DNA from: Magnetococcales bacterium
Lineage (GTDB): Bacteria; Pseudomonadota; Magnetococcia; Magnetococcales; Magnetaquicoccaceae
DNA length: 64,000 bases
Assembly: GCA_015231915.1 (NCBI GenBank)
Contig: JADGAR010000007.1
Span: 27,337 to 91,336 of the forward strand
Direction of reading: 5' to 3'
In this document: positions 1 through 64,000 of the stretch, piece by piece
How the letters are laid out: every line of letters begins with the position of its first letter
Numbering within the stretch: the stretch's first letter is position 1
Position numbers and translations under genes: made by a program
The notes under the pieces: model-generated
Database searches by the model: none
What the model was told of the DNA's origin: nothing
What the model saw: only the letters and a program-made list of their open reading frames with translations

Positions 1-1522
1 AGTAGCGCAGAAAATACCAGGAGGACTCCATGAAGGTGTCCATGGTGTCGGTTTCTCTTGCCGCAGCCTGGCCGCAGCGGGGACAGGGAACATCCTTCCA
101 TGTGGGATGGCGCACCAGTGGATTGCCTGGTTGACCGAGCAGATCGACGACATCCTCGGGCAGCCGCACCGGGAGGTCTTGCAGAGGCACCGGAACCACC
201 CCGCAGGATTCACAATGGACAAAAGGAATCGGATTGCCCCAGTAGCGCTGTCGGGAAATCCCCCAGTCGCGCAGCCGATAGTTGATGGTGGCGCGACCGA
301 TCCCCTCGCTGGCGAAGCGTTCGGCAATTTTCTGCTTGGCCGATTCGTTGTCCAGGCCGTCGAAGGGACCGGAGGCGGTCAGGATGCCGGGGCCGGTATG
401 GGCGGCGGTCATGCTGGCCGGGTCGAGGGGGGAACCCGGGGGTTGGATCACCACCCGGATCGGCAGGCCGTGGGCGCGGGCGAACTCGAAATCGCGCTGG
501 TCGTGGGCCGGGACCGCCATCACCGCGCCGGTGCCGTAACTCATGAGCACGAAATTGGCGATGAAGATCGGCACCGCCTCGCCGGTGAAGGGGTGTACGG
601 CGCGCAGGCCGGTGTCGAAGCCCTTTTTCTCCATGCGTTCCAGGACCTCTTCGCTGGTGCCGCTCTGCTGGCACTCGGCGATGAAGGCGGCGGCAGCGGG
701 ATTCTCCTGCGCAACCTGCCTGGCCAGGGGGTGTTCCGGGGCGATGGAGCAGAAGGTCACCCCCATGATGGTGTCGGGCCGGGTGGTATACACCGGGAGG
801 GTCTCGCTGCGGCCCGCAATGGCGAAAGAAAACTCCACCCCGTGGCTTTTGCCGATCCAGTTGGTCTGCATGACCCGCACGGTTTCGGGCCAGCCGGTCA
901 GCTTTTCGATATCGGCGAGGAGTTCATCGGCGTAGTGGGTGATCTTCAGAAACCATTGAGAGAGTTCCTTGCGCTGCACCAGGGCGCCGCTGCGCCAGCC
1001 GCGTCCGTCGATCACCTGCTCGTTGGCCAGCACGGTGTGGTCCACCGGATCCCAGTTGACCAGGGACTTCTTGCGGTAGACGAGGCCCTTTTCGTACAGC
1101 TTGAGAAACAGCACCTGCTCCCAGTGGGCATATTCGGGGTCGCAGGTGGCGAACTCCCGCTCCCAGTCGTAGGCCAGCCCCATGGATTTCAGTTCCTGGC
1201 GCATGGTGGCGATGTTGCGATAGGTCCACTCCTGGGGATGGGTCTTCTGTTGGATGGCGGCGTTTTCCGCCGGCATGCCGAAGGCGTCCCACCCCATGGG
1301 TTGCAGGACATTGCGGCCCAGCAGGCGCTGTTGGCGGGCGATCACGTCGCCGATGGCGTAGTTGCGCACATGGCCCATGTGAATCCTGCCGGAGGGATAG
1401 GGAAACATGACCAGCAGATAAAATTTTTCCCGTTGCGCATCCGGGACGGCCCGAAAACTCTTTTCGGTCTCCCAGAGGCGTTGCCACTTGGCTTCGACGG
1501 CTTGAGGGTTGTATTTTTTCAT
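1..1522 (-). CDS. leuS: Leucyl-tRNA synthetase, N-terminal part (runs off the window)
   Basis: Charges tRNA-Leu with leucine in the cytoplasm (class I aminoacyl-tRNA synthetase). Reading the minus strand from ATG at 1522 gives [14 protein letters not shown], then the HIGH-type signature [11 protein letters not shown], the [12 protein letters not shown] segment, and the CP1 editing-domain motif [12 protein letters not shown]. Two Cys pairs (HCESCG and CPRCG) flank the [12 protein letters not shown] region, as in bacterial LeuRS. About 507 codons are present; the KMSKS loop and the anticodon-binding part lie outside the window. It starts four bases after the stop of the merR-type gene upstream, so the two may share a transcript. 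The upstream Shine-Dalgarno is weak. The identification is firm. Confidence 0.97.
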
Positions 1523-1526
1523 TTTT

Positions 1527-2042
1527 TCAATGGTCCGGGTTGACGGCGGTCGAGGCGAAACCGTGATCGAGTCTCCAATCTACCACACATCCTTCGGCAG
1601 CGGCAACCGGCTGGCTCGCCTCGCCGTGACAGGGACAGGGAGCGCCACGGGCGGCATCGTCGAGGGAACGGAGGATGCCGCACCTGCCATTGGTGCGCCG
1701 CTGGGCGCACGCCCCGCGCAACAGGAGCAGTTGCTCCTTGAGGAGCGCCATGGCAACGAGTTGCCGTTCCACCTGGGCGATTTGCAGGTCCAGGAGGTCA
1801 TTCACCCCCGCGCAATCCCCGTCCGGATGGCGGCGGAAGTCCAACAACTGGCGGATCCCGGTCAGTTTCATCCCCAGAGAGCGGCAGTGTCGGGCGAACT
1901 GCAACGTTTCCAGATGGTGCGGGCCGTAGGCGCGATAGCCGGAGGCGTCGCGTTCCGGTACCTCAAGCAACCCTTCCCGTTCGTAATAGCGGATGGTTTC
2001 GACCCCGCAACCCGTTCTTTTCGCCAGTTCTCCGATGCGCAT
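1527..2042 (-). CDS. MerR-family heavy-metal regulator, CadR/PbrR type
   Basis: Metal-responsive activator of the MerR family, predicted to sense Cd(II), Pb(II) or Zn(II) and switch on the divergent P-type ATPase. The N-terminal winged helix is clear ([25 protein letters not shown]), followed by the dimerisation helix. The metal-site cysteines fall at about residues 77, 112 and 121, closely matching the three-Cys pattern of PbrR/CadR; the C-terminal CPCH cluster is also seen in that group. At 171 residues it is slightly longer than usual because of a C-terminal tail. It is transcribed away from the ATPase, with the shared operator between them, and runs almost directly into leuS. Which metal is the true inducer cannot be read from the sequence. 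Confidence 0.9.
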
Positions 2043-2087
2043 CGATCATGCCTCGCAAAAAAAATGCACGGCTGCCAAAAAAACCGC

Positions 2088-2118
2088 TTGACCCTGTAGC
2101 CGCTACAGGGTGTGCAAT
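2088..2118 (+). promoter_or_regulatory. MerR-type promoter and operator for the metal ATPase
   Basis: A -35 box TTGACC (2088-2093) and a -10-like box TGCAAT (2113-2118) are separated by 19 bp, the overlong spacer typical of MerR-activated promoters. The spacer carries a perfect inverted repeat with 10-bp arms around one central base (2091-2111, arms ACCCTGTAGC and GCTACAGGGT). This closely resembles known pbr/cad operators. It lies between the divergent regulator and the ATPase start at 2165. Confidence 0.88.
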
Positions 2119-2164
2119 GGTGGCACGTTCTTTTCCGCCAGGCAACCTCATCGAGGATGGAAAC

Positions 2165-4366
2165 ATGTCCGCCACCCCCCCGACCACCGCATGTTGTGCC
2201 GGTCCCTGCGCCAATGCCGCGTCCGCAACGCCACTCCCCTTGCTGCCGCGCCTGAATGGTGAGGAGCGCATGGTGCTGCGGGTCTCCAAGCTGTGCTGCC
2301 CCACCGAGGCGGAACTGATCCGCAAGGCGCTCGGCGGCATGGGAGAGATCGTTCAACTGGATTTCGATTTCATCCGACGCGAGTTGATCCTGATGCATCG
2401 CGGCGCGAGCCGGACGGCCATCCACGCCGCCTTGCGGGCCGTGGACATGGAACCGGACGCTGCAACCGACGAAAAAACCGCCTTTCCCGCAGCCACCGGC
2501 ATCTCCCGCCATGAGTGGCTGATGACCGGCCTGTCCGGAGCGGCGGCCCTGGGTGCGGAGTTGCTGGTGTTCGGGGGGATCGAGGAAACCTCGCCGTGGA
2601 TCGCCGGCCTGGCCCTGGCCTCGATCCTGACGGGAGGCACCGGCACCCTGAAACGGGGCTGGATCGCGTTGCGGAATCTCTCGCTCAACATTCACTTCCT
2701 GATGAGCCTGGCGGTGGTGGGGGCGATGTCGATCGGCCAGTGGCCCGAGGCGGCCATGGTGGTGTTCCTCTTCTCCCTGGCCGAGCGGATCGAGGCGTTG
2801 TCCATGGACAAGGCGCGCAACGCCATTCGCGGGTTGATGGCCCTGGCCCCGGAAACCGCCACCATCCGCGACGACACCGGCAATTGGCACACCGTGCCTG
2901 CGGCTGCCGTCACGGTGGAAAGCGTGGCGCGCGTCAAACCGGGCGAACGCATCGCCCTGGATGGCATGGTCCTGACCGGTCGTTCCGATGTCAACCAGGC
3001 CCCGATCACCGGAGAAAGCGTGCCGGTGGCCAAGGAGCCGGGCATGCCGCTCTACGCCGGTTCGATCAACGGCGCCGGGGTATTGGAATACCGGGTCAGC
3101 GCCGATTTCCGGCACTCCACCCTGGCGCGGATCATCGACACCGTGCAGGATGCCCAGGCCAAACGCGCGCCCATGCAACGTTTCGTGGAGCGGTTCGCCA
3201 GTTATTACACCCCGTCGGTGGTGGGAATCGCCACGTGGATCGCCCTCGCCCCACCCCTGCTCTCCGGGGCCTCTTTCACCACCTGGTTCTACAATGCCCT
3301 GGTGATGCTGGTGGTGGCCTGTCCCTGCGCCCTGGTGATCTCCACCCCGGTGACCGTGGTCAGCGGGCTGGCCGCCGGGGCGCGACGCGGGATCCTGATC
3401 AAGGGGGGGCTGTACCTGGAGCAGGCCCATGCCTTGAAGGCGGTGGCCCTGGACAAGACCGGCACCCTGACCCACGGACGGCTGGCAATGACCGATTGCA
3501 TCGTCCTGGGGGGCCACGACCGGGAGCGGGTGCTGCGTCTGGCCGCCAGTCTGGAGGCCCACTCCGAGCATCCGGTGGCCGCTGCCATCACCGCAGCCTG
3601 GGACAAGGCGCGACCGTTGCTCCATGTCCGTGACTTCGCGGCCCTGCCCGGCAGGGGCGCGCAGGGCACCATGGCGGGCGAAAGATACAGCATCGGCAAT
3701 CATCGCCTGCTGGAATCGCTCGGCCTGTGTTGTCCGGAGGTGGAGGAGATCCTGCTGCCCCTGGAACAGGATGAAAAGACGGTGGTGGTGCTGGCCTCCT
3801 CCAGCCAACCCCTGGCGATCCTCGCCGTGGCCGACCGGATGCGGGAACACGCCCCGCAGGCGGTGGCCGAATTGCGCAGGCTGGGGGTGGCGGTGACCAT
3901 GCTGACCGGCGACAACCAGGCCACCGCGCGGGCCATCGCGCGGCACGCGGGCATCGAGGAGGCACAGGCCGAACTGCTGCCCGAGGAGAAACTGGCCGCC
4001 GTGGAGGGGTTGACGGCACGTTACGGCATGGTGGCCATGGTGGGCGACGGCATCAACGACGCCCCTGCCTTGGCGCGCGCCTCCATCGGCATTGCCATGG
4101 GGAGCACCGGCACCGACACCGCTTTGGAGACCGCCGATGTGGCCATCATGAACGACGACCTGCGCAAGGTGGGGGAGTTCGTGCGCCTGAGCCGCGCCAC
4201 CCGGCGGATTTTGTGGCAGAATATCGCCCTGGCGTTGGGGATCAAGGGGGGATTTCTCCTGCTTGCCGGGCTGGGCATCGCCACCTTGTGGATGGCCGTG
4301 CTGGCCGACATGGGCACCAGCCTGCTGGTGATCCTCAACGGCAGACGGCTGCTGCGCTTCGCGTGA
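2165..4366 (+). CDS. Heavy-metal P-type ATPase (Zn/Cd/Pb exporter, P1B-2)
   Basis: Inner-membrane pump that uses ATP to export soft divalent metals. The start at 2165 is chosen because it follows GAGGATGGAAAC and lies downstream of the MerR promoter; an upstream ATG at 2048 would overlap the promoter. The 733 residues hold a Cys-rich N-terminus (CCAGPCAN), a heavy-metal domain in which the usual CxxC is replaced by CCPTE, the actuator domain (ITGES), the transmembrane CPC motif at about 386-388, the phosphorylation motif DKTGT at 430-434, an HP motif (SEHPVA), and MVGDGINDAPAL. The final membrane helix carries K and D residues typical of Zn/Cd/Pb pumps. It is paired with the divergent CadR/PbrR-like regulator. 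ZntA, CadA or PbrA are equally possible names. Confidence 0.94.
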   Translation: MSATPPTTACCAGPCANAASATPLPLLPRLNGEERMVLRVSKLCCPTEAELIRKALGGMGEIVQLDFDFIRRELILMHRGASRTAIHAALRAVDMEPDAATDEKTAFPAATGISRHEWLMTGLSGAAALGAELLVFGGIEETSPWIAGLALASILTGGTGTLKRGWIALRNLSLNIHFLMSLAVVGAMSIGQWPEAAMVVFLFSLAERIEALSMDKARNAIRGLMALAPETATIRDDTGNWHTVPAAAVTVESVARVKPGERIALDGMVLTGRSDVNQAPITGESVPVAKEPGMPLYAGSINGAGVLEYRVSADFRHSTLARIIDTVQDAQAKRAPMQRFVERFASYYTPSVVGIATWIALAPPLLSGASFTTWFYNALVMLVVACPCALVISTPVTVVSGLAAGARRGILIKGGLYLEQAHALKAVALDKTGTLTHGRLAMTDCIVLGGHDRERVLRLAASLEAHSEHPVAAAITAAWDKARPLLHVRDFAALPGRGAQGTMAGERYSIGNHRLLESLGLCCPEVEEILLPLEQDEKTVVVLASSSQPLAILAVADRMREHAPQAVAELRRLGVAVTMLTGDNQATARAIARHAGIEEAQAELLPEEKLAAVEGLTARYGMVAMVGDGINDAPALARASIGIAMGSTGTDTALETADVAIMNDDLRKVGEFVRLSRATRRILWQNIALALGIKGGFLLLAGLGIATLWMAVLADMGTSLLVILNGRRLLRFA

Positions 4367-4512
4367 TCCTTGCCCACAGTCGATTGAAACATAAAAAGGA
4401 TTTGCCTGCCGAAGCGCCATGGACCTTGACCGGACACTCCGATAGGATTACCCTGAACAAAGGTCCCCAACATGAAGACCGGCTTTTTCCACAAGCGAAG
4501 GAGTGGCATGTC

Positions 4513-4782
4513 ATGCCCGTGAATCAGGTCCTGGAAATGGTGAACGAGGCCCTCAAGATCGCCCTGCTCATTTCCGCGCCCATGCTCTTGACCGCGCTGG
4601 TGGTGGGTATCATCATCTCCCTGTTCCAGTCCGTCACCCAGATCCAGGAAATGACCCTCACCTTCATCCCGAAAATCCTCGCCACCTTCTTCGCCCTCTC
4701 CCTCACCCTCCCCTGGATGCTGGAAACGCTCATGGATTATTTCCTGCGCCTCTTCGACTCCATTCCGCGCATGGTCAACTGA
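4513..4782 (+). CDS. fliQ: Flagellar export apparatus protein FliQ
   Basis: Small membrane subunit of the flagellar type III export gate, acting with FliP and FliR at the base of the basal body. The 89-residue protein has two hydrophobic helices and the family pattern VVGIIISLFQSVTQIQEMTL followed by FIPKILA. The ATG at 4513 is preferred over an out-of-frame ATG at 4509; AAGGAG at 4498-4503 gives good spacing. fliR follows 20 bases later. fliP, normally just upstream, is absent: the metal ATPase ends 146 bases before. That gap holds a possible TTGACC promoter (about 4427), so fliQR may have its own transcription start. Confidence 0.96.
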   Translation: MPVNQVLEMVNEALKIALLISAPMLLTALVVGIIISLFQSVTQIQEMTLTFIPKILATFFALSLTLPWMLETLMDYFLRLFDSIPRMVN

Positions 4783-4802
4783 ACCGCCACAGGAGCCGCG
4801 CC

Positions 4803-5597
4803 ATGGATCCGAAGACCATGATGGATCTGTTCGGCTTGACCACCGGGGAACTCGAACGGCTGGCCCTCATCTTCACGCGCCTCTCCGGACTGTTCCTCAC
4901 CGCGCCCTTCTTCTCCCGCAGCATGGGACCGACCCGCATCAAGGTCCTGCTGACCGTCACCCTCGCGGTGGTCCTCTTCCCCCTGGTCCCCCCATGGTCC
5001 GGCGAGGGCAAGGGCGACTGGGTCCCCATGGCCTTCGCGGGCATCACCGAGTTGATCATCGGCGCGGTCTTCGGCATGCTCGTCCACTGGGTGCTCATCG
5101 CCACCCAGGTGGCCGGCAGCGTGATGGGCTTCCAAATGGGCCTCTCCATGGCCATGGTCATGGACCCCACCTCCGGCGTGCAGGAAGGGGTGCTCTCCAA
5201 CCTCCTCTATCTCACCGCACTGATGATTTTCCTTGCCTTCAACGGCCATTACCTCCTGCTGGAAGGGATGGCCCGCTCCTTCGCCACCCTCCCCCTGGGG
5301 GGCGGCCTGCCCCACTCCGAGGATCTCCTCCAGGGCGGCATGGAGATCATGTCCCGCATGTTCCGCTGGGCGATCCTCATCGCCGCCCCGGTCATCGGGG
5401 TCACCACGCTGCTTTATCTCGGCATGGGCCTCATCAACCGCGCCTCGCCGCAGATTCAGGTCTTCTTCGTGGCCATGCCCCTGGCGCAAATCGTGGGGTT
5501 CATCGTCATGGGCCTGACGCTGACCATCTTCAGCCAGGTCATGGTGCGCGAAATGGAGGCCTTCTTCGCCGCCGCCTTTCACGCCATGGGGTTTTAG
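4803..5597 (+). CDS. fliR: Flagellar export apparatus protein FliR
   Basis: Polytopic inner-membrane part of the flagellar export gate. The 264-residue length is normal for FliR. Diagnostic segments include the N-terminal ARLSG-like LIFTRLSGLFLTAPFFS, the region GFQMGLSMAMVMDPTSGVQE, and the C-terminal SPQIQVFFVAMPLAQIVGF, which resembles the conserved P-Q-N/I-V stretch. It follows fliQ closely and is followed after one base by larC on the same strand, so flagellar and nickel-cofactor genes are probably co-transcribed here. flhB, a common next gene, is not present. Confidence 0.96.
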   Translation: MDPKTMMDLFGLTTGELERLALIFTRLSGLFLTAPFFSRSMGPTRIKVLLTVTLAVVLFPLVPPWSGEGKGDWVPMAFAGITELIIGAVFGMLVHWVLIATQVAGSVMGFQMGLSMAMVMDPTSGVQEGVLSNLLYLTALMIFLAFNGHYLLLEGMARSFATLPLGGGLPHSEDLLQGGMEIMSRMFRWAILIAAPVIGVTTLLYLGMGLINRASPQIQVFFVAMPLAQIVGFIVMGLTLTIFSQVMVREMEAFFAAAFHAMGF

Positions 5598-5598
5598 C

Positions 5599-6849
5599 AT
5601 GGGGATGCACATTCATCTGGATCTCGAGGCCGGCATCGCCGGCAACATGTTTCTGGCCGCCTGCCTCGACCTGGGACTGGATCCCCGGGAACTCAGGGAG
5701 GCCCTGCAGGGCCTCGATCTGGCCGGCTGGCACCTGGACATCACCACGGAGCGCCGCGGCGGTCTGCGGGGCCTGCATGTGGATTTTCGCATCCCCCATG
5801 TCCACGCCCACCGGCATCTGGCCCCCATCCTGGCCATGATTCACGCCTCCGGTCTGCCCGAACCGGTCCAACGGCTGGCGGATACCATCTTCACCAAACT
5901 GGCCGAGGCCGAGGCCGTGGTCCATGGCGTGTCGGTGGATGAGGTCCATTTCCACGAGGTCGGGGCCATGGATGCCATCCTGGACATCTGCGGCGCCGCC
6001 TTCGCGGTCTGGAAACTGGACATCACCCGCGTGACCGCCTCTCCGGTGCCCACCGGAACCGGCGTGGTCAACGGCGCCCACGGACGCCTGCCGATTCCGG
6101 TCCCGGCGGTCGTCGAACTGTTGCGCGCCCATCAAGCCCGCCTGCGCCCCGACAACGTGGAGGCCGAACTGGTCACCCCCACCGGTGCGGCCATTCTCGT
6201 CGCCCTGGCCGAGCGGTACGGCCCCGCCGATCTCACCCGGGTGGATCGCATCGGCCATGGCCTGGGCAGCCGCGAACTGCCGGGACGCGCCAATCTTTTG
6301 CGGATTCTGGCCCAGAACGACGCTCCGGCCCCGACCGCCCACCCCGGTTTGTTGCGCGAGCGGGTGCTGGTGCTCTCCTGCCATGTGGACGACATGAATC
6401 CGCAATGGTACGGACCCTTGTGGGAACATTTGGCCCAGGCCGGGGCGCTGGATGTCGCCCTGCTCCCCATGACCATGAAAAAGGGCAGGCCGGGGGTGCG
6501 CATCGAGGTGGTGGCCAGACCCGACCACGAGGAGGAACTCGCGCGCATCCTGCTGACCCATACCACCTCCCTGGGGGTGCGCGTCGATGCCATGGAGCGG
6601 TTCATCCTGCCCCGGGACGAGCGTGAGTTGAAAACCCCGTGGGGGACGGTGCGGGTCAAGGTGGCCGGCGGCATCTGGCGTCCCGAGCACGACGACCTGG
6701 AACAACTCGCCCGGCGTCAGGGGTGGAGCCTGCCGGAGGCCTGGCAGAACCTGGCCCCGGTGCTGGCGCTGGCCGTCGGCAGGCAAACGGGTGGCGAAAA
6801 GGGCGCAACGGGCAGACTGCCCGTCGAGTTCAAACAATATGACTCCTGA
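5599..6849 (+). CDS. larC: Nickel-pincer cofactor biosynthesis protein LarC
   Basis: LarC inserts nickel into the pyridinium dithiocarboxylic acid mononucleotide to complete the nickel-pincer (NPN) cofactor used by lactate racemase LarA and relatives. The protein (416 residues) begins with the family's HLDLEAGIAGNMFLAACLDLG, has the His-rich DFRIPHVHAHRHL stretch, VDEVHFHEVGAMDAI, and SPVPTGTGVVNGAHGRLPIPVPA. In lactobacilli larC is read through a programmed frameshift; here it is one uninterrupted frame. It overlaps larB by 11 bases. No larA or larE is in the window. The role is firm from the family; the client enzyme is unknown. Confidence 0.93.
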   Translation: MGMHIHLDLEAGIAGNMFLAACLDLGLDPRELREALQGLDLAGWHLDITTERRGGLRGLHVDFRIPHVHAHRHLAPILAMIHASGLPEPVQRLADTIFTKLAEAEAVVHGVSVDEVHFHEVGAMDAILDICGAAFAVWKLDITRVTASPVPTGTGVVNGAHGRLPIPVPAVVELLRAHQARLRPDNVEAELVTPTGAAILVALAERYGPADLTRVDRIGHGLGSRELPGRANLLRILAQNDAPAPTAHPGLLRERVLVLSCHVDDMNPQWYGPLWEHLAQAGALDVALLPMTMKKGRPGVRIEVVARPDHEEELARILLTHTTSLGVRVDAMERFILPRDERELKTPWGTVRVKVAGGIWRPEHDDLEQLARRQGWSLPEAWQNLAPVLALAVGRQTGGEKGATGRLPVEFKQYDS

Positions 6850-7606
6850 GTTCCTGCGCGCCCTGTTGACCGCCCTGGCCGGGGGCGAGGTCACCGTGGA
6901 GGAGGCCATGCGGCGTCTGGAGCGCTTTCCCATGGACCCGCTGCAACGGCATGGCCGGGTGGTGGCCCGTCTGGATACCCAGCGCGGGTTGCGGCACGGC
7001 TTTCCCGAGGTGATCCTGGCCGCCGGCAAGCGCTTTTCCCACCTGCGCGCCATCGTGGGCCGGGCGCTGGAACAGGAGGATTCCGCCTTGCTGATCACCC
7101 GTCTGACCCGCAGGCGCATCGCCCGGCTCCGGGCGGAGTTCCCCGCTCTGGAGCATGCACGGGGCACCGGTTGCCTCTTTCGCCAACCGGTGACGGAGGC
7201 CGTACCGACCGGGCTGGTGGGGGTGCTGTGCGCCGGCACCAGCGACATCCCGGTGGCCGAGGAGGCCGCCCTGGTGGCGCGGCTCATGGGGGCCAGGGTG
7301 GAAACCTGGTACGATGCCGGCGTGGCCGGCCTGCATCGTCTGCTCGCCGCCGACGCGCTGTTGCGCGACGCGCGGGTGTTCGTCGTCGTGGCCGGCATGG
7401 AGGGGGCATTGCCGTCCGTGGTGGGGGGGCTGGTGGACAGGCCGGTCATCGCCGTTCCCACCTCTTGCGGTTACGGGGCCGCCCTCGGCGGGTTGGCCGC
7501 CCTGCTCGGCATGTTGAACAGCTGCGCCGCCAATGTCACCGTGGTCAACATCGACAATGGCTTCGGGGCCGGCTACGTGGCCGGCCTGATCAATCGTGGG
7601 TCATGA
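6839..7606 (+). CDS. larB: Nickel-pincer cofactor biosynthesis protein LarB
   Basis: LarB carboxylates and hydrolyses nicotinic acid adenine dinucleotide, the first step of NPN cofactor synthesis. The C-terminal half is PurE-like, with GVLCAGTSDIPVAEEAA, the GVAGLHRLL segment, VVVAGMEGALPSVVGGL and PVIAVPTSCGYGAALGG. The ATG at 6839 lies inside the end of larC, indicating translational coupling, and gives 255 residues, normal for the family. The next gene begins 86 bases later and is unrelated in function. Confidence 0.94.
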   Translation: MTPEFLRALLTALAGGEVTVEEAMRRLERFPMDPLQRHGRVVARLDTQRGLRHGFPEVILAAGKRFSHLRAIVGRALEQEDSALLITRLTRRRIARLRAEFPALEHARGTGCLFRQPVTEAVPTGLVGVLCAGTSDIPVAEEAALVARLMGARVETWYDAGVAGLHRLLAADALLRDARVFVVVAGMEGALPSVVGGLVDRPVIAVPTSCGYGAALGGLAALLGMLNSCAANVTVVNIDNGFGAGYVAGLINRGS

Positions 7607-7692
7607 CGTGGCGTCAGGGCTTGACCATGCCTGCCCGGAGTGCTACCAATGACGCGGACCCGCCATCTTTTTCCAATATCAAGGATTGCATC

Positions 7693-8517
7693 ATGAAACC
7701 TCGCATTGCGCTCGTCATGGCCCTGTCACTCCTGGGGTGGCACACCCTCCCGACCGTTCGGGCTGCCGAAACCGAAACCGCCGCGCCTGCCGCGAAGGCG
7801 TCCAGGATCGACAAATCCGCCGCCCTCAAGACCCCCAAGGAACGTTACAGCTACGCCAAGGGCATCCAGACCGGAGCACAGCTCCAGCAGTTTGGCGACA
7901 GCATGGACATGAAGGCCTTCATGTCGGGATTGCAGGACTTTCTCGGCAACAAGCCTTCCAAATTGACGGAGGAGGAACTCAATCAGGCCAATACCGATTT
8001 CCAGGAAGCGGTCAGGAAGGAAGTGGACAGGAAGCTCAAAATCATCGGGGAACGCAACCAGAAACTGGGTACCGAATTCCTGGCCGCCAACGCGAGCAAA
8101 AAGGGTGTCGTCACCACCCCGAGCGGCCTGCAATACGAGATCCTCAATCCCGGCAACGGCCCCAAGCCCAAGGTCACGGATCAGGTCAAGGTCCATTATC
8201 ATGGCACCCTGCTCGACAACACGGTGTTCGACAGCTCCCTGATGCGCAAAGAACCGCTCACTCTACCCCTGAACGCGGTCATTCCGGGTTGGGCCGAAGG
8301 GTTGCAACTCATGCCGGTGGGGTCGAAATACCGTTTCGTCATCCCCGCCAAGCTGGCCTATGGCAGCAAGGGCGCCCCCCCGAAAATCACCCCGGAGAGC
8401 ACCCTGATCTTCGAGGTGGAACTGCTGGAGATCATCAAGGAGGGCGGCAAGCCCGAGGAGAAAAAGATCCCGGAAGGCAACAAGCAGGAGGAGAAGCGAT
8501 TGCCCGGCAGGTGGTGA
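7693..8517 (+). CDS. FKBP-type peptidyl-prolyl isomerase, exported (FkpA/Mip-like)
   Basis: Periplasmic prolyl isomerase and chaperone. The 274-residue protein starts with a signal peptide (MKPRIALVMALSLLGWHTLP, cleavage near VRAAE), then a helical dimerisation region like that of Mip/FkpA (KERYSYAKGIQTGAQLQQFG), and a C-terminal FKBP domain with TTPSGLQYEIL, VKVHYHGTLLDNTVFDSS, VIPGWAEGLQLMPVGSKY and IPAKLAYG. The tail after the FKBP fold is Lys/Glu rich. The ATG at 7693 is chosen because it immediately precedes the signal peptide. It stands alone between larB and secB. Confidence 0.92.
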   Translation: MKPRIALVMALSLLGWHTLPTVRAAETETAAPAAKASRIDKSAALKTPKERYSYAKGIQTGAQLQQFGDSMDMKAFMSGLQDFLGNKPSKLTEEELNQANTDFQEAVRKEVDRKLKIIGERNQKLGTEFLAANASKKGVVTTPSGLQYEILNPGNGPKPKVTDQVKVHYHGTLLDNTVFDSSLMRKEPLTLPLNAVIPGWAEGLQLMPVGSKYRFVIPAKLAYGSKGAPPKITPESTLIFEVELLEIIKEGGKPEEKKIPEGNKQEEKRLPGRW

Positions 8518-8647
8518 TCCTCTTCGCTCGCGGGCCAACGGCTTGACCGTGCGGCCCCAACGGTAGGAAAATGAACGTCGGAAGAAACGGCGGATCGTAA
8601 GTTGCGGTCCATGATTCCCTCTCAATTTTTTTCGAAAAGGCACCGCC

Positions 8648-9142
8648 ATGTCGGCAGAAGAAGACGAGACCACCCCTCCTTCCCAACAGGAGCAATCCGC
8701 ATTTCATGTGGTGAAACTCTACCTCAAGGACCTCTCCTTCGAGAGTCCCCATCCCCCGGAGATCTTCACCGAAGACCTGGAGCCGGAACTGGAATTCAAT
8801 CTGGAGACCAATTCCACCCGCAAGGGCGAGGAACACTACGAGACTTCGCTGCACGTTTCCGTGAAGGTCTCCAGCCCGGAAAAGGTCCTGTTTCTGGTGG
8901 AACTGACCTACGCCGGTCTGTTTTTGTTGCGGCGCATTCCCCCCCAGCACGTCCCGCCGCTTTTGGGGATCGAATGTCCGAACATCCTCTTTCCCTATGT
9001 GCGGCGCATCGTTTCGGACATGGTGCTGGAGGGGGGATTCAAGCCGGTGGTGTTGGATCCCGTCAACTTCGCGGCGCTCTATCAGCGCAAGCTGCAGATG
9101 CAGCGGGATCAGGCCGCCGGGGAGCCGGAAGCGGAATCTTGA
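8648..9142 (+). CDS. secB: Protein-export chaperone SecB
   Basis: Cytosolic tetrameric chaperone that keeps preproteins unfolded for SecA. The 164-residue protein shows the family pattern IYLKDLSFE-like [17 protein letters not shown], the beta strands around [21 protein letters not shown], and [23 protein letters not shown] with DPVNFAALY near the end. Its last 34 bases overlap the end of queF on the other strand. A possible promoter with TTGACC and TAGGAA boxes lies about 80-100 bases upstream, though the spacer is short. SecB is found essentially in Proteobacteria, which helps place the organism. Confidence 0.97.
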
Positions 9143-9483
9143 CCCCGCTGCGCCTGCTCATGATGGGCCGTCACCACGGTGGTGATGCCGCCGCGCACGT
9201 TGAAGGTCCCGGTGACGGTCATGGAGCGGGGCTGCACCGCCGCCACGAGGTCATCCAGAATGCGGTTGGTGACGGCCTCGTGAAAGGCGCCCTGATTCCG
9301 GTATCCCCACAGATAGAGCTTGAGGGATTTCAATTCCACGCAGAGCCGGTCCGGCACATAGAGGATGCGCATGACCGCGAAGTCGGGCTGGCCGGTGCGT
9401 GGACACAGGCAGGTGAATTCGGGCGCGGTCATTTCGATCTGGTAGTCGCGTTCCGGATTGGGATTGGGGAAACTTTCCAACAT
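9109..9483 (-). CDS. queF: NADPH-dependent preQ0 reductase QueF
   Basis: Reduces 7-cyano-7-deazaguanine (preQ0) to preQ1 in queuosine synthesis. The 124-residue protein is the short, unimodular class. It has the active-site segment [13 protein letters not shown] containing the nucleophilic Cys, and the QueF motif [20 protein letters not shown] that binds NADPH. The C-terminal VRGGITTVV is also typical. It converges on secB with a 34-base overlap and diverges from the cNMP-GGDEF gene. No other queuosine gene is nearby. Confidence 0.96.
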
Positions 9484-9626
9484 GGCGTCACCTCGATGGA
9501 GTGGAGAAACGCTTCGACTACCATGATTCCGCCAATCTTCGCAAGAGGTGTCATTATGGCATCGATGCTGCTATAAACCGGTACTCAACCCTCTCACGAG
9601 GAAATTTTTGCCCGAGAGACCGCGCC

Positions 9627-10562
9627 ATGATCCAGTTCCTGTCGGAATTGAGCCGCTCCAAGCTGTTCCGGGACCTCCCTGCGGAGATCTACCTGGAGGA
9701 GTTGACGGGATGTCCCGTGATCTCTCTCGCCCCGGAAGAGATCCTGATCGAGCCGGGGCAGACCAGACGCCACGTCCATCTGATCCTCACCGGGACGTTG
9801 TCCATCCACCTGGACAGCCGGCACTCGGCCCCGGTGCGCATGGTTGGCGCGGGCGAGATCGTCGGGGAACTCTCCATCATCGCCAATTCGGTCTCCTCTG
9901 CCTGGGTGGTGGGTCATACCTCCTCGCAACTCCTCGTCATCGACGAGACCCGCCTGTGGCGCATGATCGACCGCAATCCGCTCATCGCCCGCAATCTGCT
10001 GTCGATTTTGACCGGTTGGATCACCTCGGTGGATGCGCATGTCATCGATCAGCGCAAGGAGATCGACGCCCTGCGGGACAGCGCACGCATCGACGGCCTG
10101 ACCGGTCTGTTCAACCGCCGCTGGTTCGACGACTCCCTGAAGCAGCTTCTGGGACGTGGCCATCATCCGCTGGTCCTGATCCTCATGGATATCGACCATT
10201 TCAAGCAGTACAACGATCTCCATGGTCATCCGGGCGGGGACCATGCCCTGCGTTCCCTGGCGGAACTCCTGAAATCGATGGTGCGCCTGCATGACGTGGC
10301 GGCCCGTTATGGTGGCGAGGAGTTCGCCCTGATCCTCCCCGACACCGCCATGGAGGCGGCTTGCGCGGTGGCCGAGCGGATTCGTGTGGCCGTCATGAAC
10401 CTGGTCATTCGCGGCGCGGATGGCCAACTCCTGCCTTCCATCACCCTCTCGCTGGGCGTGGCGGCGAGCGAACCGGACACCAATCCGGAGTCATTGATCG
10501 CCCAGGCGGACGCCAGGCTCTATCTGGCGAAGCGAACAGGGAGAAATCGATGGTGCGCCTGA
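9627..10562 (+). CDS. Cyclic-nucleotide-binding-domain GGDEF diguanylate cyclase
   Basis: Predicted to make cyclic di-GMP under control of a cNMP-like sensor domain. The N-terminal part (about residues 15-140) has the cNMP fold: LILTGTLSIHL, GEIVGELSII and the following helices. The C-terminal GGDEF domain has DGLTGLFNRRWFD, MDIDHFKQYND, and the catalytic loop GGEEF at 229-233. The product-inhibition I-site RxxD is present as RLHD at 220-223, correctly spaced, so the enzyme is probably active and feedback-inhibited. The start at 9627 is chosen as the first ATG before the sensor domain. The 143-base gap to queF contains an AT-rich TATAAA near 9572. The ligand of the sensor domain is unknown. 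Confidence 0.9.
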   Translation: MIQFLSELSRSKLFRDLPAEIYLEELTGCPVISLAPEEILIEPGQTRRHVHLILTGTLSIHLDSRHSAPVRMVGAGEIVGELSIIANSVSSAWVVGHTSSQLLVIDETRLWRMIDRNPLIARNLLSILTGWITSVDAHVIDQRKEIDALRDSARIDGLTGLFNRRWFDDSLKQLLGRGHHPLVLILMDIDHFKQYNDLHGHPGGDHALRSLAELLKSMVRLHDVAARYGGEEFALILPDTAMEAACAVAERIRVAVMNLVIRGADGQLLPSITLSLGVAASEPDTNPESLIAQADARLYLAKRTGRNRWCA

Positions 10563-10669
10563 TTTTTTCGTTAGAATTTTTCCGGTTTCGTGGTACATTC
10601 ACACAAAGGAACACCGCAACGCGGTTCAAGGATTGCCCGGACGCAACGCAAGCCAGCAGACGACATCAT

Positions 10670-11563
10670 ATGCCCACGCCTCGCCTCTTTTGCGGAAGGT
10701 TCGGTTGCCGTGCGCCGCTGGCCCTGGTGATGATCTGGCTGCTGCTGGCCGGACGCGGCTTTGCCGAAACCCCGCCTGAGGTGCCTCTGCCACTCCCGTC
10801 GGTGATCGAGACCCTGCTGTTGCATGTGGAAAGCCGACCGCCCGGAGCAACGCTCTATCTGGACGGGGAGCGACTGGGGGTCACCCCGTTCACCGTCGGT
10901 CGCGTCAAGGTCGGCAATCACGCCCTGCGCCTGGAAAAGGAGAGCTTCAACCCGGTCACGATGGACCTGGAGCTCAACGAGGACACGGTGGTGGATCTCA
11001 CCCTGGATGCCCTGCTCCCTGCCGCCACCCCGCAGGCCGAGGGCACCGCAGCCAAACCGGTCGCACAAACCCCGCGCGCGCCGGAGATCGACAAGCTCCT
11101 GGCCGAGGCGGACAAGCGACTCCAGGCCGACCAGCTCACCCGGCCCAAGGGCGAAAATGCCCTGGAGATTTTCCAAAAGGTCCTCAAGCTGGCCGCAGAC
11201 CTGCCGGAAGCCAAACAGGGAATCGTCCGCGTGGTCGAACGCCTGCTGGCCATGGCACGGGACGATCTGGACAACTGGCGCCTGTCGCGTCCCCCCGGCG
11301 AAAACGCCCTGGAGAAATACCGCGCCATCCTGCAGATCGATGCCGACAATCCCCTCGCCAAGGCCGGCCTGGAGGAGATCGTTGACCGGCTGCTGACCCT
11401 GGCGCGCCATGCCAGAGGCAATGGCAAAAAGGTCGAAGCCTATCTGCGGCAAGCCGAGGAGGTCCTGCCCGGATTGCCGCGCATCGCCGAAACCCGCGCA
11501 TCGCTGACTCCGAAAGGCATGGAAAAGTCGACGGCGCTCCAAACATCCACTTCCCACAATTAG
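10670..11563 (+). CDS. Exported PEGA-domain protein with two tandem helical repeats
   Basis: Function unknown. The start at 10670 gives a signal peptide (hydrophobic core APLALVMIWLLLAGRGFAE), then a PEGA domain with VESRPPGATLYLDGERLG and TPFTVGRVKVGNHALRLEK, a surface-type beta domain. The second half has two related repeats of about 50 residues, each with a PxGENALE motif (LTRPKGENALEIFQKVL and LSRPPGENALEKYRAIL) and a closing VxRLLxxA helix. Similar repeats occur in exported TPR-like proteins and next to kinases. It is 20 bases before another small membrane-protein gene and upstream of mutS. Probably periplasmic and involved in envelope interactions, but this is inference. Confidence 0.75.
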   Translation: MPTPRLFCGRFGCRAPLALVMIWLLLAGRGFAETPPEVPLPLPSVIETLLLHVESRPPGATLYLDGERLGVTPFTVGRVKVGNHALRLEKESFNPVTMDLELNEDTVVDLTLDALLPAATPQAEGTAAKPVAQTPRAPEIDKLLAEADKRLQADQLTRPKGENALEIFQKVLKLAADLPEAKQGIVRVVERLLAMARDDLDNWRLSRPPGENALEKYRAILQIDADNPLAKAGLEEIVDRLLTLARHARGNGKKVEAYLRQAEEVLPGLPRIAETRASLTPKGMEKSTALQTSTSHN

Positions 11564-11583
11564 AGATAGAGGCCTGGATCACC

Positions 11584-12093
11584 GTGAACCATATCAAAAT
11601 CCTGCTTCTGGTCCTTCTCGGAATCCTCCTGGTCAACGGCATGGCGAGTTCCCGCGAATCCGACAGCTTTCCGTCGGATTCGCTCTTCACCTTGGCCATT
11701 CTGGCCTACATCTGGCACATGTGGCGGCGCAGACGCGCGGATTCCCAACCCTTCTCACCGCTGCCGGAAGCCCCCCAGCCCCCAACGCCGAACCCGGAGA
11801 TCAAACGGCCCGTCCCGCCCGTGCCGCAACCCGTTGCGCCCGTCCTGCGGGCATTCACCTCCGGTCGTGTGATCCACCATAAAGCGCCGTGGACCATCGT
11901 GGAAAAGGGCAAGTCGGTAGGGACCTTCCATCATCTGCCGATTCCGGCGTGGATACGCACCTCGGACAACCGCCAGGCCGACTACGCGGGCATCGCCCAG
12001 ACCCCGCCGCCCGCAGAGTGCGTCTGCGTCGAACTGCTCGACCAGGCCGAACTGATCCTGCCCCCCGGATTGATCTACGTCATTCGTTCATGA
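11584..12093 (+). CDS. Small membrane-anchored protein of unknown function
   Basis: No family recognised. The 169-residue protein has an N-terminal hydrophobic segment (residues 4-20), a second one near residues 34-47 ending in the basic HMWRRRRAD, then a Pro-rich linker ([20 protein letters not shown]) and a compact C-terminal part with no known motif. Its stop overlaps the mutS start as ATGA, so it is almost certainly translated. The codon pattern is like its GC-rich neighbours. An inner-membrane anchor with a short soluble domain is the most that can be said. Confidence 0.7.
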
Positions 12094-14669
12094 TCCCCTC
12101 CCCGGTCCACACCCCCGCGATGGCTCAGTACTGGGCCATCAAGGCGGAGTACCCGGAGACGCTGCTGTTCTACCGGATGGGCGATTTCTACGAGCTGTTC
12201 TTCGATGACGCGAAGGAAGCGTCCCGGATCCTGGATATCGCGCTGACCCAGCGCGGGGTCTACGCCGGGGAGCCGATCCCCATGGCCGGGGTGCCGGCGC
12301 GCACCCTGGACGACTACCTGCGCAAGGCGGTGTTGGCCGGCCACAAGGTGGCCATCTGCGAACAGATGGAACCCCCCGGTCAGGGCAAGGGACCGGTGCG
12401 GCGGGAGGTGGTGCGGGTGGTGACCCGGGGCACCCTGACCGAAGAAGCCCTGCTGACCCCGCGCCAGAACAACTACCTGACCGCCGTAGTCCCGCCGGAA
12501 GGCAAAAAACGCGGCCATGGTCCGGGTTTGGCGGCCCTGGAACTCTCCACCGGGCAGTTTTTGGCCGGGGAGCCGGGTTCGTGGGACGAGGTGGCCGCGC
12601 TGCTGTCGGGGCTGGACCCGGCGGAGATCCTGGTGCCGCGCGGCTGGGCGCTCCCGGGGGAACTGGCCGGCTGGTCGGAGCGCATCACCCCCTGGGGAGA
12701 GTGGGCGTTCCATCCGCAGCAGGCCGAAACCCTGCTCAAGGACCATTTCCGGACCCTGACCCTGCAGGCCTTCGGCGTGGCGGGGGCGCCGGCCTGTCTG
12801 GCGGCGGCAGGGGCGCTGATCGCCTATTGCCGTGAGACGCAAAAGGCGGCGTTGCCCCATGTCACCGGCCTGACCCGCATCACGGCGGGGGAAACGATGA
12901 TCCTGGACCATGCCTGTCGGCGCAATCTGGAGATCAACGCCTCCCTGCGCACCGGAGAGCGGCACGGCAGTCTGCTCGGTGCGCTGGACGAAACCATCAC
13001 GGCCATGGGGGGCAGACTGCTCTCCCAATGGCTCAACCACCCTTTGCAGGATCTGGAACGCATCCGTGCCCGGCAGGCCGGGGTGGCCTGGCTGCTCGAG
13101 GGGCACGGCCCGCGGGAGGCGATCCGGGCAGAGATCAAGGGCGTCCATGATCTGGAGCGTCTGGTGAGCCGGCTCTCCATGGGACGCGCCGGACCACGGG
13201 ACCTGGCCGGTCTGCGGGAGACCCTGGCGCGCCTGCCCGGTTTGCGAGGCCATCTGGCCGCAGCAGACACCCCGATCCTCCAAAAAGTGGCCCATCGGCT
13301 GACCGGTCACGAGGCGCTGCTGGAACGGCTGCAAACCGCCCTGGCCGATGCGCCTCCCCTGCGGGTGACGGATGGCGGGGTGATCCGGGAGGGCTTTCAC
13401 GCCGAGCTGGATCAATATCGGCTCATGGCCCTGGACGGCAAGACCTTTCTGGCCGACATGGAGAAAACGGAACGGGAACGCCTCGCCATCCCGTCCCTCA
13501 AGATCAAGTTTCATCAGGCCTTCGGCTATACCCTGGAGATCCCGCGCACCCATACGGCCAAGATCCCCTACGACTACCGCATCCAGCAGACCATGACCAA
13601 CGCGATCCGCTACGTCACGCCGGAGCTGAAGGAGCTGGAGGAAAAGATCCTCAACGCCCAGGAGCGGATGGGGACACTGGAGGCGGAACTGTTCGCGGCC
13701 CTGGTCGCCGGGATGGCGGAAGCGGCCCCTGCGTTGCGGGCAACCGCCAACGCCATGGCCACGCTGGACGTACTGGTCGCCTTCGCCCATCTGGCGGACC
13801 GGCGCGGCTACGTCCGTCCGGAGTTGAACTCCGGGACCGGGATTCACATCCGCCAGGGTCGTCATCCGGTGGTGGAAAGCCTGATGACCATGGGGGCGTT
13901 CACCCCGAACGACGTGGACCTGGAGGCCGAGGAGGCCCGCATCGCCCTGATCACCGGTCCCAACATGGGGGGCAAATCGACCTTCATGCGGCAAACCGCC
14001 CTGATCGTGTTGATGGCCCATGTCGGCTGCTTCGTGCCGGCCAGGGAGGCGCGCATCGGGCTGACCGACCGCCTCTTCACCCGGGTGGGCGCCACCGACG
14101 ACCTGGCAGGCGGGCAATCGACCTTCATGGTGGAGATGACCGAAACCGCCTACATCCTGCACCATGCCACCCCCCGTTCCCTGGTGATCCTGGACGAGAT
14201 CGGTCGCGGGACCGCCACCCTGGACGGGTTGGCCATCGCCTGGGCCGTGATCGAGCGGATCCACGCCACCATCCGTTGCCGGACCCTGTTCGCCACCCAT
14301 TTTCACGAGCTGACCCAACTGGAGCCGCTGCTGCCCGGGGTGTTCAATCTGACGGTCGCGGTCAGGGAGGAGAAGGGGGAGATTCTGTTTCTGCATACCA
14401 TCCGCGCAGGGGCGGCGGATCGTTCCTACGGAATTCATGTCGCCGAACTGGCCGGGCTGCCCCGTTCGGTCACCGAACGGGCCAGGGAGGTCCTGACCCG
14501 CCTGGAGGCCGAAACCCCGAGCCATCGCCAGCTCGCCTCGGCGCGGCAGCTCTCCCTGTTCGCCGATACGACGCCGCCGCTCATTCAGGAACTCAAGGGG
14601 ATGAACATCGACGGCTTCACGCCGCGTCAGGCACTGGACGCCTTGTACCGCCTCAAGAAGATGCTGTAG
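12090..14669 (+). CDS. mutS: DNA mismatch repair protein MutS
   Basis: Recognises mismatches and small loops and starts methyl-directed or nick-directed repair. The 859-residue length is normal. The mismatch-binding N-terminal domain has the F-Y-E motif [16 protein letters not shown]. The C-terminal ATPase has the Walker [30 protein letters not shown], the Walker [17 protein letters not shown], and [11 protein letters not shown]. The start at 12090 overlaps the stop of the previous gene. The gene ends in a strong hairpin terminator. No mutL is nearby. Confidence 0.98.
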
Positions 14670-14670
14670 A

Positions 14671-14705
14671 AAAAACGGCGACGGAGGTCATCCGTCGCCG
14701 TTTTT
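14671..14705. terminator. Bidirectional rho-independent terminator between mutS and flaG
   Basis: A perfect 14-bp stem (14671-14684 with 14692-14705) around a 7-base loop has five A on the left arm and five T on the right. It therefore works in both directions, ending mutS from the left and the fliC-flaG transcript from the right. Confidence 0.93.
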
Positions 14706-14711
14706 CTTGGA

Positions 14712-15089
14712 TCAAAGTGCGCTGTGGAAGAGCATGCCCTCCAGGTCGCGCATCTGTTTGACCAGATCCACCATGCGTTCGCTGGGGATCTGGCGGATGA
14801 CGTTTTCGGTGCCCCGGTCCACGACCTTGACCACCACCTGCTTGAGATCCCGATCCATCGAGAACCGGAGGCTGTTGAAACCGGTCAACGATTGGGTGAT
14901 CTCTTCTGCCAGACTTTTGAGCATCGACTTGCGCAACTCCGGAGTCTGGGATTCATGCATGGCGTCGTACAGTTTCTTGTCGAAGCCACCGCCGTTCCGG
15001 GAACGGCCCGGAGGGCCGGTGACCGGCAGGCCGGTCGATTCCATGCGGTCCCGGGCACCCACGTCAAGGATATTGGCAACGCTTTCCAT
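14712..15089 (-). CDS. flaG: FlaG-family flagellar protein
   Basis: FlaG proteins affect filament length and are encoded next to flagellin. The C-terminal half matches the family: LRFSMDRDLKQVVVKVVDRG, then VIRQIPSERMVDLVKQMRDLEGMLF. The N-terminal 50 residues are polar and Gly/Pro rich, as usual for FlaG. A strong AGGAGG precedes the ATG at 15089. It lies 17 bases downstream of the flagellin gene and probably shares its transcript, ending at the bidirectional hairpin. Confidence 0.9.
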   Translation of the reverse strand: MESVANILDVGARDRMESTGLPVTGPPGRSRNGGGFDKKLYDAMHESQTPELRKSMLKSLAEEITQSLTGFNSLRFSMDRDLKQVVVKVVDRGTENVIRQIPSERMVDLVKQMRDLEGMLFHSAL

Positions 15090-15106
15090 GGGAATTTCCT
15101 CCTAGC

Positions 15107-15940
15107 CTATTTCAGGAGTTGCAATGCAATCTGGGGTTGTTGATTGGCCTGGGCCAGGATGGCCGTGCCGGCCTGTTGCAGAATGGAATTCCGCGTGAGG
15201 GCGGCGGACTCGGCGGCGATGTCCGCATCCGTGATGCGGGAGCGGGCCGACGCGGTATTCTCGGAAATATTGGTGAGATTGGCGATCACCGCCTCGAACC
15301 GGTTCTGGAAGGCGCCCAGGCTGGCGCGGATGTCGGAAACCGAATCCAGGGCCGAATCGACGCGACCGATGGTCTTGTTGGCACTGGCCTGGGTGCTGAC
15401 GTTGATGGCAGCGCCGGCGCCCACGGAGAGCAGCGAGGTGGTGGTGGCGCGCAGCACGCTCACCAGGATGGTCTGGCCACCCTTGGGACCCACCTGGAAG
15501 GCCTTGGGGGTCTCCCAGCCGCCGGACAGCAGCACCTGATTGTTGAACTCGGTCTGCACGGCGATGCGGTCGATTTCCGAGAGGAGCTGATTGATCTCCT
15601 TCTGCAAGGCGAGGCGATCCGTGCTGCCGTTGGTGTCGTTGGCGGCCTGCACCGCCAGTTCCCGGATGCGCTGCAGGGCGTTGGTGGTCTCGTCCAGCGC
15701 CCCTTCGGCCACCTGGAACATGGAGATGGCGTCATTGGCGTTGCGGGCCGCCTGGTTGATCCCCCGGATCTGGGAGGTCATGCGGGTGGAGATGGAGAGT
15801 CCCGCGGCGTCGTCCTTGGCGCTGTTGATGCGCAACCCGGAGGAGAGGCGCTGAAAGGTCGTCCCCAGGGCATTGGTGGTGATCGCCAGTTTGCGCTGGG
15901 CGTTGAGGGAAGCCATGTTGGTTGCGATGCTCAAAGACAT
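15107..15940 (-). CDS. fliC: Flagellin (short form, D0/D1 only)
   Basis: Subunit of the flagellar filament, exported by the flagellar type III system. Both conserved ends are present: [20 protein letters not shown] with the [19 protein letters not shown] stretch, and at the C-terminus [19 protein letters not shown] with [14 protein letters not shown]. At 277 residues it is close to the minimum: the surface-exposed D2/D3 region is nearly absent. GGAAGGAG sits about ten bases before the ATG. Two sigma-28-like promoters lie upstream on the same strand. It is the only flagellin in the window. Confidence 0.97.
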
Positions 15941-15963
15941 GATAAGTTACTCCTTCCATGATG

Positions 15964-15980
15964 CAAGTCTTACAGACTTG
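15964..15980 (-). repeat. Perfect hairpin at the predicted 5' end of the flagellin mRNA
   Basis: A 7-bp perfect inverted repeat with a 3-base loop (CAAGTCT / AGACTTG) lies directly after the proximal -10 box and before the Shine-Dalgarno. It would fall at or near the very 5' end of the flagellin transcript, where such stems often slow RNA decay. Confidence 0.6.
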
Positions 15981-15982
15981 GA

Positions 15983-16009
15983 TTATTATCCTTCCGTGGC
16001 CAAATTTGA
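15983..16009 (-). promoter_or_regulatory. Proximal sigma-28-like flagellin promoter
   Basis: On the minus strand TCAAATTT (six of eight to the TAAAGTTT consensus) is followed after exactly 11 bases by GATAATAA (five of eight to GCCGATAA). The spacing is ideal and the site is about 43 bases before the flagellin ATG. Transcription by FliA is inferred; fliA is not in the window. Confidence 0.6.
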
Positions 16010-16551
16010 GCCGTTCGTTTCTTGGGGCCGGCCCGAACCCAAAATTTAAATCATTGCATACGACGAAAAAAAGTCACTGCCTGTATGTTTGCCGACAATG
16101 GAGATCATCGTGGCGACACCTGACGACGATCACTCCTCGGCGGTTGGCATACGGCACGGACGGATCCGGCAATGGGGGGGGAACGGGGCGGACAAGGGTG
16201 TCCTGGAACAGCGGAAAGAAGCGAGGTGCGACATGGTGTGTGGCCTCCTGACCCGGTACCATTCATGGTTTCCGTTTCGTACTCGTCCCTGACTGGAGGT
16301 GGGTTGTTCGTTTTGAAGGGCCAACCCTAACCCTTGATCCTGACCGATCCATCCGTGACCGGCTTGCTGCGACGGTTCAGCGTGAAGCTTACTGAGTTTA
16401 TCGGCGCTGGTGGAGGAGAAGTTTAACCAATTTTTCGGGATCCTCTCCAGGGGCCAACCGCGCCGCCGTGCTCTTGACACACTTATCGGCAGCATGCGGG
16501 AGGGGTTGAGGTTTTTTTTGGCCCCCGGCGCATTTTTTTTCAGGCCTGTTT
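16010..16551. other. Intergenic region of about 540 bases without a supported gene
   Basis: No reading frame here has convincing coding character on either strand. The region separates the end of motE from the flagellin promoter. Its main feature is a strong sigma-28-like promoter at 16398-16425 pointing toward the flagellin gene. Runs of T flank GC-rich blocks near 16510-16545, but no clear terminator for motE can be drawn on the minus strand. Confidence 0.6.
16398..16425 (-). promoter_or_regulatory. Distal sigma-28-like promoter with a perfect -10 box
   Basis: On the minus strand TAAACTTC (six of eight to consensus) precedes GCCGATAA, an exact match to the sigma-28 -10 element, with a 12-base spacer (11 is usual). 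Transcription would run toward the flagellin gene, whose start is about 450 bases away, with no convincing gene between. It may give a long-leader flagellin mRNA or a small RNA. Confidence 0.6.
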
Positions 16552-17112
16552 TCAGGGGGTATTGGGATCGGCCCGTTTGTGCGCGATGGGCATGCCGAGG
16601 GCCTCGGAGAGCTGCACGGCCTCCTTGACATCCATCTTGCTGAGGATCTTGGCGGCGACCTTTTCCGGGACGGCCCTGAGGGCCTTGACAGCGGTTTCCC
16701 GATCCATGGCCATCAGGCTGGAGGCGGCGGCCTTGGGTTTCATGCCGGCGTAGATCTTGGCCAGGCGTTTGATGTTGGCGTCGTCCTGCTCCTTTTCCTG
16801 GGCCACGTCGGCGCGGATGGACTCCCGGAGCTGCTCCAGGGCGGTGATGCGTTTGCCCAGTTTTTCTTCCAGGCGCTTGAGGTCGGCTTCGCGGACTTCC
16901 AGCCACTTCTCCCGCTCGTCCAGGTCGGAGCGGCGTTTTTCCAGAATTTCCAGGAGGGCGATGGGATCCTTGGCGAGGCCGATGTCCACCACCTTGGCGG
17001 ATTTGGTTTTTTCGCCAGTTTCCGTGTTTTGGGCCGAAAGCGTCCCCGAAAGGAGCAACCCCGTTGCCAACACCACTCCCAGGATCATGCGGCCATGCCA
17101 GGCAATTTTCAC
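16552..17112 (-). CDS. MotE-like flagellar/motility chaperone
   Basis: Periplasmic MotE-type protein; in rhizobia MotE assists the motility protein MotC, and related proteins follow fliJ in many alphaproteobacteria. The GTG at 17112 is chosen because GAGAGG precedes it and it opens onto a signal peptide (MILGVVLATGLLLSGTLSA). The 186-residue protein then has a coiled coil (about residues 45-110) and a C-terminal FliG-middle-like helical module with YAGMKPKAAASSLMAMD and VPEKVAAKILSKMDVKEAVQL. It lies 20 bases after fliJ on the same strand. The exact partner here is inferred. Confidence 0.83.
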   Translation of the reverse strand: MKIAWHGRMILGVVLATGLLLSGTLSAQNTETGEKTKSAKVVDIGLAKDPIALLEILEKRRSDLDEREKWLEVREADLKRLEEKLGKRITALEQLRESIRADVAQEKEQDDANIKRLAKIYAGMKPKAAASSLMAMDRETAVKALRAVPEKVAAKILSKMDVKEAVQLSEALGMPIAHKRADPNTP

Positions 17113-17132
17113 GTCGGACCTCTCATGCAAGC

Positions 17133-17573
17133 TCAATAAAACCCATTCTGCCGGTGGGTGTGGCTCAGGATGCCCACCATATCCAGTTCCTTGGCTTCCT
17201 TGCGTTTCTGTTCCATGCTGAGGCGCAGGGCCTCTTTTTCGGCCAGGGCTTCGGCCTGACGCAGTTGCAACCTGGCGGCAAGCCAGAGGTCGCGTGCCTC
17301 TTCGGACTCCTGACGGGCCTTTTGCAAAGCGCTCGTCAGGCGACCGCGTCGCCATGCCTGGCCGGCCAGAAAGGACTCCAGCAGGCCGGGGCTGGCCCGT
17401 TGCGGTCCGGCGAGGGTGGCCATGGCCGCCTCCTTCTCCTCCTGGGTGGCCTGATCGAGTTCGGCGATCTTGTGACGCACGGTTTCGACGTAGGCCAGCG
17501 CGCGGGCCAGTTCGTGCCCGGCAGCGTCTTCCCGGATCTTGCGCAGATCTCGCAAACGGGCGAAACGGTTCAC
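17133..17573 (-). CDS. fliJ: Flagellar export chaperone FliJ
   Basis: Soluble coiled-coil stalk protein of the flagellar export ATPase complex, working with FliI. The 146-residue protein is entirely helical and charged, beginning MNRFARLRDLRKIREDAAGHEL, with long heptad stretches and the C-terminal EKEALRLSMEQKRKEAKELD typical of FliJ. It is followed by the MotE-like gene. fliI, usually just upstream, is replaced by a divergent protease gene. The low sequence conservation of FliJ means the call rests on length, coiled coil and context. Confidence 0.83.
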   Translation of the reverse strand: MNRFARLRDLRKIREDAAGHELARALAYVETVRHKIAELDQATQEEKEAAMATLAGPQRASPGLLESFLAGQAWRRGRLTSALQKARQESEEARDLWLAARLQLRQAEALAEKEALRLSMEQKRKEAKELDMVGILSHTHRQNGFY

Positions 17574-17664
17574 AAAACCTCCCGGTTTTCGAGTTTACAA
17601 AACCATGGCCAGGGCCTATGATGATGGCATTGCCGACCCGGCGCCCTCCTCTCTACTGGATGCA

Positions 17665-19080
17665 ATGATCATGCCTGTCAGAACGAATATCGGCCATCCC
17701 CCACCGAGCCGATTATTTTTCCTGGTGGTGGCGCTGCTCTTGCGGGTGGGGATGGTGCAGGCGGAAAACGCCCCCATTGTCCTGGCCAGCGGGCTGGAGA
17801 CCACGGAACTGCTGCGCATGATCGGCGAACCCCTGGCGCAGGCCGCAGAACTGCCGCCAAAGGAGGTGCAATTTCATGTGGTGCTGAATGGCACCCTGAA
17901 CGCCTTTGCCCTGCCCAACCAGCACATCGTCTTTCACAGCGGGCTGCTGCTGGCGGTACGCAACCGGGACGAACTGGCCGGGGTGATGGCGCATGAGATC
18001 GCCCATCTGATGGCCGGTCATCACATTCAGATCGACTCGCTGGCCAAAAAGATGTCGGTGCAATCGATGATCGCGGCAGCAGCCGGGATCCTGGCCGGGG
18101 TGGCGAGCAACAACGGGCAGTTGGGTCAGGCGGTGATCGCCGGGGGCATGGCCTCGGCGCAGACCTCGATGCTGGAGGCGGTGCGGCGCCGCGAGTCCCA
18201 GTCCGACACCCTTGCGGTCTCCCTGCTGGCCCGCACCGGATTCAATCCAGAGGGACTGGCGGGATTCATGAACCGTCTGGCCCAGCAGCAGCATCTCACC
18301 TCGCTGCCACCGCCCTATCTGCTGACCCATCCGGTGAGCACCGAGCGGCTGATGGATGCCCGCCGGCTGGCCGAAGAACACCCCTCCACGGTCCCGCGCC
18401 GGCCCGACCAGGCGGAAAACCGCCTGTTGGCCCGCGCCCAGGCCATGCTGGAGGCGGAGACCAGCGACTCTCCGGACCAGATCGCCAATCAGTTGCGCAA
18501 CCGGCTGCGGCTGGATCCGGGCAATCTCGCCTTGAGTGCCGGGCTGGCCGAGGCGCTGCGTTCCGCCGGGCGTCTGCCGGAGGCCGAATCCCAGCTCAAC
18601 GCCCTGCTGAAGGGGCGGGAGAAGGATGTCTATCTCTTGCGCCAGCGGGGCATGGTGCGCACGGAGATGGGAAAATACACGGAGGCCGAGGCCGATTTTC
18701 GCGCCGGCCTGGTGCTTCTGCCCGACAACGAAGAGTTGCGCTACCGTCAGGCGTTCGCCCTCAAGGAACTCAAGAAGACCCCGGAGGCGAGCCGGATCCT
18801 GCGTCAACTCACGGCCCAGCATCCCCAGGATCCCCAGTATGTCTATCTCCTGGGGCTGGTGGAGGGACAGGGGGGCCATGAGGGGGAGGGGCATCTGGCC
18901 ATGGGGCGCTATTTCACGCTGATCCAGGAGAAAAAGAACGCCCAGTGGCACTTCCAGGAGGCGATCCGGCTCCTGCCCGCCAACTCCCCGGAGCAGTCCA
19001 TCGCCCGCAACGAACTGGCCCAGACCCAGAAGATGGAGACCCCACCCAAAAAGGGAGAAAAGAGACGCAGGGGGAATTGA
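17665..19080 (+). CDS. M48-family metalloprotease with TPR repeats (BepA-like)
   Basis: Periplasmic zinc protease related to BepA/YfgC, which assists or degrades outer-membrane proteins such as LptD. With the start at 17665 (a second ATG is at 17671) it has a signal sequence (LFFLVVALLLRVGMVQA), the M48 motif HEIAH at about 110-114, the third-ligand region RRRESQSDTLAVSLLARTGF, and HPVSTERLMDARRLAEE. The C-terminal half carries TPR units (about residues 250-450). Its 471-residue length is similar to BepA. It is divergent from fliJ, with only about 90 bases for both promoters, and convergent with panD. Confidence 0.92.
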   Translation: MIMPVRTNIGHPPPSRLFFLVVALLLRVGMVQAENAPIVLASGLETTELLRMIGEPLAQAAELPPKEVQFHVVLNGTLNAFALPNQHIVFHSGLLLAVRNRDELAGVMAHEIAHLMAGHHIQIDSLAKKMSVQSMIAAAAGILAGVASNNGQLGQAVIAGGMASAQTSMLEAVRRRESQSDTLAVSLLARTGFNPEGLAGFMNRLAQQQHLTSLPPPYLLTHPVSTERLMDARRLAEEHPSTVPRRPDQAENRLLARAQAMLEAETSDSPDQIANQLRNRLRLDPGNLALSAGLAEALRSAGRLPEAESQLNALLKGREKDVYLLRQRGMVRTEMGKYTEAEADFRAGLVLLPDNEELRYRQAFALKELKKTPEASRILRQLTAQHPQDPQYVYLLGLVEGQGGHEGEGHLAMGRYFTLIQEKKNAQWHFQEAIRLLPANSPEQSIARNELAQTQKMETPPKKGEKRRRGN

Positions 19081-19126
19081 TGGAACCGCCAGGCCACATG
19101 ACAGGGCATGAAGATGCCAGGGGGCG

Positions 19127-19519
19127 TCACTCCCCCTGGGCGGGAATGGAACGGCTGACATTGCGCACCCGGTTGTGGCCGTCCACGTAGACCAGGGTGG
19201 GTGCGAAATGGTCCGCCTCCTCCGGGGTCAGGTGGACGAACGCGGCGATGATCATGATGTCCCCCTTGTTGGCCTTGTGGGCTGCGGAACCATTGACCGA
19301 GATCACGCCACTCCCCCGGGCGGCGCGAATGGCATAGGTGGTGAGCCGTTCGCCATTGGTCACGTTCCAGAGACGGATCTCCTCGAATTCCCGCAATCCG
19401 GCGGTCTCCATCAGGGCCTCGTCGATGGCGCAGGAGCCCTCGTAATCCACATGGGTCTCCGTCACCGTGACACGATGCAGTTTGCATTTCAACAACGAAA
19501 TCTCCATCCCTGTCCGCAT
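19127..19519 (-). CDS. panD: Aspartate 1-decarboxylase (proenzyme)
   Basis: Makes beta-alanine from aspartate for pantothenate and CoA; self-cleaves at a Gly-Ser bond to form a pyruvoyl group. The sequence has KCKLHRVTVTETHVDYEGSCAID, where GS is the processing site, then LWNVTNGERLTTYAI, NGSAAHKANKGDIMIIAAF and PTLVYVD. Starts at 19519 or four codons later are both possible. It is the last gene of the panB-panC-panD row. A GC-rich hairpin (19117-19139) overlaps the stop but lacks a T tract. Confidence 0.96.
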   Translation of the reverse strand: MRTGMEISLLKCKLHRVTVTETHVDYEGSCAIDEALMETAGLREFEEIRLWNVTNGERLTTYAIRAARGSGVISVNGSAAHKANKGDIMIIAAFVHLTPEEADHFAPTLVYVDGHNRVRNVSRSIPAQGE

Positions 19520-19553
19520 CCTCGCTTTTTTTGTTGATTGATGATCCCTGGGC

Positions 19554-20402
19554 TTACGCCAGGGACAACACCATGTTGTCGATCAGGCGGGCGCGACCCA
19601 CGCGCGCGGCCAACAGCATCACCGGCTCGCCGGACACCCGCTCCATGGGCGCCAGGGTCTCGGCCTCCCGCACGGCGACATATTCCACCTCCGTCACGCC
19701 CCCCTCCCGCAACACCCGGAGCGCCTCCTCCTCCAACACCGCCGGATCCCGCTCCCCGGCGCGCAACCGCTCTCTGGCCGCCAGCAACGCCCGCGACAAA
19801 CTCGCGGCCCGCTCCCGCTCCCCCGGCGCCAGATAACGGTTGCGGCTCGACATGGCCAATCCGTCCGCCTCCCGCACCGTGGGCAGGCCCACCACCTCCA
19901 CCGGCATGGCCAGATCCCGCGCCAGCCGCCGGATCACCACGAACTGCTGATAATCCTTCAACCCGAAAAAGGCCGCCGCAGGCCGCACCAGGTGAAACAG
20001 AATCGTCACCACCAGGGCCACGCCGTCGAAATGACCGGGTCGCGACCGGCCACACAGATCCTCCCCCAGGGAGCCGACGCTCACCCGCGTCGTGAACCCC
20101 TCCGGATAGATCATCCCGGCGTCCGGCAAAAACAACGCGTCACATCCTTCCCCGGCCAGCAACGCCTGATCCGCCTCCAGGGTTCTGGGGTACCTGGCAA
20201 AATCCTCGTTGGGACCAAACTGGGTCGGATTGACGAAAATGGAGGCCACCACCCGGTCGCAACGCAACCGCGCTTGACGCACCAGGGACAGATGGCCTGC
20301 GTGCAACGCCCCCATGGTCGGCACGAAGCCGATCCGTTCCCGCGCCAGCTCCCGGGCGGCCACCCAGGCCCTCAAGGAGGGCAGATCGTTCAGAAGTTCC
20401 AC
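19554..20402 (-). CDS. panC: Pantothenate synthetase (pantoate-beta-alanine ligase)
   Basis: Joins pantoate and beta-alanine using ATP. The 282-residue protein has the nucleotide-binding GFVPTMGALHAGHLSLVRQA with the HxGH signature, SIFVNPTQFGPNEDFARYPRT, the GRSRPGHFDGV loop, FFGLKDYQQFVVIRRL, and AMSSRNRYL. It starts 12 bases after panB ends and is followed by panD, so the pathway to pantothenate is encoded here except for PanE. Confidence 0.98.
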   Translation of the reverse strand: MELLNDLPSLRAWVAARELARERIGFVPTMGALHAGHLSLVRQARLRCDRVVASIFVNPTQFGPNEDFARYPRTLEADQALLAGEGCDALFLPDAGMIYPEGFTTRVSVGSLGEDLCGRSRPGHFDGVALVVTILFHLVRPAAAFFGLKDYQQFVVIRRLARDLAMPVEVVGLPTVREADGLAMSSRNRYLAPGERERAASLSRALLAARERLRAGERDPAVLEEEALRVLREGGVTEVEYVAVREAETLAPMERVSGEPVMLLAARVGRARLIDNMVLSLA

Positions 20403-20414
20403 AAGAGCGCCTCG

Positions 20415-21221
20415 CTAGGGATCGAAACCATGCTCGGGTCCGGGAAAGGTTCCTTCCCGCACCTCACGGACAAAACCGCCGACCGCCGCGCGGATCACCT
20501 CGCCCCCTTCCAGATAACGCTTCACGAAGCGCGGCTGTATCCCCTCGAACAGACCCAGCAGGTCATAGCTGACCAACACCTGGCCATCACACCCCGCCCC
20601 GGCCCCGATCCCGATGGTGGGAATCGGCAGACGGGCGGTGATCTCCCGGGCCAGGGTGGCGGGAATCCCCTCCAGGATCACGGCAAAGGCCCCGGCCTCG
20701 GCCACGGCCTCGGCATCCTCCAGCACGCGGGCCGCCTGCTCCTCGCCCCGCCCCTGCACCTTGAACCCCCCGAAGACATGCACCGACTGGGGCGTCAGAC
20801 CCACATGGGCCATCACCGGCAGGTGATGCCCGGCCAGATAGCGGATGGTCTCGGCCATGCGCACCCCCCCCTCCAGCTTGACGGCCTGGCAGCCGCTCTC
20901 CTTGAGCACCCGCACGGCGGCATCCATGACCCGTTCCCCCGGTCCATGACACGCCCCGAACGGCAGGTCGCAGGCCACCAGGGCGCGTTGCGCCCCGCGC
21001 GTCACGGCGGTCGCATGATAGATCATCTCGTCGAGGGTCACCGGCAGGGTGTTCTCCCGGCCCTGGATCACCATGCCCAGGGAGTCGCCGACCAACAGGA
21101 TGTCCACCCCTGCCTGATCGAACAGGCGGGCCATGGAGTAGTCGTAGGCGGTCACGGAAACGATGCGCTGATTGGCGCGCTTCATGCGTCCCAGTTCCGG
21201 CAAGGTCACACGGGAAGACAT
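20415..21221 (-). CDS. panB: 3-methyl-2-oxobutanoate hydroxymethyltransferase
   Basis: Transfers a hydroxymethyl group from methylene-tetrahydrofolate to ketoisovalerate to make ketopantoate. The 268 residues include VSVTAYDYSMARLFDQAGVD, the metal-site VGDSLGMVIQG, DLPFGACHGPGE, and AVKLEGG followed by MAHVGLTPQSV. It heads the panBCD row. The folate link with folK just upstream is notable: panB consumes methylene-folate and folK makes the pterin precursor. Confidence 0.98.
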   Translation of the reverse strand: MSSRVTLPELGRMKRANQRIVSVTAYDYSMARLFDQAGVDILLVGDSLGMVIQGRENTLPVTLDEMIYHATAVTRGAQRALVACDLPFGACHGPGERVMDAAVRVLKESGCQAVKLEGGVRMAETIRYLAGHHLPVMAHVGLTPQSVHVFGGFKVQGRGEEQAARVLEDAEAVAEAGAFAVILEGIPATLAREITARLPIPTIGIGAGAGCDGQVLVSYDLLGLFEGIQPRFVKRYLEGGEVIRAAVGGFVREVREGTFPGPEHGFDP

Positions 21222-21329
21222 GGGTTTCTCCGTGTGCGCGCCGGCCAGGCTACACTTTCAAGTGGCAACATTCGCAATTCCATCCATTCCGTCCCGGTCG
21301 CCCGCACAGGGGGGATCCAGGCAGAGGTC

Positions 21330-21932
21330 TCAACCCAATCGACCCCCGGACCACTTGAACCGGGTCACTGCCAGCGCATTGCGCGCAAGGTCAATGCCCG
21401 TGTCCGGCCAGGGGGTCACCCGGCCCCTATCATCCACATCCCTCAGCAGCGTGTCAACGGTTTTGGCGAAGCGGGGATGCGGCAGGTCGGGAGCAAGCGC
21501 CGCCATGGGCAGCAAAACGAAGCGCCGCCGGTGCAGGCGGGGATGCGGCAGGATCAGATCCGGGGAGTTCATGATGCGATCGCCGTGCAGCAGCAGGTCC
21601 AGGTCGATGCGGCGCGGCCCCCAGCGCACCTCCCGCTCGCGCCGGCGGCCCAGGGAGCGCTCGATGCGCATCAGAATGCCCAGCAGGGCGCGCGGTCCAC
21701 AACGGGTCTCCACGACCGCCACCGCATTGACATACCAGGGCTGACCCCGTACCGGACCCACCGGCTCGGTGAGATAAAAACCGGACATGGCCAAAAGACG
21801 CACGTCTTGTCGGCCCGTCAAACGCGCCACGGCCAGCCGGCAGTGCGCCAATGCGTTGCCCAGATTGCCGCCGATGCCGATCCAGGCCACCCGGCCCGGA
21901 TGGGTCACCCGCGCAAGATCAAATGCGGCCAA
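21330..21932 (-). CDS. folK: Pterin pyrophosphokinase (HPPK)
   Basis: Pyrophosphorylates 6-hydroxymethyl-dihydropterin in folate synthesis. Characteristic segments are AWIGIGGNLGNALAHCRLAV, the YLTEPVGPVRGQPWYVNAV loop, RIERSLGRRREREVRWGPRRIDLDLL, and LPHPRLHRRRFVLLPMAALAPDL. The 200 residues include about 40 beyond the usual core at the C-terminus. Its start overlaps the end of the M15 peptidase gene by 14 bases, and panB follows after about 108 bases. Confidence 0.96.
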   Translation of the reverse strand: MAAFDLARVTHPGRVAWIGIGGNLGNALAHCRLAVARLTGRQDVRLLAMSGFYLTEPVGPVRGQPWYVNAVAVVETRCGPRALLGILMRIERSLGRRREREVRWGPRRIDLDLLLHGDRIMNSPDLILPHPRLHRRRFVLLPMAALAPDLPHPRFAKTVDTLLRDVDDRGRVTPWPDTGIDLARNALAVTRFKWSGGRLG

Positions 21933-22809
21933 TGGAATCGGCGGCGACGTTCACCTTGATGTGCCACGGCTCGAAACGGACCCCCAGGAGGTTGTCCCGC
22001 GGGTAGCGCAGACGCAGATACCCCAGATCCTTGAGCCGCTTGAAGACCGGCGTGCTGATGAACCGCTCGGTGAAATTGTAGGCCCCGAAACCGACCTGAC
22101 CCACGTCGAAATCGCTCACCCCATGATAGGAGTAGCCGGGAGGGGCCAGGGAACGGGAGGCGCGGGAGAGGTTGCCGTGGCTTTCGACCACTTTGGTCAT
22201 GAACAATTGAAACTGCTTGATCACGCTGCGCACCCCGGAGGTGAGCACCACCTGATCGCCCAACTCCTTGCGGATGTGCTGATAGAGGGCCTCCGGCTGG
22301 CCGCGGAAGAGGTAATTCCCGGTGCCTTGCAGCTTGATGACCTCCTGCATGGGGATGCGATCGGTGAGGTTGCGCAGGGGCTTTTCCCCATAGAAACCGT
22401 ATTCCGAGGCGCTGGCGTAAAAGAGCTGCTCGAGGAAATTCAGCTCCTCGACGGGGAAGGGACCCACCGAGGTCTGGGTGCGGGCGATGTTGACGGCCTG
22501 ATCGAAATCCAGCAGATAGAAATTGCCGAAGCCGATGAGGGTCTGGATGCGGTTGAACCGTTTCACCGCGCTTTGCAGCAGCTGGAACTGTTCTTCCTTG
22601 AGGAAGACATCGTCGGGGTGATCCTCGTTGAAGTAGCGGACCTTGCGCAGATAGGTGTGCATGTCATCGTCGCGGGGATCCGGGGTGGAGGTTTTTCTGG
22701 AGGCGGCCAGGGTAATGGAGTCGGCGCACGCCTCCTCACCCAGGCCGAACGTGCCCAGGGCGCCCATGGTTCCCGCTGTCAAAAATTTGAGAAAACCTCG
22801 TCTATTCAT
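21919..22809 (-). CDS. Tat-exported M15-family D,D-/L,D-carboxypeptidase
   Basis: Predicted periplasmic zinc peptidase that trims cell-wall peptides. The N-terminus carries a twin-arginine signal (MNRRGFLKFLTAGTMGALG). The M15/VanY-like zinc site is visible as SGVRSVIKQ, SYHGVSDFDVGQ (His and Asp ligands) and EPWHIKV (Glu and His). The 296-residue length fits a single-domain enzyme with an N-terminal helical region. It is divergent from the M14 peptidase gene, another likely peptidoglycan enzyme, and its stop overlaps folK. The cleaved bond cannot be told from sequence alone. Confidence 0.85.
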   Translation of the reverse strand: MNRRGFLKFLTAGTMGALGTFGLGEEACADSITLAASRKTSTPDPRDDDMHTYLRKVRYFNEDHPDDVFLKEEQFQLLQSAVKRFNRIQTLIGFGNFYLLDFDQAVNIARTQTSVGPFPVEELNFLEQLFYASASEYGFYGEKPLRNLTDRIPMQEVIKLQGTGNYLFRGQPEALYQHIRKELGDQVVLTSGVRSVIKQFQLFMTKVVESHGNLSRASRSLAPPGYSYHGVSDFDVGQVGFGAYNFTERFISTPVFKRLKDLGYLRLRYPRDNLLGVRFEPWHIKVNVAADSIGRI

Positions 22810-22949
22810 GGCTTGTCAAGTCCGCTCACGGAAAGATGAACATCCCATTGATCACAACTCACTCAAGCAAACTTTACGCCACTTCATTCCGGTCAAGCCG
22901 CACTTGCCAAAAAATTCCTGCTTCGCACCTGTCGGAATCGCATTTCGAT

Positions 22950-22979
22950 TTGACGCGCTTTCCTCAAGTGGGGTACAAG
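22950..22979 (+). promoter_or_regulatory. Sigma-70-like promoter for the M14 peptidase gene
   Basis: TTGACG (22950-22955) and TACAAG (22974-22979) are separated by 18 bases, about 53 bases before the ATG at 23032. It matches the consensus at five and four of six positions. It lies in the 222-base divergent gap shared with the M15 gene. Confidence 0.5.
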
Positions 22980-23031
22980 TCGTGATGCCCGGATGCCTTG
23001 GCGTCCCGTCCCACACCGATCAAGAGGGCTC

Positions 23032-24066
23032 ATGCCGAAACCGACCCACGACTCGTCGCGCGATCACCGCCCGGAGCGCCCCTGCAGTGTGCTGCTCGCG
23101 GCGTTGCTGCTGCTGGTGGTGGTGGCCGCATCGAGCGGGCCGGCCAGGGCGGAGGACCCCTCCAACCTGCTGCTCAAGGATGCCCTGGATGCGATCGTGC
23201 AAGACTCGCTGAAAGATCATAACATTTCCGGATCCCCCAAGAAAACAGAAAAAAAATTGCCCACCATCGGCGTCGAGGCGCTGTGCGAAAAAATCGGCGC
23301 CAAGCTCAGGAGCATTCCCCGCGAGGCCTGCCTGGAGCACAAAATGGAATTGACGAACGGGATTTCCGTCAACGGGTTGCCGATCCTGATCAAGGAGTAC
23401 CCGCCGCAAACCAACAAGCCGGCCCAGGCGCGGGTGTTGCTGCTGGGCGGCATCCACGGGGACGAATACTCCTCGATCAGCATCGTGTTCAAATGGATGG
23501 AGATTCTCAACGCGCATCACACCGGGATGTTTCACTGGCGGATCGCGCCGCTGGTCAATCCCGACGGCCTGTTCAAGGCACCGGCGCAACGCATGAACGC
23601 CCACGGCGTGGACCTGAACCGGAATTTTCCCACCACGGACTGGCATCGGGAGAGCCGGGACTATTGGGTAAGACGCACCAACAGCGATCCGCGCCGCTTT
23701 CCCGGGGCCGCGCCCCTGAGCGAGCCGGAATCCCGCTGGGTGGCCGAGGAGATCGAGCGGTTCCGGCCCCATGTGATCGTCTCGGTGCATGCGCCGTTCG
23801 GGCTGCTCGATTTCGACGGCCCGCCCACCACGCCGCCGGAACGGTTGGGCGCCCTCTACCTGAATCCCCTGGGGACCTATCCCGGTTCGCTGGGCCGTTA
23901 CGCCGGCATCCAGAAGCGACTGCCGATCATCACCATCGAACTCCCATTCGCCGGCATCATGCCCAACCAAAAGGAGATCGACACCATCTGGTCCGATCTG
24001 GTGCAATGGATGCGCGGGCATGTACGCGTGCGGGAGAGTCCATTCCCACTGACAACGGATCAATAA
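23032..24066 (+). CDS. Exported M14 zinc carboxypeptidase (MpaA-like)
   Basis: Predicted zinc metallopeptidase, related to murein peptide amidases that cut gamma-D-Glu-diaminopimelate bonds. The 344-residue protein has a signal sequence (VLLAALLLLVVVAASSGPARA), a charged helical region, then the M14 core: zinc ligands in LLLGGIHGDEYSSI (HxxE), the substrate-binding DLNRNFPTTDW, the SVHAPFGLLDFDGP segment with the third His ligand, and the catalytic Glu in ITIELPFAG. It lies 7 bases before dapC, so a peptide-recycling or wall-trimming role beside diaminopimelate synthesis is plausible. Confidence 0.87.
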   Translation: MPKPTHDSSRDHRPERPCSVLLAALLLLVVVAASSGPARAEDPSNLLLKDALDAIVQDSLKDHNISGSPKKTEKKLPTIGVEALCEKIGAKLRSIPREACLEHKMELTNGISVNGLPILIKEYPPQTNKPAQARVLLLGGIHGDEYSSISIVFKWMEILNAHHTGMFHWRIAPLVNPDGLFKAPAQRMNAHGVDLNRNFPTTDWHRESRDYWVRRTNSDPRRFPGAAPLSEPESRWVAEEIERFRPHVIVSVHAPFGLLDFDGPPTTPPERLGALYLNPLGTYPGSLGRYAGIQKRLPIITIELPFAGIMPNQKEIDTIWSDLVQWMRGHVRVRESPFPLTTDQ

Positions 24067-24073
24067 AAAAACC

Positions 24074-25285
24074 ATGAATCCACGCCTGAACCGACTGGAA
24101 CCCTATCCGTTCGAAAAACTCGCCGCGCTGCTGGCCGGGGCGTCGCCACCCGCCGGCCTGACCGGCATCAACCTCTCCATCGGGGAGCCGAAGCATCCGC
24201 CTGCGCCATTTCTGCTGGAGGCGATGCGCGACTCATTGGAGCTGGCGGCCCGCTATCCGGTGACCGTCGGTCAGCCGGAGCTGCGCATCGCCGCCTGCCG
24301 CTGGGCGGAGCGGCGGCATGGGCTGGACGGGGGGGCGCTCGATCCCGACCGTCATCTGCTGCCGGTGAACGGGACGCGGGAGGCGTTGTTTTCCATCGCG
24401 GCGGCGGTGATCGATCCCACCCCCTCGGCGCAAGGCGCGCCCGTGGTGCTGATGCCCAATCCGTTCTATCAGATCTACGAAGGGGCGGCCCGCATGGCCG
24501 ATGCGGAGCCGTTCTGCCTGGATGCGCGCGAAGAGGACGGCTTTCTGCCGGATCCGGCCCGGATTCCGGAGGCGTTGTTGCCCAGGGTGCAATTGCTCTA
24601 TCTTTGCACCCCCTCCAACCCCACGGGCGCGGCCTGCACCCTGGAGGCGCTGCAGGCCTGGCTGCGGTTGGCCGACCGTCATGATTTTGTCATTGCCGCC
24701 GACGAATGCTATTCGGAAATCTGGTACGACCGACCGCCGCCGGGCATTCTGGGCGCGGCCTGGGCCATGGGCAGGCGGGATTTTGCCCGCTGCATGACCT
24801 TTCAATCCCTCTCCAAGCGCTCCAATCTGCCTGGGGTCAGGAGCGGCTTCGTGGCCGGAGACGCGGAAATCTTGCAGAAATATCTGAAACTGCGCACCTA
24901 TACGGGCTGCGCCACCCCGCCGTTCATTCAACAGGCCGCCATCGCCGCCTGGAACGACGAGACCCATGTGGAGGCCAACCGCGTGGTTTACCGGCAAAAG
25001 CTGGCCGACGCCCTGGAGATCCTGACGCCGGTGCTGCCGGTCACGGCACCTGCAGCCGGATTTTATTTGTGGCTCAAGGTGCCCGGCGGTGGAGAAGCGT
25101 TTGCCCGGCGCCTGTATGCGCGCTACAATGTGACCACGTTGCCCGGGGCGTATCTGGGCAGGCCGTCGCCGGTGACCGGAGCCAATCCGGGGGCTGCGTT
25201 CATTCGCGTGGCCCTGGTGACGGGAATCGAGGAAAACCGCGAGGCCATGCGGCGCATCGCTGCCTGCGTTCGCGAAACGACATAA
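24074..25285 (+). CDS. dapC: Succinyldiaminopimelate transaminase
   Basis: PLP-dependent aminotransferase making N-succinyl-LL-diaminopimelate in the lysine/peptidoglycan pathway. Fold-type I features are clear: NLSIGEPKHPPAPF at the start, LYLCTPSNPTGAA, AADECYSEIWYD, and the PLP lysine in FQSLSKRSNLPGVRSGF, followed by FIRVALV near the end. The 403-residue length is normal. The assignment as DapC rather than another class I aminotransferase rests on the PYPFEKL/SKRSNLPG signature and on dapD following 21 bases later. Confidence 0.93.
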   Translation: MNPRLNRLEPYPFEKLAALLAGASPPAGLTGINLSIGEPKHPPAPFLLEAMRDSLELAARYPVTVGQPELRIAACRWAERRHGLDGGALDPDRHLLPVNGTREALFSIAAAVIDPTPSAQGAPVVLMPNPFYQIYEGAARMADAEPFCLDAREEDGFLPDPARIPEALLPRVQLLYLCTPSNPTGAACTLEALQAWLRLADRHDFVIAADECYSEIWYDRPPPGILGAAWAMGRRDFARCMTFQSLSKRSNLPGVRSGFVAGDAEILQKYLKLRTYTGCATPPFIQQAAIAAWNDETHVEANRVVYRQKLADALEILTPVLPVTAPAAGFYLWLKVPGGGEAFARRLYARYNVTTLPGAYLGRPSPVTGANPGAAFIRVALVTGIEENREAMRRIAACVRETT

Positions 25286-25306
25286 GAACCATCGAGGAGA
25301 CCAACC

Positions 25307-26170
25307 GTGCGGGATCTGCAAATCATCATCGAAGCGGCCTGGGAGAACCGGGCCAATGTCGGACCGGCCTCCGAGTCCACCATCCTGGACGCCATCCTGA
25401 GCACCATCGAGGCGTTGGACCAGGGCAGGTTGCGGGTGGCGGAAAGGATTCCCGAAGGCGCGCCCGCACCGGAAGGGGCCAAGCACGGCTGGGTGGTGAA
25501 CCAGTGGGTCAAGAAGGCGGTGCTGCTCTATTTCAAGATCCGGGACAACACCGCGATCCGGGCCAGGGATGTCAAGTGGTTCGACAAGATCCCTCTGAAG
25601 TTCACGAACTGGAAAAAGAAGGATTTCCGCGCTGCCGGAATCCGGGTGGTGCCATCGGCCATCGCACGCAAGGGGTGTTTCATCGCCCCGAAAGCGGTGT
25701 TGATGCCCTGTTACGTGAACATCGGCGCCTATGTGGATGCCGAGACCATGGTGGACACCTGGTCCACGGTCGGCTCCTGCGCCCAGATCGGCAAGCGGGT
25801 GCATCTCTCCGGCGGGGTGGGGATCGGCGGGGTTCTGGAGCCGCTCCAGGCCAATCCGGTGATCATCGAGGACGACTGCTTCATCGGCGCCCGCGCGGAA
25901 GTGGCCGAGGGGGTGATCGTGGGCAAGGGATCGGTGGTCTCCATGGGGGTCTATCTGGGGGCTTCGACCCGCATCGTGGACCGGGCCAGCGGGGAGATCC
26001 ACTACGGGTATGTCCCGCCCTACTCGGTGGTGGTCTCCGGGACCATGCCCGGCAAACCCCTGCCCAACGGCGAGCCGGGACCAAATCTCTACTGCGCGGT
26101 GATCGTCAAGACCGTGGACGAGAAGACCCGCGCCAAGACCGGCATCAACGAACTGTTGCGGGAGTTCTGA
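25307..26170 (+). CDS. dapD: Tetrahydrodipicolinate N-succinyltransferase
   Basis: Succinylates tetrahydrodipicolinate, the step before DapC. The 287-residue protein has the N-terminal helical domain ([23 protein letters not shown]) and a left-handed hexapeptide beta-helix with [40 protein letters not shown], and [20 protein letters not shown]. It starts with GTG at 25307 behind GAGGAG. Together with dapC it shows that the succinylase branch of lysine synthesis is used. Confidence 0.98.
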
Positions 26171-26271
26171 ACCACCAACCCATGACGCCACCCGTTGACG
26201 AACACCGATACATTGTGCCAAACTGGCTGATATTGGAAATTTTTTCACCAATGACCGCAAAAGGAAATGGC

Positions 26272-26910
26272 ATGATCGTCAAGGGCGAGCCGGACGAAAC
26301 CGTCACGGACGAAAATTTCATCGCGGTGCGCGATTATCTGTTCACGGCCATCGAGAAGGGACGCATGAACTTCTCGGGCTGGCCCCTGGAAAACCTGCGC
26401 GCCATTCCGGAAACCCCCGATGCCGACGGGGCCGCCACCGAGCAGCTGCGCATCTGGGTGGAACGCCACATGTTGCGCAAAACCAGGGCCACGATGTTCT
26501 CCGACCTGCGCGAGGCCCAGTTCGAGGCCGCCAAACGGGCCGCCGAGGTAATCCTCTCCCTGGAAACCCGCAACGCCCTCAAGGAATACCGCGACCGTCT
26601 CTTCGGCGAGGGCCAGGGGTCCATGGAACTGGCCGTCAAGCACCTGCTGGATCTGTCCGGACGCGCCCTGCCCAGGGATGCCTTCCAACTCCTCGAGGCC
26701 TTCCGGCAACGCAAGGGACTGAAAACCCCCGGCGACGCCATCCGCGCCCTCATCGACCTGGAAGAGCGCCGGCCCGCCCCCGCCGCAACCCCTGCGCCCG
26801 CCCCTGGGCACAACGACACACGGGACGCCTCCTTCCTCCAGCGGGAAGTCAGACAACTGCTCCGGGAGTTGAAGGAGAATGCCAACACCACCCCCCAGCC
26901 ATCGCCATGA
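26272..26910 (+). CDS. Soluble helical protein of unknown function
   Basis: No family recognised. The start at 26272 is preferred because AAAGGA lies eight bases upstream; ATGs at 26182 and 26251 are in frame. The 212 residues are charged and mostly helical, without signal or membrane segments. They contain an IWVERHMLRKTRATMFSDLR stretch and an Ala/Pro-rich linker (RRPAPAATPAPAPG) before a short C-terminal helix. Codon use is like its neighbours. It lies between dapD and a DJ-1 family gene, 21 bases before the latter, so co-transcription is likely. Confidence 0.65.
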   Translation: MIVKGEPDETVTDENFIAVRDYLFTAIEKGRMNFSGWPLENLRAIPETPDADGAATEQLRIWVERHMLRKTRATMFSDLREAQFEAAKRAAEVILSLETRNALKEYRDRLFGEGQGSMELAVKHLLDLSGRALPRDAFQLLEAFRQRKGLKTPGDAIRALIDLEERRPAPAATPAPAPGHNDTRDASFLQREVRQLLRELKENANTTPQPSP

Positions 26911-26931
26911 CCCTCATCCGGAGATAATGCC

Positions 26932-27495
26932 ATGCCAAAAGTCTTGATTCCCCTGGCCCAGGGGTGCGAAGAACTGGAAGCCGTCACCCTGATCGACCTG
27001 TTGCGCCGCGCCGGGGTCGAGGTGACCACCGCCAGCCTGACCCCAGGCGCCGTGCATGGCAGCCACGGCATCGGCCTGCTGCCCGACACCACCCTGGAGG
27101 CGGTCCTGCACGACGACTTCGACCTGATCGTCCTGCCGGGCGGCTTGCCGGGCACCACCCATCTCAACGACGACCCCCGCATCCATGCCCTGTTGCGCCG
27201 CATGCACCAGGAAGGCAAACTCATCGGCGCCATCTGCGCCGCGCCCATGGTGCTGGCCAACGCCGGCCTGCTCCAGGGCAAAAAGGCCACCAGCTATCCC
27301 ACCTGCATGCCGGAAGAACACCTTCCCACCATGCACTACCTGGCAGAAGAACCGGTGGTGCATGACGGGCACCTCGTCACCTCCCGGGGACCGGGCACGG
27401 CCATGGATTTCGCCCTCACCCTCGCCGAACTGCTCACCGGACGCGCCAACCGCGAACAGGTGGAAGCGGCCCTGATGCGTCCGGCAAAACGGTGA
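26932..27495 (+). CDS. DJ-1/PfpI family protein (YajL-like)
   Basis: Member of the DJ-1/ThiJ superfamily, linked to protection against oxidative or carbonyl stress; some members act as glyoxalase or deglycase. The 187-residue protein has VLIPLAQGCEELEAVTLIDLLR with the conserved Glu, LIVLPGGLPGTTHL, and the nucleophile elbow GAICAAPMVLANAGLL carrying the reactive Cys, then VTSRGPGTAMDFALTLAELL. It ends exactly where the convergent TPR gene ends: both stops share the palindrome TGATCA. Confidence 0.93.
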   Translation: MPKVLIPLAQGCEELEAVTLIDLLRRAGVEVTTASLTPGAVHGSHGIGLLPDTTLEAVLHDDFDLIVLPGGLPGTTHLNDDPRIHALLRRMHQEGKLIGAICAAPMVLANAGLLQGKKATSYPTCMPEEHLPTMHYLAEEPVVHDGHLVTSRGPGTAMDFALTLAELLTGRANREQVEAALMRPAKR

Positions 27496-28689
27496 TCACT
27501 TCACCGGCGGGTTGAGGGCCTCCTCGATCTGGGCGCGCAACCGCTCGTCCGACACATGGAACATGGCCTTCCGGTAGTAATGCTCCACCTGTTCCGGGTG
27601 GTCGAGCCGTTTGTGATCCTGGGCGATCTTCAGGCACAACAACGCCTTGTCGTCCCAGGATGACAACAGCCCCATGGCATCGAGCGCCCGCTCGTGATAA
27701 TAGAGCGCCGTCTCGTAAGCCTTGTTCCCCACCGCCAGATCCCCGGCCAGGGTGTAGGCCGATGCCAGGGAGTTGGGGGTGTTGTAGTGGTTGCGGTCGA
27801 AACTCGCCAGCAAACGGTCCACCCAGGCGAGGGTCTGCAGTTTCTCGTGCTTGCCCATGTCGTCCAGGATGATCATGTACAACATCTTCGGCTCGAGCAC
27901 CTCCGGCTCGGCCTGGATCGACTTGAGCACCAGGATCTCCGCCGCCTCCAGATCATTGCGCAGCGTCGCCGCCACCGACTGGAGAAAATACAGATAACTC
28001 TCCTTCTCATCCACCACCGGGACCCGGTCGATAATCTCCCCGAACTCCCGGTGCCGCCCGATGCCGTACAGCAACACCGCGCCCACCACCAGATCCTCCC
28101 GATCCACAGTCCGGCGCATCTGGACCACCAACCGGTCCGCCATGGCCTGCTGCTCCTTGTCGTACTCCAAAGCCGAGATGGTCCGCCCGGCGAACGCTTC
28201 CTGAAGCGTCCGGTAGTGCTGCAACTCTTCACGAATGGCCGCCGACCCCTCGATATCCGGGGGAATGATCCGCAGGTGGAGCTCGGAGCGGTTGTTCATC
28301 AGAATTGCGCCCATCCCGCCGGCCTGCACCGACTTCAAGGCCATCAGCGTACTCGTGGAAAGCGCCTTGCCGATGTTCCACTCCACCCCGAACGACAGGG
28401 CGTTCAAAAACGCGGTACCCACGGTTTCATTGCCGCCCACTTCCCGCAGATAGGAGCCGGCTCCCGCGCCGGCCATGGTGCTGGACAGGGAACTCACGCC
28501 GATGGCCAGGGCCGGCACCCCGGTTCCCACGGTCGCCACACTGGCCATCGTCACCAATCCGCTCAATGTCCAGTTGTTTTTGTAAAATGGAAGGTTATAA
28601 AACTCCTCGAACCGCAACGCGCCCGCCCATACTTCCCCGGCGGTCATCATGACCAGGCAACACCATGCGATAATCGGTTTTTTCGTCAA
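27496..28689 (-). CDS. Exported TPR-like protein of unknown function
   Basis: No named family recognised. The 397-residue protein begins with a signal sequence (IIAWCCLVMMTAGEVWAGA), then a Gly/Ala-rich, weakly hydrophobic region (VTMASVATVGTGVPALAIGV onward, about residues 45-80) that could insert in a membrane, then a helical-repeat region to the C-terminus with TPR-like spacing (AYETALYYHERALDAMGLL, and LDHPEQVEHYYRKAMFHV). It is divergent from the isocitrate dehydrogenase gene with a 270-base gap, and shares its stop palindrome with the DJ-1 gene. Likely periplasmic scaffold; function unknown. Confidence 0.75.
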   Translation of the reverse strand: MTKKPIIAWCCLVMMTAGEVWAGALRFEEFYNLPFYKNNWTLSGLVTMASVATVGTGVPALAIGVSSLSSTMAGAGAGSYLREVGGNETVGTAFLNALSFGVEWNIGKALSTSTLMALKSVQAGGMGAILMNNRSELHLRIIPPDIEGSAAIREELQHYRTLQEAFAGRTISALEYDKEQQAMADRLVVQMRRTVDREDLVVGAVLLYGIGRHREFGEIIDRVPVVDEKESYLYFLQSVAATLRNDLEAAEILVLKSIQAEPEVLEPKMLYMIILDDMGKHEKLQTLAWVDRLLASFDRNHYNTPNSLASAYTLAGDLAVGNKAYETALYYHERALDAMGLLSSWDDKALLCLKIAQDHKRLDHPEQVEHYYRKAMFHVSDERLRAQIEEALNPPVK

Positions 28690-28959
28690 TCCCCATCAAC
28701 CCCACGTGGCCCACCCGCGCTGCGGGAAAAATTCACCGCATTGATGGCCAGGATACAGGAAAGCAGACCCCCAATGCAATTCCATTGACCGCCATTCTTG
28801 ATGAATTTGCCCAAACTCCGGCCAGTGATCCGGGGATGGCGACGCCAGCCATTGATTTTTGCCTTGGCCGCCATTAATCTGACCCCTCAAGTCTCCGGAA
28901 CGGGCGCCCATGCCTGGCCCGGACGCAACTCCATCTCTTTGCACAGGAGAACAAGAAAG

Positions 28960-31194
<2,235 letters not shown>

Positions 31195-31209
31195 TGACGT
31201 AAACCCCGC

Positions 31210-31254
31210 AAGACCATGCATCCCGAGGGAACGGGGTGCATGGTCTTTTTTTTT
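31210..31254 (+). terminator. Rho-independent terminator after icd
   Basis: A 10-bp stem (31210-31219 with the matching TGCATGGTCT up to 31244) is extended by a T-G wobble and a CCCG/CGGG inner stem, and is followed by a run of ten T. It ends just before the glycosyltransferase start at 31264, which therefore needs its own promoter or readthrough. Confidence 0.95.
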
Positions 31255-31263
31255 GGGACCGCC

Positions 31264-32388
31264 ATGACTGTCCTGCCCGACACCCCGATCCGCATTCTGG
31301 TCATCAAGTCGCGCCACATCGGCGATGTGTTGTTGACCGGGCCTCTGCTCTCCACCTTGCGCCAGTGGTATCCGGAGTGCCGGATTTCGGTTCTGGTCAA
31401 GGAGGAGACCGCCCCCATGCTGGAGGGCCATCCCGACGTGCATGAGGTGATCCGCTTCCAGCAACGCACCACCGGGGAGAGCTGGCAGGCATTTCTGACG
31501 CGGCAGTGGCACTGGTGGCGGGAGTTGCGCCGCCGCCGCTTCGACTGGGTGATCAACACCACGGAAGGGGACCGGGGGATCATCGCGGGATTTCTGAGCG
31601 GCGCCCACAGGCGTACCGGACTCCTGAAACCGGGCAAGGGTCACTGGTGGCGCAAACGGCTGCTCACCGAAGCGGTGGCGCGCCGCTCCGGGTTGCGGCA
31701 CGCCGTGATGCACAATCTGGACATGCTGGGCTGGCATGACGAGACCCTGCGTCCGGACACACGGGTGCGCATCGCCTTCGACGCCCAGGACGAGGGAGTC
31801 GTCACCCGCACCCTGACCGCCCTGGGCTGGGATGGTGAACAACCCTTGGCCCATGTCCACCCGGTGGCACGCTGGCGGTTCAAGTGCTGGACCGACGCCG
31901 GCATGGCGCAGGCCATCGATTATCTGCAAGCAAAAGGCTTTGCCGTCGGCATCACCGCCAGTCCGGACCCGGCGGAAATGGCCAAGGTGCAGGCGATCCT
32001 CGCCTTGTGCCAAACCCGCCCGCTGGACCTGTCGGGCCGTTTCACCCTCAAGCAGGCAGCGGCCTTTGCCGCGCGCTGCCGGCTCTTCCTGGGGGTGGAT
32101 ACCGCGATGATGCACGTTGCCGCTGCGCTGGATGTCCCGGTGGTGGCGATCTTCGGTCCCAGCATGGCCTATGAATGGGGACCCTGGCCCAACGGCTGGC
32201 AGGGGGAAGGGGCGACCCCCTACCCGAAAATACGCGGCTTCCAGCAGTGCGGTCCCCACCGCGTCATCCAGAAGAACTGGCCCTGCGTCCCCTGCGGTCG
32301 CGACGGTTGCGGCGGGAGCAAGGTCAGCAACTGCCTGACGAGGCTCGAATGGCGCGAACTGCGCAGCGTGCTGGACTCACTGTCATGA
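31264..32388 (+). CDS. Glycosyltransferase family 9 (heptosyltransferase-like)
   Basis: Predicted lipopolysaccharide-core sugar transferase. The 374-residue GT-B protein has the N-terminal ILVIKSRHIGDVLLTGPLL, typical of heptosyltransferases (KxxxxGDxxxxxP), and the C-terminal sugar-nucleotide site LFLGVDTAMMHVAAALDVPVV followed by AIFGPS. A Cys-rich end (WPCVPCGRDGCGGSKVSNC) resembles the RfaQ subgroup. The ATG at 31264 is chosen because it opens the fold; it is 10 bases after the icd terminator. Its stop overlaps the next start as ATGA. Confidence 0.88.
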   Translation: MTVLPDTPIRILVIKSRHIGDVLLTGPLLSTLRQWYPECRISVLVKEETAPMLEGHPDVHEVIRFQQRTTGESWQAFLTRQWHWWRELRRRRFDWVINTTEGDRGIIAGFLSGAHRRTGLLKPGKGHWWRKRLLTEAVARRSGLRHAVMHNLDMLGWHDETLRPDTRVRIAFDAQDEGVVTRTLTALGWDGEQPLAHVHPVARWRFKCWTDAGMAQAIDYLQAKGFAVGITASPDPAEMAKVQAILALCQTRPLDLSGRFTLKQAAAFAARCRLFLGVDTAMMHVAAALDVPVVAIFGPSMAYEWGPWPNGWQGEGATPYPKIRGFQQCGPHRVIQKNWPCVPCGRDGCGGSKVSNCLTRLEWRELRSVLDSLS

Positions 32389-35363
32389 ACCCCGTCCGCA
32401 CGCGTCGGCTGCTGTTGACGCTGTTTTTTCTCTCCGGCGTGGCGGGGCTGATTTACGAATCGATCTGGACCCATTACCTGAAACTCTTTCTGGGCCACGC
32501 GGCCTATGCCCAGACCCTGGTGCTGGCGATCTTCATGGGGGGGATGGCCCTGGGGGCGTGGCTGGCCAGCCGCCTGACGCCACGCTGGAAAAACCCCCTG
32601 CTGGCCTACGCCCTGGTCGAGGGGATGATCGGCATCGCGGCGCTGCTTTTTCATCCGCTCTTTGTCCATTTGCTGCGCTTCTCCTTCGACACGGCGATCC
32701 CCGCCCTCCCCGGTCCTGCCGCGATCCATCTCTACAAGTGGGTGGCGGCGAGTGTGATGATCCTGCCCCAGACCATTCTTTTGGGCATGACCTTTCCCCT
32801 GATGTCCGGGGGGGTGCTGCGCATGTACCCGGCCACGCCCGGCGGTACGCTCTCCTGGCTCTATTTCACCAATTCGGCGGGCGGGGCGCTGGGGGTGTTG
32901 GCCAGCGGCTTTTTCACCATCGACCGTTTCGGCCTCGATGGCACCCTGGCCGCTGCGGGTGTGCTGAACCTGCTGCTGGCTTTGCTGATCGCCTGGCGCT
33001 TCCGGGCAGAGGCGCCACCCCTGCCCCCTCCCCGGGTCGCGCCCCGGGAACGGTCCCGTCTGCCGGTTCTGCTGCTGGCCACCGCCTGTCTGACCGGGGC
33101 CGCCTCCTTCATCTACGAGATCACCTGGCTGCGCATGCTCGGCCTGGTGCTGGGCGCCTCCACCCACGCCTTCGAACTGATGCTGAGCGCCTTCATCCTG
33201 GGCCTGGCCTGCGGCGGCTGGTGGCTGGCCCGCCGCCTGGACCGGTTGACCCGTCCCCTGCCCTTTCTGGCTGCGGTCCAGTTGCTCATGGGCGCCGCCG
33301 CCCTGGCCACCCTCCCCCTCTACGGCCACGCCTTTCACCTGATGGAATGGCTGTTGTCCACCCTGGCCCGCGACCGGACCGGCTACCTGCTCTTCAACCT
33401 GGCCAGCCACGGCATCGCGATGGCGATCATGTTTCCCGCCGCCTTTTGCGCCGGCATGACCCTGCCCCTGATCACCCGCATTCTCATGACCGAGGGAAGT
33501 GGGGAAAAAGAGATCGGTCGGGTCTACGGGATCAATACCCTGGGGGCGATTCTGGGGATCCTGGCCGCGGTGCATCTCGCGCTGCCGCTGCTGGGCGTCA
33601 AGGGCGCCCTGATGAGCGGAGCGGTGCTGGACATCGGGCTGGGCCTGCTCCTCGTGCCGCCCGCGTGGCGCCGCATCGCCTGGCCGGTCGCCGTTCTCCT
33701 GTTGCTGGCCATTGCCCGCCTGGTGGAGTTGAATCCTCATCTGATGGCCTCCGGGGTCTACCGGGACGGCAAGCTTTTGAGCGGCGAACAACGGGTCTTG
33801 AGCCACATCGACGGCAAGACCGCCACCGTTTCGCTGACCGCAAGCCAAGACGATGTCTACTCGCTGCGCACCAACGGCAAGATCGATGCCAGCATCTCCA
33901 TGCCCCCCACCGAACAGCGCACCCTCGACGAGGTGACCATGACCCTCACCGGGGCGCTGCCGCTCCTCCTGCACCCCGCACCGCGAACCGTGGCCAACAT
34001 CGGCCTCGGTTCCGGCATGACCAGCCATGTGGCGCTCGCCGACCCGCGTGTGCAACGCCTCGACACCATCGAGATCGAACCGGCCATCGTGGCGGCTGCC
34101 AGACGCTTCACGCCCTACAACGACCGCCTGTTCGCCGATCCGCGCAGTGCCATTCACATCGAGGACGCCAAGACCTTTTTCTCCACGCGCCAGTCACGCT
34201 ACGACATCATCATCTCCGAACCCTCCAATCCGTGGGTCAGCGGCGTGGCCGGGCTGTTCACGCGGGAGTTCTACCGCGATCTCAAACGCCATCTGGCCCC
34301 GGAGGGCATGCTGGCGCAATGGCTGCAGGTCTACGAATTCGACCTGGGGCTGTTGCAATCGGTCTTCAAGGCGCTGGCCGGGGAGTTTCCCCATTTCACC
34401 ATTTATGCGGTGGATCACGGCGACCTGTTGATCCTGGCCTCCAACTCGCCGATTCCGGACCTTGCGGACCAGCCCGGCTGGCCAGTGCCCGCTCTGGGAC
34501 CGGATCTGGCGCGTGTCGGGGTGTTCCATCCGCAGGATTTGCGTTTGCGCTGGGTGGGAGACGAACGCTTTTTCGCGCCATTTCTGCAATTTTCGCCTGC
34601 CCCGGCCAACTCCGACTACGCCCCCTATGTGGATCAGCATGCGGCGCGGGCGCGGTTCATGGGGGGCACGGCGAACGCGATCTTCTTTCCGGTCAACGAG
34701 CTGCTGCCCCTGCGCCCGCTGTTGGCGGGACGCGACACCTCGACGGGCAGGACCCTGGTCACCCCCACGGCGCTTTCGCCATTCTCGGTCGGGCCGTTCG
34801 TGGCCACCGAGCTGCTGGCCCGTGTGACCGGACGCCCCAGGGAGGCCACCGACCACCCCGGCGACATCCAGGCGCAATTGGACAGGATGATCCGGGCGCT
34901 GGCCGAATGCCGGGTGTTGCCTGCCCATGGCGACAAGGTGTATCTCCTTTATCAACTGGCGGTGATCGCCCTGCCCCATCTGCATCCCGTGGAGTTGGAG
35001 CGCCTCTGGCCGGCCCTTGGGGCCATGCCGTGCGGCCAGGGGTTGCAGGGGCACGAGGCGCGCTGGCTGCGGCTGTTTGCGGCCATCGGGCGGCGTGATC
35101 CGGCGGCCATGGCGACCGAGGCGCTCCCCCTGCTCGAGGAGGGGGCGCCACTGACCAGGACCCGTGGCGCCTATCTGTTCGGCGTGGGCATGCTGGCGCT
35201 TGTGGCGCAGAACCGTCATCAGGAGGCCATCGCCTTCTGGGATCGCCATTTCCGGGAGCGGATCGAACCCCGCAATCCCCCCGCCCTGGTCTATCAATAC
35301 CTCCGGGCCGTCGCCGAGGCGGGGGCAGGTGATTTACCTCTTGCAAGCATCCACTACAAGTGA
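32385..35363 (+). CDS. Large membrane protein with spermidine-synthase-like domain
   Basis: Belongs to the fused transporter-like/spermidine synthase group, whose substrate is mostly unknown. The 992-residue protein has an N-terminal membrane part with many helices (FFLSGVAGLIYESIWTHYL, repeated as TGAASFIYEITWLRMLGLV), a Rossmann aminopropyltransferase-like domain at about residues 500-680 (NIGLGSGMTSHVAL, IEIEPAIVAAARRF, IIISEPSNPWVSGVAGLFT), and a helical C-terminal region. The last dozen codons (from about 35326) include TTA, CTT and AGC, unlike the rest, and the island starts right after; the original C-terminus may have been replaced. It is coupled to the GT9 gene by ATGA. Confidence 0.82.
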   Translation: MNPVRTRRLLLTLFFLSGVAGLIYESIWTHYLKLFLGHAAYAQTLVLAIFMGGMALGAWLASRLTPRWKNPLLAYALVEGMIGIAALLFHPLFVHLLRFSFDTAIPALPGPAAIHLYKWVAASVMILPQTILLGMTFPLMSGGVLRMYPATPGGTLSWLYFTNSAGGALGVLASGFFTIDRFGLDGTLAAAGVLNLLLALLIAWRFRAEAPPLPPPRVAPRERSRLPVLLLATACLTGAASFIYEITWLRMLGLVLGASTHAFELMLSAFILGLACGGWWLARRLDRLTRPLPFLAAVQLLMGAAALATLPLYGHAFHLMEWLLSTLARDRTGYLLFNLASHGIAMAIMFPAAFCAGMTLPLITRILMTEGSGEKEIGRVYGINTLGAILGILAAVHLALPLLGVKGALMSGAVLDIGLGLLLVPPAWRRIAWPVAVLLLLAIARLVELNPHLMASGVYRDGKLLSGEQRVLSHIDGKTATVSLTASQDDVYSLRTNGKIDASISMPPTEQRTLDEVTMTLTGALPLLLHPAPRTVANIGLGSGMTSHVALADPRVQRLDTIEIEPAIVAAARRFTPYNDRLFADPRSAIHIEDAKTFFSTRQSRYDIIISEPSNPWVSGVAGLFTREFYRDLKRHLAPEGMLAQWLQVYEFDLGLLQSVFKALAGEFPHFTIYAVDHGDLLILASNSPIPDLADQPGWPVPALGPDLARVGVFHPQDLRLRWVGDERFFAPFLQFSPAPANSDYAPYVDQHAARARFMGGTANAIFFPVNELLPLRPLLAGRDTSTGRTLVTPTALSPFSVGPFVATELLARVTGRPREATDHPGDIQAQLDRMIRALAECRVLPAHGDKVYLLYQLAVIALPHLHPVELERLWPALGAMPCGQGLQGHEARWLRLFAAIGRRDPAAMATEALPLLEEGAPLTRTRGAYLFGVGMLALVAQNRHQEAIAFWDRHFRERIEPRNPPALVYQYLRAVAEAGAGDLPLASIHYK

Positions 35364-35425
35364 TACAAACAGGGGTCGGTTGCGGCACCGGCCTTGATCT
35401 TTCCTGTCCTGGATAACGTTTCTGC

Positions 35426-36454
35426 ATGACTCAACTCATTCTTTATAGCAGCGAAGACGGGCAGACCCGGGTGCAACTGCGGATTGAGCAGGGGACGGTC
35501 TGGCTCACGCAACTGGAAATTGCGGAACTGTTCCATGCCACCAAGCAGAATATTTCACTGCACTTGAAGAACATTTATCAAGAAGGTGAACTGGACCCCA
35601 CCGCAACTGTCAAGGAATCCTTGACAGTTCAAACCGAAGGCGCCCGCGACGTGCGCCGCACGGTCACACTGTACAACCTGGATGCCATTCTGGCGGTGGG
35701 CTACCGCGTGCGTTCGCCACGCGGGGTGCAGTTCCGCCGCTGGGCCAGCACGGTGTTGGCGGAATACCTGCACAAGGGTTTCGCCATGGACGACGAGCGG
35801 CTCAAGAATCCCGACGGTCGCCCGGACTATTTCGACGAGATGCTGGCGCGCATCCGCGACATTCGCGCCTCGGAAAAACGCTTCTATCAAAAGCTGCGCG
35901 ACCTGTTCGCCCTGGCCGCCGATTACGACAAGAGCGACCAGGCCACTCAGCAATTTTTTGCCACGGTGCAAAACCTGCTGCTGTATGCCGTCACGCAGCA
36001 GACCGCCGCCGAGCTGATTCTGAGCCGCGCCAACCCGCAGGATGCCCACTTTGGCTTGCTCCACTGGCAGGGTGCGCGGGTACGCAAGCAGGACATCCTG
36101 ATCGCCAAGAATTATCTGACCGAGGACGAAATCGACACCCTCAACCGGCTGGTGGTCATCTTTCTGGAAACCGCCGAACTGCGCGCCAAGCGGCAAACCG
36201 TTACCAGCATGGCATTCTGGCGGCAGAACGTGGGGCAAATCATCACCACAAACGGCTTCCCCCTGCTTGCCGGAGCGGGATCGGTGAGCCATGCCCGCAT
36301 GGAGCAGCAGATTGCCCTGCGCTTTCTGGACTTTGACCAAAACCGCAAAATTCAGGAAGCGCAAGCAGCGGATGAGCAGGACCAGGCCGAGTTGCAGGCG
36401 CTGGCAAACAGGATCAAGCACCGCCAGGGGAGACGGAATGAGCGCCCCCAATGA
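35426..36454 (+). CDS. RhuM-family protein
   Basis: RhuM-like proteins are widespread on genomic islands; their biochemical role is not established. The 342-residue protein opens with the family's QLRIEQGTVWLTQLEIAELF, which looks like a DNA-binding helix-turn-helix, then ISLHLKNIYQEGEL, TVTLYNLDAILAVGYRVRSP and GVQFRRWASTVLAEYLHKGF. The C-terminal half is helical, with YLTEDEIDTLNRLVVIFLETAEL. It is the first gene of the lower-GC island and is followed 45 bases later by the SLATT-like gene on the same strand. Some RhuM relatives are linked to Fic or toxin modules, but no Fic motif is seen. Confidence 0.88.
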   Translation: MTQLILYSSEDGQTRVQLRIEQGTVWLTQLEIAELFHATKQNISLHLKNIYQEGELDPTATVKESLTVQTEGARDVRRTVTLYNLDAILAVGYRVRSPRGVQFRRWASTVLAEYLHKGFAMDDERLKNPDGRPDYFDEMLARIRDIRASEKRFYQKLRDLFALAADYDKSDQATQQFFATVQNLLLYAVTQQTAAELILSRANPQDAHFGLLHWQGARVRKQDILIAKNYLTEDEIDTLNRLVVIFLETAELRAKRQTVTSMAFWRQNVGQIITTNGFPLLAGAGSVSHARMEQQIALRFLDFDQNRKIQEAQAADEQDQAELQALANRIKHRQGRRNERPQ

Positions 36455-36499
36455 AAATACGCCCAATAACATTAATAAAATTCACAAAAAGGAATTGCC

Positions 36500-37354
36500 A
36501 TGACCGATACCGACAATGCCACCGCCGCAACAGACGCGCCTCTCGTGCTGCCTTGCTGGGCGTGCCTCAAGGATTGTCCCGTCTCCTCATCGTGCCCGAC
36601 AACCGCCATCACCGATGAGGAGCCTGCCAGCATATCGCGCAATGATCGTGCGAAGCACCCGAATCTGGCCACGCCTGTTTCCCCCGCGATGGCGTCACAA
36701 AAAATGCCAAAATGTCTTGCATTGTCGATTAATTATTATATATGCGTACAAAATTATTATGAATTGGCGCATGAATGGTATGCAAACAGAAAAAATATAC
36801 TTTCTAGGCGCTCAAAAATTCTAAAATTTTTGTCACTGTTCTTTGGCAGTTTCGGGGCCATCATCCCCATCTCCTCGCCACTGATCACTTACTTTAAAAA
36901 ATCTGCAGATATTAACAGTGCTTTCCCTTTGGATTCCTTTGGCTATGTATTTCTCGCCATCTCCGGCGCCCTGGTTTACTACGACAAAATGTTCGGCGAC
37001 TCCACCGGATGGGTGCGCTGCATCAATACCATGAACCAACTGAAAACCCTCGCCACCCGCCATGAAGAGCAGTGGATGCAGATCCGCGTCTCGCTGGAAT
37101 GCCAGACACAGCAGGACTTGACCCCTGACAACCGCCTTTTTTTCCTGCAGCAGGCCAAGGAGATCGTCAAAATCGCCACGCAATTCAAAAACGATATCCT
37201 CGTGTGCATGCATCAGGAGACCCAAACCTGGATCGAGGAGTTCCAAAGCAACCTGGCCCATCTGCAGCGCAAAGCCGATGAGGCACTGACGCGCGGCGCA
37301 CAAACCACCCCGGCGCAAACCACCCAAACGCAAACCACCCCGACAACCAAATAA
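36500..37354 (+). CDS. Two-TM SLATT-like membrane protein, possible defence effector
   Basis: Resembles SLATT (SMODS- and SLOG-associating two-TM) effector proteins, which are thought to form membrane pores in phage-defence systems and which occur beside reverse transcriptases. The 284 residues hold a polar Cys-containing N-terminus (CWACLKDCPVSSSCP), then a helix leading to two membrane segments (about residues 112-135, FLSLFFGSFGAIIPISSPLI, and 146-162, FGYVFLAISGALVYYDKMFG), a cytosolic helix GWVRCINTMNQLKTLATRHE, and a Thr/Gln-rich tail (QTTPAQTTQTQTTPTTK). AAGGAA precedes the ATG. It lies about 100 bases before the retron protein gene. The family assignment is by pattern only; role in the retron is inference. 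Confidence 0.65.
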   Translation: MTDTDNATAATDAPLVLPCWACLKDCPVSSSCPTTAITDEEPASISRNDRAKHPNLATPVSPAMASQKMPKCLALSINYYICVQNYYELAHEWYANRKNILSRRSKILKFLSLFFGSFGAIIPISSPLITYFKKSADINSAFPLDSFGYVFLAISGALVYYDKMFGDSTGWVRCINTMNQLKTLATRHEEQWMQIRVSLECQTQQDLTPDNRLFFLQQAKEIVKIATQFKNDILVCMHQETQTWIEEFQSNLAHLQRKADEALTRGAQTTPAQTTQTQTTPTTK

Positions 37355-37456
37355 TCTCTCCTCCATAGTTACTTCCATGCGGGTGGATGCCAGAGCATGT
37401 AAACAGCCGTCGAATGCGTGGCAATTGTGACAAAGCAGAAGTACACACGGATTGCA

Positions 37457-38725
37457 ATGATGACCAATTTTCTGCGACTTTCTGAACACCAAAAGAGTCA
37501 GCAATGGATTGCTCAATTTTATGACAGCAAAGACCGGGCGTTAGCGACCCAGTTGATCAATCAGCTCAAACTCGTTTCCAATCGCGAGTTCGAGTGCGGC
37601 ATTGAGCAAGCAATTACTCGTTTACACGATGATTTGAAGGCAAGAATCGCGGTCTATCCAGTAGCTCCACCTATTCCCAATGAAATTGCGGGTTACGATC
37701 CATTCACAGGAGGCATACCGAGAGAGGAGAACACCACCTCCCGTGCAGTCGGTCGTCGCCGCCAGTTCGGCAGTGAAGACAGGGTTGGACACATTCTCAA
37801 AAACATTCAGGAACGATTCAAACGCGACAAAAACTCTACTTCAAGCATTGAATGCTGTCCAACATTGATTCAATTAAAAACCCAAAAAATTTATAATATC
37901 GTTTTGGTAGACGATATTTGTGGTAGCGGTAAGCGCATTACCGATTACTGGAAAAAGTTGATTCCGCGCCATATTAAAAGCCTCCTATCGTTTAAGCGGT
38001 ACAATCTTTGGATAATCCTCTATGCAATCACACGTAATGGGAAAAATGTTATCTTTAAAACAATGCCAAATTTTCCGCATTCTAATCTGATTACTGTTCT
38101 ACCGGAAATCCATTGGCATGAATTTCTGACCTCTGAATTGCGCGGACTCTGCACATCCTACGCCAGAAAATTTAGAATAGGGTCATCTGGATTGGGATAC
38201 CGAGATAGCTTATCTAATATTGTTTTCGAGCATGGTTGCCCCAACAATTTGCCAAAAATTTTATGGATGAACATCAATGGATGGTCAGGATTGTTTCCAA
38301 ATCGATCAATCCCGAATGAGATGCGTCCTTGCTTCGACGCTGACGGATCTGCACGGGCATCCGAGGTTCTGTGGCAAGTCAATCAACCTGGGCTGGCATT
38401 GAGCTTGTTGGATGCTTTGGACCATACAGTTCCTTTGACGACTGAGCAACGAATAATGCTCGCAATGCTGGGGTTGCGTCTACGGGGTGTTTCGGAAAAT
38501 AATTTAGCTGTGAAACTTTTTCTAACTCATCAACAATGCAAAGAAGCTTTGCAAATACTCATAGAAATGGGCTTGTATGATAAAAGATTAACCCATGTAA
38601 CCCAATTGGGGAGGGAGTTTGTTTCTCGCTTCCGCGAACGTTTTGGACCGGCTCGTCGTTTGCGTGCGGTTGCGAAGAGTCCAGAGAGTTATTATCCTCA
38701 GCAGTGTGAAGGGGAACTTCAATAA
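37457..38725 (+). CDS. Retron-associated phosphoribosyltransferase-like/winged-helix protein
   Basis: Accessory protein of a type III retron. Taking ATG 37457 (a GTG at 37418 and an ATG at 37460 are in frame), the 422-residue protein has at about residues 149-160 the PRPP-binding signature VLVDDICGSGKR, preceded by a region rich in basic residues, as in phosphoribosyltransferase-like folds. The C-terminal part (about 330-405) reads as a winged helix: PLTTEQRIMLAMLGLRLRGV, then HQQCKEALQILIEMGLYD and VTQLGREFVSRF. PRTase and winged-helix proteins are the known partners of type III retrons; here the two are fused in one chain. Codon use is AT-richer than the core genome. The last codons lie inside the a1 repeat of the retron RNA. 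Confidence 0.8.
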   Translation: MMTNFLRLSEHQKSQQWIAQFYDSKDRALATQLINQLKLVSNREFECGIEQAITRLHDDLKARIAVYPVAPPIPNEIAGYDPFTGGIPREENTTSRAVGRRRQFGSEDRVGHILKNIQERFKRDKNSTSSIECCPTLIQLKTQKIYNIVLVDDICGSGKRITDYWKKLIPRHIKSLLSFKRYNLWIILYAITRNGKNVIFKTMPNFPHSNLITVLPEIHWHEFLTSELRGLCTSYARKFRIGSSGLGYRDSLSNIVFEHGCPNNLPKILWMNINGWSGLFPNRSIPNEMRPCFDADGSARASEVLWQVNQPGLALSLLDALDHTVPLTTEQRIMLAMLGLRLRGVSENNLAVKLFLTHQQCKEALQILIEMGLYDKRLTHVTQLGREFVSRFRERFGPARRLRAVAKSPESYYPQQCEGELQ

Positions 38726-38941
38726 CTTGGCAAAACTGATCGGAGGTAATGGCCGGTCGGTACCCATGGAGACGCAGTGATGTGGTTCCATGAACGGGGC
38801 GCGGAGTCCGCAGTCCTGGAGACAGCTTTCTTGAGTTTGAGGATGGGTGGTCGACCGTCTATTGTTTCGATTCTCACAGACAGGCCGACCACCCACCCTG
38901 CGCAGCGGGGTTGAAGCAAGAGAATGGAGTTCCCCCTTCAC
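38706..38941 (+). ncRNA. Predicted retron msr-msd RNA
   Basis: The 198-base gap between the accessory gene and the RT gene plus its edges fits a retron RNA. The a1 repeat GTGAAGGGGAACT (38706-38718) is matched by a2 AGTTCCCCCTTCAC (38928-38941), complementary apart from one extra C, and pairing can be extended inward by a G-T wobble and two pairs. Within, the msr part has hairpins 38765-38770/38787-38792 (CATGGA/TCCATG) and 38801-38811. The msd part is a long hairpin: 38841-38853 pairs with 38886-38898 (twelve pairs and one mismatch), continued by 38855-38860 with 38878-38884 (one bulged A), loop about 17 bases. The priming G was not identified with certainty. The ends are approximate. Confidence 0.72.
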
Positions 38942-40111
38942 AATTATCTCAAGAGCTTGCGCGATATTGGCGCACGCGACGGGTATATCAAAGCCATTCA
39001 ACGTAACGCTAAGCCACTGGCCGATTGTGGTCTGCCGGTTATTCTGACCCTCGGACACTTGGCTCACATAACGGATGTGTCTCATGGTATCTTGACCGAC
39101 ATTATCAAACGCCAGATTGATCCATACCGCGTATTCGCAATCCGAAAACGCAATGGTGGCAAGCGATTCATTTGCGTTCCAGAGACAGGTTTGCTCAATG
39201 CGCAGCGATGGATTCATGATGAAATTTTATGTTCTCTTGCTGCGACAAAAAATCTATCTTGTCATGCTACAGCTTATGCTCCAGGCTGCAGTCATGTCAT
39301 AAACGCAAAACGTCATGTTGGTGCCGCATGGATTTTGAAATTTGATATCACCAGATTTTTTGAGTCGATTTCGGAGCGGCAGGTATACCGTGTTTTTCGT
39401 GGCCTCGGATACAGGTCCCAGGTGGCGTTTTGCCTGACCCGTTTATGCACCAGGGTATTACCAACGAACGTTGACCATCGTCTGCTTCGACATACCAAAC
39501 GCTGGCAAACAGGTGATCAACGCAACCAACGCAACTTTTCTGGGGCACGGGTCATAGGACACCTCCCTCAGGGTGCACCAACCAGTCCAATGCTGGCAAA
39601 CCTGGTATGTATACCACTAGATACTGACATGCAAAACATTGCTGCTCGTGAAGGGTTGACGTTTACCCGCTACGCAGATGACATGACCTTCTCTGGCGAG
39701 ATGCTTGATCGTGCGGCGGCGGTCAAAATTTCCAGAGAAGTATCGATTGTCGTCGGTCGTTATGGCTTCGGCATCAATCTGCAAAAAACCAGCATCGCCA
39801 AAAATGGTGGACGCAAGATTGTGACTGGTTTGTCGGTGGACGGCGACGTTGTACGCCTGCCACGTGCCTACAAGGATGCTATTCGCCAGGAGTTATTCTA
39901 TCTCGACAAGCACGGCATCCAGGAACACTGTGCCAGAATCGGTCACAAAAATCATCTGTCCTATCTACTGCGCCTCGCGGGCAGGATTCGATACGCGACT
40001 TCAATCGAACCTGTCATTGGACAACGGATGATGCATCTATTTCTGCGCATTTTCCCGACATTCCAGGAAACAGAGCGGTTGATTTTCCAGGATTTTGTCA
40101 GCGATGATTGA
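38924..40111 (+). CDS. Retron reverse transcriptase
   Basis: Copies the msd part of the adjacent RNA into multicopy single-stranded DNA. The 395-residue protein has retron hallmarks: the NAKRH motif at 127-131 before the first catalytic region, motif A KFDITRFFESIS (Asp 141), HLPQGAPTSPMLANL (LPQG at 214-217), the catalytic FTRYADDMTFSG (YADD at 250-253), NLQKTSI, and the retron-typical VTGL at 300-303 followed by RLPRAYKDAIRQELFYLDKHG. All catalytic residues are present. The ATG at 38924 lies just before the a2 repeat, with only a weak AAGCAAGAG upstream. The partner gene and RNA precede it. Confidence 0.93.
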   Translation: MEFPLHNYLKSLRDIGARDGYIKAIQRNAKPLADCGLPVILTLGHLAHITDVSHGILTDIIKRQIDPYRVFAIRKRNGGKRFICVPETGLLNAQRWIHDEILCSLAATKNLSCHATAYAPGCSHVINAKRHVGAAWILKFDITRFFESISERQVYRVFRGLGYRSQVAFCLTRLCTRVLPTNVDHRLLRHTKRWQTGDQRNQRNFSGARVIGHLPQGAPTSPMLANLVCIPLDTDMQNIAAREGLTFTRYADDMTFSGEMLDRAAAVKISREVSIVVGRYGFGINLQKTSIAKNGGRKIVTGLSVDGDVVRLPRAYKDAIRQELFYLDKHGIQEHCARIGHKNHLSYLLRLAGRIRYATSIEPVIGQRMMHLFLRIFPTFQETERLIFQDFVSDD

Positions 40112-40145
40112 TGATCCCAGCCATTCGGGAATCCATAAAAATTCC

Positions 40146-40175
40146 TTGACATGAACCTATCCCCCAGGATAGGAT
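40146..40175 (+). promoter_or_regulatory. Promoter with CsoR/RcnR-type operator for dmeR-dmeF
   Basis: TTGACA (40146-40151) and TAGGAT (40170-40175) are 18 bases apart. Between and over the -10 lies an inverted repeat CCTATCC-CCCA-GGATAGG (40156-40173) with a C tract at its centre, the style of operator bound by RcnR/DmeR/CsoR repressors. The regulator's ATG is at 40183, so the leader is very short; AGGA at 40171-40174 may serve as ribosome site. Confidence 0.75.
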
Positions 40176-40182
40176 ATCCCCC

Positions 40183-40455
40183 ATGAACGACAAACACACC
40201 CACCACCCCGCCATCGTCACCCGCCTGAAACGGGCCTCCGGTCATTTGCAAAAAGTGATCGCCATGATCGAGGCGGACGAACCATGCGAACAGGCGGCTC
40301 AGCAACTCCAGGCAGTGGTCAATGCCATCGCCACTGCCAAACGCGAATTCGTGGCCGACCACATCGAGCACTGCCTGGACGTGCAGGAAGGAATGACCAC
40401 GCGCGACATGCGCACCACGGTCGAAGAGATCAAAGCCATGGCGAAATATCTTTGA
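40183..40455 (+). CDS. CsoR/RcnR-family metal-sensing repressor (DmeR-like)
   Basis: Small all-helical repressor that leaves DNA when it binds metal. The 90-residue protein has the DUF156 core: RLKRASGHLQKVIAMIEADE, Cys 35 in EPCEQ, and VADHIEHCLD with His 60 and Cys 64. Cys35-His60-Cys64 is the Cu(I)-type CsoR ligand set, whereas nickel/cobalt RcnR has His at position 64; the N-terminal His-rich HTHH could add ligands. The partner transporter is DmeF-like, which would suggest nickel or cobalt. The metal is thus uncertain. It is preceded by a C-tract operator and followed after 14 bases by the exporter. Confidence 0.88.
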   Translation: MNDKHTHHPAIVTRLKRASGHLQKVIAMIEADEPCEQAAQQLQAVVNAIATAKREFVADHIEHCLDVQEGMTTRDMRTTVEEIKAMAKYL

Positions 40456-40469
40456 AAAGCGGAGGAATC

Positions 40470-41819
40470 ATGCACGAAACCACCCCCACCCACGGCGAGC
40501 ATGGTGGCCCACTGCTCCGGCATGCCGACGGATTCGTCGAGATCAGCGTCTTCGAAACCGGGGTGCCGCCCCGCTTCCGGCTCTATTTCCTGGACAACCA
40601 ACGGCACCCCCTCCCCCCCCCAGCCGCCGACTCCCTCACCCTGGAGACGGAACGACCCGGCAACGCACGACAGGCATTCTCTTTCCGCCGGGAGAACGAC
40701 TACCTGGAATCCACGGACGACATTCCGGAACCCCACGAATTCCTGCTGCGCGTGACGCTGGACCAGGGTCGCCAACGACTTTATTGCCTGTTCACCGAGG
40801 AAGGCCACGACCACGGTCATGAGGAAGAAGAGCATCACGACCATCACGACCATCATCATGATCATGACCATGACCATGGACACGGGATCATGGCATTTCT
40901 GAAAAACACCTTCGGCCACTCCCACGACGTGACCGACAAGGTGGACTCGGTGATGGAGTCCAGCGAAAAAGGGATCCGGGCGCTCAAGATCTCCCTGGTG
41001 GGACTGGGGCTTACCGCCATCCTGCAAGTGGTGGTGGTGATCTACTCCGGCTCCGTGGCCCTGCTGGCGGACACCATCCACAACTTCGCCGACGCCGCCA
41101 CCAGCCTCCCCCTGTGGGTGGCCTTCGCCCTGGCGAAACGGGGGGCCAACCGCCGTTTCACCTATGGCTACGGCAAAAGCGAAGACGTGGCCGGGGTGAT
41201 CATCGTCGGCGTGATCTTCTTTTCCGCCTGCGTGGCCGGTTACGAGGCATTATTGAAATTCATCCACCCGGAACCCATGACCCACCTGGGATGGGTGGCC
41301 ATGGCGGCCCTGATCGGCTTCATCGGCAACGAGGCAGTGGCGATCTACCGGATCCGGGTCGGCAGGGAGATCGGCTCCGCCGCCCTGATCGCCGACGGCC
41401 ACCACTCGCGGGTGGACGGTTTTACCAGTTTGTCGGTGCTCATCGGCGTGGCGGGAACCTGGCTGGGATTTCCCCTGCTGGACCCCATGGTGGGGGTCGG
41501 CATCACCATCGCCATTCTGTTCATTGTCCGTGACGCGGCGCGGGCGGTCTGGCTCCGCCTGATCGACGGCATCGAACCGGAAATCCTCGACGAGATCACC
41601 CACGCCCCGGCCCATGTTCCGGGCGTGCAGGAGGTGCGTTCCGTTCGGGCGCGCTGGATCGGCCACAAGGTCCACGGCGAAGTGGCCGTCGTGGTGGATC
41701 CCGACCTGCCCATGGCCGTGGCGGACGCCATCGGTCAGGCCGTGGAGCGCGCTTTGCAAGACCATGTCCGACTCCTCGACACCGCCGTGGTGCGGGTCAC
41801 CTCTGCAACCGGGGCATGA
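40470..41819 (+). CDS. CDF-family metal exporter with His-rich loop (DmeF-like)
   Basis: Cation diffusion facilitator in the inner membrane, predicted to export cobalt or nickel (or zinc) in exchange for protons. The 449-residue protein starts at 40470 behind GGAGGA. An N-terminal soluble domain of about 110 residues precedes an extreme His/Asp-rich stretch (about residues 110-140) and then six membrane helices with SVALLADTIHNFADAATSLP (metal site HNFAD) and LIADGHHSRVDGFTSL (HxxxD). A C-terminal cytosolic domain ends the protein. The extra N-terminal domain is unusual for DmeF. Its stop overlaps the next gene's start. Confidence 0.9.
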   Translation: MHETTPTHGEHGGPLLRHADGFVEISVFETGVPPRFRLYFLDNQRHPLPPPAADSLTLETERPGNARQAFSFRRENDYLESTDDIPEPHEFLLRVTLDQGRQRLYCLFTEEGHDHGHEEEEHHDHHDHHHDHDHDHGHGIMAFLKNTFGHSHDVTDKVDSVMESSEKGIRALKISLVGLGLTAILQVVVVIYSGSVALLADTIHNFADAATSLPLWVAFALAKRGANRRFTYGYGKSEDVAGVIIVGVIFFSACVAGYEALLKFIHPEPMTHLGWVAMAALIGFIGNEAVAIYRIRVGREIGSAALIADGHHSRVDGFTSLSVLIGVAGTWLGFPLLDPMVGVGITIAILFIVRDAARAVWLRLIDGIEPEILDEITHAPAHVPGVQEVRSVRARWIGHKVHGEVAVVVDPDLPMAVADAIGQAVERALQDHVRLLDTAVVRVTSATGA

Positions 41820-43408
41820 GCGACATCCTGAAAGAGGCAGTGACCCTGCACGACGCCGGACGGCTGCGCGAAGCGGAAACCCTCTACCGGAAGATCCTGC
41901 GCATCACCCCGCGCCAGCCGGCCCATGCGATCGTCTGGTACAATCTCGGGACCCTGCTGGCAAGCCAGGAGCGCTCCCGGGAGGCCGAAACCGCCCTGCG
42001 CGCAGCCATCGACCTGCAGCCCGCTCTCGTGGAGGCCCACAACAACCTGGGGATCCTCCTGCAAAAACAGGAGCGCCTCGCCGAGGCCGAGTCGAGCAGC
42101 CGTCAGGCCCTGCGGCTGCGACCCGGCATGCGCGATGCCCTGGTCAATCTCGGAGTCGTTCTGCGCAAACAGAAACGCTACCAGGAGGCCGAGGCCGTCT
42201 ATCGGGAAATCCTGCAGCAGGATCCCGGCCATGTGGACGCCATCGCCAATCTGGGGGTCCTGCTGCACGCCATGCAACGCTATCCGGAGGCCGAAACCGC
42301 CTACCGGGAAGCCCTGCGCCGCAATCCAAACCATGTGGACGCCCTCTTCAATCTGGGCATCCAGTTGTGGGAGGAAAAACGGTTTACGGAGGCCGAAGCC
42401 GCCTACCGCGCGGTGCTGCGCCTGCAACCCGACCACGCCAACGCCCGCTGGAATCTGAGTTTTCTCTGTCTGACCGTGGGCAATTTCCAGGAAGGGTGGC
42501 CCCTGTTCGAGGCGCGCACCGATCCGCGCCTGCAGGAACAAAACTCCCCGGTCATCCAGGCCCCCTTTCCGGTCTGGCGCGGGGAAGCGGTGGCCGGCAA
42601 GTCGTTCCTGATCGTCACCGAACAGGGCTTTGGCGATCAGATCCAGTTCTGCCGCTTCGCCGACACGCTGAAGGCCATGGGGGCGTCACGCATCACCCTG
42701 GTCGCCCCCCCGCCGCTGACCGCGCTCCTGGCCACCTTGCAGGGCGTGGACACGGTACGGATCCCGGAACCGCAGGCCGGCTTTCCCTGGCACGACTACT
42801 GGATCCATCCCCTCTCCATCCCGTGGCGCCTGGGGATCACGCCGGAGACCATCCCGGCCACCCTGCCCTATCTCTCCGCCCCGCCGGAGCGGCTCGCGGC
42901 CTGGCGCGATCGTCTTGCCGCCCTGCCGGGCACGCGGGTGGGCCTGGTCTGGAAAGGAAGTCCCGGACACCGCAACGATGCCAACCGCTCCCTGCCCGGT
43001 TTGGCCACGCTGGCCCCCTTGTGGCAGGTGGCACAAACGACCTTCGTCAGTCTGCAAAAAGGGGCCGGAGAGGAAGAGGCCCGTCAGCCGCCGCCGGGAC
43101 AACCCCTTTGGCACCTGGGAGAGGGGCTGACGGATTTCGCCGACACCGCAGCGGTGCTCACCCTGCTGGATCTGGTCATCACCATCGACTCTGCGGTAGC
43201 CCATCTGGCCGGGGCGCTGGGCAAACCGTGCTGGGTCCTGCTGCCCTGGCACGGCACGGACTGGCGCTGGATGCCGGATCGGCAGGATTCCCCCTGGTAT
43301 CCGGGGGTGATGCGGCTGTTCCGGCAGGGCCGCGACGAGGATTGGTCCGGCGTGGTGGCCAGGGTGGCGGCGGAACTGGTCCTTTTTCAGCCGCCGCGCC
43401 CCCAATGA
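41816..43408 (+). CDS. TPR protein with C-terminal glycosyltransferase (GT9-like) domain
   Basis: Predicted sugar transferase with an N-terminal TPR scaffold. The first 210 residues hold six TPR units with the repeating NLGxLLxxQxRxxEAExxxRxAL pattern. The C-terminal 300 residues are GT-B like: FLIVTEQGFGDQIQFCRF, VGLVWKGSPGHRNDANRSLP, and LDLVITIDSAVAHLAGALGK followed by LPWHGTDWRW, as in GT9/GT41 proteins. Its 530-residue length fits this class. It is coupled to the metal exporter by ATGA and its end overlaps the convergent HD-domain gene by 22 bases. The acceptor is unknown; flagellin or surface sugars are possibilities. Confidence 0.85.
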   Translation: MSDILKEAVTLHDAGRLREAETLYRKILRITPRQPAHAIVWYNLGTLLASQERSREAETALRAAIDLQPALVEAHNNLGILLQKQERLAEAESSSRQALRLRPGMRDALVNLGVVLRKQKRYQEAEAVYREILQQDPGHVDAIANLGVLLHAMQRYPEAETAYREALRRNPNHVDALFNLGIQLWEEKRFTEAEAAYRAVLRLQPDHANARWNLSFLCLTVGNFQEGWPLFEARTDPRLQEQNSPVIQAPFPVWRGEAVAGKSFLIVTEQGFGDQIQFCRFADTLKAMGASRITLVAPPPLTALLATLQGVDTVRIPEPQAGFPWHDYWIHPLSIPWRLGITPETIPATLPYLSAPPERLAAWRDRLAALPGTRVGLVWKGSPGHRNDANRSLPGLATLAPLWQVAQTTFVSLQKGAGEEEARQPPPGQPLWHLGEGLTDFADTAAVLTLLDLVITIDSAVAHLAGALGKPCWVLLPWHGTDWRWMPDRQDSPWYPGVMRLFRQGRDEDWSGVVARVAAELVLFQPPRPQ

Positions 43409-45360
43409 CTGCCCATGACCACGTGACTTAAATCCGGCACGGAGACCAGGTCGGTAAAGTCGAGCACCACCTCGCCGATCCGGTGAAACAGGTGTTGCTG
43501 GATCGGATCGAGGGCATGCTTTTCGTTGAGCGCCTCGATCTGCTGCAGTTCGTCGCCTTCCCGCAGGAAGATCACCTTGGCGCGGGTGGAACTGATCTCG
43601 CCGGTTACCTGAATATCATAAAACACTTTACGAATAGGATCGATGCCGCTGCGGGAGAACTCCATCGGGGCGAATGTGAGGCCACGCTCGGCCAACCATT
43701 GCACGGAGACCCCGCTCTTGACGGCCCGCACCCGCTCCAGGCAGCCGGTCTGCCGCAGGCGGGCATCGCTCACCCCCAGCTTGGCCAGATCCTGTTGCGT
43801 CAGGCGATTTTCCGTGGCCGGCAGACGGATGGGCCAACGCTTGAGCAGCGTGATGCCCAGCTTTGCCAGCCGCGGCTCCGAAATCCGCACCCCCCGACTG
43901 ATCAGACGGGCCGGGGAGATGCCCCGATCCCGGCGAACGCTATTCACATCGAACTGAAAGATCCCAAGGGAGGCGAGGAGTTCGCTGCGCTCCAGTTCTT
44001 CCAGGGTCAGCCACTCCCGCCAGCCATCCAGCTCGATCACCTCCTCCTCCGGGATGATCTGGTTTTTGAGCAGCCGGATGCCGGCACGTTCCAGGGTGGT
44101 GCGGGAGCAATCGAAGGTCAACCCCTTGTCGTGCTTCATCTGCTCCAGCACGTTCAACAGCAGTCCGCCACGTCGCCGGATGCGCTCCACGTCCATGCCG
44201 ACGTTGCGCAGGACCGACAAAAACCCCAATTGTTCCAGTTCATAATAGGTCAACAGGGGCAAACCATTGACCTCCTTGGCGGGCAACTGGCGAAAGAGCC
44301 GTTTTTCCTTTTCCCGGGGCAGGGCCGCCCGGCGGCCCAGGGGGAGCAGATTGGGATACTGACGCTGATAGATGCGATGCCAGGCCGCGAAATGGACCGG
44401 ATTGAAATGGCCCAGACGGGCATCGGAATTCATGATGATCAGCACCTTGAAGGCATCCTGCTCCTTTTTGTAGGAGCGGCGCTCTTCCAGTGCCGAGACC
44501 ATGTCCACCAGGGCGCTGGCCTGAATGATCTCCAGGTCGTCCGGATGGAGCGAGGCCACGATGCGCGGGATGTCCAGTTGCAGATTCTTTTTGAAATAAT
44601 CGGCAAAGAGGGTCAACCCTCCATACCCCTTGCCATCGAGGGCGGCATACCATTCGTGATGCAGCAGGGCGGTGAGCATGAGCAGGCTGGGCGGTTCCTC
44701 GGGGCGGTGGAGGAGCAATCCGCCCAGCAGGGTGTGGGACTGGATCTCCTTCCATTTCTCCCCGTCCAGTCGGCCCGGCCAATCCAGGGTTTCCAGTTTG
44801 ATCTTGGTCTTGCCCACGTCGTGGTTGAAGACCGCCACCGCCGCGCGCACGATCTTGTCGTCCGGCCAGCCCAGTTCCCGGCCCAGGGCCATCATGTGGA
44901 AGCTGGAGACGATGCTGTGCCGCCCGGTTCCGCTGTGATAGCGGGTCAGGGCGAGGAGTTTTTCCGTGGGATCGGCGGTGAACAGGTCGCCGATTTCGTC
45001 GAGGTTGTCCCGCACCAGCCGCTCGAGCGACTTCTGATCGCGTCGGAACTGCAAGGCGATGGACATCTCCTCGATGGTGCTGTTCATGCCCTGCTGGAAC
45101 ACCTCATCGATGGCCTGGAACATCTTTTCCATGTGTTCCACGGAGGCCACCACGCTCTGCTCGCGGATCGGCTCGGCAAACACCGTCTCGATGCCGCGAT
45201 CGTAGAGCCGATCGAGCAATTGATCGGTAATGGGGCAATACTGGGGGGCGAGAATGGCCGAGGAGCCGGGCAGATGCACGGCACGGGTCAGCCGCATCCC
45301 CTGCCGCAGCAGTTCCGGATCGTTCAGGTCGTACTCGCCTGTTTGCATCTCCCTGATCAT
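43387..45360 (-). CDS. HD-GYP-like phosphodiesterase domain protein
   Basis: Likely cyclic-di-GMP phosphodiesterase or a degenerate sensor of that fold. The start at 45360 overlaps the stop of the MFS gene as ATGA; a second ATG at 45396 is less likely. In the 657-residue protein the HD-GYP region at about residues 145-270 has FNHDVGKTKIK (HD at 180-181), HTLLGGLLLH, and TALLHHEWYAALDGKGYGG, where the GYP triplet reads GYG. The N-terminal 130 residues resemble the DUF3391-like part of such proteins. The long C-terminal half (about 330 residues) has no recognised domain. It is the last gene of the ACP-MBOAT-STAS-MFS operon. Confidence 0.78.
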   Translation of the reverse strand: MIREMQTGEYDLNDPELLRQGMRLTRAVHLPGSSAILAPQYCPITDQLLDRLYDRGIETVFAEPIREQSVVASVEHMEKMFQAIDEVFQQGMNSTIEEMSIALQFRRDQKSLERLVRDNLDEIGDLFTADPTEKLLALTRYHSGTGRHSIVSSFHMMALGRELGWPDDKIVRAAVAVFNHDVGKTKIKLETLDWPGRLDGEKWKEIQSHTLLGGLLLHRPEEPPSLLMLTALLHHEWYAALDGKGYGGLTLFADYFKKNLQLDIPRIVASLHPDDLEIIQASALVDMVSALEERRSYKKEQDAFKVLIIMNSDARLGHFNPVHFAAWHRIYQRQYPNLLPLGRRAALPREKEKRLFRQLPAKEVNGLPLLTYYELEQLGFLSVLRNVGMDVERIRRRGGLLLNVLEQMKHDKGLTFDCSRTTLERAGIRLLKNQIIPEEEVIELDGWREWLTLEELERSELLASLGIFQFDVNSVRRDRGISPARLISRGVRISEPRLAKLGITLLKRWPIRLPATENRLTQQDLAKLGVSDARLRQTGCLERVRAVKSGVSVQWLAERGLTFAPMEFSRSGIDPIRKVFYDIQVTGEISSTRAKVIFLREGDELQQIEALNEKHALDPIQQHLFHRIGEVVLDFTDLVSVPDLSHVVMGSHWGRGG

Positions 45361-46655
45361 GATCGTCTCGCGGCCATGGGATCTCCCTCCTCGCACCTGG
45401 TGTCTGCAGTGACACCACCCATTTTCGCACGATCCGGAAGACCTTGTCCATCCTGGAGGGAGGCACGGTCGAAAAGTGTATAGGCTCCGGCCAGCAAAAG
45501 CAGCAGGCCCGTCACCACACCCACCAAACCGGCGGCGCCGAGAGATTCCAGGACCACGCCGGCCAGCAGCGGGCCGGAGATCATCCCCAGGCCGTTGACC
45601 AGCGTCAGGGCGGAGCTGACCGCGACCATCCGTTCGCCGGTGACGTGATCATTGGCCAGCGCCACAGCCACGGGATAGATCTGCAACGAGGCGGCGGCAA
45701 AGAGGATCGCCAGGGTGGTCACACCCCTTTGGCCGGGGGCCATGCCGGCGAGCACCGCGCCGCTGGCGACCGCGAGCGTCAGGGCAAGCCTCAGGGAAGC
45801 CCGCCGCGACACCCGGTCGGAGAGGCGGGCGAAGGGCCATTGCAGCGCGCCGCCCAGCAGCAGGGAACCGGCGATGGCCACGGCCAGTTCGGCGCGGCTC
45901 AGTCCCATTTCCAGGCCCCACAGCGGCAGGACCCCAAGAAAGGCGGTCACAATCAAGCCATTGAAATAAGCCGCCGTCAGGCTGGCGGGGAGCGTGCGCC
46001 AGAGAAACCCCACGGCAGGCCGGGTGACGCTCCCCGCGACCGCCCCCGGCGAGCGGGTGCCCAGCAGCGTCGCAGGCACCAACAAAAGAAGTGCTGCCAC
46101 CAGCCAGAACCCCTCCTTCCAGGTGAAATCCGGCAGCAGAAGGAATTGCGCCCCGCCGGTGGCAATCCACTGGATGGCCAGTCCCAGCCCCACCATCCGT
46201 CCCCGGGTGGCGTTGGGGGTGGACAGGTTGATCCAACTGTCCGTGGCGACGATGATCCCGGCGGAAAAGAGGCCGCTGACCAGCCGGATCGGGATCCAGA
46301 CCAGGGCGGAGGCGAGAAAGGGATTGGGAATGGCGCTCAAGGCCAACCCTGCGGCGCAGCATACCAGCACCAGACGCTGGCCGAAGCGGGCGATCCACCA
46401 GGGCGCCACCAGTGCCCCCAGCAGAAAACCGACCGAAAAGGCGGCGATCACCACCCCGCTGATGGCATGGGGCAGCTTCAGGTCCACGGCGTAGAGTGCC
46501 ACCAGAGTACCGAACAGGCCGTTGGCGAAGGCATACAGAAAAAGGGCTGCCATGACGCCGCTCAGCCCGCGCGTCAGGCCGGACGGCGCAGGGCGGGGCA
46601 ATGGCGGAGAGGGTGCAAGGCTCAACGGAATCCTCCGCCGGCCCGGATCCGTCAC
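45357..46655 (-). CDS. MFS transporter (YcaD-like)
   Basis: Twelve-helix inner-membrane transporter of the major facilitator superfamily. The 432-residue protein shows a first helix at about residue 33 (GVMAALFLYAFANGLFGTLV), the segment SVGFLLGALVAPWWIARFGQR (MFS motif A-like), and DSWINLSTPNATRGRMVGLGL, which resembles the YcaD group. Substrate unknown. Both ends are coupled: its start overlaps the stop of the STAS gene and its stop overlaps the HD-GYP-like start, each as ATGA. Strict coupling suggests a shared role in the operon, for example exporting a lipid or acylated compound; that is inference. Confidence 0.87.
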   Translation of the reverse strand: MTDPGRRRIPLSLAPSPPLPRPAPSGLTRGLSGVMAALFLYAFANGLFGTLVALYAVDLKLPHAISGVVIAAFSVGFLLGALVAPWWIARFGQRLVLVCCAAGLALSAIPNPFLASALVWIPIRLVSGLFSAGIIVATDSWINLSTPNATRGRMVGLGLAIQWIATGGAQFLLLPDFTWKEGFWLVAALLLLVPATLLGTRSPGAVAGSVTRPAVGFLWRTLPASLTAAYFNGLIVTAFLGVLPLWGLEMGLSRAELAVAIAGSLLLGGALQWPFARLSDRVSRRASLRLALTLAVASGAVLAGMAPGQRGVTTLAILFAAASLQIYPVAVALANDHVTGERMVAVSSALTLVNGLGMISGPLLAGVVLESLGAAGLVGVVTGLLLLLAGAYTLFDRASLQDGQGLPDRAKMGGVTADTRCEEGDPMAARRS

Positions 46656-46960
46656 TCGATCCGGAACAGCTTGTCGAAATGGGCGACCTTGAAGATCGCA
46701 AGGATCGTCTCTGTGAGATGGCGCAGGGTGACCTCCGCGTGCTCCTCCCCCGCCTTGGCCCGCAGGATCAGCAGCATACCCAGCGCAGCGCTGTCCACCA
46801 GGGTGACGGAGCGGAAATCGACGACGTACCTGCGCACCGCCTCCTGCCCGGCATAGGCGGACTGGAACTCCCGCTTGGCCGCATTGTCGAATTTCCGGCC
46901 CAGTCGGATGGTCAAGGTGCCGTTTTCCAGTTGCGAGGTGATGCCGCTGTTGCCGAACAT
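46652..46960 (-). CDS. STAS-domain anti-anti-sigma-like protein
   Basis: Single STAS domain of 102 residues. The sequence has an N-terminal strand (GTLTIRLGRKFDNAAKREF), YVVDFRSVTLVDSAALGMLL with the phosphorylatable Ser at about 57, and RHLTETILAIFKVAHFDKLF, matching SpoIIAA-type antagonists. No partner anti-sigma kinase or phosphatase is in the window. The start at 46960 gives the complete domain. It lies nine bases after the MBOAT gene, and its stop overlaps the MFS start. The serine suggests regulation by phosphorylation. Confidence 0.9.
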   Translation of the reverse strand: MFGNSGITSQLENGTLTIRLGRKFDNAAKREFQSAYAGQEAVRRYVVDFRSVTLVDSAALGMLLILRAKAGEEHAEVTLRHLTETILAIFKVAHFDKLFRIE

Positions 46961-46968
46961 GATCGCGC

Positions 46969-48417
46969 CTACCAGTGGATGCCGAGCAGGGCGAAAAAGA
47001 ATTTGGTATCGGAAATGAAGGAAGAGTTGGTGTGATCCCAGATGCGCAAGATGGCGAAAAAGAGCCACACCCCGGCGATGCGACGCGCCAACACCAGTAC
47101 CGCCAGCCATGGCGCGCGCACCGGATGGGGCCTGCCGCGCTGATTCTGCTCTCTGAGGATACTGACGAAGATGCCGATGGCCAAGACGAAGCAATAGAAG
47201 AGATACGAGGAGAAGTGCGTCATGGGCGGCAAGGCGCCCTTGATGAGCAACAGATCGAAATGCTGCAGAAAATGATAATAAAAATTACCAAAAAAGGCAG
47301 ACGCCATGGTGGCGGTAAAGATGCGCAGACGGGGATGGCCCTTGAAGAAGCTCAGATAAGTGGGAAAAAAGAAGAAATCGACGAGCAGTTCCTTGAAATA
47401 ATAATAATATCGATTCCAGAAATCCACCAGGGTCTGGGAGAGGAGGGGCTTGTAGGTGTTGCGGAAGACGTTGAAGCCGAACAGGCGCAGGCAACCGATG
47501 ATCAGATGGCCGCTGATGGCCACCTGGGTGGTTTCGTAGACCATGTCCACGAACAGGGAACCCCAGACAATGCCAAAGGAGGGCATGGCGTTGGTGCCCA
47601 GGGCGACCAGCTCGGCGATGTGATACAGCCCCAGGCGCCAGGGAGCGGTCTGGTGGGGACCGATGACCGCCATATCGAGAAGATCCAGAAAAAGATCCCA
47701 CATGGAGGCCAACACCAGCAGCTTGACCCCCGCGAGTTGCACCTTGGCCAGTTCGAGGCGTTCCTTGGCCAGTTTCGGCAGGAGGTAGTCCAGCCCCTTG
47801 CCATACGGGACCTGGGTGTAGCCAAGGAAGGGGAGGCAGTAGACCAGATGGTCCACGAAACCGGTCTGTTTGATCGATCCCCGCTTGCCGGAATAGAGCA
47901 TGAAGCCGATCCGCCAGACCAGGAAGGCGAAAAAGACCACGCAGGTGGTCAGGTTGTTGGCGATGGGCCACTCCGGGCTGTCGATGTAGCGGGCCGGCAG
48001 CAGGGAGATGACCAGGATGCAAAGCCACAAGAACCCATGCAAAAAGAGTTGCGGATGATTGCGCACCGTGCGGGGCAGGCTGGCGAACGCCAGGGAGAGC
48101 CGATAAAAGAGATAGAGCGAGCCAATTATAATAAAAGTGTTAAAAAAATACCAAAACGGGACAATCGGATCGAGTTGGGTGAGCTTGTTGAAGACGAACC
48201 AGCCACCCAGACTCAGTGTCATGATCCACATGCGCCAGCGGGGCAGCAGTTGCACCAGGATCATCAGAGGGACCAGGTATTGATAACGGGTGAAAAGCAG
48301 CAGTCCCTGGACAGCCAGCCAAAACAGCAGGTTGCCTGGCAGAGTGGTGGTGTATTCGATCAGCCGTGGATTTTCGTGGAACTGGTCAAGGGCATGATAG
48401 AAGGATCGGACGGTCAT
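46969..48417 (-). CDS. MBOAT-family membrane O-acyltransferase
   Basis: Predicted to move acyl groups across or within the inner membrane onto hydroxyl acceptors, as DltB and AlgI do. The 482-residue protein has at least ten hydrophobic segments. The MBOAT hallmark is visible: VDFWNRYYYYFKELLVDFFF, then HPRLRIFTATMASAFFGNFY followed by YHFLQHFDLLL with the likely catalytic His. YGKGLDYLLPKLAKERLEL and PSFGIVWGSLFVD are also typical. The start MTVRSFYHAL at 48417 overlaps the ACP gene stop (ATGA), pairing carrier protein and acyltransferase in the manner of DltC and DltB, though no DltA-like ligase is present. Confidence 0.85.
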   Translation of the reverse strand: MTVRSFYHALDQFHENPRLIEYTTTLPGNLLFWLAVQGLLLFTRYQYLVPLMILVQLLPRWRMWIMTLSLGGWFVFNKLTQLDPIVPFWYFFNTFIIIGSLYLFYRLSLAFASLPRTVRNHPQLFLHGFLWLCILVISLLPARYIDSPEWPIANNLTTCVVFFAFLVWRIGFMLYSGKRGSIKQTGFVDHLVYCLPFLGYTQVPYGKGLDYLLPKLAKERLELAKVQLAGVKLLVLASMWDLFLDLLDMAVIGPHQTAPWRLGLYHIAELVALGTNAMPSFGIVWGSLFVDMVYETTQVAISGHLIIGCLRLFGFNVFRNTYKPLLSQTLVDFWNRYYYYFKELLVDFFFFPTYLSFFKGHPRLRIFTATMASAFFGNFYYHFLQHFDLLLIKGALPPMTHFSSYLFYCFVLAIGIFVSILREQNQRGRPHPVRAPWLAVLVLARRIAGVWLFFAILRIWDHTNSSFISDTKFFFALLGIHW

Positions 48418-48668
48418 TGGGCGCGATTCTCGATCAATTCCAGGATCTTTTGCACGGATTCCAGTTCCGTCGGATCGACGCCGGTTTCGGAGAAGTCGAT
48501 GCGGAAGCGGGATTCGAGAAAGGCGATGATCTCCAGCATGGAAAGGGAATCGATGAGACCCGACTTGACCAGGCCGTCGTTGTCGTGCAGGCGCTCCATG
48601 GGCAGGTCCGGGCGTTTGATGGTGGCCAGGAAAGCCAGGAGTGAATTTCTGGTTGCTTGCATGTCCAT
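48414..48668 (-). CDS. Acyl carrier protein
   Basis: Small carrier carrying a 4'-phosphopantetheine arm. The 84-residue protein (start at 48668; an internal ATG at 48662 is possible) has the attachment motif GLIDSLSMLEIIAFLESRF, with Ser at about 41, and the helix VQKILELIENR. It is less acidic than fatty-acid ACP and is coupled by ATGA to the MBOAT gene, so it likely feeds acyl groups to that enzyme. No phosphopantetheine transferase is nearby. It starts the five-gene minus-strand operon, 83 bases after the RND pump gene on the same strand, so it might also be transcribed with the pump. Confidence 0.9.
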   Translation of the reverse strand: MDMQATRNSLLAFLATIKRPDLPMERLHDNDGLVKSGLIDSLSMLEIIAFLESRFRIDFSETGVDPTELESVQKILELIENRAQ

Positions 48669-48751
48669 GGGCGGCTCGTTTTTTGATGCGAAGTAGGGGT
48701 TCCCCAATCCAGGCCACTTTAACACGAACCCAACGCCAAATAAAGTCTCCT

Positions 48752-51700
48752 TCACATGGCGCGTGCGGCGGGTTCCGGCGGATCGATGCGCAAACGCACC
48801 TTTTCCAGATAGAGATAGATCACCGGAGTGATGTAGAGAGTCAGCCACTGGGAGAGGAGCAGCCCGCCCACCACGGCCAGGCCCAGGGGTTGGCGGGCCT
48901 CGCCTCCCGCACCCAGACCCAGGGCGATGGGGAGCGTGCCCATCAAGGCGGCCATCGTGGTCATCATGATGGGACGAAAACGGACCAGACAGGCCTGGCG
49001 AATGGCGACAAGGGGATCGGTTTCGCCAGCGCGACGCGCCTCGATGGCAAAATCGACCATCATGATGGCGTTCTTCTTGACGATGCCGATCAGCATGATC
49101 AGGCCCACGAAACCATAAAGATTCAAATCGAGTCCGAAAATCTTCAAGGTGATCAACGCACCCAGCCCGGCGGCAGGCAGGCCGGAAAGGATGGTCAGGG
49201 GATGGATGTAGCTTTCGTAAAGCATGCCCAGGACCAGATAGATCACCAGGACCGCCAGGCCCAACAGCCAGCCCAGGCCGGCCAGGGAGGACTGGAAGAC
49301 CTGTGCCGTGCCCTGATAGCTGGCAGTGATGGTGGGGGGCATGCCCATCTTCGCCTTGGCCTGATCGATGGCGGCGATGGCCTGACCAAGGGCCATGCCC
49401 GGAGCAAGGTCGAAAGAGAGGGTGACCGATGGCATCTGGCCCTGATGGGTGATGGTGGCCGGCCCCACGGCGCGGGAGACGCTCGCCACGGCGCTCAGCG
49501 GGACCAGGGCATCGTTGGCCCCGCGCACCCGCAACAGGGAGAGCACCGAAGGATCGGTGCGGAAGGGAGTATCCAGCTCCAACAGCAGAGCAAACTGGTT
49601 GCTGGTGGCATAAATCGTGGAAATCTGCTTTGGCCCGTAGGCGGCGTAAAGGGTCTTTTCCAGCCGTTCCGGGGTGATGCCCAGGGTGGCGGCCTTGTCG
49701 CGATCAATCGTCACCAGGGCCTGGGTCTTGGCCAGTTGCATGTCGCTGGTGACGTTCAAAAAGCCGGGCAGGTCACGCAGCGCCTTTTCCACCTTGTCGG
49801 CCCAGGCGAACAGCTCGGTGGTGTCGGTCCCCTGAATGGTGTATTGATACTGGCTCTTGGTGAGCTGGGTGCCGATACGGATCACCGGGAGATTCTGAAT
49901 GAAGGCCCTGATCCCAGGGATCTTGGCCAGCCTGGGCCGGAGACGCTTGACGATCTCGTCGGCATGGGGCCTCTCATGCATGGGCTTGAGGCGCACGAAA
50001 ATGCGACCGTTGTTCAAGGCGGACTGCACCGCCCCCCCGCCAATGAAGGACATGGTGACCAAAACCCCCGGATCCTGGCCGATGATCTCCACCACCTGGC
50101 GTTGCCGCTCGGCCATGGCCTCGAAGCCGATGTCCTGTTCGGCCTCGGTCATGCAGAAGAGCTGGCCGGTATCCTCGCTGGGCAGAAAGCCGATGGGCAT
50201 CTCGCGCCCCATCCGCACCGCCTCCCCCGCCATGAGCAAAAACAGCAAAAAAACCAGCCGGCGATGGCGCAAAGACCACTCCAGGGTGCGGGCATAACCG
50301 TTACGCAGCGCCACAAAGCCCTTGTCTGCGACCCGGATCAGCCAATTGGGCCTGCCGGAGTTGTGCGGACGCAGGAGCCGGGAACAGAGCATCGGGGTCA
50401 AAGAAAGGGAAACCAACCCGGAAAGGATCACCGTGGCCATGATGGCAACGGCGAATTCGTGCAGCAGACGGCCCAGAATCCCGCCCATGAAAAGCACCGG
50501 AATGAACACCGCAGCCAACGAAATGGTCATGGAGACAATGGTGAAGGCGATCTGCCGACCGCCGTCCAGGGTGGCCTGCCAGGGAGTTTTCCCCTCCTCC
50601 ATGTTGCGGGCGATGTTTTCCAGCATCACGATGGCATCGTCCACCACGAACCCCACCGAAAGGGTGAGGGCCATCAAAGAGATGATATTGATGCTCATCT
50701 TCATCTGCAGCATGAGGGGAAACACCCCGATCAGGGAGATGGGGAGGGCCAGGCTGGGGATGAGGGTGGCAGAGGCGTTGCCCAGAAAGAGGTAGATCAC
50801 CAGGACGACCAGCAGAAGAGAAAACAGCAGGGTCAACTGCACGTCGCTCACCGATTCGCGGATGCTTTGCGAACGGTCGTAGAGGATCTCCAGGTCGGCG
50901 GTCGCCGGCAGGAGCTGGCGGATGTCGGGCACGATGGCGCGGATGGAGTCGGCCACGGCAATGGTATTGGCCCCCGGCTGGCGTTGGATGGCCAGCACCA
51001 CACCGCGCCTGGCGCCGTACCAGGCGGCCATCAGGTCGTTTTCCGGCCCGTCCACCACCCTGGCCACCTCGTCCAGGCGCAAAGGCCGGCCATTGCGCTG
51101 GGCAATGACGATGGAGCGGTATCCCTTGGCCGATGGTGGCCGTTCCGGGGTCTCCACGGAGAGCATGCGGTTGCCGCTCAGGAGATAGCCGGTGGGGAGG
51201 TTGGGGTTGTTGCGCTGGATGGCCTCCTCGACATCCTCCAGGGAGAGGCCGTTGACGGCCAGGGCCTGGGGATCGACCTTGACGCGCACGGCAGGGGCCT
51301 GGCGACCGTAGATGCTGACCTGCGCCACGCCCGGCAACGTGGAGATGCGTTGCGACAAGGTGGTATCGGCGAAATCGGAGAGTTCGGTGAGGGGACGGCT
51401 CTCCGAAGTGAGGGCGAGATAAAACACCGGAAGATCCGCCGGATTGACCTTGCGGTAGTAGGGTGGCGTGGTCATGTTGGCGGGCAGGCGGCGTTGCGCT
51501 GCGGAGATGGCGGCCTGCACGTCCTGGGCGGCGGCGTCGATGTCGCGCTCCAGGGTGAACTGCAGGGAGATCTGGGTGGTCCCCAGACCGCTGGTGGAAG
51601 AGATGCTCTCCATTCCGGCGATGGTGGAGAATTCCTTCTCCAGGGGGAGCGCCACGGAGTTGGCCATGGTCTCCGGAGAGGCGCCGGTCAGGGAGGCGGA

Positions 51701-51841
51701 GACCTGCAGGGTGGGATAATCCACCGCAGGGAGCGCCGAGACCGGCATGCCCCGAAAGGCCAGCACCCCCATGAAAAACAGTCCCGCCATGGTCAGAACC
51801 GTGGTGACCGGGCGATGGACGAAAAAGGCGGTGATGTTCAT
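48752..51841 (-). CDS. RND-family multidrug efflux transporter (MdtB/C-like)
   Basis: Inner-membrane pump of a tripartite exporter. At 1029 residues it has normal RND length, starting MNITAFFVHRPVTTVLTMAG. The proton relay in TM4 is visible as LTLSVGFVVDDAIVMLENIARN with the Asp pair, and the porter domain has PAVDYPTLQVSASLTGASPE as in MdtB/MdtC. Three bases separate it from the adaptor gene upstream, and TolC precedes that, giving the full set TolC-MFP-RND on one strand. Only one RND subunit is present, unlike the MdtBC pair. Substrate unknown. Confidence 0.95.
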   Translation of the reverse strand: MNITAFFVHRPVTTVLTMAGLFFMGVLAFRGMPVSALPAVDYPTLQVSASLTGASPETMANSVALPLEKEFSTIAGMESISSTSGLGTTQISLQFTLERDIDAAAQDVQAAISAAQRRLPANMTTPPYYRKVNPADLPVFYLALTSESRPLTELSDFADTTLSQRISTLPGVAQVSIYGRQAPAVRVKVDPQALAVNGLSLEDVEEAIQRNNPNLPTGYLLSGNRMLSVETPERPPSAKGYRSIVIAQRNGRPLRLDEVARVVDGPENDLMAAWYGARRGVVLAIQRQPGANTIAVADSIRAIVPDIRQLLPATADLEILYDRSQSIRESVSDVQLTLLFSLLLVVLVIYLFLGNASATLIPSLALPISLIGVFPLMLQMKMSINIISLMALTLSVGFVVDDAIVMLENIARNMEEGKTPWQATLDGGRQIAFTIVSMTISLAAVFIPVLFMGGILGRLLHEFAVAIMATVILSGLVSLSLTPMLCSRLLRPHNSGRPNWLIRVADKGFVALRNGYARTLEWSLRHRRLVFLLFLLMAGEAVRMGREMPIGFLPSEDTGQLFCMTEAEQDIGFEAMAERQRQVVEIIGQDPGVLVTMSFIGGGAVQSALNNGRIFVRLKPMHERPHADEIVKRLRPRLAKIPGIRAFIQNLPVIRIGTQLTKSQYQYTIQGTDTTELFAWADKVEKALRDLPGFLNVTSDMQLAKTQALVTIDRDKAATLGITPERLEKTLYAAYGPKQISTIYATSNQFALLLELDTPFRTDPSVLSLLRVRGANDALVPLSAVASVSRAVGPATITHQGQMPSVTLSFDLAPGMALGQAIAAIDQAKAKMGMPPTITASYQGTAQVFQSSLAGLGWLLGLAVLVIYLVLGMLYESYIHPLTILSGLPAAGLGALITLKIFGLDLNLYGFVGLIMLIGIVKKNAIMMVDFAIEARRAGETDPLVAIRQACLVRFRPIMMTTMAALMGTLPIALGLGAGGEARQPLGLAVVGGLLLSQWLTLYITPVIYLYLEKVRLRIDPPEPAARAM

Positions 51842-51844
51842 GGG

Positions 51845-52954
51845 TCAGAGGCCCTTCATGATTTCCACCTTGGTCCCGGGCTTGAGGCGCCACTGACCCA
51901 CCGTGACCACCCTTTCGCCGGCCTTCAGGCCGGTGTCGATCACCGCCCGCTCCTTGTCCTCCCAGGCCAGGGTGACCGGACGGGATGCCACGCTCAGATC
52001 CTCCTCGACCACATAGACGAACGGCCCGCGCACGCCGGTCTGGAGGGCCTGCACGGGAATCGTCAGGGCACCCGGGCGGTCGGTCAGCTTCAAAACGAGA
52101 TTCACGAACAGCCCAGGCCAGAGGCGTCGGTCGGGATTGGCGGCCCTGGCCCGCAGGGAAAGGGAGGCCGACTGCCGGTCCACGCTGTTGTCCAGGGCGG
52201 TCACGGTGGCCGGAACGGGGTTTGCCGTCTCCCGGTTGGGGTGTACGAGCAGGGTCAGAGGCGACCTGGCGTGATGTTCCCTGAGGGTGGAAAAAAAGTG
52301 TTCGGCCACCGTGAAGTCGATGCAGATGGGATCCAGCTGGTTGATCACCACCAGGGGGTTGCTGTCATTGGCCTTCACCAGGTTGCCCGGATGGATGAGG
52401 ATGCGGCCCGCCACGCCGTCAATGGGGGAAACGATACTGGTGAAAGAAAGGTTCAGTTCCGCCTCGGCGATGGCGGCGCGATCCGCAGCCACGCCGGCCT
52501 CCAGCGCCCGTCGCGCCGCCACCAGACCGGCCAGCAGCTCCTCCGAGCCGAATTTCTCCTTGTTGAGGGTCGCCTGGCGTCGTTCCTTGCCGAGGGCGTT
52601 TTCCAACTGGGCGAGGTCCCGTTCCAGATCGGCCTTCAGGCGGGCCAGGCGCTGACGGGGAATGCGGTCGTCCAGATCGAAGAGCGGCGCGCCCCTGGTC
52701 ACCTCCTGACCGTCAGTGACATGCGCCTTGGCCAGGATCCCTTCCACTTGCGCCTTGACCGCCACCGAGTGACAGCTCACCGCATTGCCCATGGCCTGGA
52801 TCGTCACCGGGAGGTCCACCTGTTCCACGACGGCCACCGCGACCGTCACCGGTGGCGGCGGGGGCTTCGCCGCCCCGGACTCTTCTTTCTTTGAGCATGC
52901 CGCAAGGGTGAGCAGCAGCAAGAAACATGCACCTGACGGAGACATCCTTGTCAT
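51845..52954 (-). CDS. RND efflux periplasmic adaptor, lipoprotein
   Basis: Membrane-fusion protein linking the RND pump to TolC. The 369-residue protein has a lipoprotein signal (CFLLLLTLAACSKKEE, lipobox LAAC), the first lipoyl half VKAQVEGILAKAHVTDGQEV, a coiled-coil hairpin (about residues 105-145), the second lipoyl half SIVSPIDGVAGRILIHPGNLV, and beta-barrel and membrane-proximal parts (RLWPGLFVNLVLKL, IPVQALQTGVRGPFVYVV). It lies between tolC and the RND gene. Confidence 0.94.
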   Translation of the reverse strand: MTRMSPSGACFLLLLTLAACSKKEESGAAKPPPPPVTVAVAVVEQVDLPVTIQAMGNAVSCHSVAVKAQVEGILAKAHVTDGQEVTRGAPLFDLDDRIPRQRLARLKADLERDLAQLENALGKERRQATLNKEKFGSEELLAGLVAARRALEAGVAADRAAIAEAELNLSFTSIVSPIDGVAGRILIHPGNLVKANDSNPLVVINQLDPICIDFTVAEHFFSTLREHHARSPLTLLVHPNRETANPVPATVTALDNSVDRQSASLSLRARAANPDRRLWPGLFVNLVLKLTDRPGALTIPVQALQTGVRGPFVYVVEEDLSVASRPVTLAWEDKERAVIDTGLKAGERVVTVGQWRLKPGTKVEIMKGL

Positions 52955-52981
52955 ACCAACCCCCGTGCAAACAAGAACCGG

Positions 52982-54253
52982 TTAAAGATCGTGCAACGCC
53001 TCCAGGGTCAACTCCCCCATGGCGGCCAGCAGACGAAAACGGGCCAAAGAGAGGGCAAACCGATTCCTGGTCAACTCGGTTCGGGCCGTGAACTCCTCGT
53101 TGCGGGCATCCAACAGCTCCAACGCGGTGCGGGTTCCCACCCGAAACTCCTCCTCCACCCCGCGCATGGCCAACTCGGCGGCGGACAAGGACCCGCGCAG
53201 GGAACGATCGGCTGCCTCGAGACCTTGCAAATCCCGCACGGCGGACTCCACCTCCCGGGTCATCCGACGCCGCAACAGTTCCACTTCGGCCTGCTGTGCG
53301 TCCCGCAACGCCAATGCCTCGTCGGTTTCGGCCACCGTCATCCCACCGGCATACACCGGCACGCTCACCCCGACCCCGACCTCGTAATGCCCCACCGGAT
53401 CGGTGGTCCCGGCAATCTCCTCGCCCCAGCCACGGGCGGCCTTGAGCGTCAAGGCAACGGTGGGCAGATGCCCGGCCCGCTTCATCGCCACCTCCTCCTC
53501 GGCCACCCGCAACCGCAAACGGGCCGCCTCCAGATCGGGCCGCGCGCTGCCACGCTCCAGCATCCTTTCCAGGGGCAATTCCAGCAACCCGGAACGCACC
53601 TCCGGCAAGGCCAAATTCTCCGGCTCCTCCAGACCGGTCATTTCCTGGAAGCGGGCGCGCGCCACGGCCAGGGCACTCCCGGAGCGCACCAGGTTCGCCT
53701 CGGCGGCGGAGAGCCGCGCCTCGGCCCGGCTCACATCCGTGATGGTCAACTGCCCCACCTTGAAACGGGCGCGGGTCTCTTCCAGATGACGCGCGATCAA
53801 CTCGCGGTTGTTGCCAGCCAGCTGGGCCACCTCCCTGGCCTGCAACAACTCGGTGATCGCCACGACCGTGTCCAGGAACACCCCCTGCATCGCCGCCCGC
53901 AACTCCGCCTCGCCGGCGGCAATGTATGGACGACTCTGGCGCAGGGCGATCCAGGCCTTTTGACTGTACAGGGATTGTTTGAGCGTCACCCCCAGCATCA
54001 GGGGATCGGTGCTGGTGTGGTGCTCCGGCCAGGTCAGGTCCGTGTGGGTCCGGCTGAGGCTCGCATCGATGGAGGGGCGCAGAAGTGCACGGCTCTGGTT
54101 GTGTTTCTCTTTGGCCGCGCGCAACCGCGCCTCGGCGGCCTGGGTGCGGGGATTGCCGTGCATGGCCGCCTCCACCGGTTCCACGAAGGATCCGGCGGCC
54201 TGGGCCGCCACTGTCTGACCGAGCAGAAGCAACAGCAGCAACCCGTTACGCAT
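52982..54253 (-). CDS. TolC-family outer-membrane efflux protein
   Basis: Outer-membrane channel of the same exporter. The start at 54253 opens a clean signal peptide (MRNGLLLLLLLGQTVAAQAA). The 423 residues contain the two OEP repeats with the typical LTITDVSRAEARLSAAEANLVR and GTRTALELLDARNEEFTARTEL, and long alpha-helical stretches. It heads the TolC-MFP-RND row, 27 bases before the adaptor gene. A terminator lies between it and dksA, so it has its own promoter. Confidence 0.92.
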   Translation of the reverse strand: MRNGLLLLLLLGQTVAAQAAGSFVEPVEAAMHGNPRTQAAEARLRAAKEKHNQSRALLRPSIDASLSRTHTDLTWPEHHTSTDPLMLGVTLKQSLYSQKAWIALRQSRPYIAAGEAELRAAMQGVFLDTVVAITELLQAREVAQLAGNNRELIARHLEETRARFKVGQLTITDVSRAEARLSAAEANLVRSGSALAVARARFQEMTGLEEPENLALPEVRSGLLELPLERMLERGSARPDLEAARLRLRVAEEEVAMKRAGHLPTVALTLKAARGWGEEIAGTTDPVGHYEVGVGVSVPVYAGGMTVAETDEALALRDAQQAEVELLRRRMTREVESAVRDLQGLEAADRSLRGSLSAAELAMRGVEEEFRVGTRTALELLDARNEEFTARTELTRNRFALSLARFRLLAAMGELTLEALHDL

Positions 54254-54293
54254 GGCTTGCACCTGGATGGGCATGGAACAAAACACGACCCGA

Positions 54294-54329
54294 GAAAAAG
54301 GGCGCTCCCTCCGGAACCGGCAGGGAGCG
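54294..54329 (-). terminator. Rho-independent terminator after dksA
   Basis: Reading the minus strand, an 8-bp stem (CGCTCCCT with AGGGAGCG, at 54322-54329 and 54303-54310) with an 11-base loop is followed by CCC and five T (54296-54300). It ends dksA before the TolC gene. Confidence 0.85.
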
Positions 54330-54368
54330 ACATGGCCTCACACACGAAGAGGGGGGAGTCGCAACGCT

Positions 54369-54815
54369 TCAGGTCTCGAAGTTGATGTCCTCGACCACGC
54401 GGGTCACCTTCTCCTGACGCTCTGCGGCGGTCTTGCAGTTGATGCACAGATCGGTCACCGGACGGGCCTCCAGCCGGCGCAATCCGATCTCCACACCGCA
54501 CTCCTCGCAATAACCGTATTGATTTTCCTCGATGGCCTCCAGGGTGCGCTTGATCTTGGAGATCAGCTTGCGTTCCCGGTCGCGGGTGCGCAACTCGAAA
54601 TTGCGATCCGTTTCCAGCGAGGCTCGGTCGGTGGGATCGGCGAAGATGGCCTTTTCTTCGGTCATGATGTTGACCGTCTTTTCCGCCTCTTCCAGCAACT
54701 GGCGCTCCCATTCCAACAGGAGCTTGCGAAAGAATGCCCGCTGGTTGGGACACATGAATTCCTCGTCCTCCGAGGGCCTGTATCCTTCAGGCAATTGAAT
54801 ATCGGCGATTTTCAT
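54369..54815 (-). CDS. dksA: RNA polymerase-binding transcription factor DksA
   Basis: Binds the secondary channel of RNA polymerase and, with ppGpp, adjusts rRNA and amino-acid promoters. The 148-residue protein has the coiled-coil tip (IFADPTDRASLETDRNFELR with the conserved D-x-x-D-x-A-type pattern), KRTLEAIEENQYGYCEECGV, and the four-Cys zinc finger CEECG...LCINC. The ATG at 54815 follows GGAGG and gives normal DksA length. Confidence 0.97.
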   Translation of the reverse strand: MKIADIQLPEGYRPSEDEEFMCPNQRAFFRKLLLEWERQLLEEAEKTVNIMTEEKAIFADPTDRASLETDRNFELRTRDRERKLISKIKRTLEAIEENQYGYCEECGVEIGLRRLEARPVTDLCINCKTAAERQEKVTRVVEDINFET

Positions 54816-55647
54816 GGTCTTTGAGCCTCCACGCTGATGATGACGCCAACAGATTATGGAAAACCCCGGCAAAAGTCAATCATCAACGAACATCTTTGCC
54901 CCGCCAAACGCACACGGGTTGTCACCCGCCTTGTTTGCCGTCGGGAAAGCGTAATGCCGATGTCAAGACATCCAGCCAAGCAGTCCCCAAAACCCAAACC
55001 TCGAATATCCGTTGTGAGGGGACACTCGGATCAGGACAAACCGACCCCGCAGCGACACGCCGTGACCTGTCCGAGCAGGCGTACCTGGTGGTCGCGTGAG
55101 CTACCAATGACAAATGGCGCGAACGATCAACAAGCGTTTGCGCCGCACTCTGCAACGCCCCCGCGTCTGAGGAGTAACAGGTGGCACTTACCCCACCGGC
55201 TCGTCTCGCTGCACCACGATCCGGCAGACTTCACGTTCGACGTACAAACTCCTGATAATTTACAAAAAAAATGCATACATACACCAACAAAAAAATTAGG
55301 CATACCCCGCACTTTCATCACCAATCCGACGATTCTGAAATTATCAGGATTTCAGACACACCCCGCAAGTGCCAGCAGCCTGGCACAACCAACCCCTCGC
55401 ACAAAACACAAACATTCCCAACGGCAGAGGTTTGGCCATGTCAAGGATAGGCTATTGGCCTTCATCTGCTCCTGCCATGGAAATACTGGTATCGATCAGC
55501 AGCATGAGCGACGCGATTTCTTCTTCCAGGCAAAAAAATTAACCATTGGGACGTTCCGCCTTGCCTAAACCGAGTTAATCGATTACATTATATACAATGA
55601 TTTTCAGATTACTTCGCGTGTTTGACCTTCGTTGAGCAAAAAAATGG
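54816..55647. other. Intergenic stretch of about 830 bases, no supported gene; island edge
   Basis: Frames across this stretch lack coding character. Composition shifts from GC-rich near dksA to AT-rich after about 55250, marking the left part of the second island. On the minus strand near 55470-55545 a short segment reads EEEIASLMLLIDTSISMAG, resembling the metal-site (DxSxS) of a von Willebrand A domain, soon ended by a stop; it may be a gene remnant. An AT-rich TATATACAAT near 55589 could be a promoter for the RT-nitrilase region. Confidence 0.5.
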
Positions 55648-55884
55648 GTGCGAGGCAAAATGCTTGGCAAATTGGAAATGCGATGCAGTGGATGGTCTGA
55701 GCAAAACGCACTTGTAGCGAGTGGGACATCTGCACCAAAATTCATCACCCAAGCGGTGATGCGGGCGGGCTGGTCCCAAGCCCAAATCCGGAAGGATGTC
55801 AGCTTCACTGCAGGCACCATCGTGGTGCGCGGCAAACTGGCCAACCGTGACACCTACCAGGAACCCGGAAAGGCACTTAAATGA
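55648..55884 (+). pseudogene. Remnant of a type I restriction HsdR gene (N-terminal fragment)
   Basis: The 78-codon frame contains KFITQAVMRAGWSQAQIRKD, VSFTAGTIVVRGKLANRD, which matches the opening of type I restriction endonuclease R subunits (pattern: I-x-P-A-L-x-x-A-G-W, then Q-I-R-E-E-V-x-F-T-x-G-R-I-I-V-R-G-K). The remaining 900 or so residues, including the nuclease and helicase, are missing; homology ends near 55845. The stop overlaps the ATG of the RT-nitrilase gene as ATGA, so the fragment may still be translated and coupled to it. It could also have been recruited as a small leader protein. Confidence 0.6.
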
Positions 55885-58800
55885 GCATTATTAAAGAAAA
55901 ATATCGACGACTTGCCCCGAGATTGTCATATTTGGCAGACGAGGTAGTTTTGACCCAGGCATGGAAAAAATCACAAAGATATATTCGCAAAATCAATTGG
56001 TATGCAGACCTATTAGAGTTGGACCAATCAGCCATCCTTTTAGAAGAGCGAATTGGCGCATGGCAAGAGCAAATCAAGAGATCAAATATAACCAACACCG
56101 ACATGCGTCTTGTGCCAGCCCCAAAAACGCATCGCTGGGGATTTGAAAAGAGTGTGTGGAAACCGACGGAGAAGGGAAAAGATGGTGCGATCAAGCCGAT
56201 CATGCTGCGCCCATTAGCTCATATTAACATTAAGGAGCAGACCATGGCCACCGCCGCCATGCTATGCTTGGCCGACTGCATCGAAACAGCACAAGGGGAC
56301 ACGTCGGAAACTGATTATATTAAGGCACGTAACATGGGTATACACAGTTACGGTAATCGACTTTTGTGTACGTTTGACAAAGAAAATCTTGGTAAGAATG
56401 ATCGACCACTTGCCACATTTAATTGGGGTAACTCGGAGACATATAGCCGCTATTATGTTAATTATAGACGCTTTCAAGCGCGTCCCCACTTTATTGCTGA
56501 GCACATACAAGACCAACTCAGTGAAAATGATGAAATCTTTATAGTCAAATTGGATATTTCCTCTTTCTATGATTGCATATGTCGCGCGACGTTGATTGAT
56601 TGTTTAAAAAATGAATATAAAGAGTTTATAAAAAATTATTCTTCAGTCAACACAAAAAGCACTAAAGAATTCTGGAAGGTGTTACAGTTAATTATGAATT
56701 GGCAATGGGATAAAAAAGATGATTGTTATGAAATATATTTAAAAAATGGAGTTCTTCCAAAGGGACTTCCGCAAGGCCTCGTGGCTAGTGGTTTTTTTGC
56801 AAATGCCTACATGTTAAAATTTGATCGGTTCATTAGCAGTAATCTTAAAAAGACATTAGAAGAATATAATATTATGCCTGATGACGACCCATCGCAAATA
56901 TTATCAAGCATTACATTACATGATTATTGTCGCTATGTTGATGATATACGTTTAGTTATCAGCATAAAACAAAAAATAGATTTTTCTGAAGAAAATGCAG
57001 TAAATTATATAACAAAATTTTTGAATCATTGCCTAAAAATAAAAACAGACTCTAATGACACTCAATACAAATTATCAATCAATAATGACAAAACAGAAAT
57101 AACCTCATTTCGTCTTGCAGCAAGTCAAACTGGAGTGACTGCCCGCATGGCATTGATTCAAAAAAGTCTGAGCGGCCCGACGGACATGGATGCACTCCGT
57201 GAAACCACAGCCGGTTTGAATGAATTGTTGACCGCAACTGACCATTTTGACTGTTGTACCGACCCCAAAGGCGAAATCACCCATCCACTTGCCAAAATCA
57301 TCAATCAAAAATCAGAAGTTAGAGACGATACGTTAAAGCGGTTTGCCGCCTACAGATTAAAATACACACTCCGCCGTCGCAGAGGAATGACGGATCTGAA
57401 CGTCATACTGGAAACCGGTGTCAGCGCGGGAGAAGCCATAGACCATGAAATGGAAACTTATGCCCGCAAAATGGTACGCGCTTGGTCTCATGACCCCGCT
57501 TTGGTACCCGTACTTCGCTTGGCTATGGATCTCTTCCCCAGCCATGATTTGTTGCGCCCTGTTCTGGATTCTTTGCGCGAAACGATTGCACCATCACGGA
57601 GAAAAAACGCCCAGGAGGGTACCTTGGTCGCTTGGTATGTCATTGCCGATTTACTGAAGGCTGGAGCGGTGGAAACAGGCATCTATGCAGGAGATGAGGA
57701 ATTACCAGCGACTTCAAACCAAAAAAAATATCAATCTACACTATTGGAATTTACCAAAGCCTATGTATTCAAAAACAAAAATGCGCCATGGTACGTTTTA
57801 CAACAAGCTTTGTTGCTATTGGTCACTGTTGAACCTTGCCCAGCATTTCAACTAACAAACAGTTCAAAAGAAATTGATCACTATCAAACACTTTTGAATG
57901 CCGCATCGTACACGAGCTGTCAGCCATTGGATCAGGATACTCTTGTTATACATATGTTGTTCCAACAAATACATAAGAATGAAGATCGATTTGCAAGATG
58001 GTTAATAGATTCTCTGGCTAATTCTGAACATTCAGATCGTATAAAGCTGTTAGAAACAGTCAGCTTTAACCGTCCAGACATCATGTCAGCAGTACTACAA
58101 GAACTCAAACGTCGAAAACAGAATTGGATTGATCCAAATCACGAATATTTGAAAATTCCATCTGGTATTCTTGATACTTCCAGAGACTTAAGCGAACTTG
58201 ATGGTACAGAAGTACCTTTGTGGAAAATCATCACACATGCTGACAACCCGTTTAGACATGAAATTCCCTGGTTGCGGCTTGCAAAAGCATTGATCAGGAT
58301 GCTTGCTGGACACGAATACAATAATGAACTAATTATGCGTTTTTCCTTGCGCAATATAAAGATCAAAGCAAACAATTGGAAAGAATTGAATAAACCTGGA
58401 TACTCAACAAATTCTATAAAAATTATTTTTGATTCTGAAGGATCGGCAGACCCCAGACTTGTCAAGCCTGATTGGTGTGACAGGAAATGGGTTCGATTCT
58501 ACGTCTTGGGTCGTTTACTTCGTTCCGCCATCACTGGAGAGGAAGATTTTACTATTACACCTTATCTCCACCGCCAGGATTGGAAAGCTTACCATGGCAT
58601 GCGCAACAGCTGGTACACCCGTCGGATGGGTATGATGCATTCTCCGGAAGCCCTTGGTGGGGAAGCAGCACCATTCTCTCCTTGGGTCAGCGAAATCCTA
58701 ATGCGGTTATTACAATGGCCAGGAGCAAGAGCAGATACAAAGCTTATTGAAAATTTTGAAACCATTCAGTCATTACACGATCTGCGCAGAATGATCAACA

Positions 58801-59771
58801 GACGCATTATTGAATTATCAAAATTGTTTGGAAGAGCTTCAAACCTGCCAGTCTACCCAATCATCATTGGACATACTCTCCGCCAGGATGGAGTCTTACG
58901 CGTAGCCCTTGCCCAAACGCTGATGCCTAAACAGTCGGATTTCACTACGCTTGATCCATACCTCAACCATTCCACCTACCGACCTGTACATCGAAATCAT
59001 CTGACAACCGTTTGCTCATTGATAGTGTCACAGTTGAAAGCACAAAACGCTGCCGAAAGCAATACTACTAAAGAAAAATCGACAGCTTTGGCGGATTTGA
59101 TCATTTTCCCTGAGCTTTCGGTACATCCAGACGATATAAAAATTCTAAAAAGCCTCTCTGATGCTACAAATGCGATACTTTTCTTTGGTATGACGCCCTT
59201 TAAAATTAAAAATGAAAAAATCATCAATACAGCTTGTTGGCTCATCCCTGATCATCGTTCGACTGGACGCTCATGGGTTATCAGACAACAAGGAAAATGG
59301 CATCAGACAGTAAACGAGCAGGAACTTAAAATTGTTCCGTGGAGGCCTTACCAAGTAATTATTGAACTGCCAAAAAATAATCACAGCAAACGTGGATTCA
59401 GAATAACTGGCGCTATTTGTTATGATGCTACCGATTTGAATTTAGTAGCAGATATGAAAAATTTGTCAGATCTTTTTGTTATTACAGCTATGAACAAAGA
59501 CGTTCAAACGTTTGATAATATGGTGGCGGCACTGCATTATCATATGTATCAACATGTAGTGCTTGTAAACACAGGAGAATTTGGAGGATCCACAGTTCAA
59601 GCACCTTTTAAAGAAAGGCATGATAAGCTTATTACTCATTTGCATGGCGGTGGGCAGATTGGTGTGAGCATCTTTGATATTGACTTGATGGATTTCGGCC
59701 CGGATGCCACTTTTGCAGAGACAAAACAACTGAAAAAATTCCCACCTGCAAACTTCACGAGATTCACATAA
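55881..59771 (+). CDS. Reverse transcriptase-nitrilase fusion, DRT type 1 (UG1-like)
   Basis: Defence-associated reverse transcriptase of the type 1 architecture (unknown-group 1 RT with a C-terminal nitrilase). The 1296-residue protein has an RT domain with FIVKLDISSFYDCICRATLI (motif A Asp 225), LPKGLPQGLVASGFFANAYM (LPQG 296-299), CRYVDDIRLVISIK (YVDD 352-355) and SINNDKTEITSF. A long helical middle region follows. The last 250 residues form a nitrilase-like hydrolase: IIFPELSVHPDDIKIL (Glu 1078) and ITGAICYDATDLNLVADM (Cys 1180), with GEFGGSTVQAP near the end; the triad Lys lies between but was not pinned down. All catalytic residues seem intact. The gene is strikingly AT-rich against its neighbours, indicating transfer. 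No second conserved gene is beside it. Confidence 0.88.
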   Translation: MSIIKEKYRRLAPRLSYLADEVVLTQAWKKSQRYIRKINWYADLLELDQSAILLEERIGAWQEQIKRSNITNTDMRLVPAPKTHRWGFEKSVWKPTEKGKDGAIKPIMLRPLAHINIKEQTMATAAMLCLADCIETAQGDTSETDYIKARNMGIHSYGNRLLCTFDKENLGKNDRPLATFNWGNSETYSRYYVNYRRFQARPHFIAEHIQDQLSENDEIFIVKLDISSFYDCICRATLIDCLKNEYKEFIKNYSSVNTKSTKEFWKVLQLIMNWQWDKKDDCYEIYLKNGVLPKGLPQGLVASGFFANAYMLKFDRFISSNLKKTLEEYNIMPDDDPSQILSSITLHDYCRYVDDIRLVISIKQKIDFSEENAVNYITKFLNHCLKIKTDSNDTQYKLSINNDKTEITSFRLAASQTGVTARMALIQKSLSGPTDMDALRETTAGLNELLTATDHFDCCTDPKGEITHPLAKIINQKSEVRDDTLKRFAAYRLKYTLRRRRGMTDLNVILETGVSAGEAIDHEMETYARKMVRAWSHDPALVPVLRLAMDLFPSHDLLRPVLDSLRETIAPSRRKNAQEGTLVAWYVIADLLKAGAVETGIYAGDEELPATSNQKKYQSTLLEFTKAYVFKNKNAPWYVLQQALLLLVTVEPCPAFQLTNSSKEIDHYQTLLNAASYTSCQPLDQDTLVIHMLFQQIHKNEDRFARWLIDSLANSEHSDRIKLLETVSFNRPDIMSAVLQELKRRKQNWIDPNHEYLKIPSGILDTSRDLSELDGTEVPLWKIITHADNPFRHEIPWLRLAKALIRMLAGHEYNNELIMRFSLRNIKIKANNWKELNKPGYSTNSIKIIFDSEGSADPRLVKPDWCDRKWVRFYVLGRLLRSAITGEEDFTITPYLHRQDWKAYHGMRNSWYTRRMGMMHSPEALGGEAAPFSPWVSEILMRLLQWPGARADTKLIENFETIQSLHDLRRMINRRIIELSKLFGRASNLPVYPIIIGHTLRQDGVLRVALAQTLMPKQSDFTTLDPYLNHSTYRPVHRNHLTTVCSLIVSQLKAQNAAESNTTKEKSTALADLIIFPELSVHPDDIKILKSLSDATNAILFFGMTPFKIKNEKIINTACWLIPDHRSTGRSWVIRQQGKWHQTVNEQELKIVPWRPYQVIIELPKNNHSKRGFRITGAICYDATDLNLVADMKNLSDLFVITAMNKDVQTFDNMVAALHYHMYQHVVLVNTGEFGGSTVQAPFKERHDKLITHLHGGGQIGVSIFDIDLMDFGPDATFAETKQLKKFPPANFTRFT

Positions 59772-59809
59772 ACATGTCGTGAGCAACCTTCGCAGACGAC
59801 GGAGTGACC

Positions 59810-59986
59810 ATGTGGACAGACCCGATCATTGAAGAAATCCGCAAGGTGCGCGAGGAACACGCCGCCCGGTTCCATTACGATCCGGTGGCCATCTACAACG
59901 ATCTGGTGCGCATGCAAAGGGAATCGGGCCGGGAATACGTCGATTTGTCGCGTCGTCCCGAAGAAAAAAACCGCACGACCGGCTGA
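59810..59986 (+). CDS. Short conserved protein of unknown function
   Basis: A 58-residue acidic helical protein with a pattern seen in small bacterial families of unknown role (MWTDPIIEEIRKVREEHAAR, then YDPVAIYNDLVRMQRESGRE). Related short proteins are sometimes found with toxin genes, but no toxin lies beside it. GGAG precedes the ATG at 59810. It follows the AT-rich RT gene but has GC-rich codons, so it probably belongs to the host side of the island edge. Its stop shares the palindrome TGATCA with the convergent glcD-like gene. Confidence 0.65.
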   Translation: MWTDPIIEEIRKVREEHAARFHYDPVAIYNDLVRMQRESGREYVDLSRRPEEKNRTTG

Positions 59987-61393
59987 TCAGGCGCTTTCGC
60001 CGAAGATCTTGCCCGGATTGAGGATGCCCTTGGGATCGAACAGCCGCTTGATGTTTTTTTGCAGTTCCAAAGCGACCGGATCCAGCTCCCAGTGGATGTG
60101 ATCGCGCTTCATGATGCCCACGCCATGCTCCCCGGACAAGGTCCCGCCCAGGTCCAACACCAGCCGGAACACCCGGTCCAGCGCGCCCCTGGCCCTGGCC
60201 ATCAGATCGGCGTCGGCGGGATCCACCAAAAGATTGACGTGAATGTTGCCGTTGCCGGCATGCCCGAACCCGACGATGGGCACCCCGGAGGCGGCGGAAA
60301 TCCCCTCCAGACCGGCAACCAGCTCGCTCAGCCGGGAGACCGGCACCACCACGTCCTCGTTGATCCGGCGCGGGGCGATGCGGGTGAGGGTCGGCGACAG
60401 GGCATGCCGTGCCGCCCACACCCGGCGGGTTTCCTCTTCGGTGGCGGCCAGAAAGGTCTCCAGCGGGGCGAAGGGCCGCAGCCGCTCCAGCATCTCCTCG
60501 GCCTTGCGCCCCACCTCGCCGGCAGACCCCTCCACCTCCAGCAACAGCAACGCCCTCCCCTCCTCCGGGATCCCGACCCCGCCCTCACGGCGCAACAAGG
60601 CCAGCGCGGCAGGATCCAGAAACTCCAGGGCCGACGGCGGCTCCCCGCTCCCCATCACCCCGGCCACCGCCTGGGTGGCATCCCCCATGGAACGAAAACA
60701 GGCCCGCAACAGCCGGCGCGCCTCCGGGCGCGGGGCCAGACGCAACACCGCCTCCACCACCACCGCCAGGGTCCCTTCCGAACCGATCAGCAACTGAGTC
60801 AGGTCATATCCCACCACCCCCTTGGTGGTCCTGACGCCGGTGCGCATCGGCGTCCCGTCCGGCAGCACCACGGTCAGGCCCAGCACCCAATGGCGGGTCA
60901 CGCCGTAACGCACCGCGTTGGGACCCGCCGAACACATGGCCAGATTGCCCCCGATGGTGCAACTGCGCGCCGATGAAGGATCCGGCGGCCAGAACAGACC
61001 GTGCGTCTGCAACACCCGGTCCAGCTCCCCGTTGACCACCCCCGGCTCCACCACCGCCAGCCGGTCCTCCGGGACCACGGCAAGGATGCGGTTCAACCGC
61101 TGGGTGGAAAGAATCACCCCCCCGGACACCGCCAGCGCCCCGCCGACACATCCGGTCCCGGCCCCGCGCGGCACCACCGGAACCCCTGCCCGATGACACA
61201 CCCGCAACACCGCCGCCACCTGCTCCCGGTTCTCCGGCAGGGCCACGGCCCAGGGCAGATGCCTTTGCCCGGCATTGTCCCAGGCATACGCCTCGCGCTG
61301 GGCAGCACCCGTCAACAGGCCGCCGGGTCCCAAAGCCGACGCCAGCTCCCCCGTCAGGCCGGGGTCCGGCTCAGAAACCGCCTTCAACGACAC
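59987..61393 (-). CDS. FAD-linked oxidase, GlcD/D-lactate dehydrogenase type
   Basis: Predicted to oxidise a 2-hydroxy acid such as glycolate or D-lactate. FAD-binding part: VPVVPRGAGTGCVGGALAVS, DPSSARSCTIGGNLAMCSAG, and GYDLTQLLIGSEGTLAVVVE. C-terminal part: IVGFGHAGNGNIHVNLLVD and LSGEHGVGIMKRDHI, ending KIFGESA. The GTG at 61393 is a likely start, giving 468 residues and overlapping the upstream lipoprotein gene by 23 bases; the ribosome site is weak, so the start is uncertain. GlcE and GlcF are not present, which makes a single-subunit D-lactate dehydrogenase (or similar) as likely as glycolate oxidase. Confidence 0.9.
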   Translation of the reverse strand: MSLKAVSEPDPGLTGELASALGPGGLLTGAAQREAYAWDNAGQRHLPWAVALPENREQVAAVLRVCHRAGVPVVPRGAGTGCVGGALAVSGGVILSTQRLNRILAVVPEDRLAVVEPGVVNGELDRVLQTHGLFWPPDPSSARSCTIGGNLAMCSAGPNAVRYGVTRHWVLGLTVVLPDGTPMRTGVRTTKGVVGYDLTQLLIGSEGTLAVVVEAVLRLAPRPEARRLLRACFRSMGDATQAVAGVMGSGEPPSALEFLDPAALALLRREGGVGIPEEGRALLLLEVEGSAGEVGRKAEEMLERLRPFAPLETFLAATEEETRRVWAARHALSPTLTRIAPRRINEDVVVPVSRLSELVAGLEGISAASGVPIVGFGHAGNGNIHVNLLVDPADADLMARARGALDRVFRLVLDLGGTLSGEHGVGIMKRDHIHWELDPVALELQKNIKRLFDPKGILNPGKIFGESA

Positions 61394-62123
61394 TGCCCGG
61401 CTTGACGGGAGACTTGGCAGGGGGCACAGGCTCCGGATTGGGCGGCAGGGCGACCTTCTCCGGCTGACCGCTCCCCGTATCGCCATAACGCACCGGGGCC
61501 GGGGTCGGGGGCGGTCCTGCGTCCTTGGCCGGGGTGGAGGTCACCGGTTGCGCCTTGGGATTCACCTCGATGTAGGAAACCACCTCGCGCACCCCCTTGA
61601 CCTGCCGCGCCACCTCGATGGCCCGGTTGCGCTCCGCCACCGATTGGGTCATCCCGGTCAGATAGACCACCCCCTTGGTGGTCTCGACGTGAACGTCCAG
61701 CCCACGCACCAGCTCGTCCGCCAGCAGCCGGATCTTCACCTCGTTGGTGTACCAGGCGTCCTTGGTGAGTTCCCCCAAACTCGCCTGCTGCACCTTCAAC
61801 TCCGAATGGACCCGCACCACCCCGCGCGTGGCCTTGGCGATGTTCATCGCGGTATCGATCTCCTCCTGGGAGGAGGCCGTACCGGTCAGCAACACCACCC
61901 CCTGATAGACCGAGACGTTGATGTTGGCAAAACTCACCTTGTCGTGCCGCATGTAATAGCTGCGCAGCTTCATGGCCAGCATGTTGTCCTCGATGGCGGC
62001 CTCCGGACTGCGGCGCTCGCCCAGAAAACCGGAAGAGACCGGCCCGTTCGGGCTGTCCATGGGCACGCACCCGGTCAGCCCCGCCAACAGCAGCCAGGCG
62101 CAAATCACTCGTAAACGGTTCAT
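61371..62123 (-). CDS. Dual-BON-domain lipoprotein (DolP/YraP-like)
   Basis: Outer-membrane or periplasmic lipoprotein of the DolP type, linked to envelope integrity. The start at 62123 gives a lipoprotein signal (VICAWLLLAGLTGC). Two BON domains follow: AIEDNMLAMKLRSYYMRHD with VSVYQGVVLLTGTASSQEE, and YTNEVKIRLLADELVRGLDV with TTKGVVYLTGMTQSVAERN. The last 60 residues are a Pro-rich tail (PPPTPAPVRYGDTGSGQPEK) that DolP lacks. It is 35 bases after yraN on the same strand, as in the yraN-yraO-yraP neighbourhood of enterobacteria. Confidence 0.9.
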   Translation of the reverse strand: MNRLRVICAWLLLAGLTGCVPMDSPNGPVSSGFLGERRSPEAAIEDNMLAMKLRSYYMRHDKVSFANINVSVYQGVVLLTGTASSQEEIDTAMNIAKATRGVVRVHSELKVQQASLGELTKDAWYTNEVKIRLLADELVRGLDVHVETTKGVVYLTGMTQSVAERNRAIEVARQVKGVREVVSYIEVNPKAQPVTSTPAKDAGPPPTPAPVRYGDTGSGQPEKVALPPNPEPVPPAKSPVKPGSVVEGGF

Positions 62124-62158
62124 CGACTTCTCTCCCTCGTCCTCGAAAAAGTTTGCCG

Positions 62159-62536
62159 TTATTCCCATCCGGGGCGGAAGGCGTCCGCGATCACCTCGAC
62201 ACGCCACCACAACCCCGCTCGCCACAACAAGACCACATCGAACCGGCACTCCAGATGGGCCAGATCGGGACGGCTCCCCAGGTACTCCATGGCCAAGCGC
62301 GCCAGCCTGTGCCGCTTGCGGGCATCGACGGCCTCCCCGGGTTCCCCGCTCCCGGTCACGCGCCGGGCCTTGATTTCACAGAATACCAGAATTTCTCCCT
62401 GTTTGGCCACCAGATCCAGTTCGCCCCCCCGCAATCGGACATTGCTGGCCAGAATCCGGTAGCCCATGCCTCGCAAACGCCGGGCGGCCAGCCTTTCCGC
62501 CAGCATGCCGAACCGTTTCCCCCCCTCCTCCGCCAT
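62159..62536 (-). CDS. YraN (UPF0102) endonuclease-like protein
   Basis: Small protein with a restriction-endonuclease-like fold; biological role not established, possibly in DNA processing. The 125 residues include GMLAERLAARRLRGMGYRIL, then RLRGGELDLVAKQGEILVFC followed by EIKARR, giving the E...D...E-x-K type catalytic pattern, and RHRLARLAMEYL. Length and motif spacing match the family. It precedes the BON lipoprotein gene and is divergent from the RfbH region. Confidence 0.93.
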   Translation of the reverse strand: MAEEGGKRFGMLAERLAARRLRGMGYRILASNVRLRGGELDLVAKQGEILVFCEIKARRVTGSGEPGEAVDARKRHRLARLAMEYLGSRPDLAHLECRFDVVLLWRAGLWWRVEVIADAFRPGWE

Positions 62537-62641
62537 GCATCGCTCCTGGAAATTTTTGCTGGATTAATTTCACCGCTTGTTTATGATGGAAGGCCGCAAT
62601 CGCAAGCCACGCCCATTTCGAACCAGGGAACACCGTAAAAC

Positions 62642-62899
62642 ATGCGCAACCAGGCCCACGAACGGAGAATAGCAAAAGCCACCACCGGAAGAAATCCTTT
62701 CTCCTCGCGGCCCGCATCCGACGCGCCGGAAAACGGTGCCAGGCAACTCCCTGTCCTCCCCTCGACAGCTCTGCCCCGCCTGCTGCTCCCCAGAAAGCGG
62801 ATCCATGCCCTGTTGGCCGCCCTCTGGCAGCGGGATGCAGACCCGCTCCCGGAACTGGCGCCGCCGGAGCTTGCGCACAAGGCCGGAGAGACGCCATGA
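62642..62899 (+). CDS. Small basic protein of unknown function
   Basis: An 85-residue frame rich in Arg, Pro and Leu with no recognised domain, for example [20 protein letters not shown] near the middle. The only support is that its stop overlaps the next start as ATGA and that the codons are GC-rich like the neighbours. It could be a coupled leader or a spurious frame. Confidence 0.4.
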
Positions 62900-64000
62900 C
62901 GACCCAACCCGGCGCCATCGTCCGCCCGGATCCGACCCGCGCGGATTGCTTCCTGATCCTGGCTGTTGCCGGCACCCCCGACGAACGGGTTGCCGTGGCC
63001 CTGGAAAGCGGCCCTGCGGTGGGCGAATACGCCTGCGCGCTCCGCGCCCACGACCTCGCTTTCGGCCAGATGGAGCAACCCGTCACGATCCGCGTGGACC
63101 GCACCCTGTTGCTTGCCAGCGGGGGCGAGGTCACGGCCCGCCTGCGCCGGGAAAAGCTCAAGGAGATCCTCTCCTTGTGGGCGCGCCTGACCACCAGGGC
63201 CAATTACCACGCCCTGCACCGCCCCAACCTGGAGGCCCCCTTCCAGCCGGGCAAGGATCGGGTCCATTACGCCGGACGCCACTTCGACGACCGGGAAATG
63301 GTCCTGCTGATGGAAAGCGCGCTGGATTTCTGGCTTACCAGCGGGCGCTTCGCGGAGCGGTTCGAAGCGGATATGGCACGGTTTCTGGGGGTCAAGTACT
63401 GTTCGCTGGTCAACTCCGGGTCGTCGGCCAATCTCCTGGCCTGCATGGCCCTCACCTCCCCCCGGCTGGGGGAACGGCGCCTGCACCGGGGCGACGAGGT
63501 GATCACCGTGGCCGCCGGCTTCCCCACCACGGTGGCCCCCGTTCTCCAGTACGGCGCGGTTCCGGTGTTCGTGGACGTGACCCTGCCCACCTACAACATC
63601 GACTGCACCATGCTGGAAGAGGCCCTCTCGGAACGGACCAAGGCGGTCATGGTGGCCCACACCCTGGGCAACCCCTTCGATCTGGCGACGGTGAAGGCCT
63701 TCTGCGACCGCCACGACCTGTGGCTGATCGAAGACAACTGCGACGCCCTCGGCTCCCGCTACCGGCTGAACGGGGAGTGGCATTACACCGGGACCATCGG
63801 CCACCTGGGGACCTCCAGCTTCTATCCGCCCCACCACATGACCATGGGCGAAGGCGGCGCAGTCTACACCAGCGACGTGCGACTCCACCGCCTGGTGGAG
63901 TCGTTCCGCGACTGGGGCCGCGACTGCTGGTGCCCGGGAGGCCGCGACAACACCTGCAAGAACCGCTTCAACCAGACCTTCGGCGCCCTCCCTCCGGGGT
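62896..64000 (+). CDS. RfbH-type CDP-4-keto-6-deoxyhexose 3-dehydratase (runs off the window)
   Basis: PMP-dependent enzyme of the DegT/StrS fold that removes the C3 hydroxyl in 3,6-dideoxyhexose synthesis for O-antigen. From about residue 95 the sequence matches Rfb[72 protein letters not shown] and [18 protein letters not shown], where His replaces the usual PLP lysine, diagnostic of the dehydratase. The first about 80 residues ([20 protein letters not shown] to [18 protein letters not shown]) are extra and look somewhat like a PemK/MazF-type small barrel. The start at 62896 overlaps the small frame before it. About 368 codons are present. Confidence 0.9.

Follow-up and report, generated by a model that had tools for sequence, protein, structure and literature searches.

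Type III-A retrons (PADLOC retron_III-A), among them Retron-Bpu1 and Retron-Ppe1, share a reverse transcriptase (RT) clade, an effector with PRTase and winged-helix parts, and a noncoding RNA (ncRNA) located between effector and RT (PMC12548924). Retron effectors are restrained by RT-msDNA and are released once phage factors perturb the msDNA (PMC12548924). Both named members came from isolates that had been chosen for showing a retron ssDNA band. Retron-Bpu1 makes RT-DNA in E. coli and gave no defence there against 12 phages; Retron-Ppe1 could not be transformed into E. coli, and the authors presume toxicity (PMC12548924). How the PRTase effectors of retrons act has been stated to be unknown (PMC9122126), and these effectors are listed as uncharacterised in a 2026 commentary (PMC13158370). 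A PRTase was also proposed as the anti-phage effector in the DprA-PRTase defence system of P2-like phages (PMC9122126); this system, likened here by description only, differs in having a DprA-like sensor and neither an RT nor an ncRNA.

We analyzed a 64,000-nt stretch (the window) of a metagenome-assembled genome (MAG) from the magnetotactic order Magnetococcales (contig of 95 kb; genome of 4.0 Mb in 133 contigs). A preliminary description had placed a type III retron at 37457-40111, and the effector, the gap and the RT with its motifs were all found there. Since III-A profiles are the best matches of the RT as well as of the effector, and the RNA is backed by compensatory changes, this call was upheld. 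Judged from sequence comparison, the locus is almost certainly a complete type III-A retron. Our overall reading, to which we give a probability of about 0.85, is that of a complete type III-A retron working as a three-part, toxin-antitoxin-like anti-phage system. It is a divergent further representative of an existing retron type and no novel class: when compared with members outside the order, the effector is 19-25% identical (multiple alignment) and the RT 33-43% (local matches), and the RNA sequence is too diverged to align over its length. The III-A comparison set comprised 17 loci, with 13 effectors aligned and 16 loci used for the analysis of the a1/a2 stem. An RT scan detected copies in the Magnetococcales MAGs HCHbin5 (L014, 85% identity) and nW5bin3 (L015, 58%), and genome searches assigned matching copies to the same family and genus as the window. 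The order effector, RNA, RT was read directly from the window; all parts lie on the + strand in an operon-like arrangement, with the following features (supporting evidence in brackets):

37366..40130, + strand: whole cassette, approximate ends (alignment break against the relative G097, locus L034)
37457..38725, + strand: effector gene, 422 aa from ATG (PADLOC PDLC02933, Pfam PF24390 and PF24409, Foldseek)
38705..38723, + strand: a1 arm of the a1/a2 stem, within the last codons of the effector gene (inverted repeat I3; duplex energy)
38726..38923, + strand: intergenic part of the msr-msd RNA, exactly 198 nt (folding; pair conservation in L015)
within 38726..38923, + strand: 4-bp helix CTTG/CAAG, then the predicted branch G 38730 (position)
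~38735-38761, ~38765-38792 and ~38795-38818, + strand: msr stem-loops SL1, SL2 and SL3 (RNA folding)
38844..38892, + strand: long msd hairpin (inverted repeat I5; DNA fold of the complement; two-sided changes in L015)
~38893-38909, + strand: short hairpin (RNA folding)
38924..40111, + strand: RT gene, 395 aa (PADLOC PDLC02944 RT_III-A, 5.4e-146; PDB sequence matches)
38924..38942, + strand: a2 arm, inside the first RT codons (MEFPLH) (inverted repeat, duplex energy, fold)

The effector matched the PADLOC profile PRTase_III-A PDLC02933 over its full length (residues 6-419; 284 bits, 4.5e-85). Pfam PRTase-CE (PF24390) was found at residues ~15-281 with 92.5 bits and wHTH-PRTase_assc (PF24409) at the C-terminal residues ~335-416 with 38.2 bits, both above the cut-off of 27. 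These profiles confirm the two parts that had been proposed for the protein and that mark type III-A effectors. An in-frame GTG at 37418 is a possible alternative start; the alignment with the Magnetococcales relative L015 begins near the ATG. An AlphaFold model built from 13 homologues was modest (mean pLDDT 72). Its top Foldseek matches in the PDB were type I PRTases (HGPRTs; probability 0.98-0.99), with E-values of ~5e-3 (4.5e-3 for the best match) and low TM-scores. In a viral library, a PRTase-CE protein ranked first (E 6.9e-5). Since this pLDDT and these E-values and TM-scores are weak, the PRTase fold is assigned mainly from the sequence profiles. The effector of type II-A retrons (Ec86/Eco1) joins an NDT-like base/ribose-handling fold to a winged helix. 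The effector in the window likewise joins a base/ribose-handling fold to a winged helix, the fold being PRTase-CE and not NDT.

The presence of both parts in one chain had been singled out in the preliminary description. The fusion is real; as a special feature it was rejected, because nearly all of the 17 III-A loci carry a one-chain effector. Where the effector is complete it is a single ORF of ~410-420 aa, and all 13 aligned effectors match PRTase_III-A. Most complete loci consist of the effector, then ~170-205 nt, then the RT. Fused and separate forms both appear to be catalogued already, since the PADLOC collection includes long profiles that extend into the winged helix (368 and 393 positions) as well as short profiles of 267-290 positions.

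The claimed PRPP-site motif is present as VLVDDICGSGKR at effector residues 149-160 and contains the paired acids DD and the glycine loop GSG, within a PRTase fold matched with weak E-values. VDD precedes the glycine loop in the window copy, in L014 and L015 from Magnetococcales, and in L018, L019 and L028. Other III-A relatives have TD or AD at this position, and many are without the first acid (TDFIGSG), indicating that the canonical acid pair is dispensable across the family. The second Asp (D153), GSG and R160 are invariant in the effector alignment. With VDD kept and these residues invariant, the window effector, which has two acids where many relatives have TD, seems nearer to the canonical PRPP site than many of them; this is compatible with activity without proving it.

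Two views of the effector can be weighed on these residues. The toxic step might be a PRTase-type reaction, i.e., use of PRPP, or base/ribosyl transfer or removal on a nucleotide or nucleic acid. This is the least certain part of our reading and falls somewhat short of an even chance; the earlier wording, that the effector alters nucleotides or nucleic acids through its PRTase fold, is a guess. Alternatively, the fold could be catalytically dead, the effector being a DNA-binding or transcriptional switch or a scaffold whose PRTase domain serves solely as a nucleotide sensor, in the manner of PurR and PyrR, regulators with a PRTase fold. The loss of the first acidic loop residue in many III-A relatives and the weak resemblance of the winged helix to MarR/OhrR regulators (profile search, E = 0.0067) would suit such a regulator. 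The retention of both acids in the window copy and the five loci named above, as well as the invariance of D153, GSG and R160, argues against it, and we consider a dead fold unlikely, if worth keeping in mind.

An Rfam search of 36000-41000 gave zero matches even at E <= 1, so the RNA was assessed by comparison. Taken as a whole, the ncRNAs have diverged too far for their MAFFT alignment to yield a consensus fold, and the support comes from the Magnetococcales trio and from folds of the individual loci. The hairpins claimed for the 198-nt gap were confirmed (z = -2.79 against shuffles for the gap alone). The terminal complementary repeats also exist; they lie inside both coding regions, making the RNA element with both arms 38705-38942, or ~238 nt. 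This element folds with -107.9 kcal/mol (z = -5.88; 0/200 shuffles as good), and as DNA the complement of 38826-38917 adopts a single long hairpin (z = -3.85). The a1/a2 duplex has -31.4 kcal/mol for a 52-nt window pair, with 2/1000 shuffles as good. Thus, the repeats, msr stem-loops and msd hairpin of a retron ncRNA adjoin the RT gene. Among the three Magnetococcales copies the gap sequence is strongly conserved and the fold is common to all. The most distant copy, L015, keeps 74/79 pairs (counted after a manual one-base realignment of its 3' end), and slid partners leave 25-35 pairs. It shows 8 two-sided compensatory changes, distributed over the a1/a2 stem, SL2, SL3 and the msd hairpin. One of them changes G-C to A-T in the a1/a2 stem, where the effector residue changes from Glu to Arg and the RT residue from Pro to Ser; the paired change occurring though both proteins change residue fits conservation of RNA pairing at this site.

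The location of a1/a2 in the coding ends recurs: in 15/16 III-A loci the effector end pairs strongly with the RT start. Over the 16 loci, true pairs averaged -36.9 kcal/mol versus -22.4 (sd 6.0) for swapped pairs. The exception is L005, in which 8 swapped pairs were as good, perhaps due to a miscalled RT start. In most relatives, a1 overlaps the sequence that encodes the conserved YYPxQLR tail at the effector C-terminus. Beside a1/a2 stands a helix of 4 bp, after which comes an unpaired G; the helix is TCTA/TAGA in several relatives and CTTG/CAAG in the window, and because of this position G38730 is the predicted branch G. The arms of type III-A RNAs could be dual-purpose, with a1 the last effector codons and a2 the first RT codons, and the window effector with its near-canonical PRPP loop a candidate for an active PRPP enzyme. 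Taken together, this proposal is speculative and rather doubtful, and the overlap with both coding ends may already have been described in earlier work. If the arms were dual-purpose, the three parts would be physically interlocked and the gene order not rearrangeable, and RNA folding could limit access to the RT start codon. With its PRPP loop, the window effector would be a candidate for demonstrating PRPP enzyme activity in type III effectors. The recurring overlap and the PRPP loop with both acids are the more useful general points from this locus.

In the same-genus relative G097 (L034), a RhuM-SLATT gene pair is directly followed by CsoR-CDF, and a short spacer replaces the retron. The alignment of the window with G097 breaks near 37366 and 40130. 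In G093, the neighbouring genes are different and a tRNA-Ala gene lies upstream of the retron. The empty G097 site and the different G093 neighbourhood indicate that the cassette is made up of effector, RNA and RT only. G097 having the same site without the retron, the cassette is read as gained or lost as one ~2.8-kb unit. The locus offers a clean cassette of three parts whose insertion site is defined, and it adds a retron from Magnetococcales, an order for which we found no retron report in the literature searched.

The possibility that the retron is a decayed, non-working passenger in a genomic island draws on its surroundings and its distribution. The G+C content drops from ~65% to ~45-50% at the cassette, a dip that also spans the RhuM-SLATT genes, and the RT is present in only 3/48 order members, the retron thus missing from most relatives. 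Against this stand the two intact ORFs, the intact RT motifs and the RNA pairing kept by compensatory change in L015 at 58% RT identity, and we regard decay as very improbable. A copy that does look decayed is found in L028 (1136-2388, - strand), a III-A retron in which the PRTase and winged-helix ORFs are in different frames and the RT frame ends early; it is apparently frameshifted and decaying.

The scan of viral sequences with the effector alignment detected two distant III-A loci. These are L018 and L019, IMG/VR viral contigs carrying a PRTase-winged-helix effector and an RT; type III-A retrons therefore also occur on predicted viral or proviral DNA. Scans of genome contigs with the single effector sequence, of phages with the effector and of viral sequences with the RT gave no match.

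Retron RTs carry the signature motifs NAxxH, YxDD and VTG. All three are present in the window RT, where NAKRH (127-131), LPQG, YADD (250-253) and VTGL (VTG at 300-302) were found in the 38924-40111 ORF as previously noted; NAKRH, YADD and VTG are invariant across the three Magnetococcales copies. The best PADLOC profile was PDLC02944 RT_III-A (486 bits, 5.4e-146), placing the RT in the III-A clade. The five top profiles were all RT_III-A (486, 294, 276, 265 and 261 bits); other retron types reached at best 229-230 bits (RT_II-A 229). Scores were under the cut-offs of the NCBIfam retron families. The group II intron RT model gave 50 bits (cut-off 300), DRT models gave <=38 bits, and a DGR model was absent among the RT profile matches listed; neither a group II intron nor a DGR RT was the best match. 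By sequence, the closest solved chains in the PDB were retron RTs, with the type II-A Ec86 RT (7v9u) first. That the gene encodes a group II intron, DGR or DRT-type RT beside an unrelated nucleotide-metabolism or regulatory PRTase gene, with a terminator or leader in the gap, is hardly credible: the RT does match generic RVT_1 and, weakly, group II, Drt2 and Drt3a models, but III-A profiles score 261-486 bits versus 50 for group II, the gap holds a conserved RNA with compensatory changes, and the same effector-RNA-RT trio recurs across distant Pseudomonadota.

For the type III-A retron, abortive infection of the retron type is probable by analogy with studied retrons. The RT would prime from the predicted branch G38730 and copy the msd from ~38916 leftward, yielding an msDNA of ~80-90 nt whose main hairpin would be formed by the complementary DNA strand of 38844-38892. 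The RT-msDNA complex would keep the effector inactive, probably via its winged helix. Once a phage product alters, binds or degrades the msDNA, the effector would be freed or activated and would stop the infected cell.

Upstream of the cassette, the window contains a RhuM-family gene (35426-36454, + strand; PF13310, PADLOC candidate PDC-S05) and a gene for a SLATT_2 membrane protein (36500-37354, + strand). The SLATT gene was considered as a part of the retron and rejected, as it is found in G097 with RhuM without the retron. Reading by eye also showed no SLATT gene among the ORFs of 90 aa or more that lie upstream of the retron in L015, and plasmids gave no match to the SLATT protein. Because the pair sits at the same G097 site without the retron, RhuM-SLATT may be a separate candidate defence pair. 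The window also encodes a 1296-aa RT-nitrilase protein (55881-59771, + strand). Its full-length match to Drt1a, an anti-phage protein of DRT class 1, scores 1356 bits and marks it as a second anti-phage RT system (DRT1), 16 kb downstream of the retron. Just outside the low-G+C island, an MFS-like membrane region is fused to a spermine/spermidine synthase domain (32175-35363, + strand).

Follow-up and report, generated by a model that had tools for sequence, protein, structure and literature searches.

What is the long AT-rich reading frame at 55881-59771 of the window (the whole 64,000-nucleotide stretch of DNA analysed here), is it still a working gene, and what does the DNA in front of it say about its history? 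The preliminary description had proposed a single 1296-residue chain of the UG1/DRT type 1 (DRT1) family, combining a YVDD reverse transcriptase (RT) with a nitrilase whose Glu and Cys are in place, in an AT-rich gene with GC-rich surroundings. The features on which the gene assignment rests are as follows.

55881..59771, + strand: drt1 gene, with RT, alpha-helical repeats and nitrilase in a single 1296-aa chain (ORF listing, PADLOC Drt1a, 9YFD)
56517..57107, + strand: RT core, residues 213-409 (Pfam RVT_1, E=6.5e-07, 29.7 bits against a cut-off of 29.6)
56934..56945, + strand: YVDD RT catalytic motif, residues 352-355 (D354/D355 align with D324/D325 of 9YFD)
57171..57173, + strand: Ser431, candidate DNA-priming serine in an SGP motif (phmmer and MAFFT alignment with S402)
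59112..59114, + strand: nitrilase Glu1078, in FPELS 1076-1080 (alignment with relatives)
59295..59297, + strand: nitrilase Lys1139, in QGK 1137-1139 (alignment with relatives)
59316..59318, + strand: second nitrilase Glu, Glu1146 (alignment with relatives)
59418..59420, + strand: nitrilase nucleophile Cys1180, in ICYD 1179-1182 (C1116 of the studied DRT1)
59736..59750, + strand: C-terminal lid K1286, P1289 and A1290 (K1219, P1222 and A1223 of the studied DRT1)

The frame runs exactly as proposed, from an ATG to a stop included in these coordinates, and stays open for 1296 codons, compared to a maximum of 191 open codons when this DNA was base-shuffled 200 times. Its GC content is 40.8%, versus 61.4% for the window. 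The family assignment held as well: the PADLOC Drt1a model PDLC03745 covers residues 1-1291 (E=0, 1355.9 bits), PDLC02171 matches at 3e-225, and phmmer aligns residues 1-1293 with the DRT1 structure 9YFD (E=1.2e-194), while the UG5 profile RT_UG5-nitrilase reaches 1.8e-45. With Drt1a as the best family models, the RT did not fall outside the UG/Abi group, and the C-terminal fold did not turn out to be something other than a nitrilase: the nitrilase half alone matches 9YFD at 9.1e-98, and a model of the C-terminal 500 residues (mean pLDDT 63.8) has 29 PDB matches at E<=0.001, all of them nitrilase-superfamily enzymes, with nitrilase/amidase folds. The nearest full-length relatives sampled are about 52% identical to the window protein (52% and 51% for the top two). 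The family is already known, and as a gene this is one more, ordinary DRT1.

We then compared the active sites with those of relatives and of the studied DRT1. D354, D355, S431, E1078, K1139, E1146, C1180, K1286, P1289 and A1290 are identical in all 19 aligned relatives, a check that covered the two aspartates of YVDD and not its Y and V; the lysine, the second glutamate, the lid and the priming serine go beyond what the preliminary description had listed. In the studied DRT1, S402 is the DNA-priming serine (PMC13275509), C1116A abolishes defence (PMC13275509), and K1219A and A1223F each do the same (PMC13275509). The match of S431 to S402 depends on the alignment, because a two-residue gap lies just before S431. 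The cation-pi pair of the C-terminal pseudoknot, R1210/Y1215, is not kept, the window protein having P1274 and K1282; the column aligned to Y1215 varies across the whole relative set, so this contact is not family-defining. Only distantly related to the window protein, the studied DRT1 aligns with it over the full length with several gaps; given this distance and the missing pair, details of the filament lock may be different. The gene could be a degenerate, inactive DRT1 left over after decay of a restriction system, since the adjoining hsdR fragment (described below) is itself decayed and DRT1 pseudogenes do occur: an E. coli copy that we inspected (NZ_CP029576, no hsd gene annotated nearby) is annotated as frameshifted, and stops break the copies in G908, G867 and G1376. 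We consider this very improbable, as 1296 codons are open and none of the catalytic, priming and lid residues accessible to checking has been lost. Sequence and comparison instead indicate that this is very probably a DRT1 (UG1, class 3) defence gene that is intact and was acquired horizontally.

DRT1 is a known bacterial anti-phage suicide enzyme whose mechanism, called poorly understood in the preliminary description, has since been worked out (PMC13275509): the studied enzyme synthesises DNA on itself without an RNA template, and its nitrilase is the killer domain (PMC13275509). All biochemical steps proposed here for the window protein are carried over from this homologue. Its RT domain would add untemplated DNA to Ser431 of the protein itself, these adducts would push DRT1 tetramers into dormant filaments, and the C-terminal tail would shut the nitrilase pocket. 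A suitable phage infection (in the case of T4, a phage that carries the Dda helicase) would open the pocket, and the opened nitrilase would destroy or make some essential small molecule, leading to cell death. The studied DRT1 is said to leave unaffected all tested phages that lack Dda or a homologue (PMC13275509), and the same passage finds Dda or a homologue in 12 of 15 sensitive phages (PMC13275509). An associated RNA had also been suggested; since the published DRT1 needs no RNA template (PMC13275509), none is expected, and no Rfam family reached its gathering score anywhere in the window (0 matches), so this candidate was dropped.

Two further features concern how the gene arrived.

55126..59984, strand not given: AT-rich islet of 4.9 kb, missing from the close relative G001 (comparison with G001)
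55648..55884, + strand: decayed 5' fragment of hsdR (type I restriction subunit), a 78-codon open frame (PADLOC REase_I, 3.3e-07)

At the islet site G001 has about 220 unrelated bases between flanks of 89.7% and 91.7% identical DNA; drt1 was acquired as an islet. The hsdR fragment, missed by the preliminary description, is the only hsd sequence directly upstream of drt1, with a 4-nt overlap between its stop and the drt1 start. It is 70-72% identical to intact HsdR frames of 800-804 codons in two same-genus genomes, relative to which it carries two 1-nt insertions that remove the native start; a functional HsdR mini-protein is thereby ruled out in the window. Comparative genomics suggests that the ancestor of this drt1 stood behind hsdS in an hsdR-hsdM-hsdS-drt1 operon whose restriction genes were later deleted, a history that for the window rests on 171 nt of similarity and the 4-nt overlap. 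In the closest DRT1 genes, the 52% and 51% relatives, no hsd gene lies directly upstream. A promoter and terminator scan near drt1 was uninformative (17 promoter-like sites versus 11.3 expected, 5 terminator-like versus 4.9).

We next counted type I restriction-modification (R-M) genes beside 42 DRT1 loci sampled from chosen groups. Partial or cut-off copies were removed beforehand (L019, 75 residues only; G069, nitrilase end only; G600, G1109, G908, G867, G1255 and G004), and L092 was treated as the same place as L061, judging by record length and position. Of the 40 loci with sufficient upstream sequence (all except L008 and L015), 20 have a type I R-M gene or a remnant of one directly in front of DRT1 on the same strand, and in 19 of those 20 the gap is -17 to +70 nt; on the other side, none occurs within 600 nt downstream in the 38 loci whose sequence extends far enough (all except L002, L003, L004 and L077). 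Kept outside the 42, the annotated plasmid loci L089, L090 and L091 and the E. coli locus L093 have no annotated hsd gene directly upstream, and their inclusion gives 20/44. In seven of the 20 linked loci only restriction remnants accompany DRT1, and at least three remnants are fusions of an hsdR start to an hsdS end, in which the restriction genes were deleted and DRT1 retained. One sister pair comprises an intact (L066) and a collapsed (L067) operon. What is new here is DRT1 directly behind an R-M remnant, an arrangement common to about half of the related genes examined; our literature search found no report linking DRT1 to type I restriction genes.

This link could be the usual clustering of defence islands with nothing specific to DRT1, which we regard as a substantial possibility, somewhat short of an even chance. 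The loci come from chosen groups, a type I operon also precedes 2 of 11 Vibrionaceae Drt2 loci, at a distance of about 1.6 kb, and type I loci hold other defence genes, as the excerpts on PrrC (PMC12707154, PMC3874165) and TgvAB (PMC11411939) describe. However, the tight direction and spacing argue against it, as do the empty downstream side, the absence of a type I operon within 600 nt upstream of Drt2 (0/11 Vibrionaceae loci) and the occurrence of DRT1-linked operons in two gene orders plus one HindI-type order. That same close coupling in lineages with differing hsd gene orders would fit DRT1 as a functional partner of the restriction enzyme, a PrrC-like guard or back-up and not a passenger. 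The studied DRT1 protects against T4 (PMC13275509), which the PMC3874165 excerpt calls completely resistant to type I enzymes, and the two would therefore complement each other, as proposed for TgvAB. Nevertheless, the remnant-only loci, together with defence by the studied DRT1 alone in E. coli MG1655 (PMC13275509), indicate that a restriction partner is not obligatory, and we hold such a partnership to be distinctly unlikely. Slightly less doubtful, but still tentative, is the reading that DRT1 originated behind the final hsd gene, or becomes established there time and again, and in that position is translationally coupled and serves as a second line, killing cells infected by restriction-escaping phages; because of its own safety lock it would outlive hsd deletion, leaving hsdR-start/hsdS-end leader stumps like that of the window. 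A restriction-linked role for DRT1 is a testable idea. The genomic context is more useful than the gene itself: should co-expression of DRT1 with type I enzymes prove common, new experiments on both together would follow, for which sister pairs of the L066/L067 type are ready-made comparisons.

Beyond these loci, DRT1 matched 0 records in a phage collection, and none of three pattern matches in viral contigs was confirmed as DRT1. Seven plasmid records matched, 4 of them over 80% or more of the query. Among 369 genomes drawn broadly from the gammaproteobacteria, DRT1 turned up only in the centre genome of the draw, and in E. coli only the C-terminal part was matched (77/5426 genomes). Of the 42 loci, 10 have the partner gene drt1b, and 2 of these belong to the 20 restriction-linked loci; PADLOC confirmed it in L013, L089, L090 and L092, and other calls rest on ORF position, a membrane segment and sequence likeness. 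Mutual exclusion with restriction genes (2/20 linked versus 8/22, p=0.07) is not claimed. Behind the window gene there is no drt1b, as 59811-59984 holds neither a PADLOC match nor a membrane ORF.

Among known systems, the DRT1 of Neville et al. 2026 (PDB 9YFD, PMC13275509) has the same full-length layout of RT, helical region and nitrilase, with the RT DD, priming Ser, nitrilase Glu/Lys/Glu/Cys and lid K..PA in corresponding places, and it too does without drt1b. It differs in length (1229 versus 1296 residues) and in its R1210-Y1215 pseudoknot contact, absent from the window protein, whereas the window gene adjoins an hsdR remnant. Systems of DRT1 with the membrane partner drt1b share the RT-nitrilase, but no drt1b follows the window gene. 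UG5 RT-nitrilase (DRT5) has a related nitrilase, although Drt1a scores far higher, over the whole chain. According to excerpts of the respective sources, PrrC in EcoprrI (PMC12707154, PMC3874165) and TgvAB of V. cholerae VPI-2 (PMC11411939) are likewise accessory anti-phage genes on hsd operons, encoding unrelated proteins; compared to these systems as excerpted, DRT1 has its own lock, the filament, and has repeatedly lost the restriction genes beside it.

The preliminary description had placed a 1296-residue reading frame at 55881-59771, and this placement proved exact, with all 1296 codons open, where shuffling the bases of this DNA 200 times gave no run longer than 191 codons; the gene is also AT-rich as described, at 40.8% GC compared to 61.4% for the window. 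Its proposed UG1/DRT type 1 identity was upheld by profile search, in which the PADLOC Drt1a profile covered the entire chain (E=0, 1355.9 bits) and all other listed reverse transcriptase (RT) families scored far lower. Pfam returned a weak RVT_1 match alone (29.7 bits, cut-off 29.6), and NCBIfam gave four matches to the protein, all far under their cut-offs, of which Drt3a was the highest (48.5 bits). The sole PDB sequence match was 9YFD, the DRT1 structure from Neville et al. (PMC13275509), over residues 1-1293 (E=1.2e-194), with the nitrilase half by itself matching at 9.1e-98. Structure prediction agreed with the nitrilase proposed for the C terminus, as the C-terminal 500 residues, modelled with AlphaFold2 at only moderate confidence (mean pLDDT 63.8), resembled PDB entries for nitrilases and amidases, with 29 hits at E<=0.001. 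Judged by its sequence, the window gene is an additional member of the DRT1 family. In two sampled loci, L016 (8001-11919) and L017 (690-4515), DRT1 is instead two overlapping ORFs, one for the RT and helical part and one for the nitrilase part, split at about the same point; the frame in a third locus, L074, is interrupted elsewhere.

We then compared individual residues across 19 full-length relatives (the window protein, 16 loci from one search and two from another) and stretches of 9YFD. The RT aspartates, S431, E1078, K1139, E1146, C1180, K1286, P1289 and A1290 are invariant in 19 of 19, and we take the nitrilase tetrad to be Glu-Lys-Glu-Cys, as in the superfamily. S431 lies within an SGP motif and aligns to S402 of the studied DRT1, and K1286 and A1290 correspond to its K1219 and A1223. 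In PMC13275509, S402 is identified as the DNA-priming site, K1219 and A1223 are essential, and C1116 is the nitrilase residue named by number. The R1210-Y1215 contact that holds the C-terminal pseudoknot of the studied DRT1 is replaced in the window protein by P1274 and K1282, so that the lid is conserved but the grip between neighbouring tails may differ. According to PMC13275509, the studied DRT1 makes A-rich DNA without a template, primed by the protein on one serine; these DNA adducts drive it into dormant filaments, its C terminus closes the nitrilase pocket, defence is lost in RT, nitrilase and S402 mutants, and T4 escapes by mutation of the helicase gene dda. By homology, the window gene would follow the same steps.

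Alignment to G001, a close-relative genome, delimits an islet around drt1. The flanks share 89.7% (52937-54981) and 91.7% (59985-60561) DNA identity, with a weaker 92-nt match ending at 55125, and in place of the intervening 4.9 kb (55126-59984) G001 carries about 220 unrelated bases. DRT1 occurs in 6 of 100 sampled genomes, the window's own included, although one of the six matches weakly and just at the nitrilase end. A type III-A retron (36500-40111, + strand) occupies the second AT-rich stretch of the window, placing two RT-based defence systems 16 kb apart.

Features of the window beside drt1
35426-36454, RhuM-family gene adjoining the retron
36500-37354, +, SLATT_2 protein of the retron
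37418-38725, +, PRTase with winged helix, retron
38924-40111, +, retron RT
55648-55884, hsdR fragment, 78-codon frame (PADLOC type I restriction endonuclease fragment, 3.3e-07)

The 78-codon frame terminates in ATGA, sharing four nucleotides with the drt1 start. Three of 11 same-genus genomes, the window's own counted, matched in an HsdR comparison, and the other two carry HsdR frames of 800 and 804 codons that are 70-72% identical to the window fragment. Compared to these, it carries two insertions of one base each and lacks the native start, and by this comparison it is a remnant of hsdR.

To place this remnant in context, we assembled 42 DRT1 loci (18 of 19 from one search, 23 chosen from hits of further searches, and the window), with HsdR, HsdM and HsdS seeds confirmed by Pfam. 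An hsd gene or remnant lies directly upstream on the same strand in 20 of the 40 loci with enough upstream DNA, the window among them via PADLOC. The spacing between this upstream gene and the start of drt1 ranges from -17 to +70 nt in 19 of these 20 and reaches 448 nt in L006. The gene order is hsdM-S-R-drt1 in four linked loci and hsdR-M-S-drt1 in eight; a HindI-type HsdR is present in one, and only remnants are left in seven. Downstream, no hsd gene or remnant lies within 600 nt in 38 evaluable loci, the closest being HsdM-like at 611 nt (L060).

The main rival explanation is that DRT1 is a passenger within defence islands. Among Vibrionaceae Drt2 loci, taken as a control, none of 11 has hsd genes within 600 nt upstream, though two (L084, L085) follow a type I restriction operon at a distance of about 1.6 kb; adjacency differs between DRT1 and Drt2 (Fisher, p=0.004 for all 42 loci, p=0.016 for Vibrionaceae alone) in what is a non-random sample of DRT1 loci. 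Four more annotated DRT1 loci beyond the sample showed no hsd gene directly upstream.

Some restriction operons carry another defence-type gene immediately after drt1: PDC-S11 in L006 (11964-13052), with a gene that starts alike in L012 (11963-13066), and an AbiD-like gene in L016 (11977-12957), resembled by one downstream in L068. In L075, whose DRT1 resembles that of the window most closely, a type II-like DNA methyltransferase (9029-10312, - strand) stands about 190 nt ahead of drt1. On a Photobacterium toruni plasmid (L090), DRT1 and its membrane partner gene drt1b adjoin type I-F CRISPR genes and TniQ, and look like cargo of a CRISPR-associated transposon.

The small ORF ahead of drt1 in L002, L067 and L068 fuses an HsdR start in frame to an HsdS end. 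L066, the sister of L067, retains the entire operon; compared to it, the L067 sequence (about 75% identical DNA) links the beginning of hsdR to the end of hsdS, with about 5.7 kb lost. The gap to drt1 is the same within pairs (10 nt in L066/L067, -4 nt in L074/L068), and the -4 overlap recurs in the window, which groups with L075 and L076 and next with L068 and L074 (SH-aLRT 90). Since the seven remnant loci represent seven separate changes on the tree, the restriction genes disappeared on several occasions but DRT1 was kept, in keeping with the published finding that DRT1 acts alone (PMC13275509).

On the simplest account of these data, type I restriction operons of many lineages include DRT1 as an accessory gene, a place taken by PrrC and TgvAB in other lineages (PMC12707154, PMC3874165, PMC11411939). 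A search of full texts, which did not cover the 2022 UG/Abi survey or the majority of subscription papers, found no report of this link. TgvAB defends against T-even phages whose DNA is modified, and its authors propose it as a complement to restriction (PMC11411939); because T4 is among the DRT1 targets reported in PMC13275509, DRT1 may complement restriction in the manner proposed for TgvAB.
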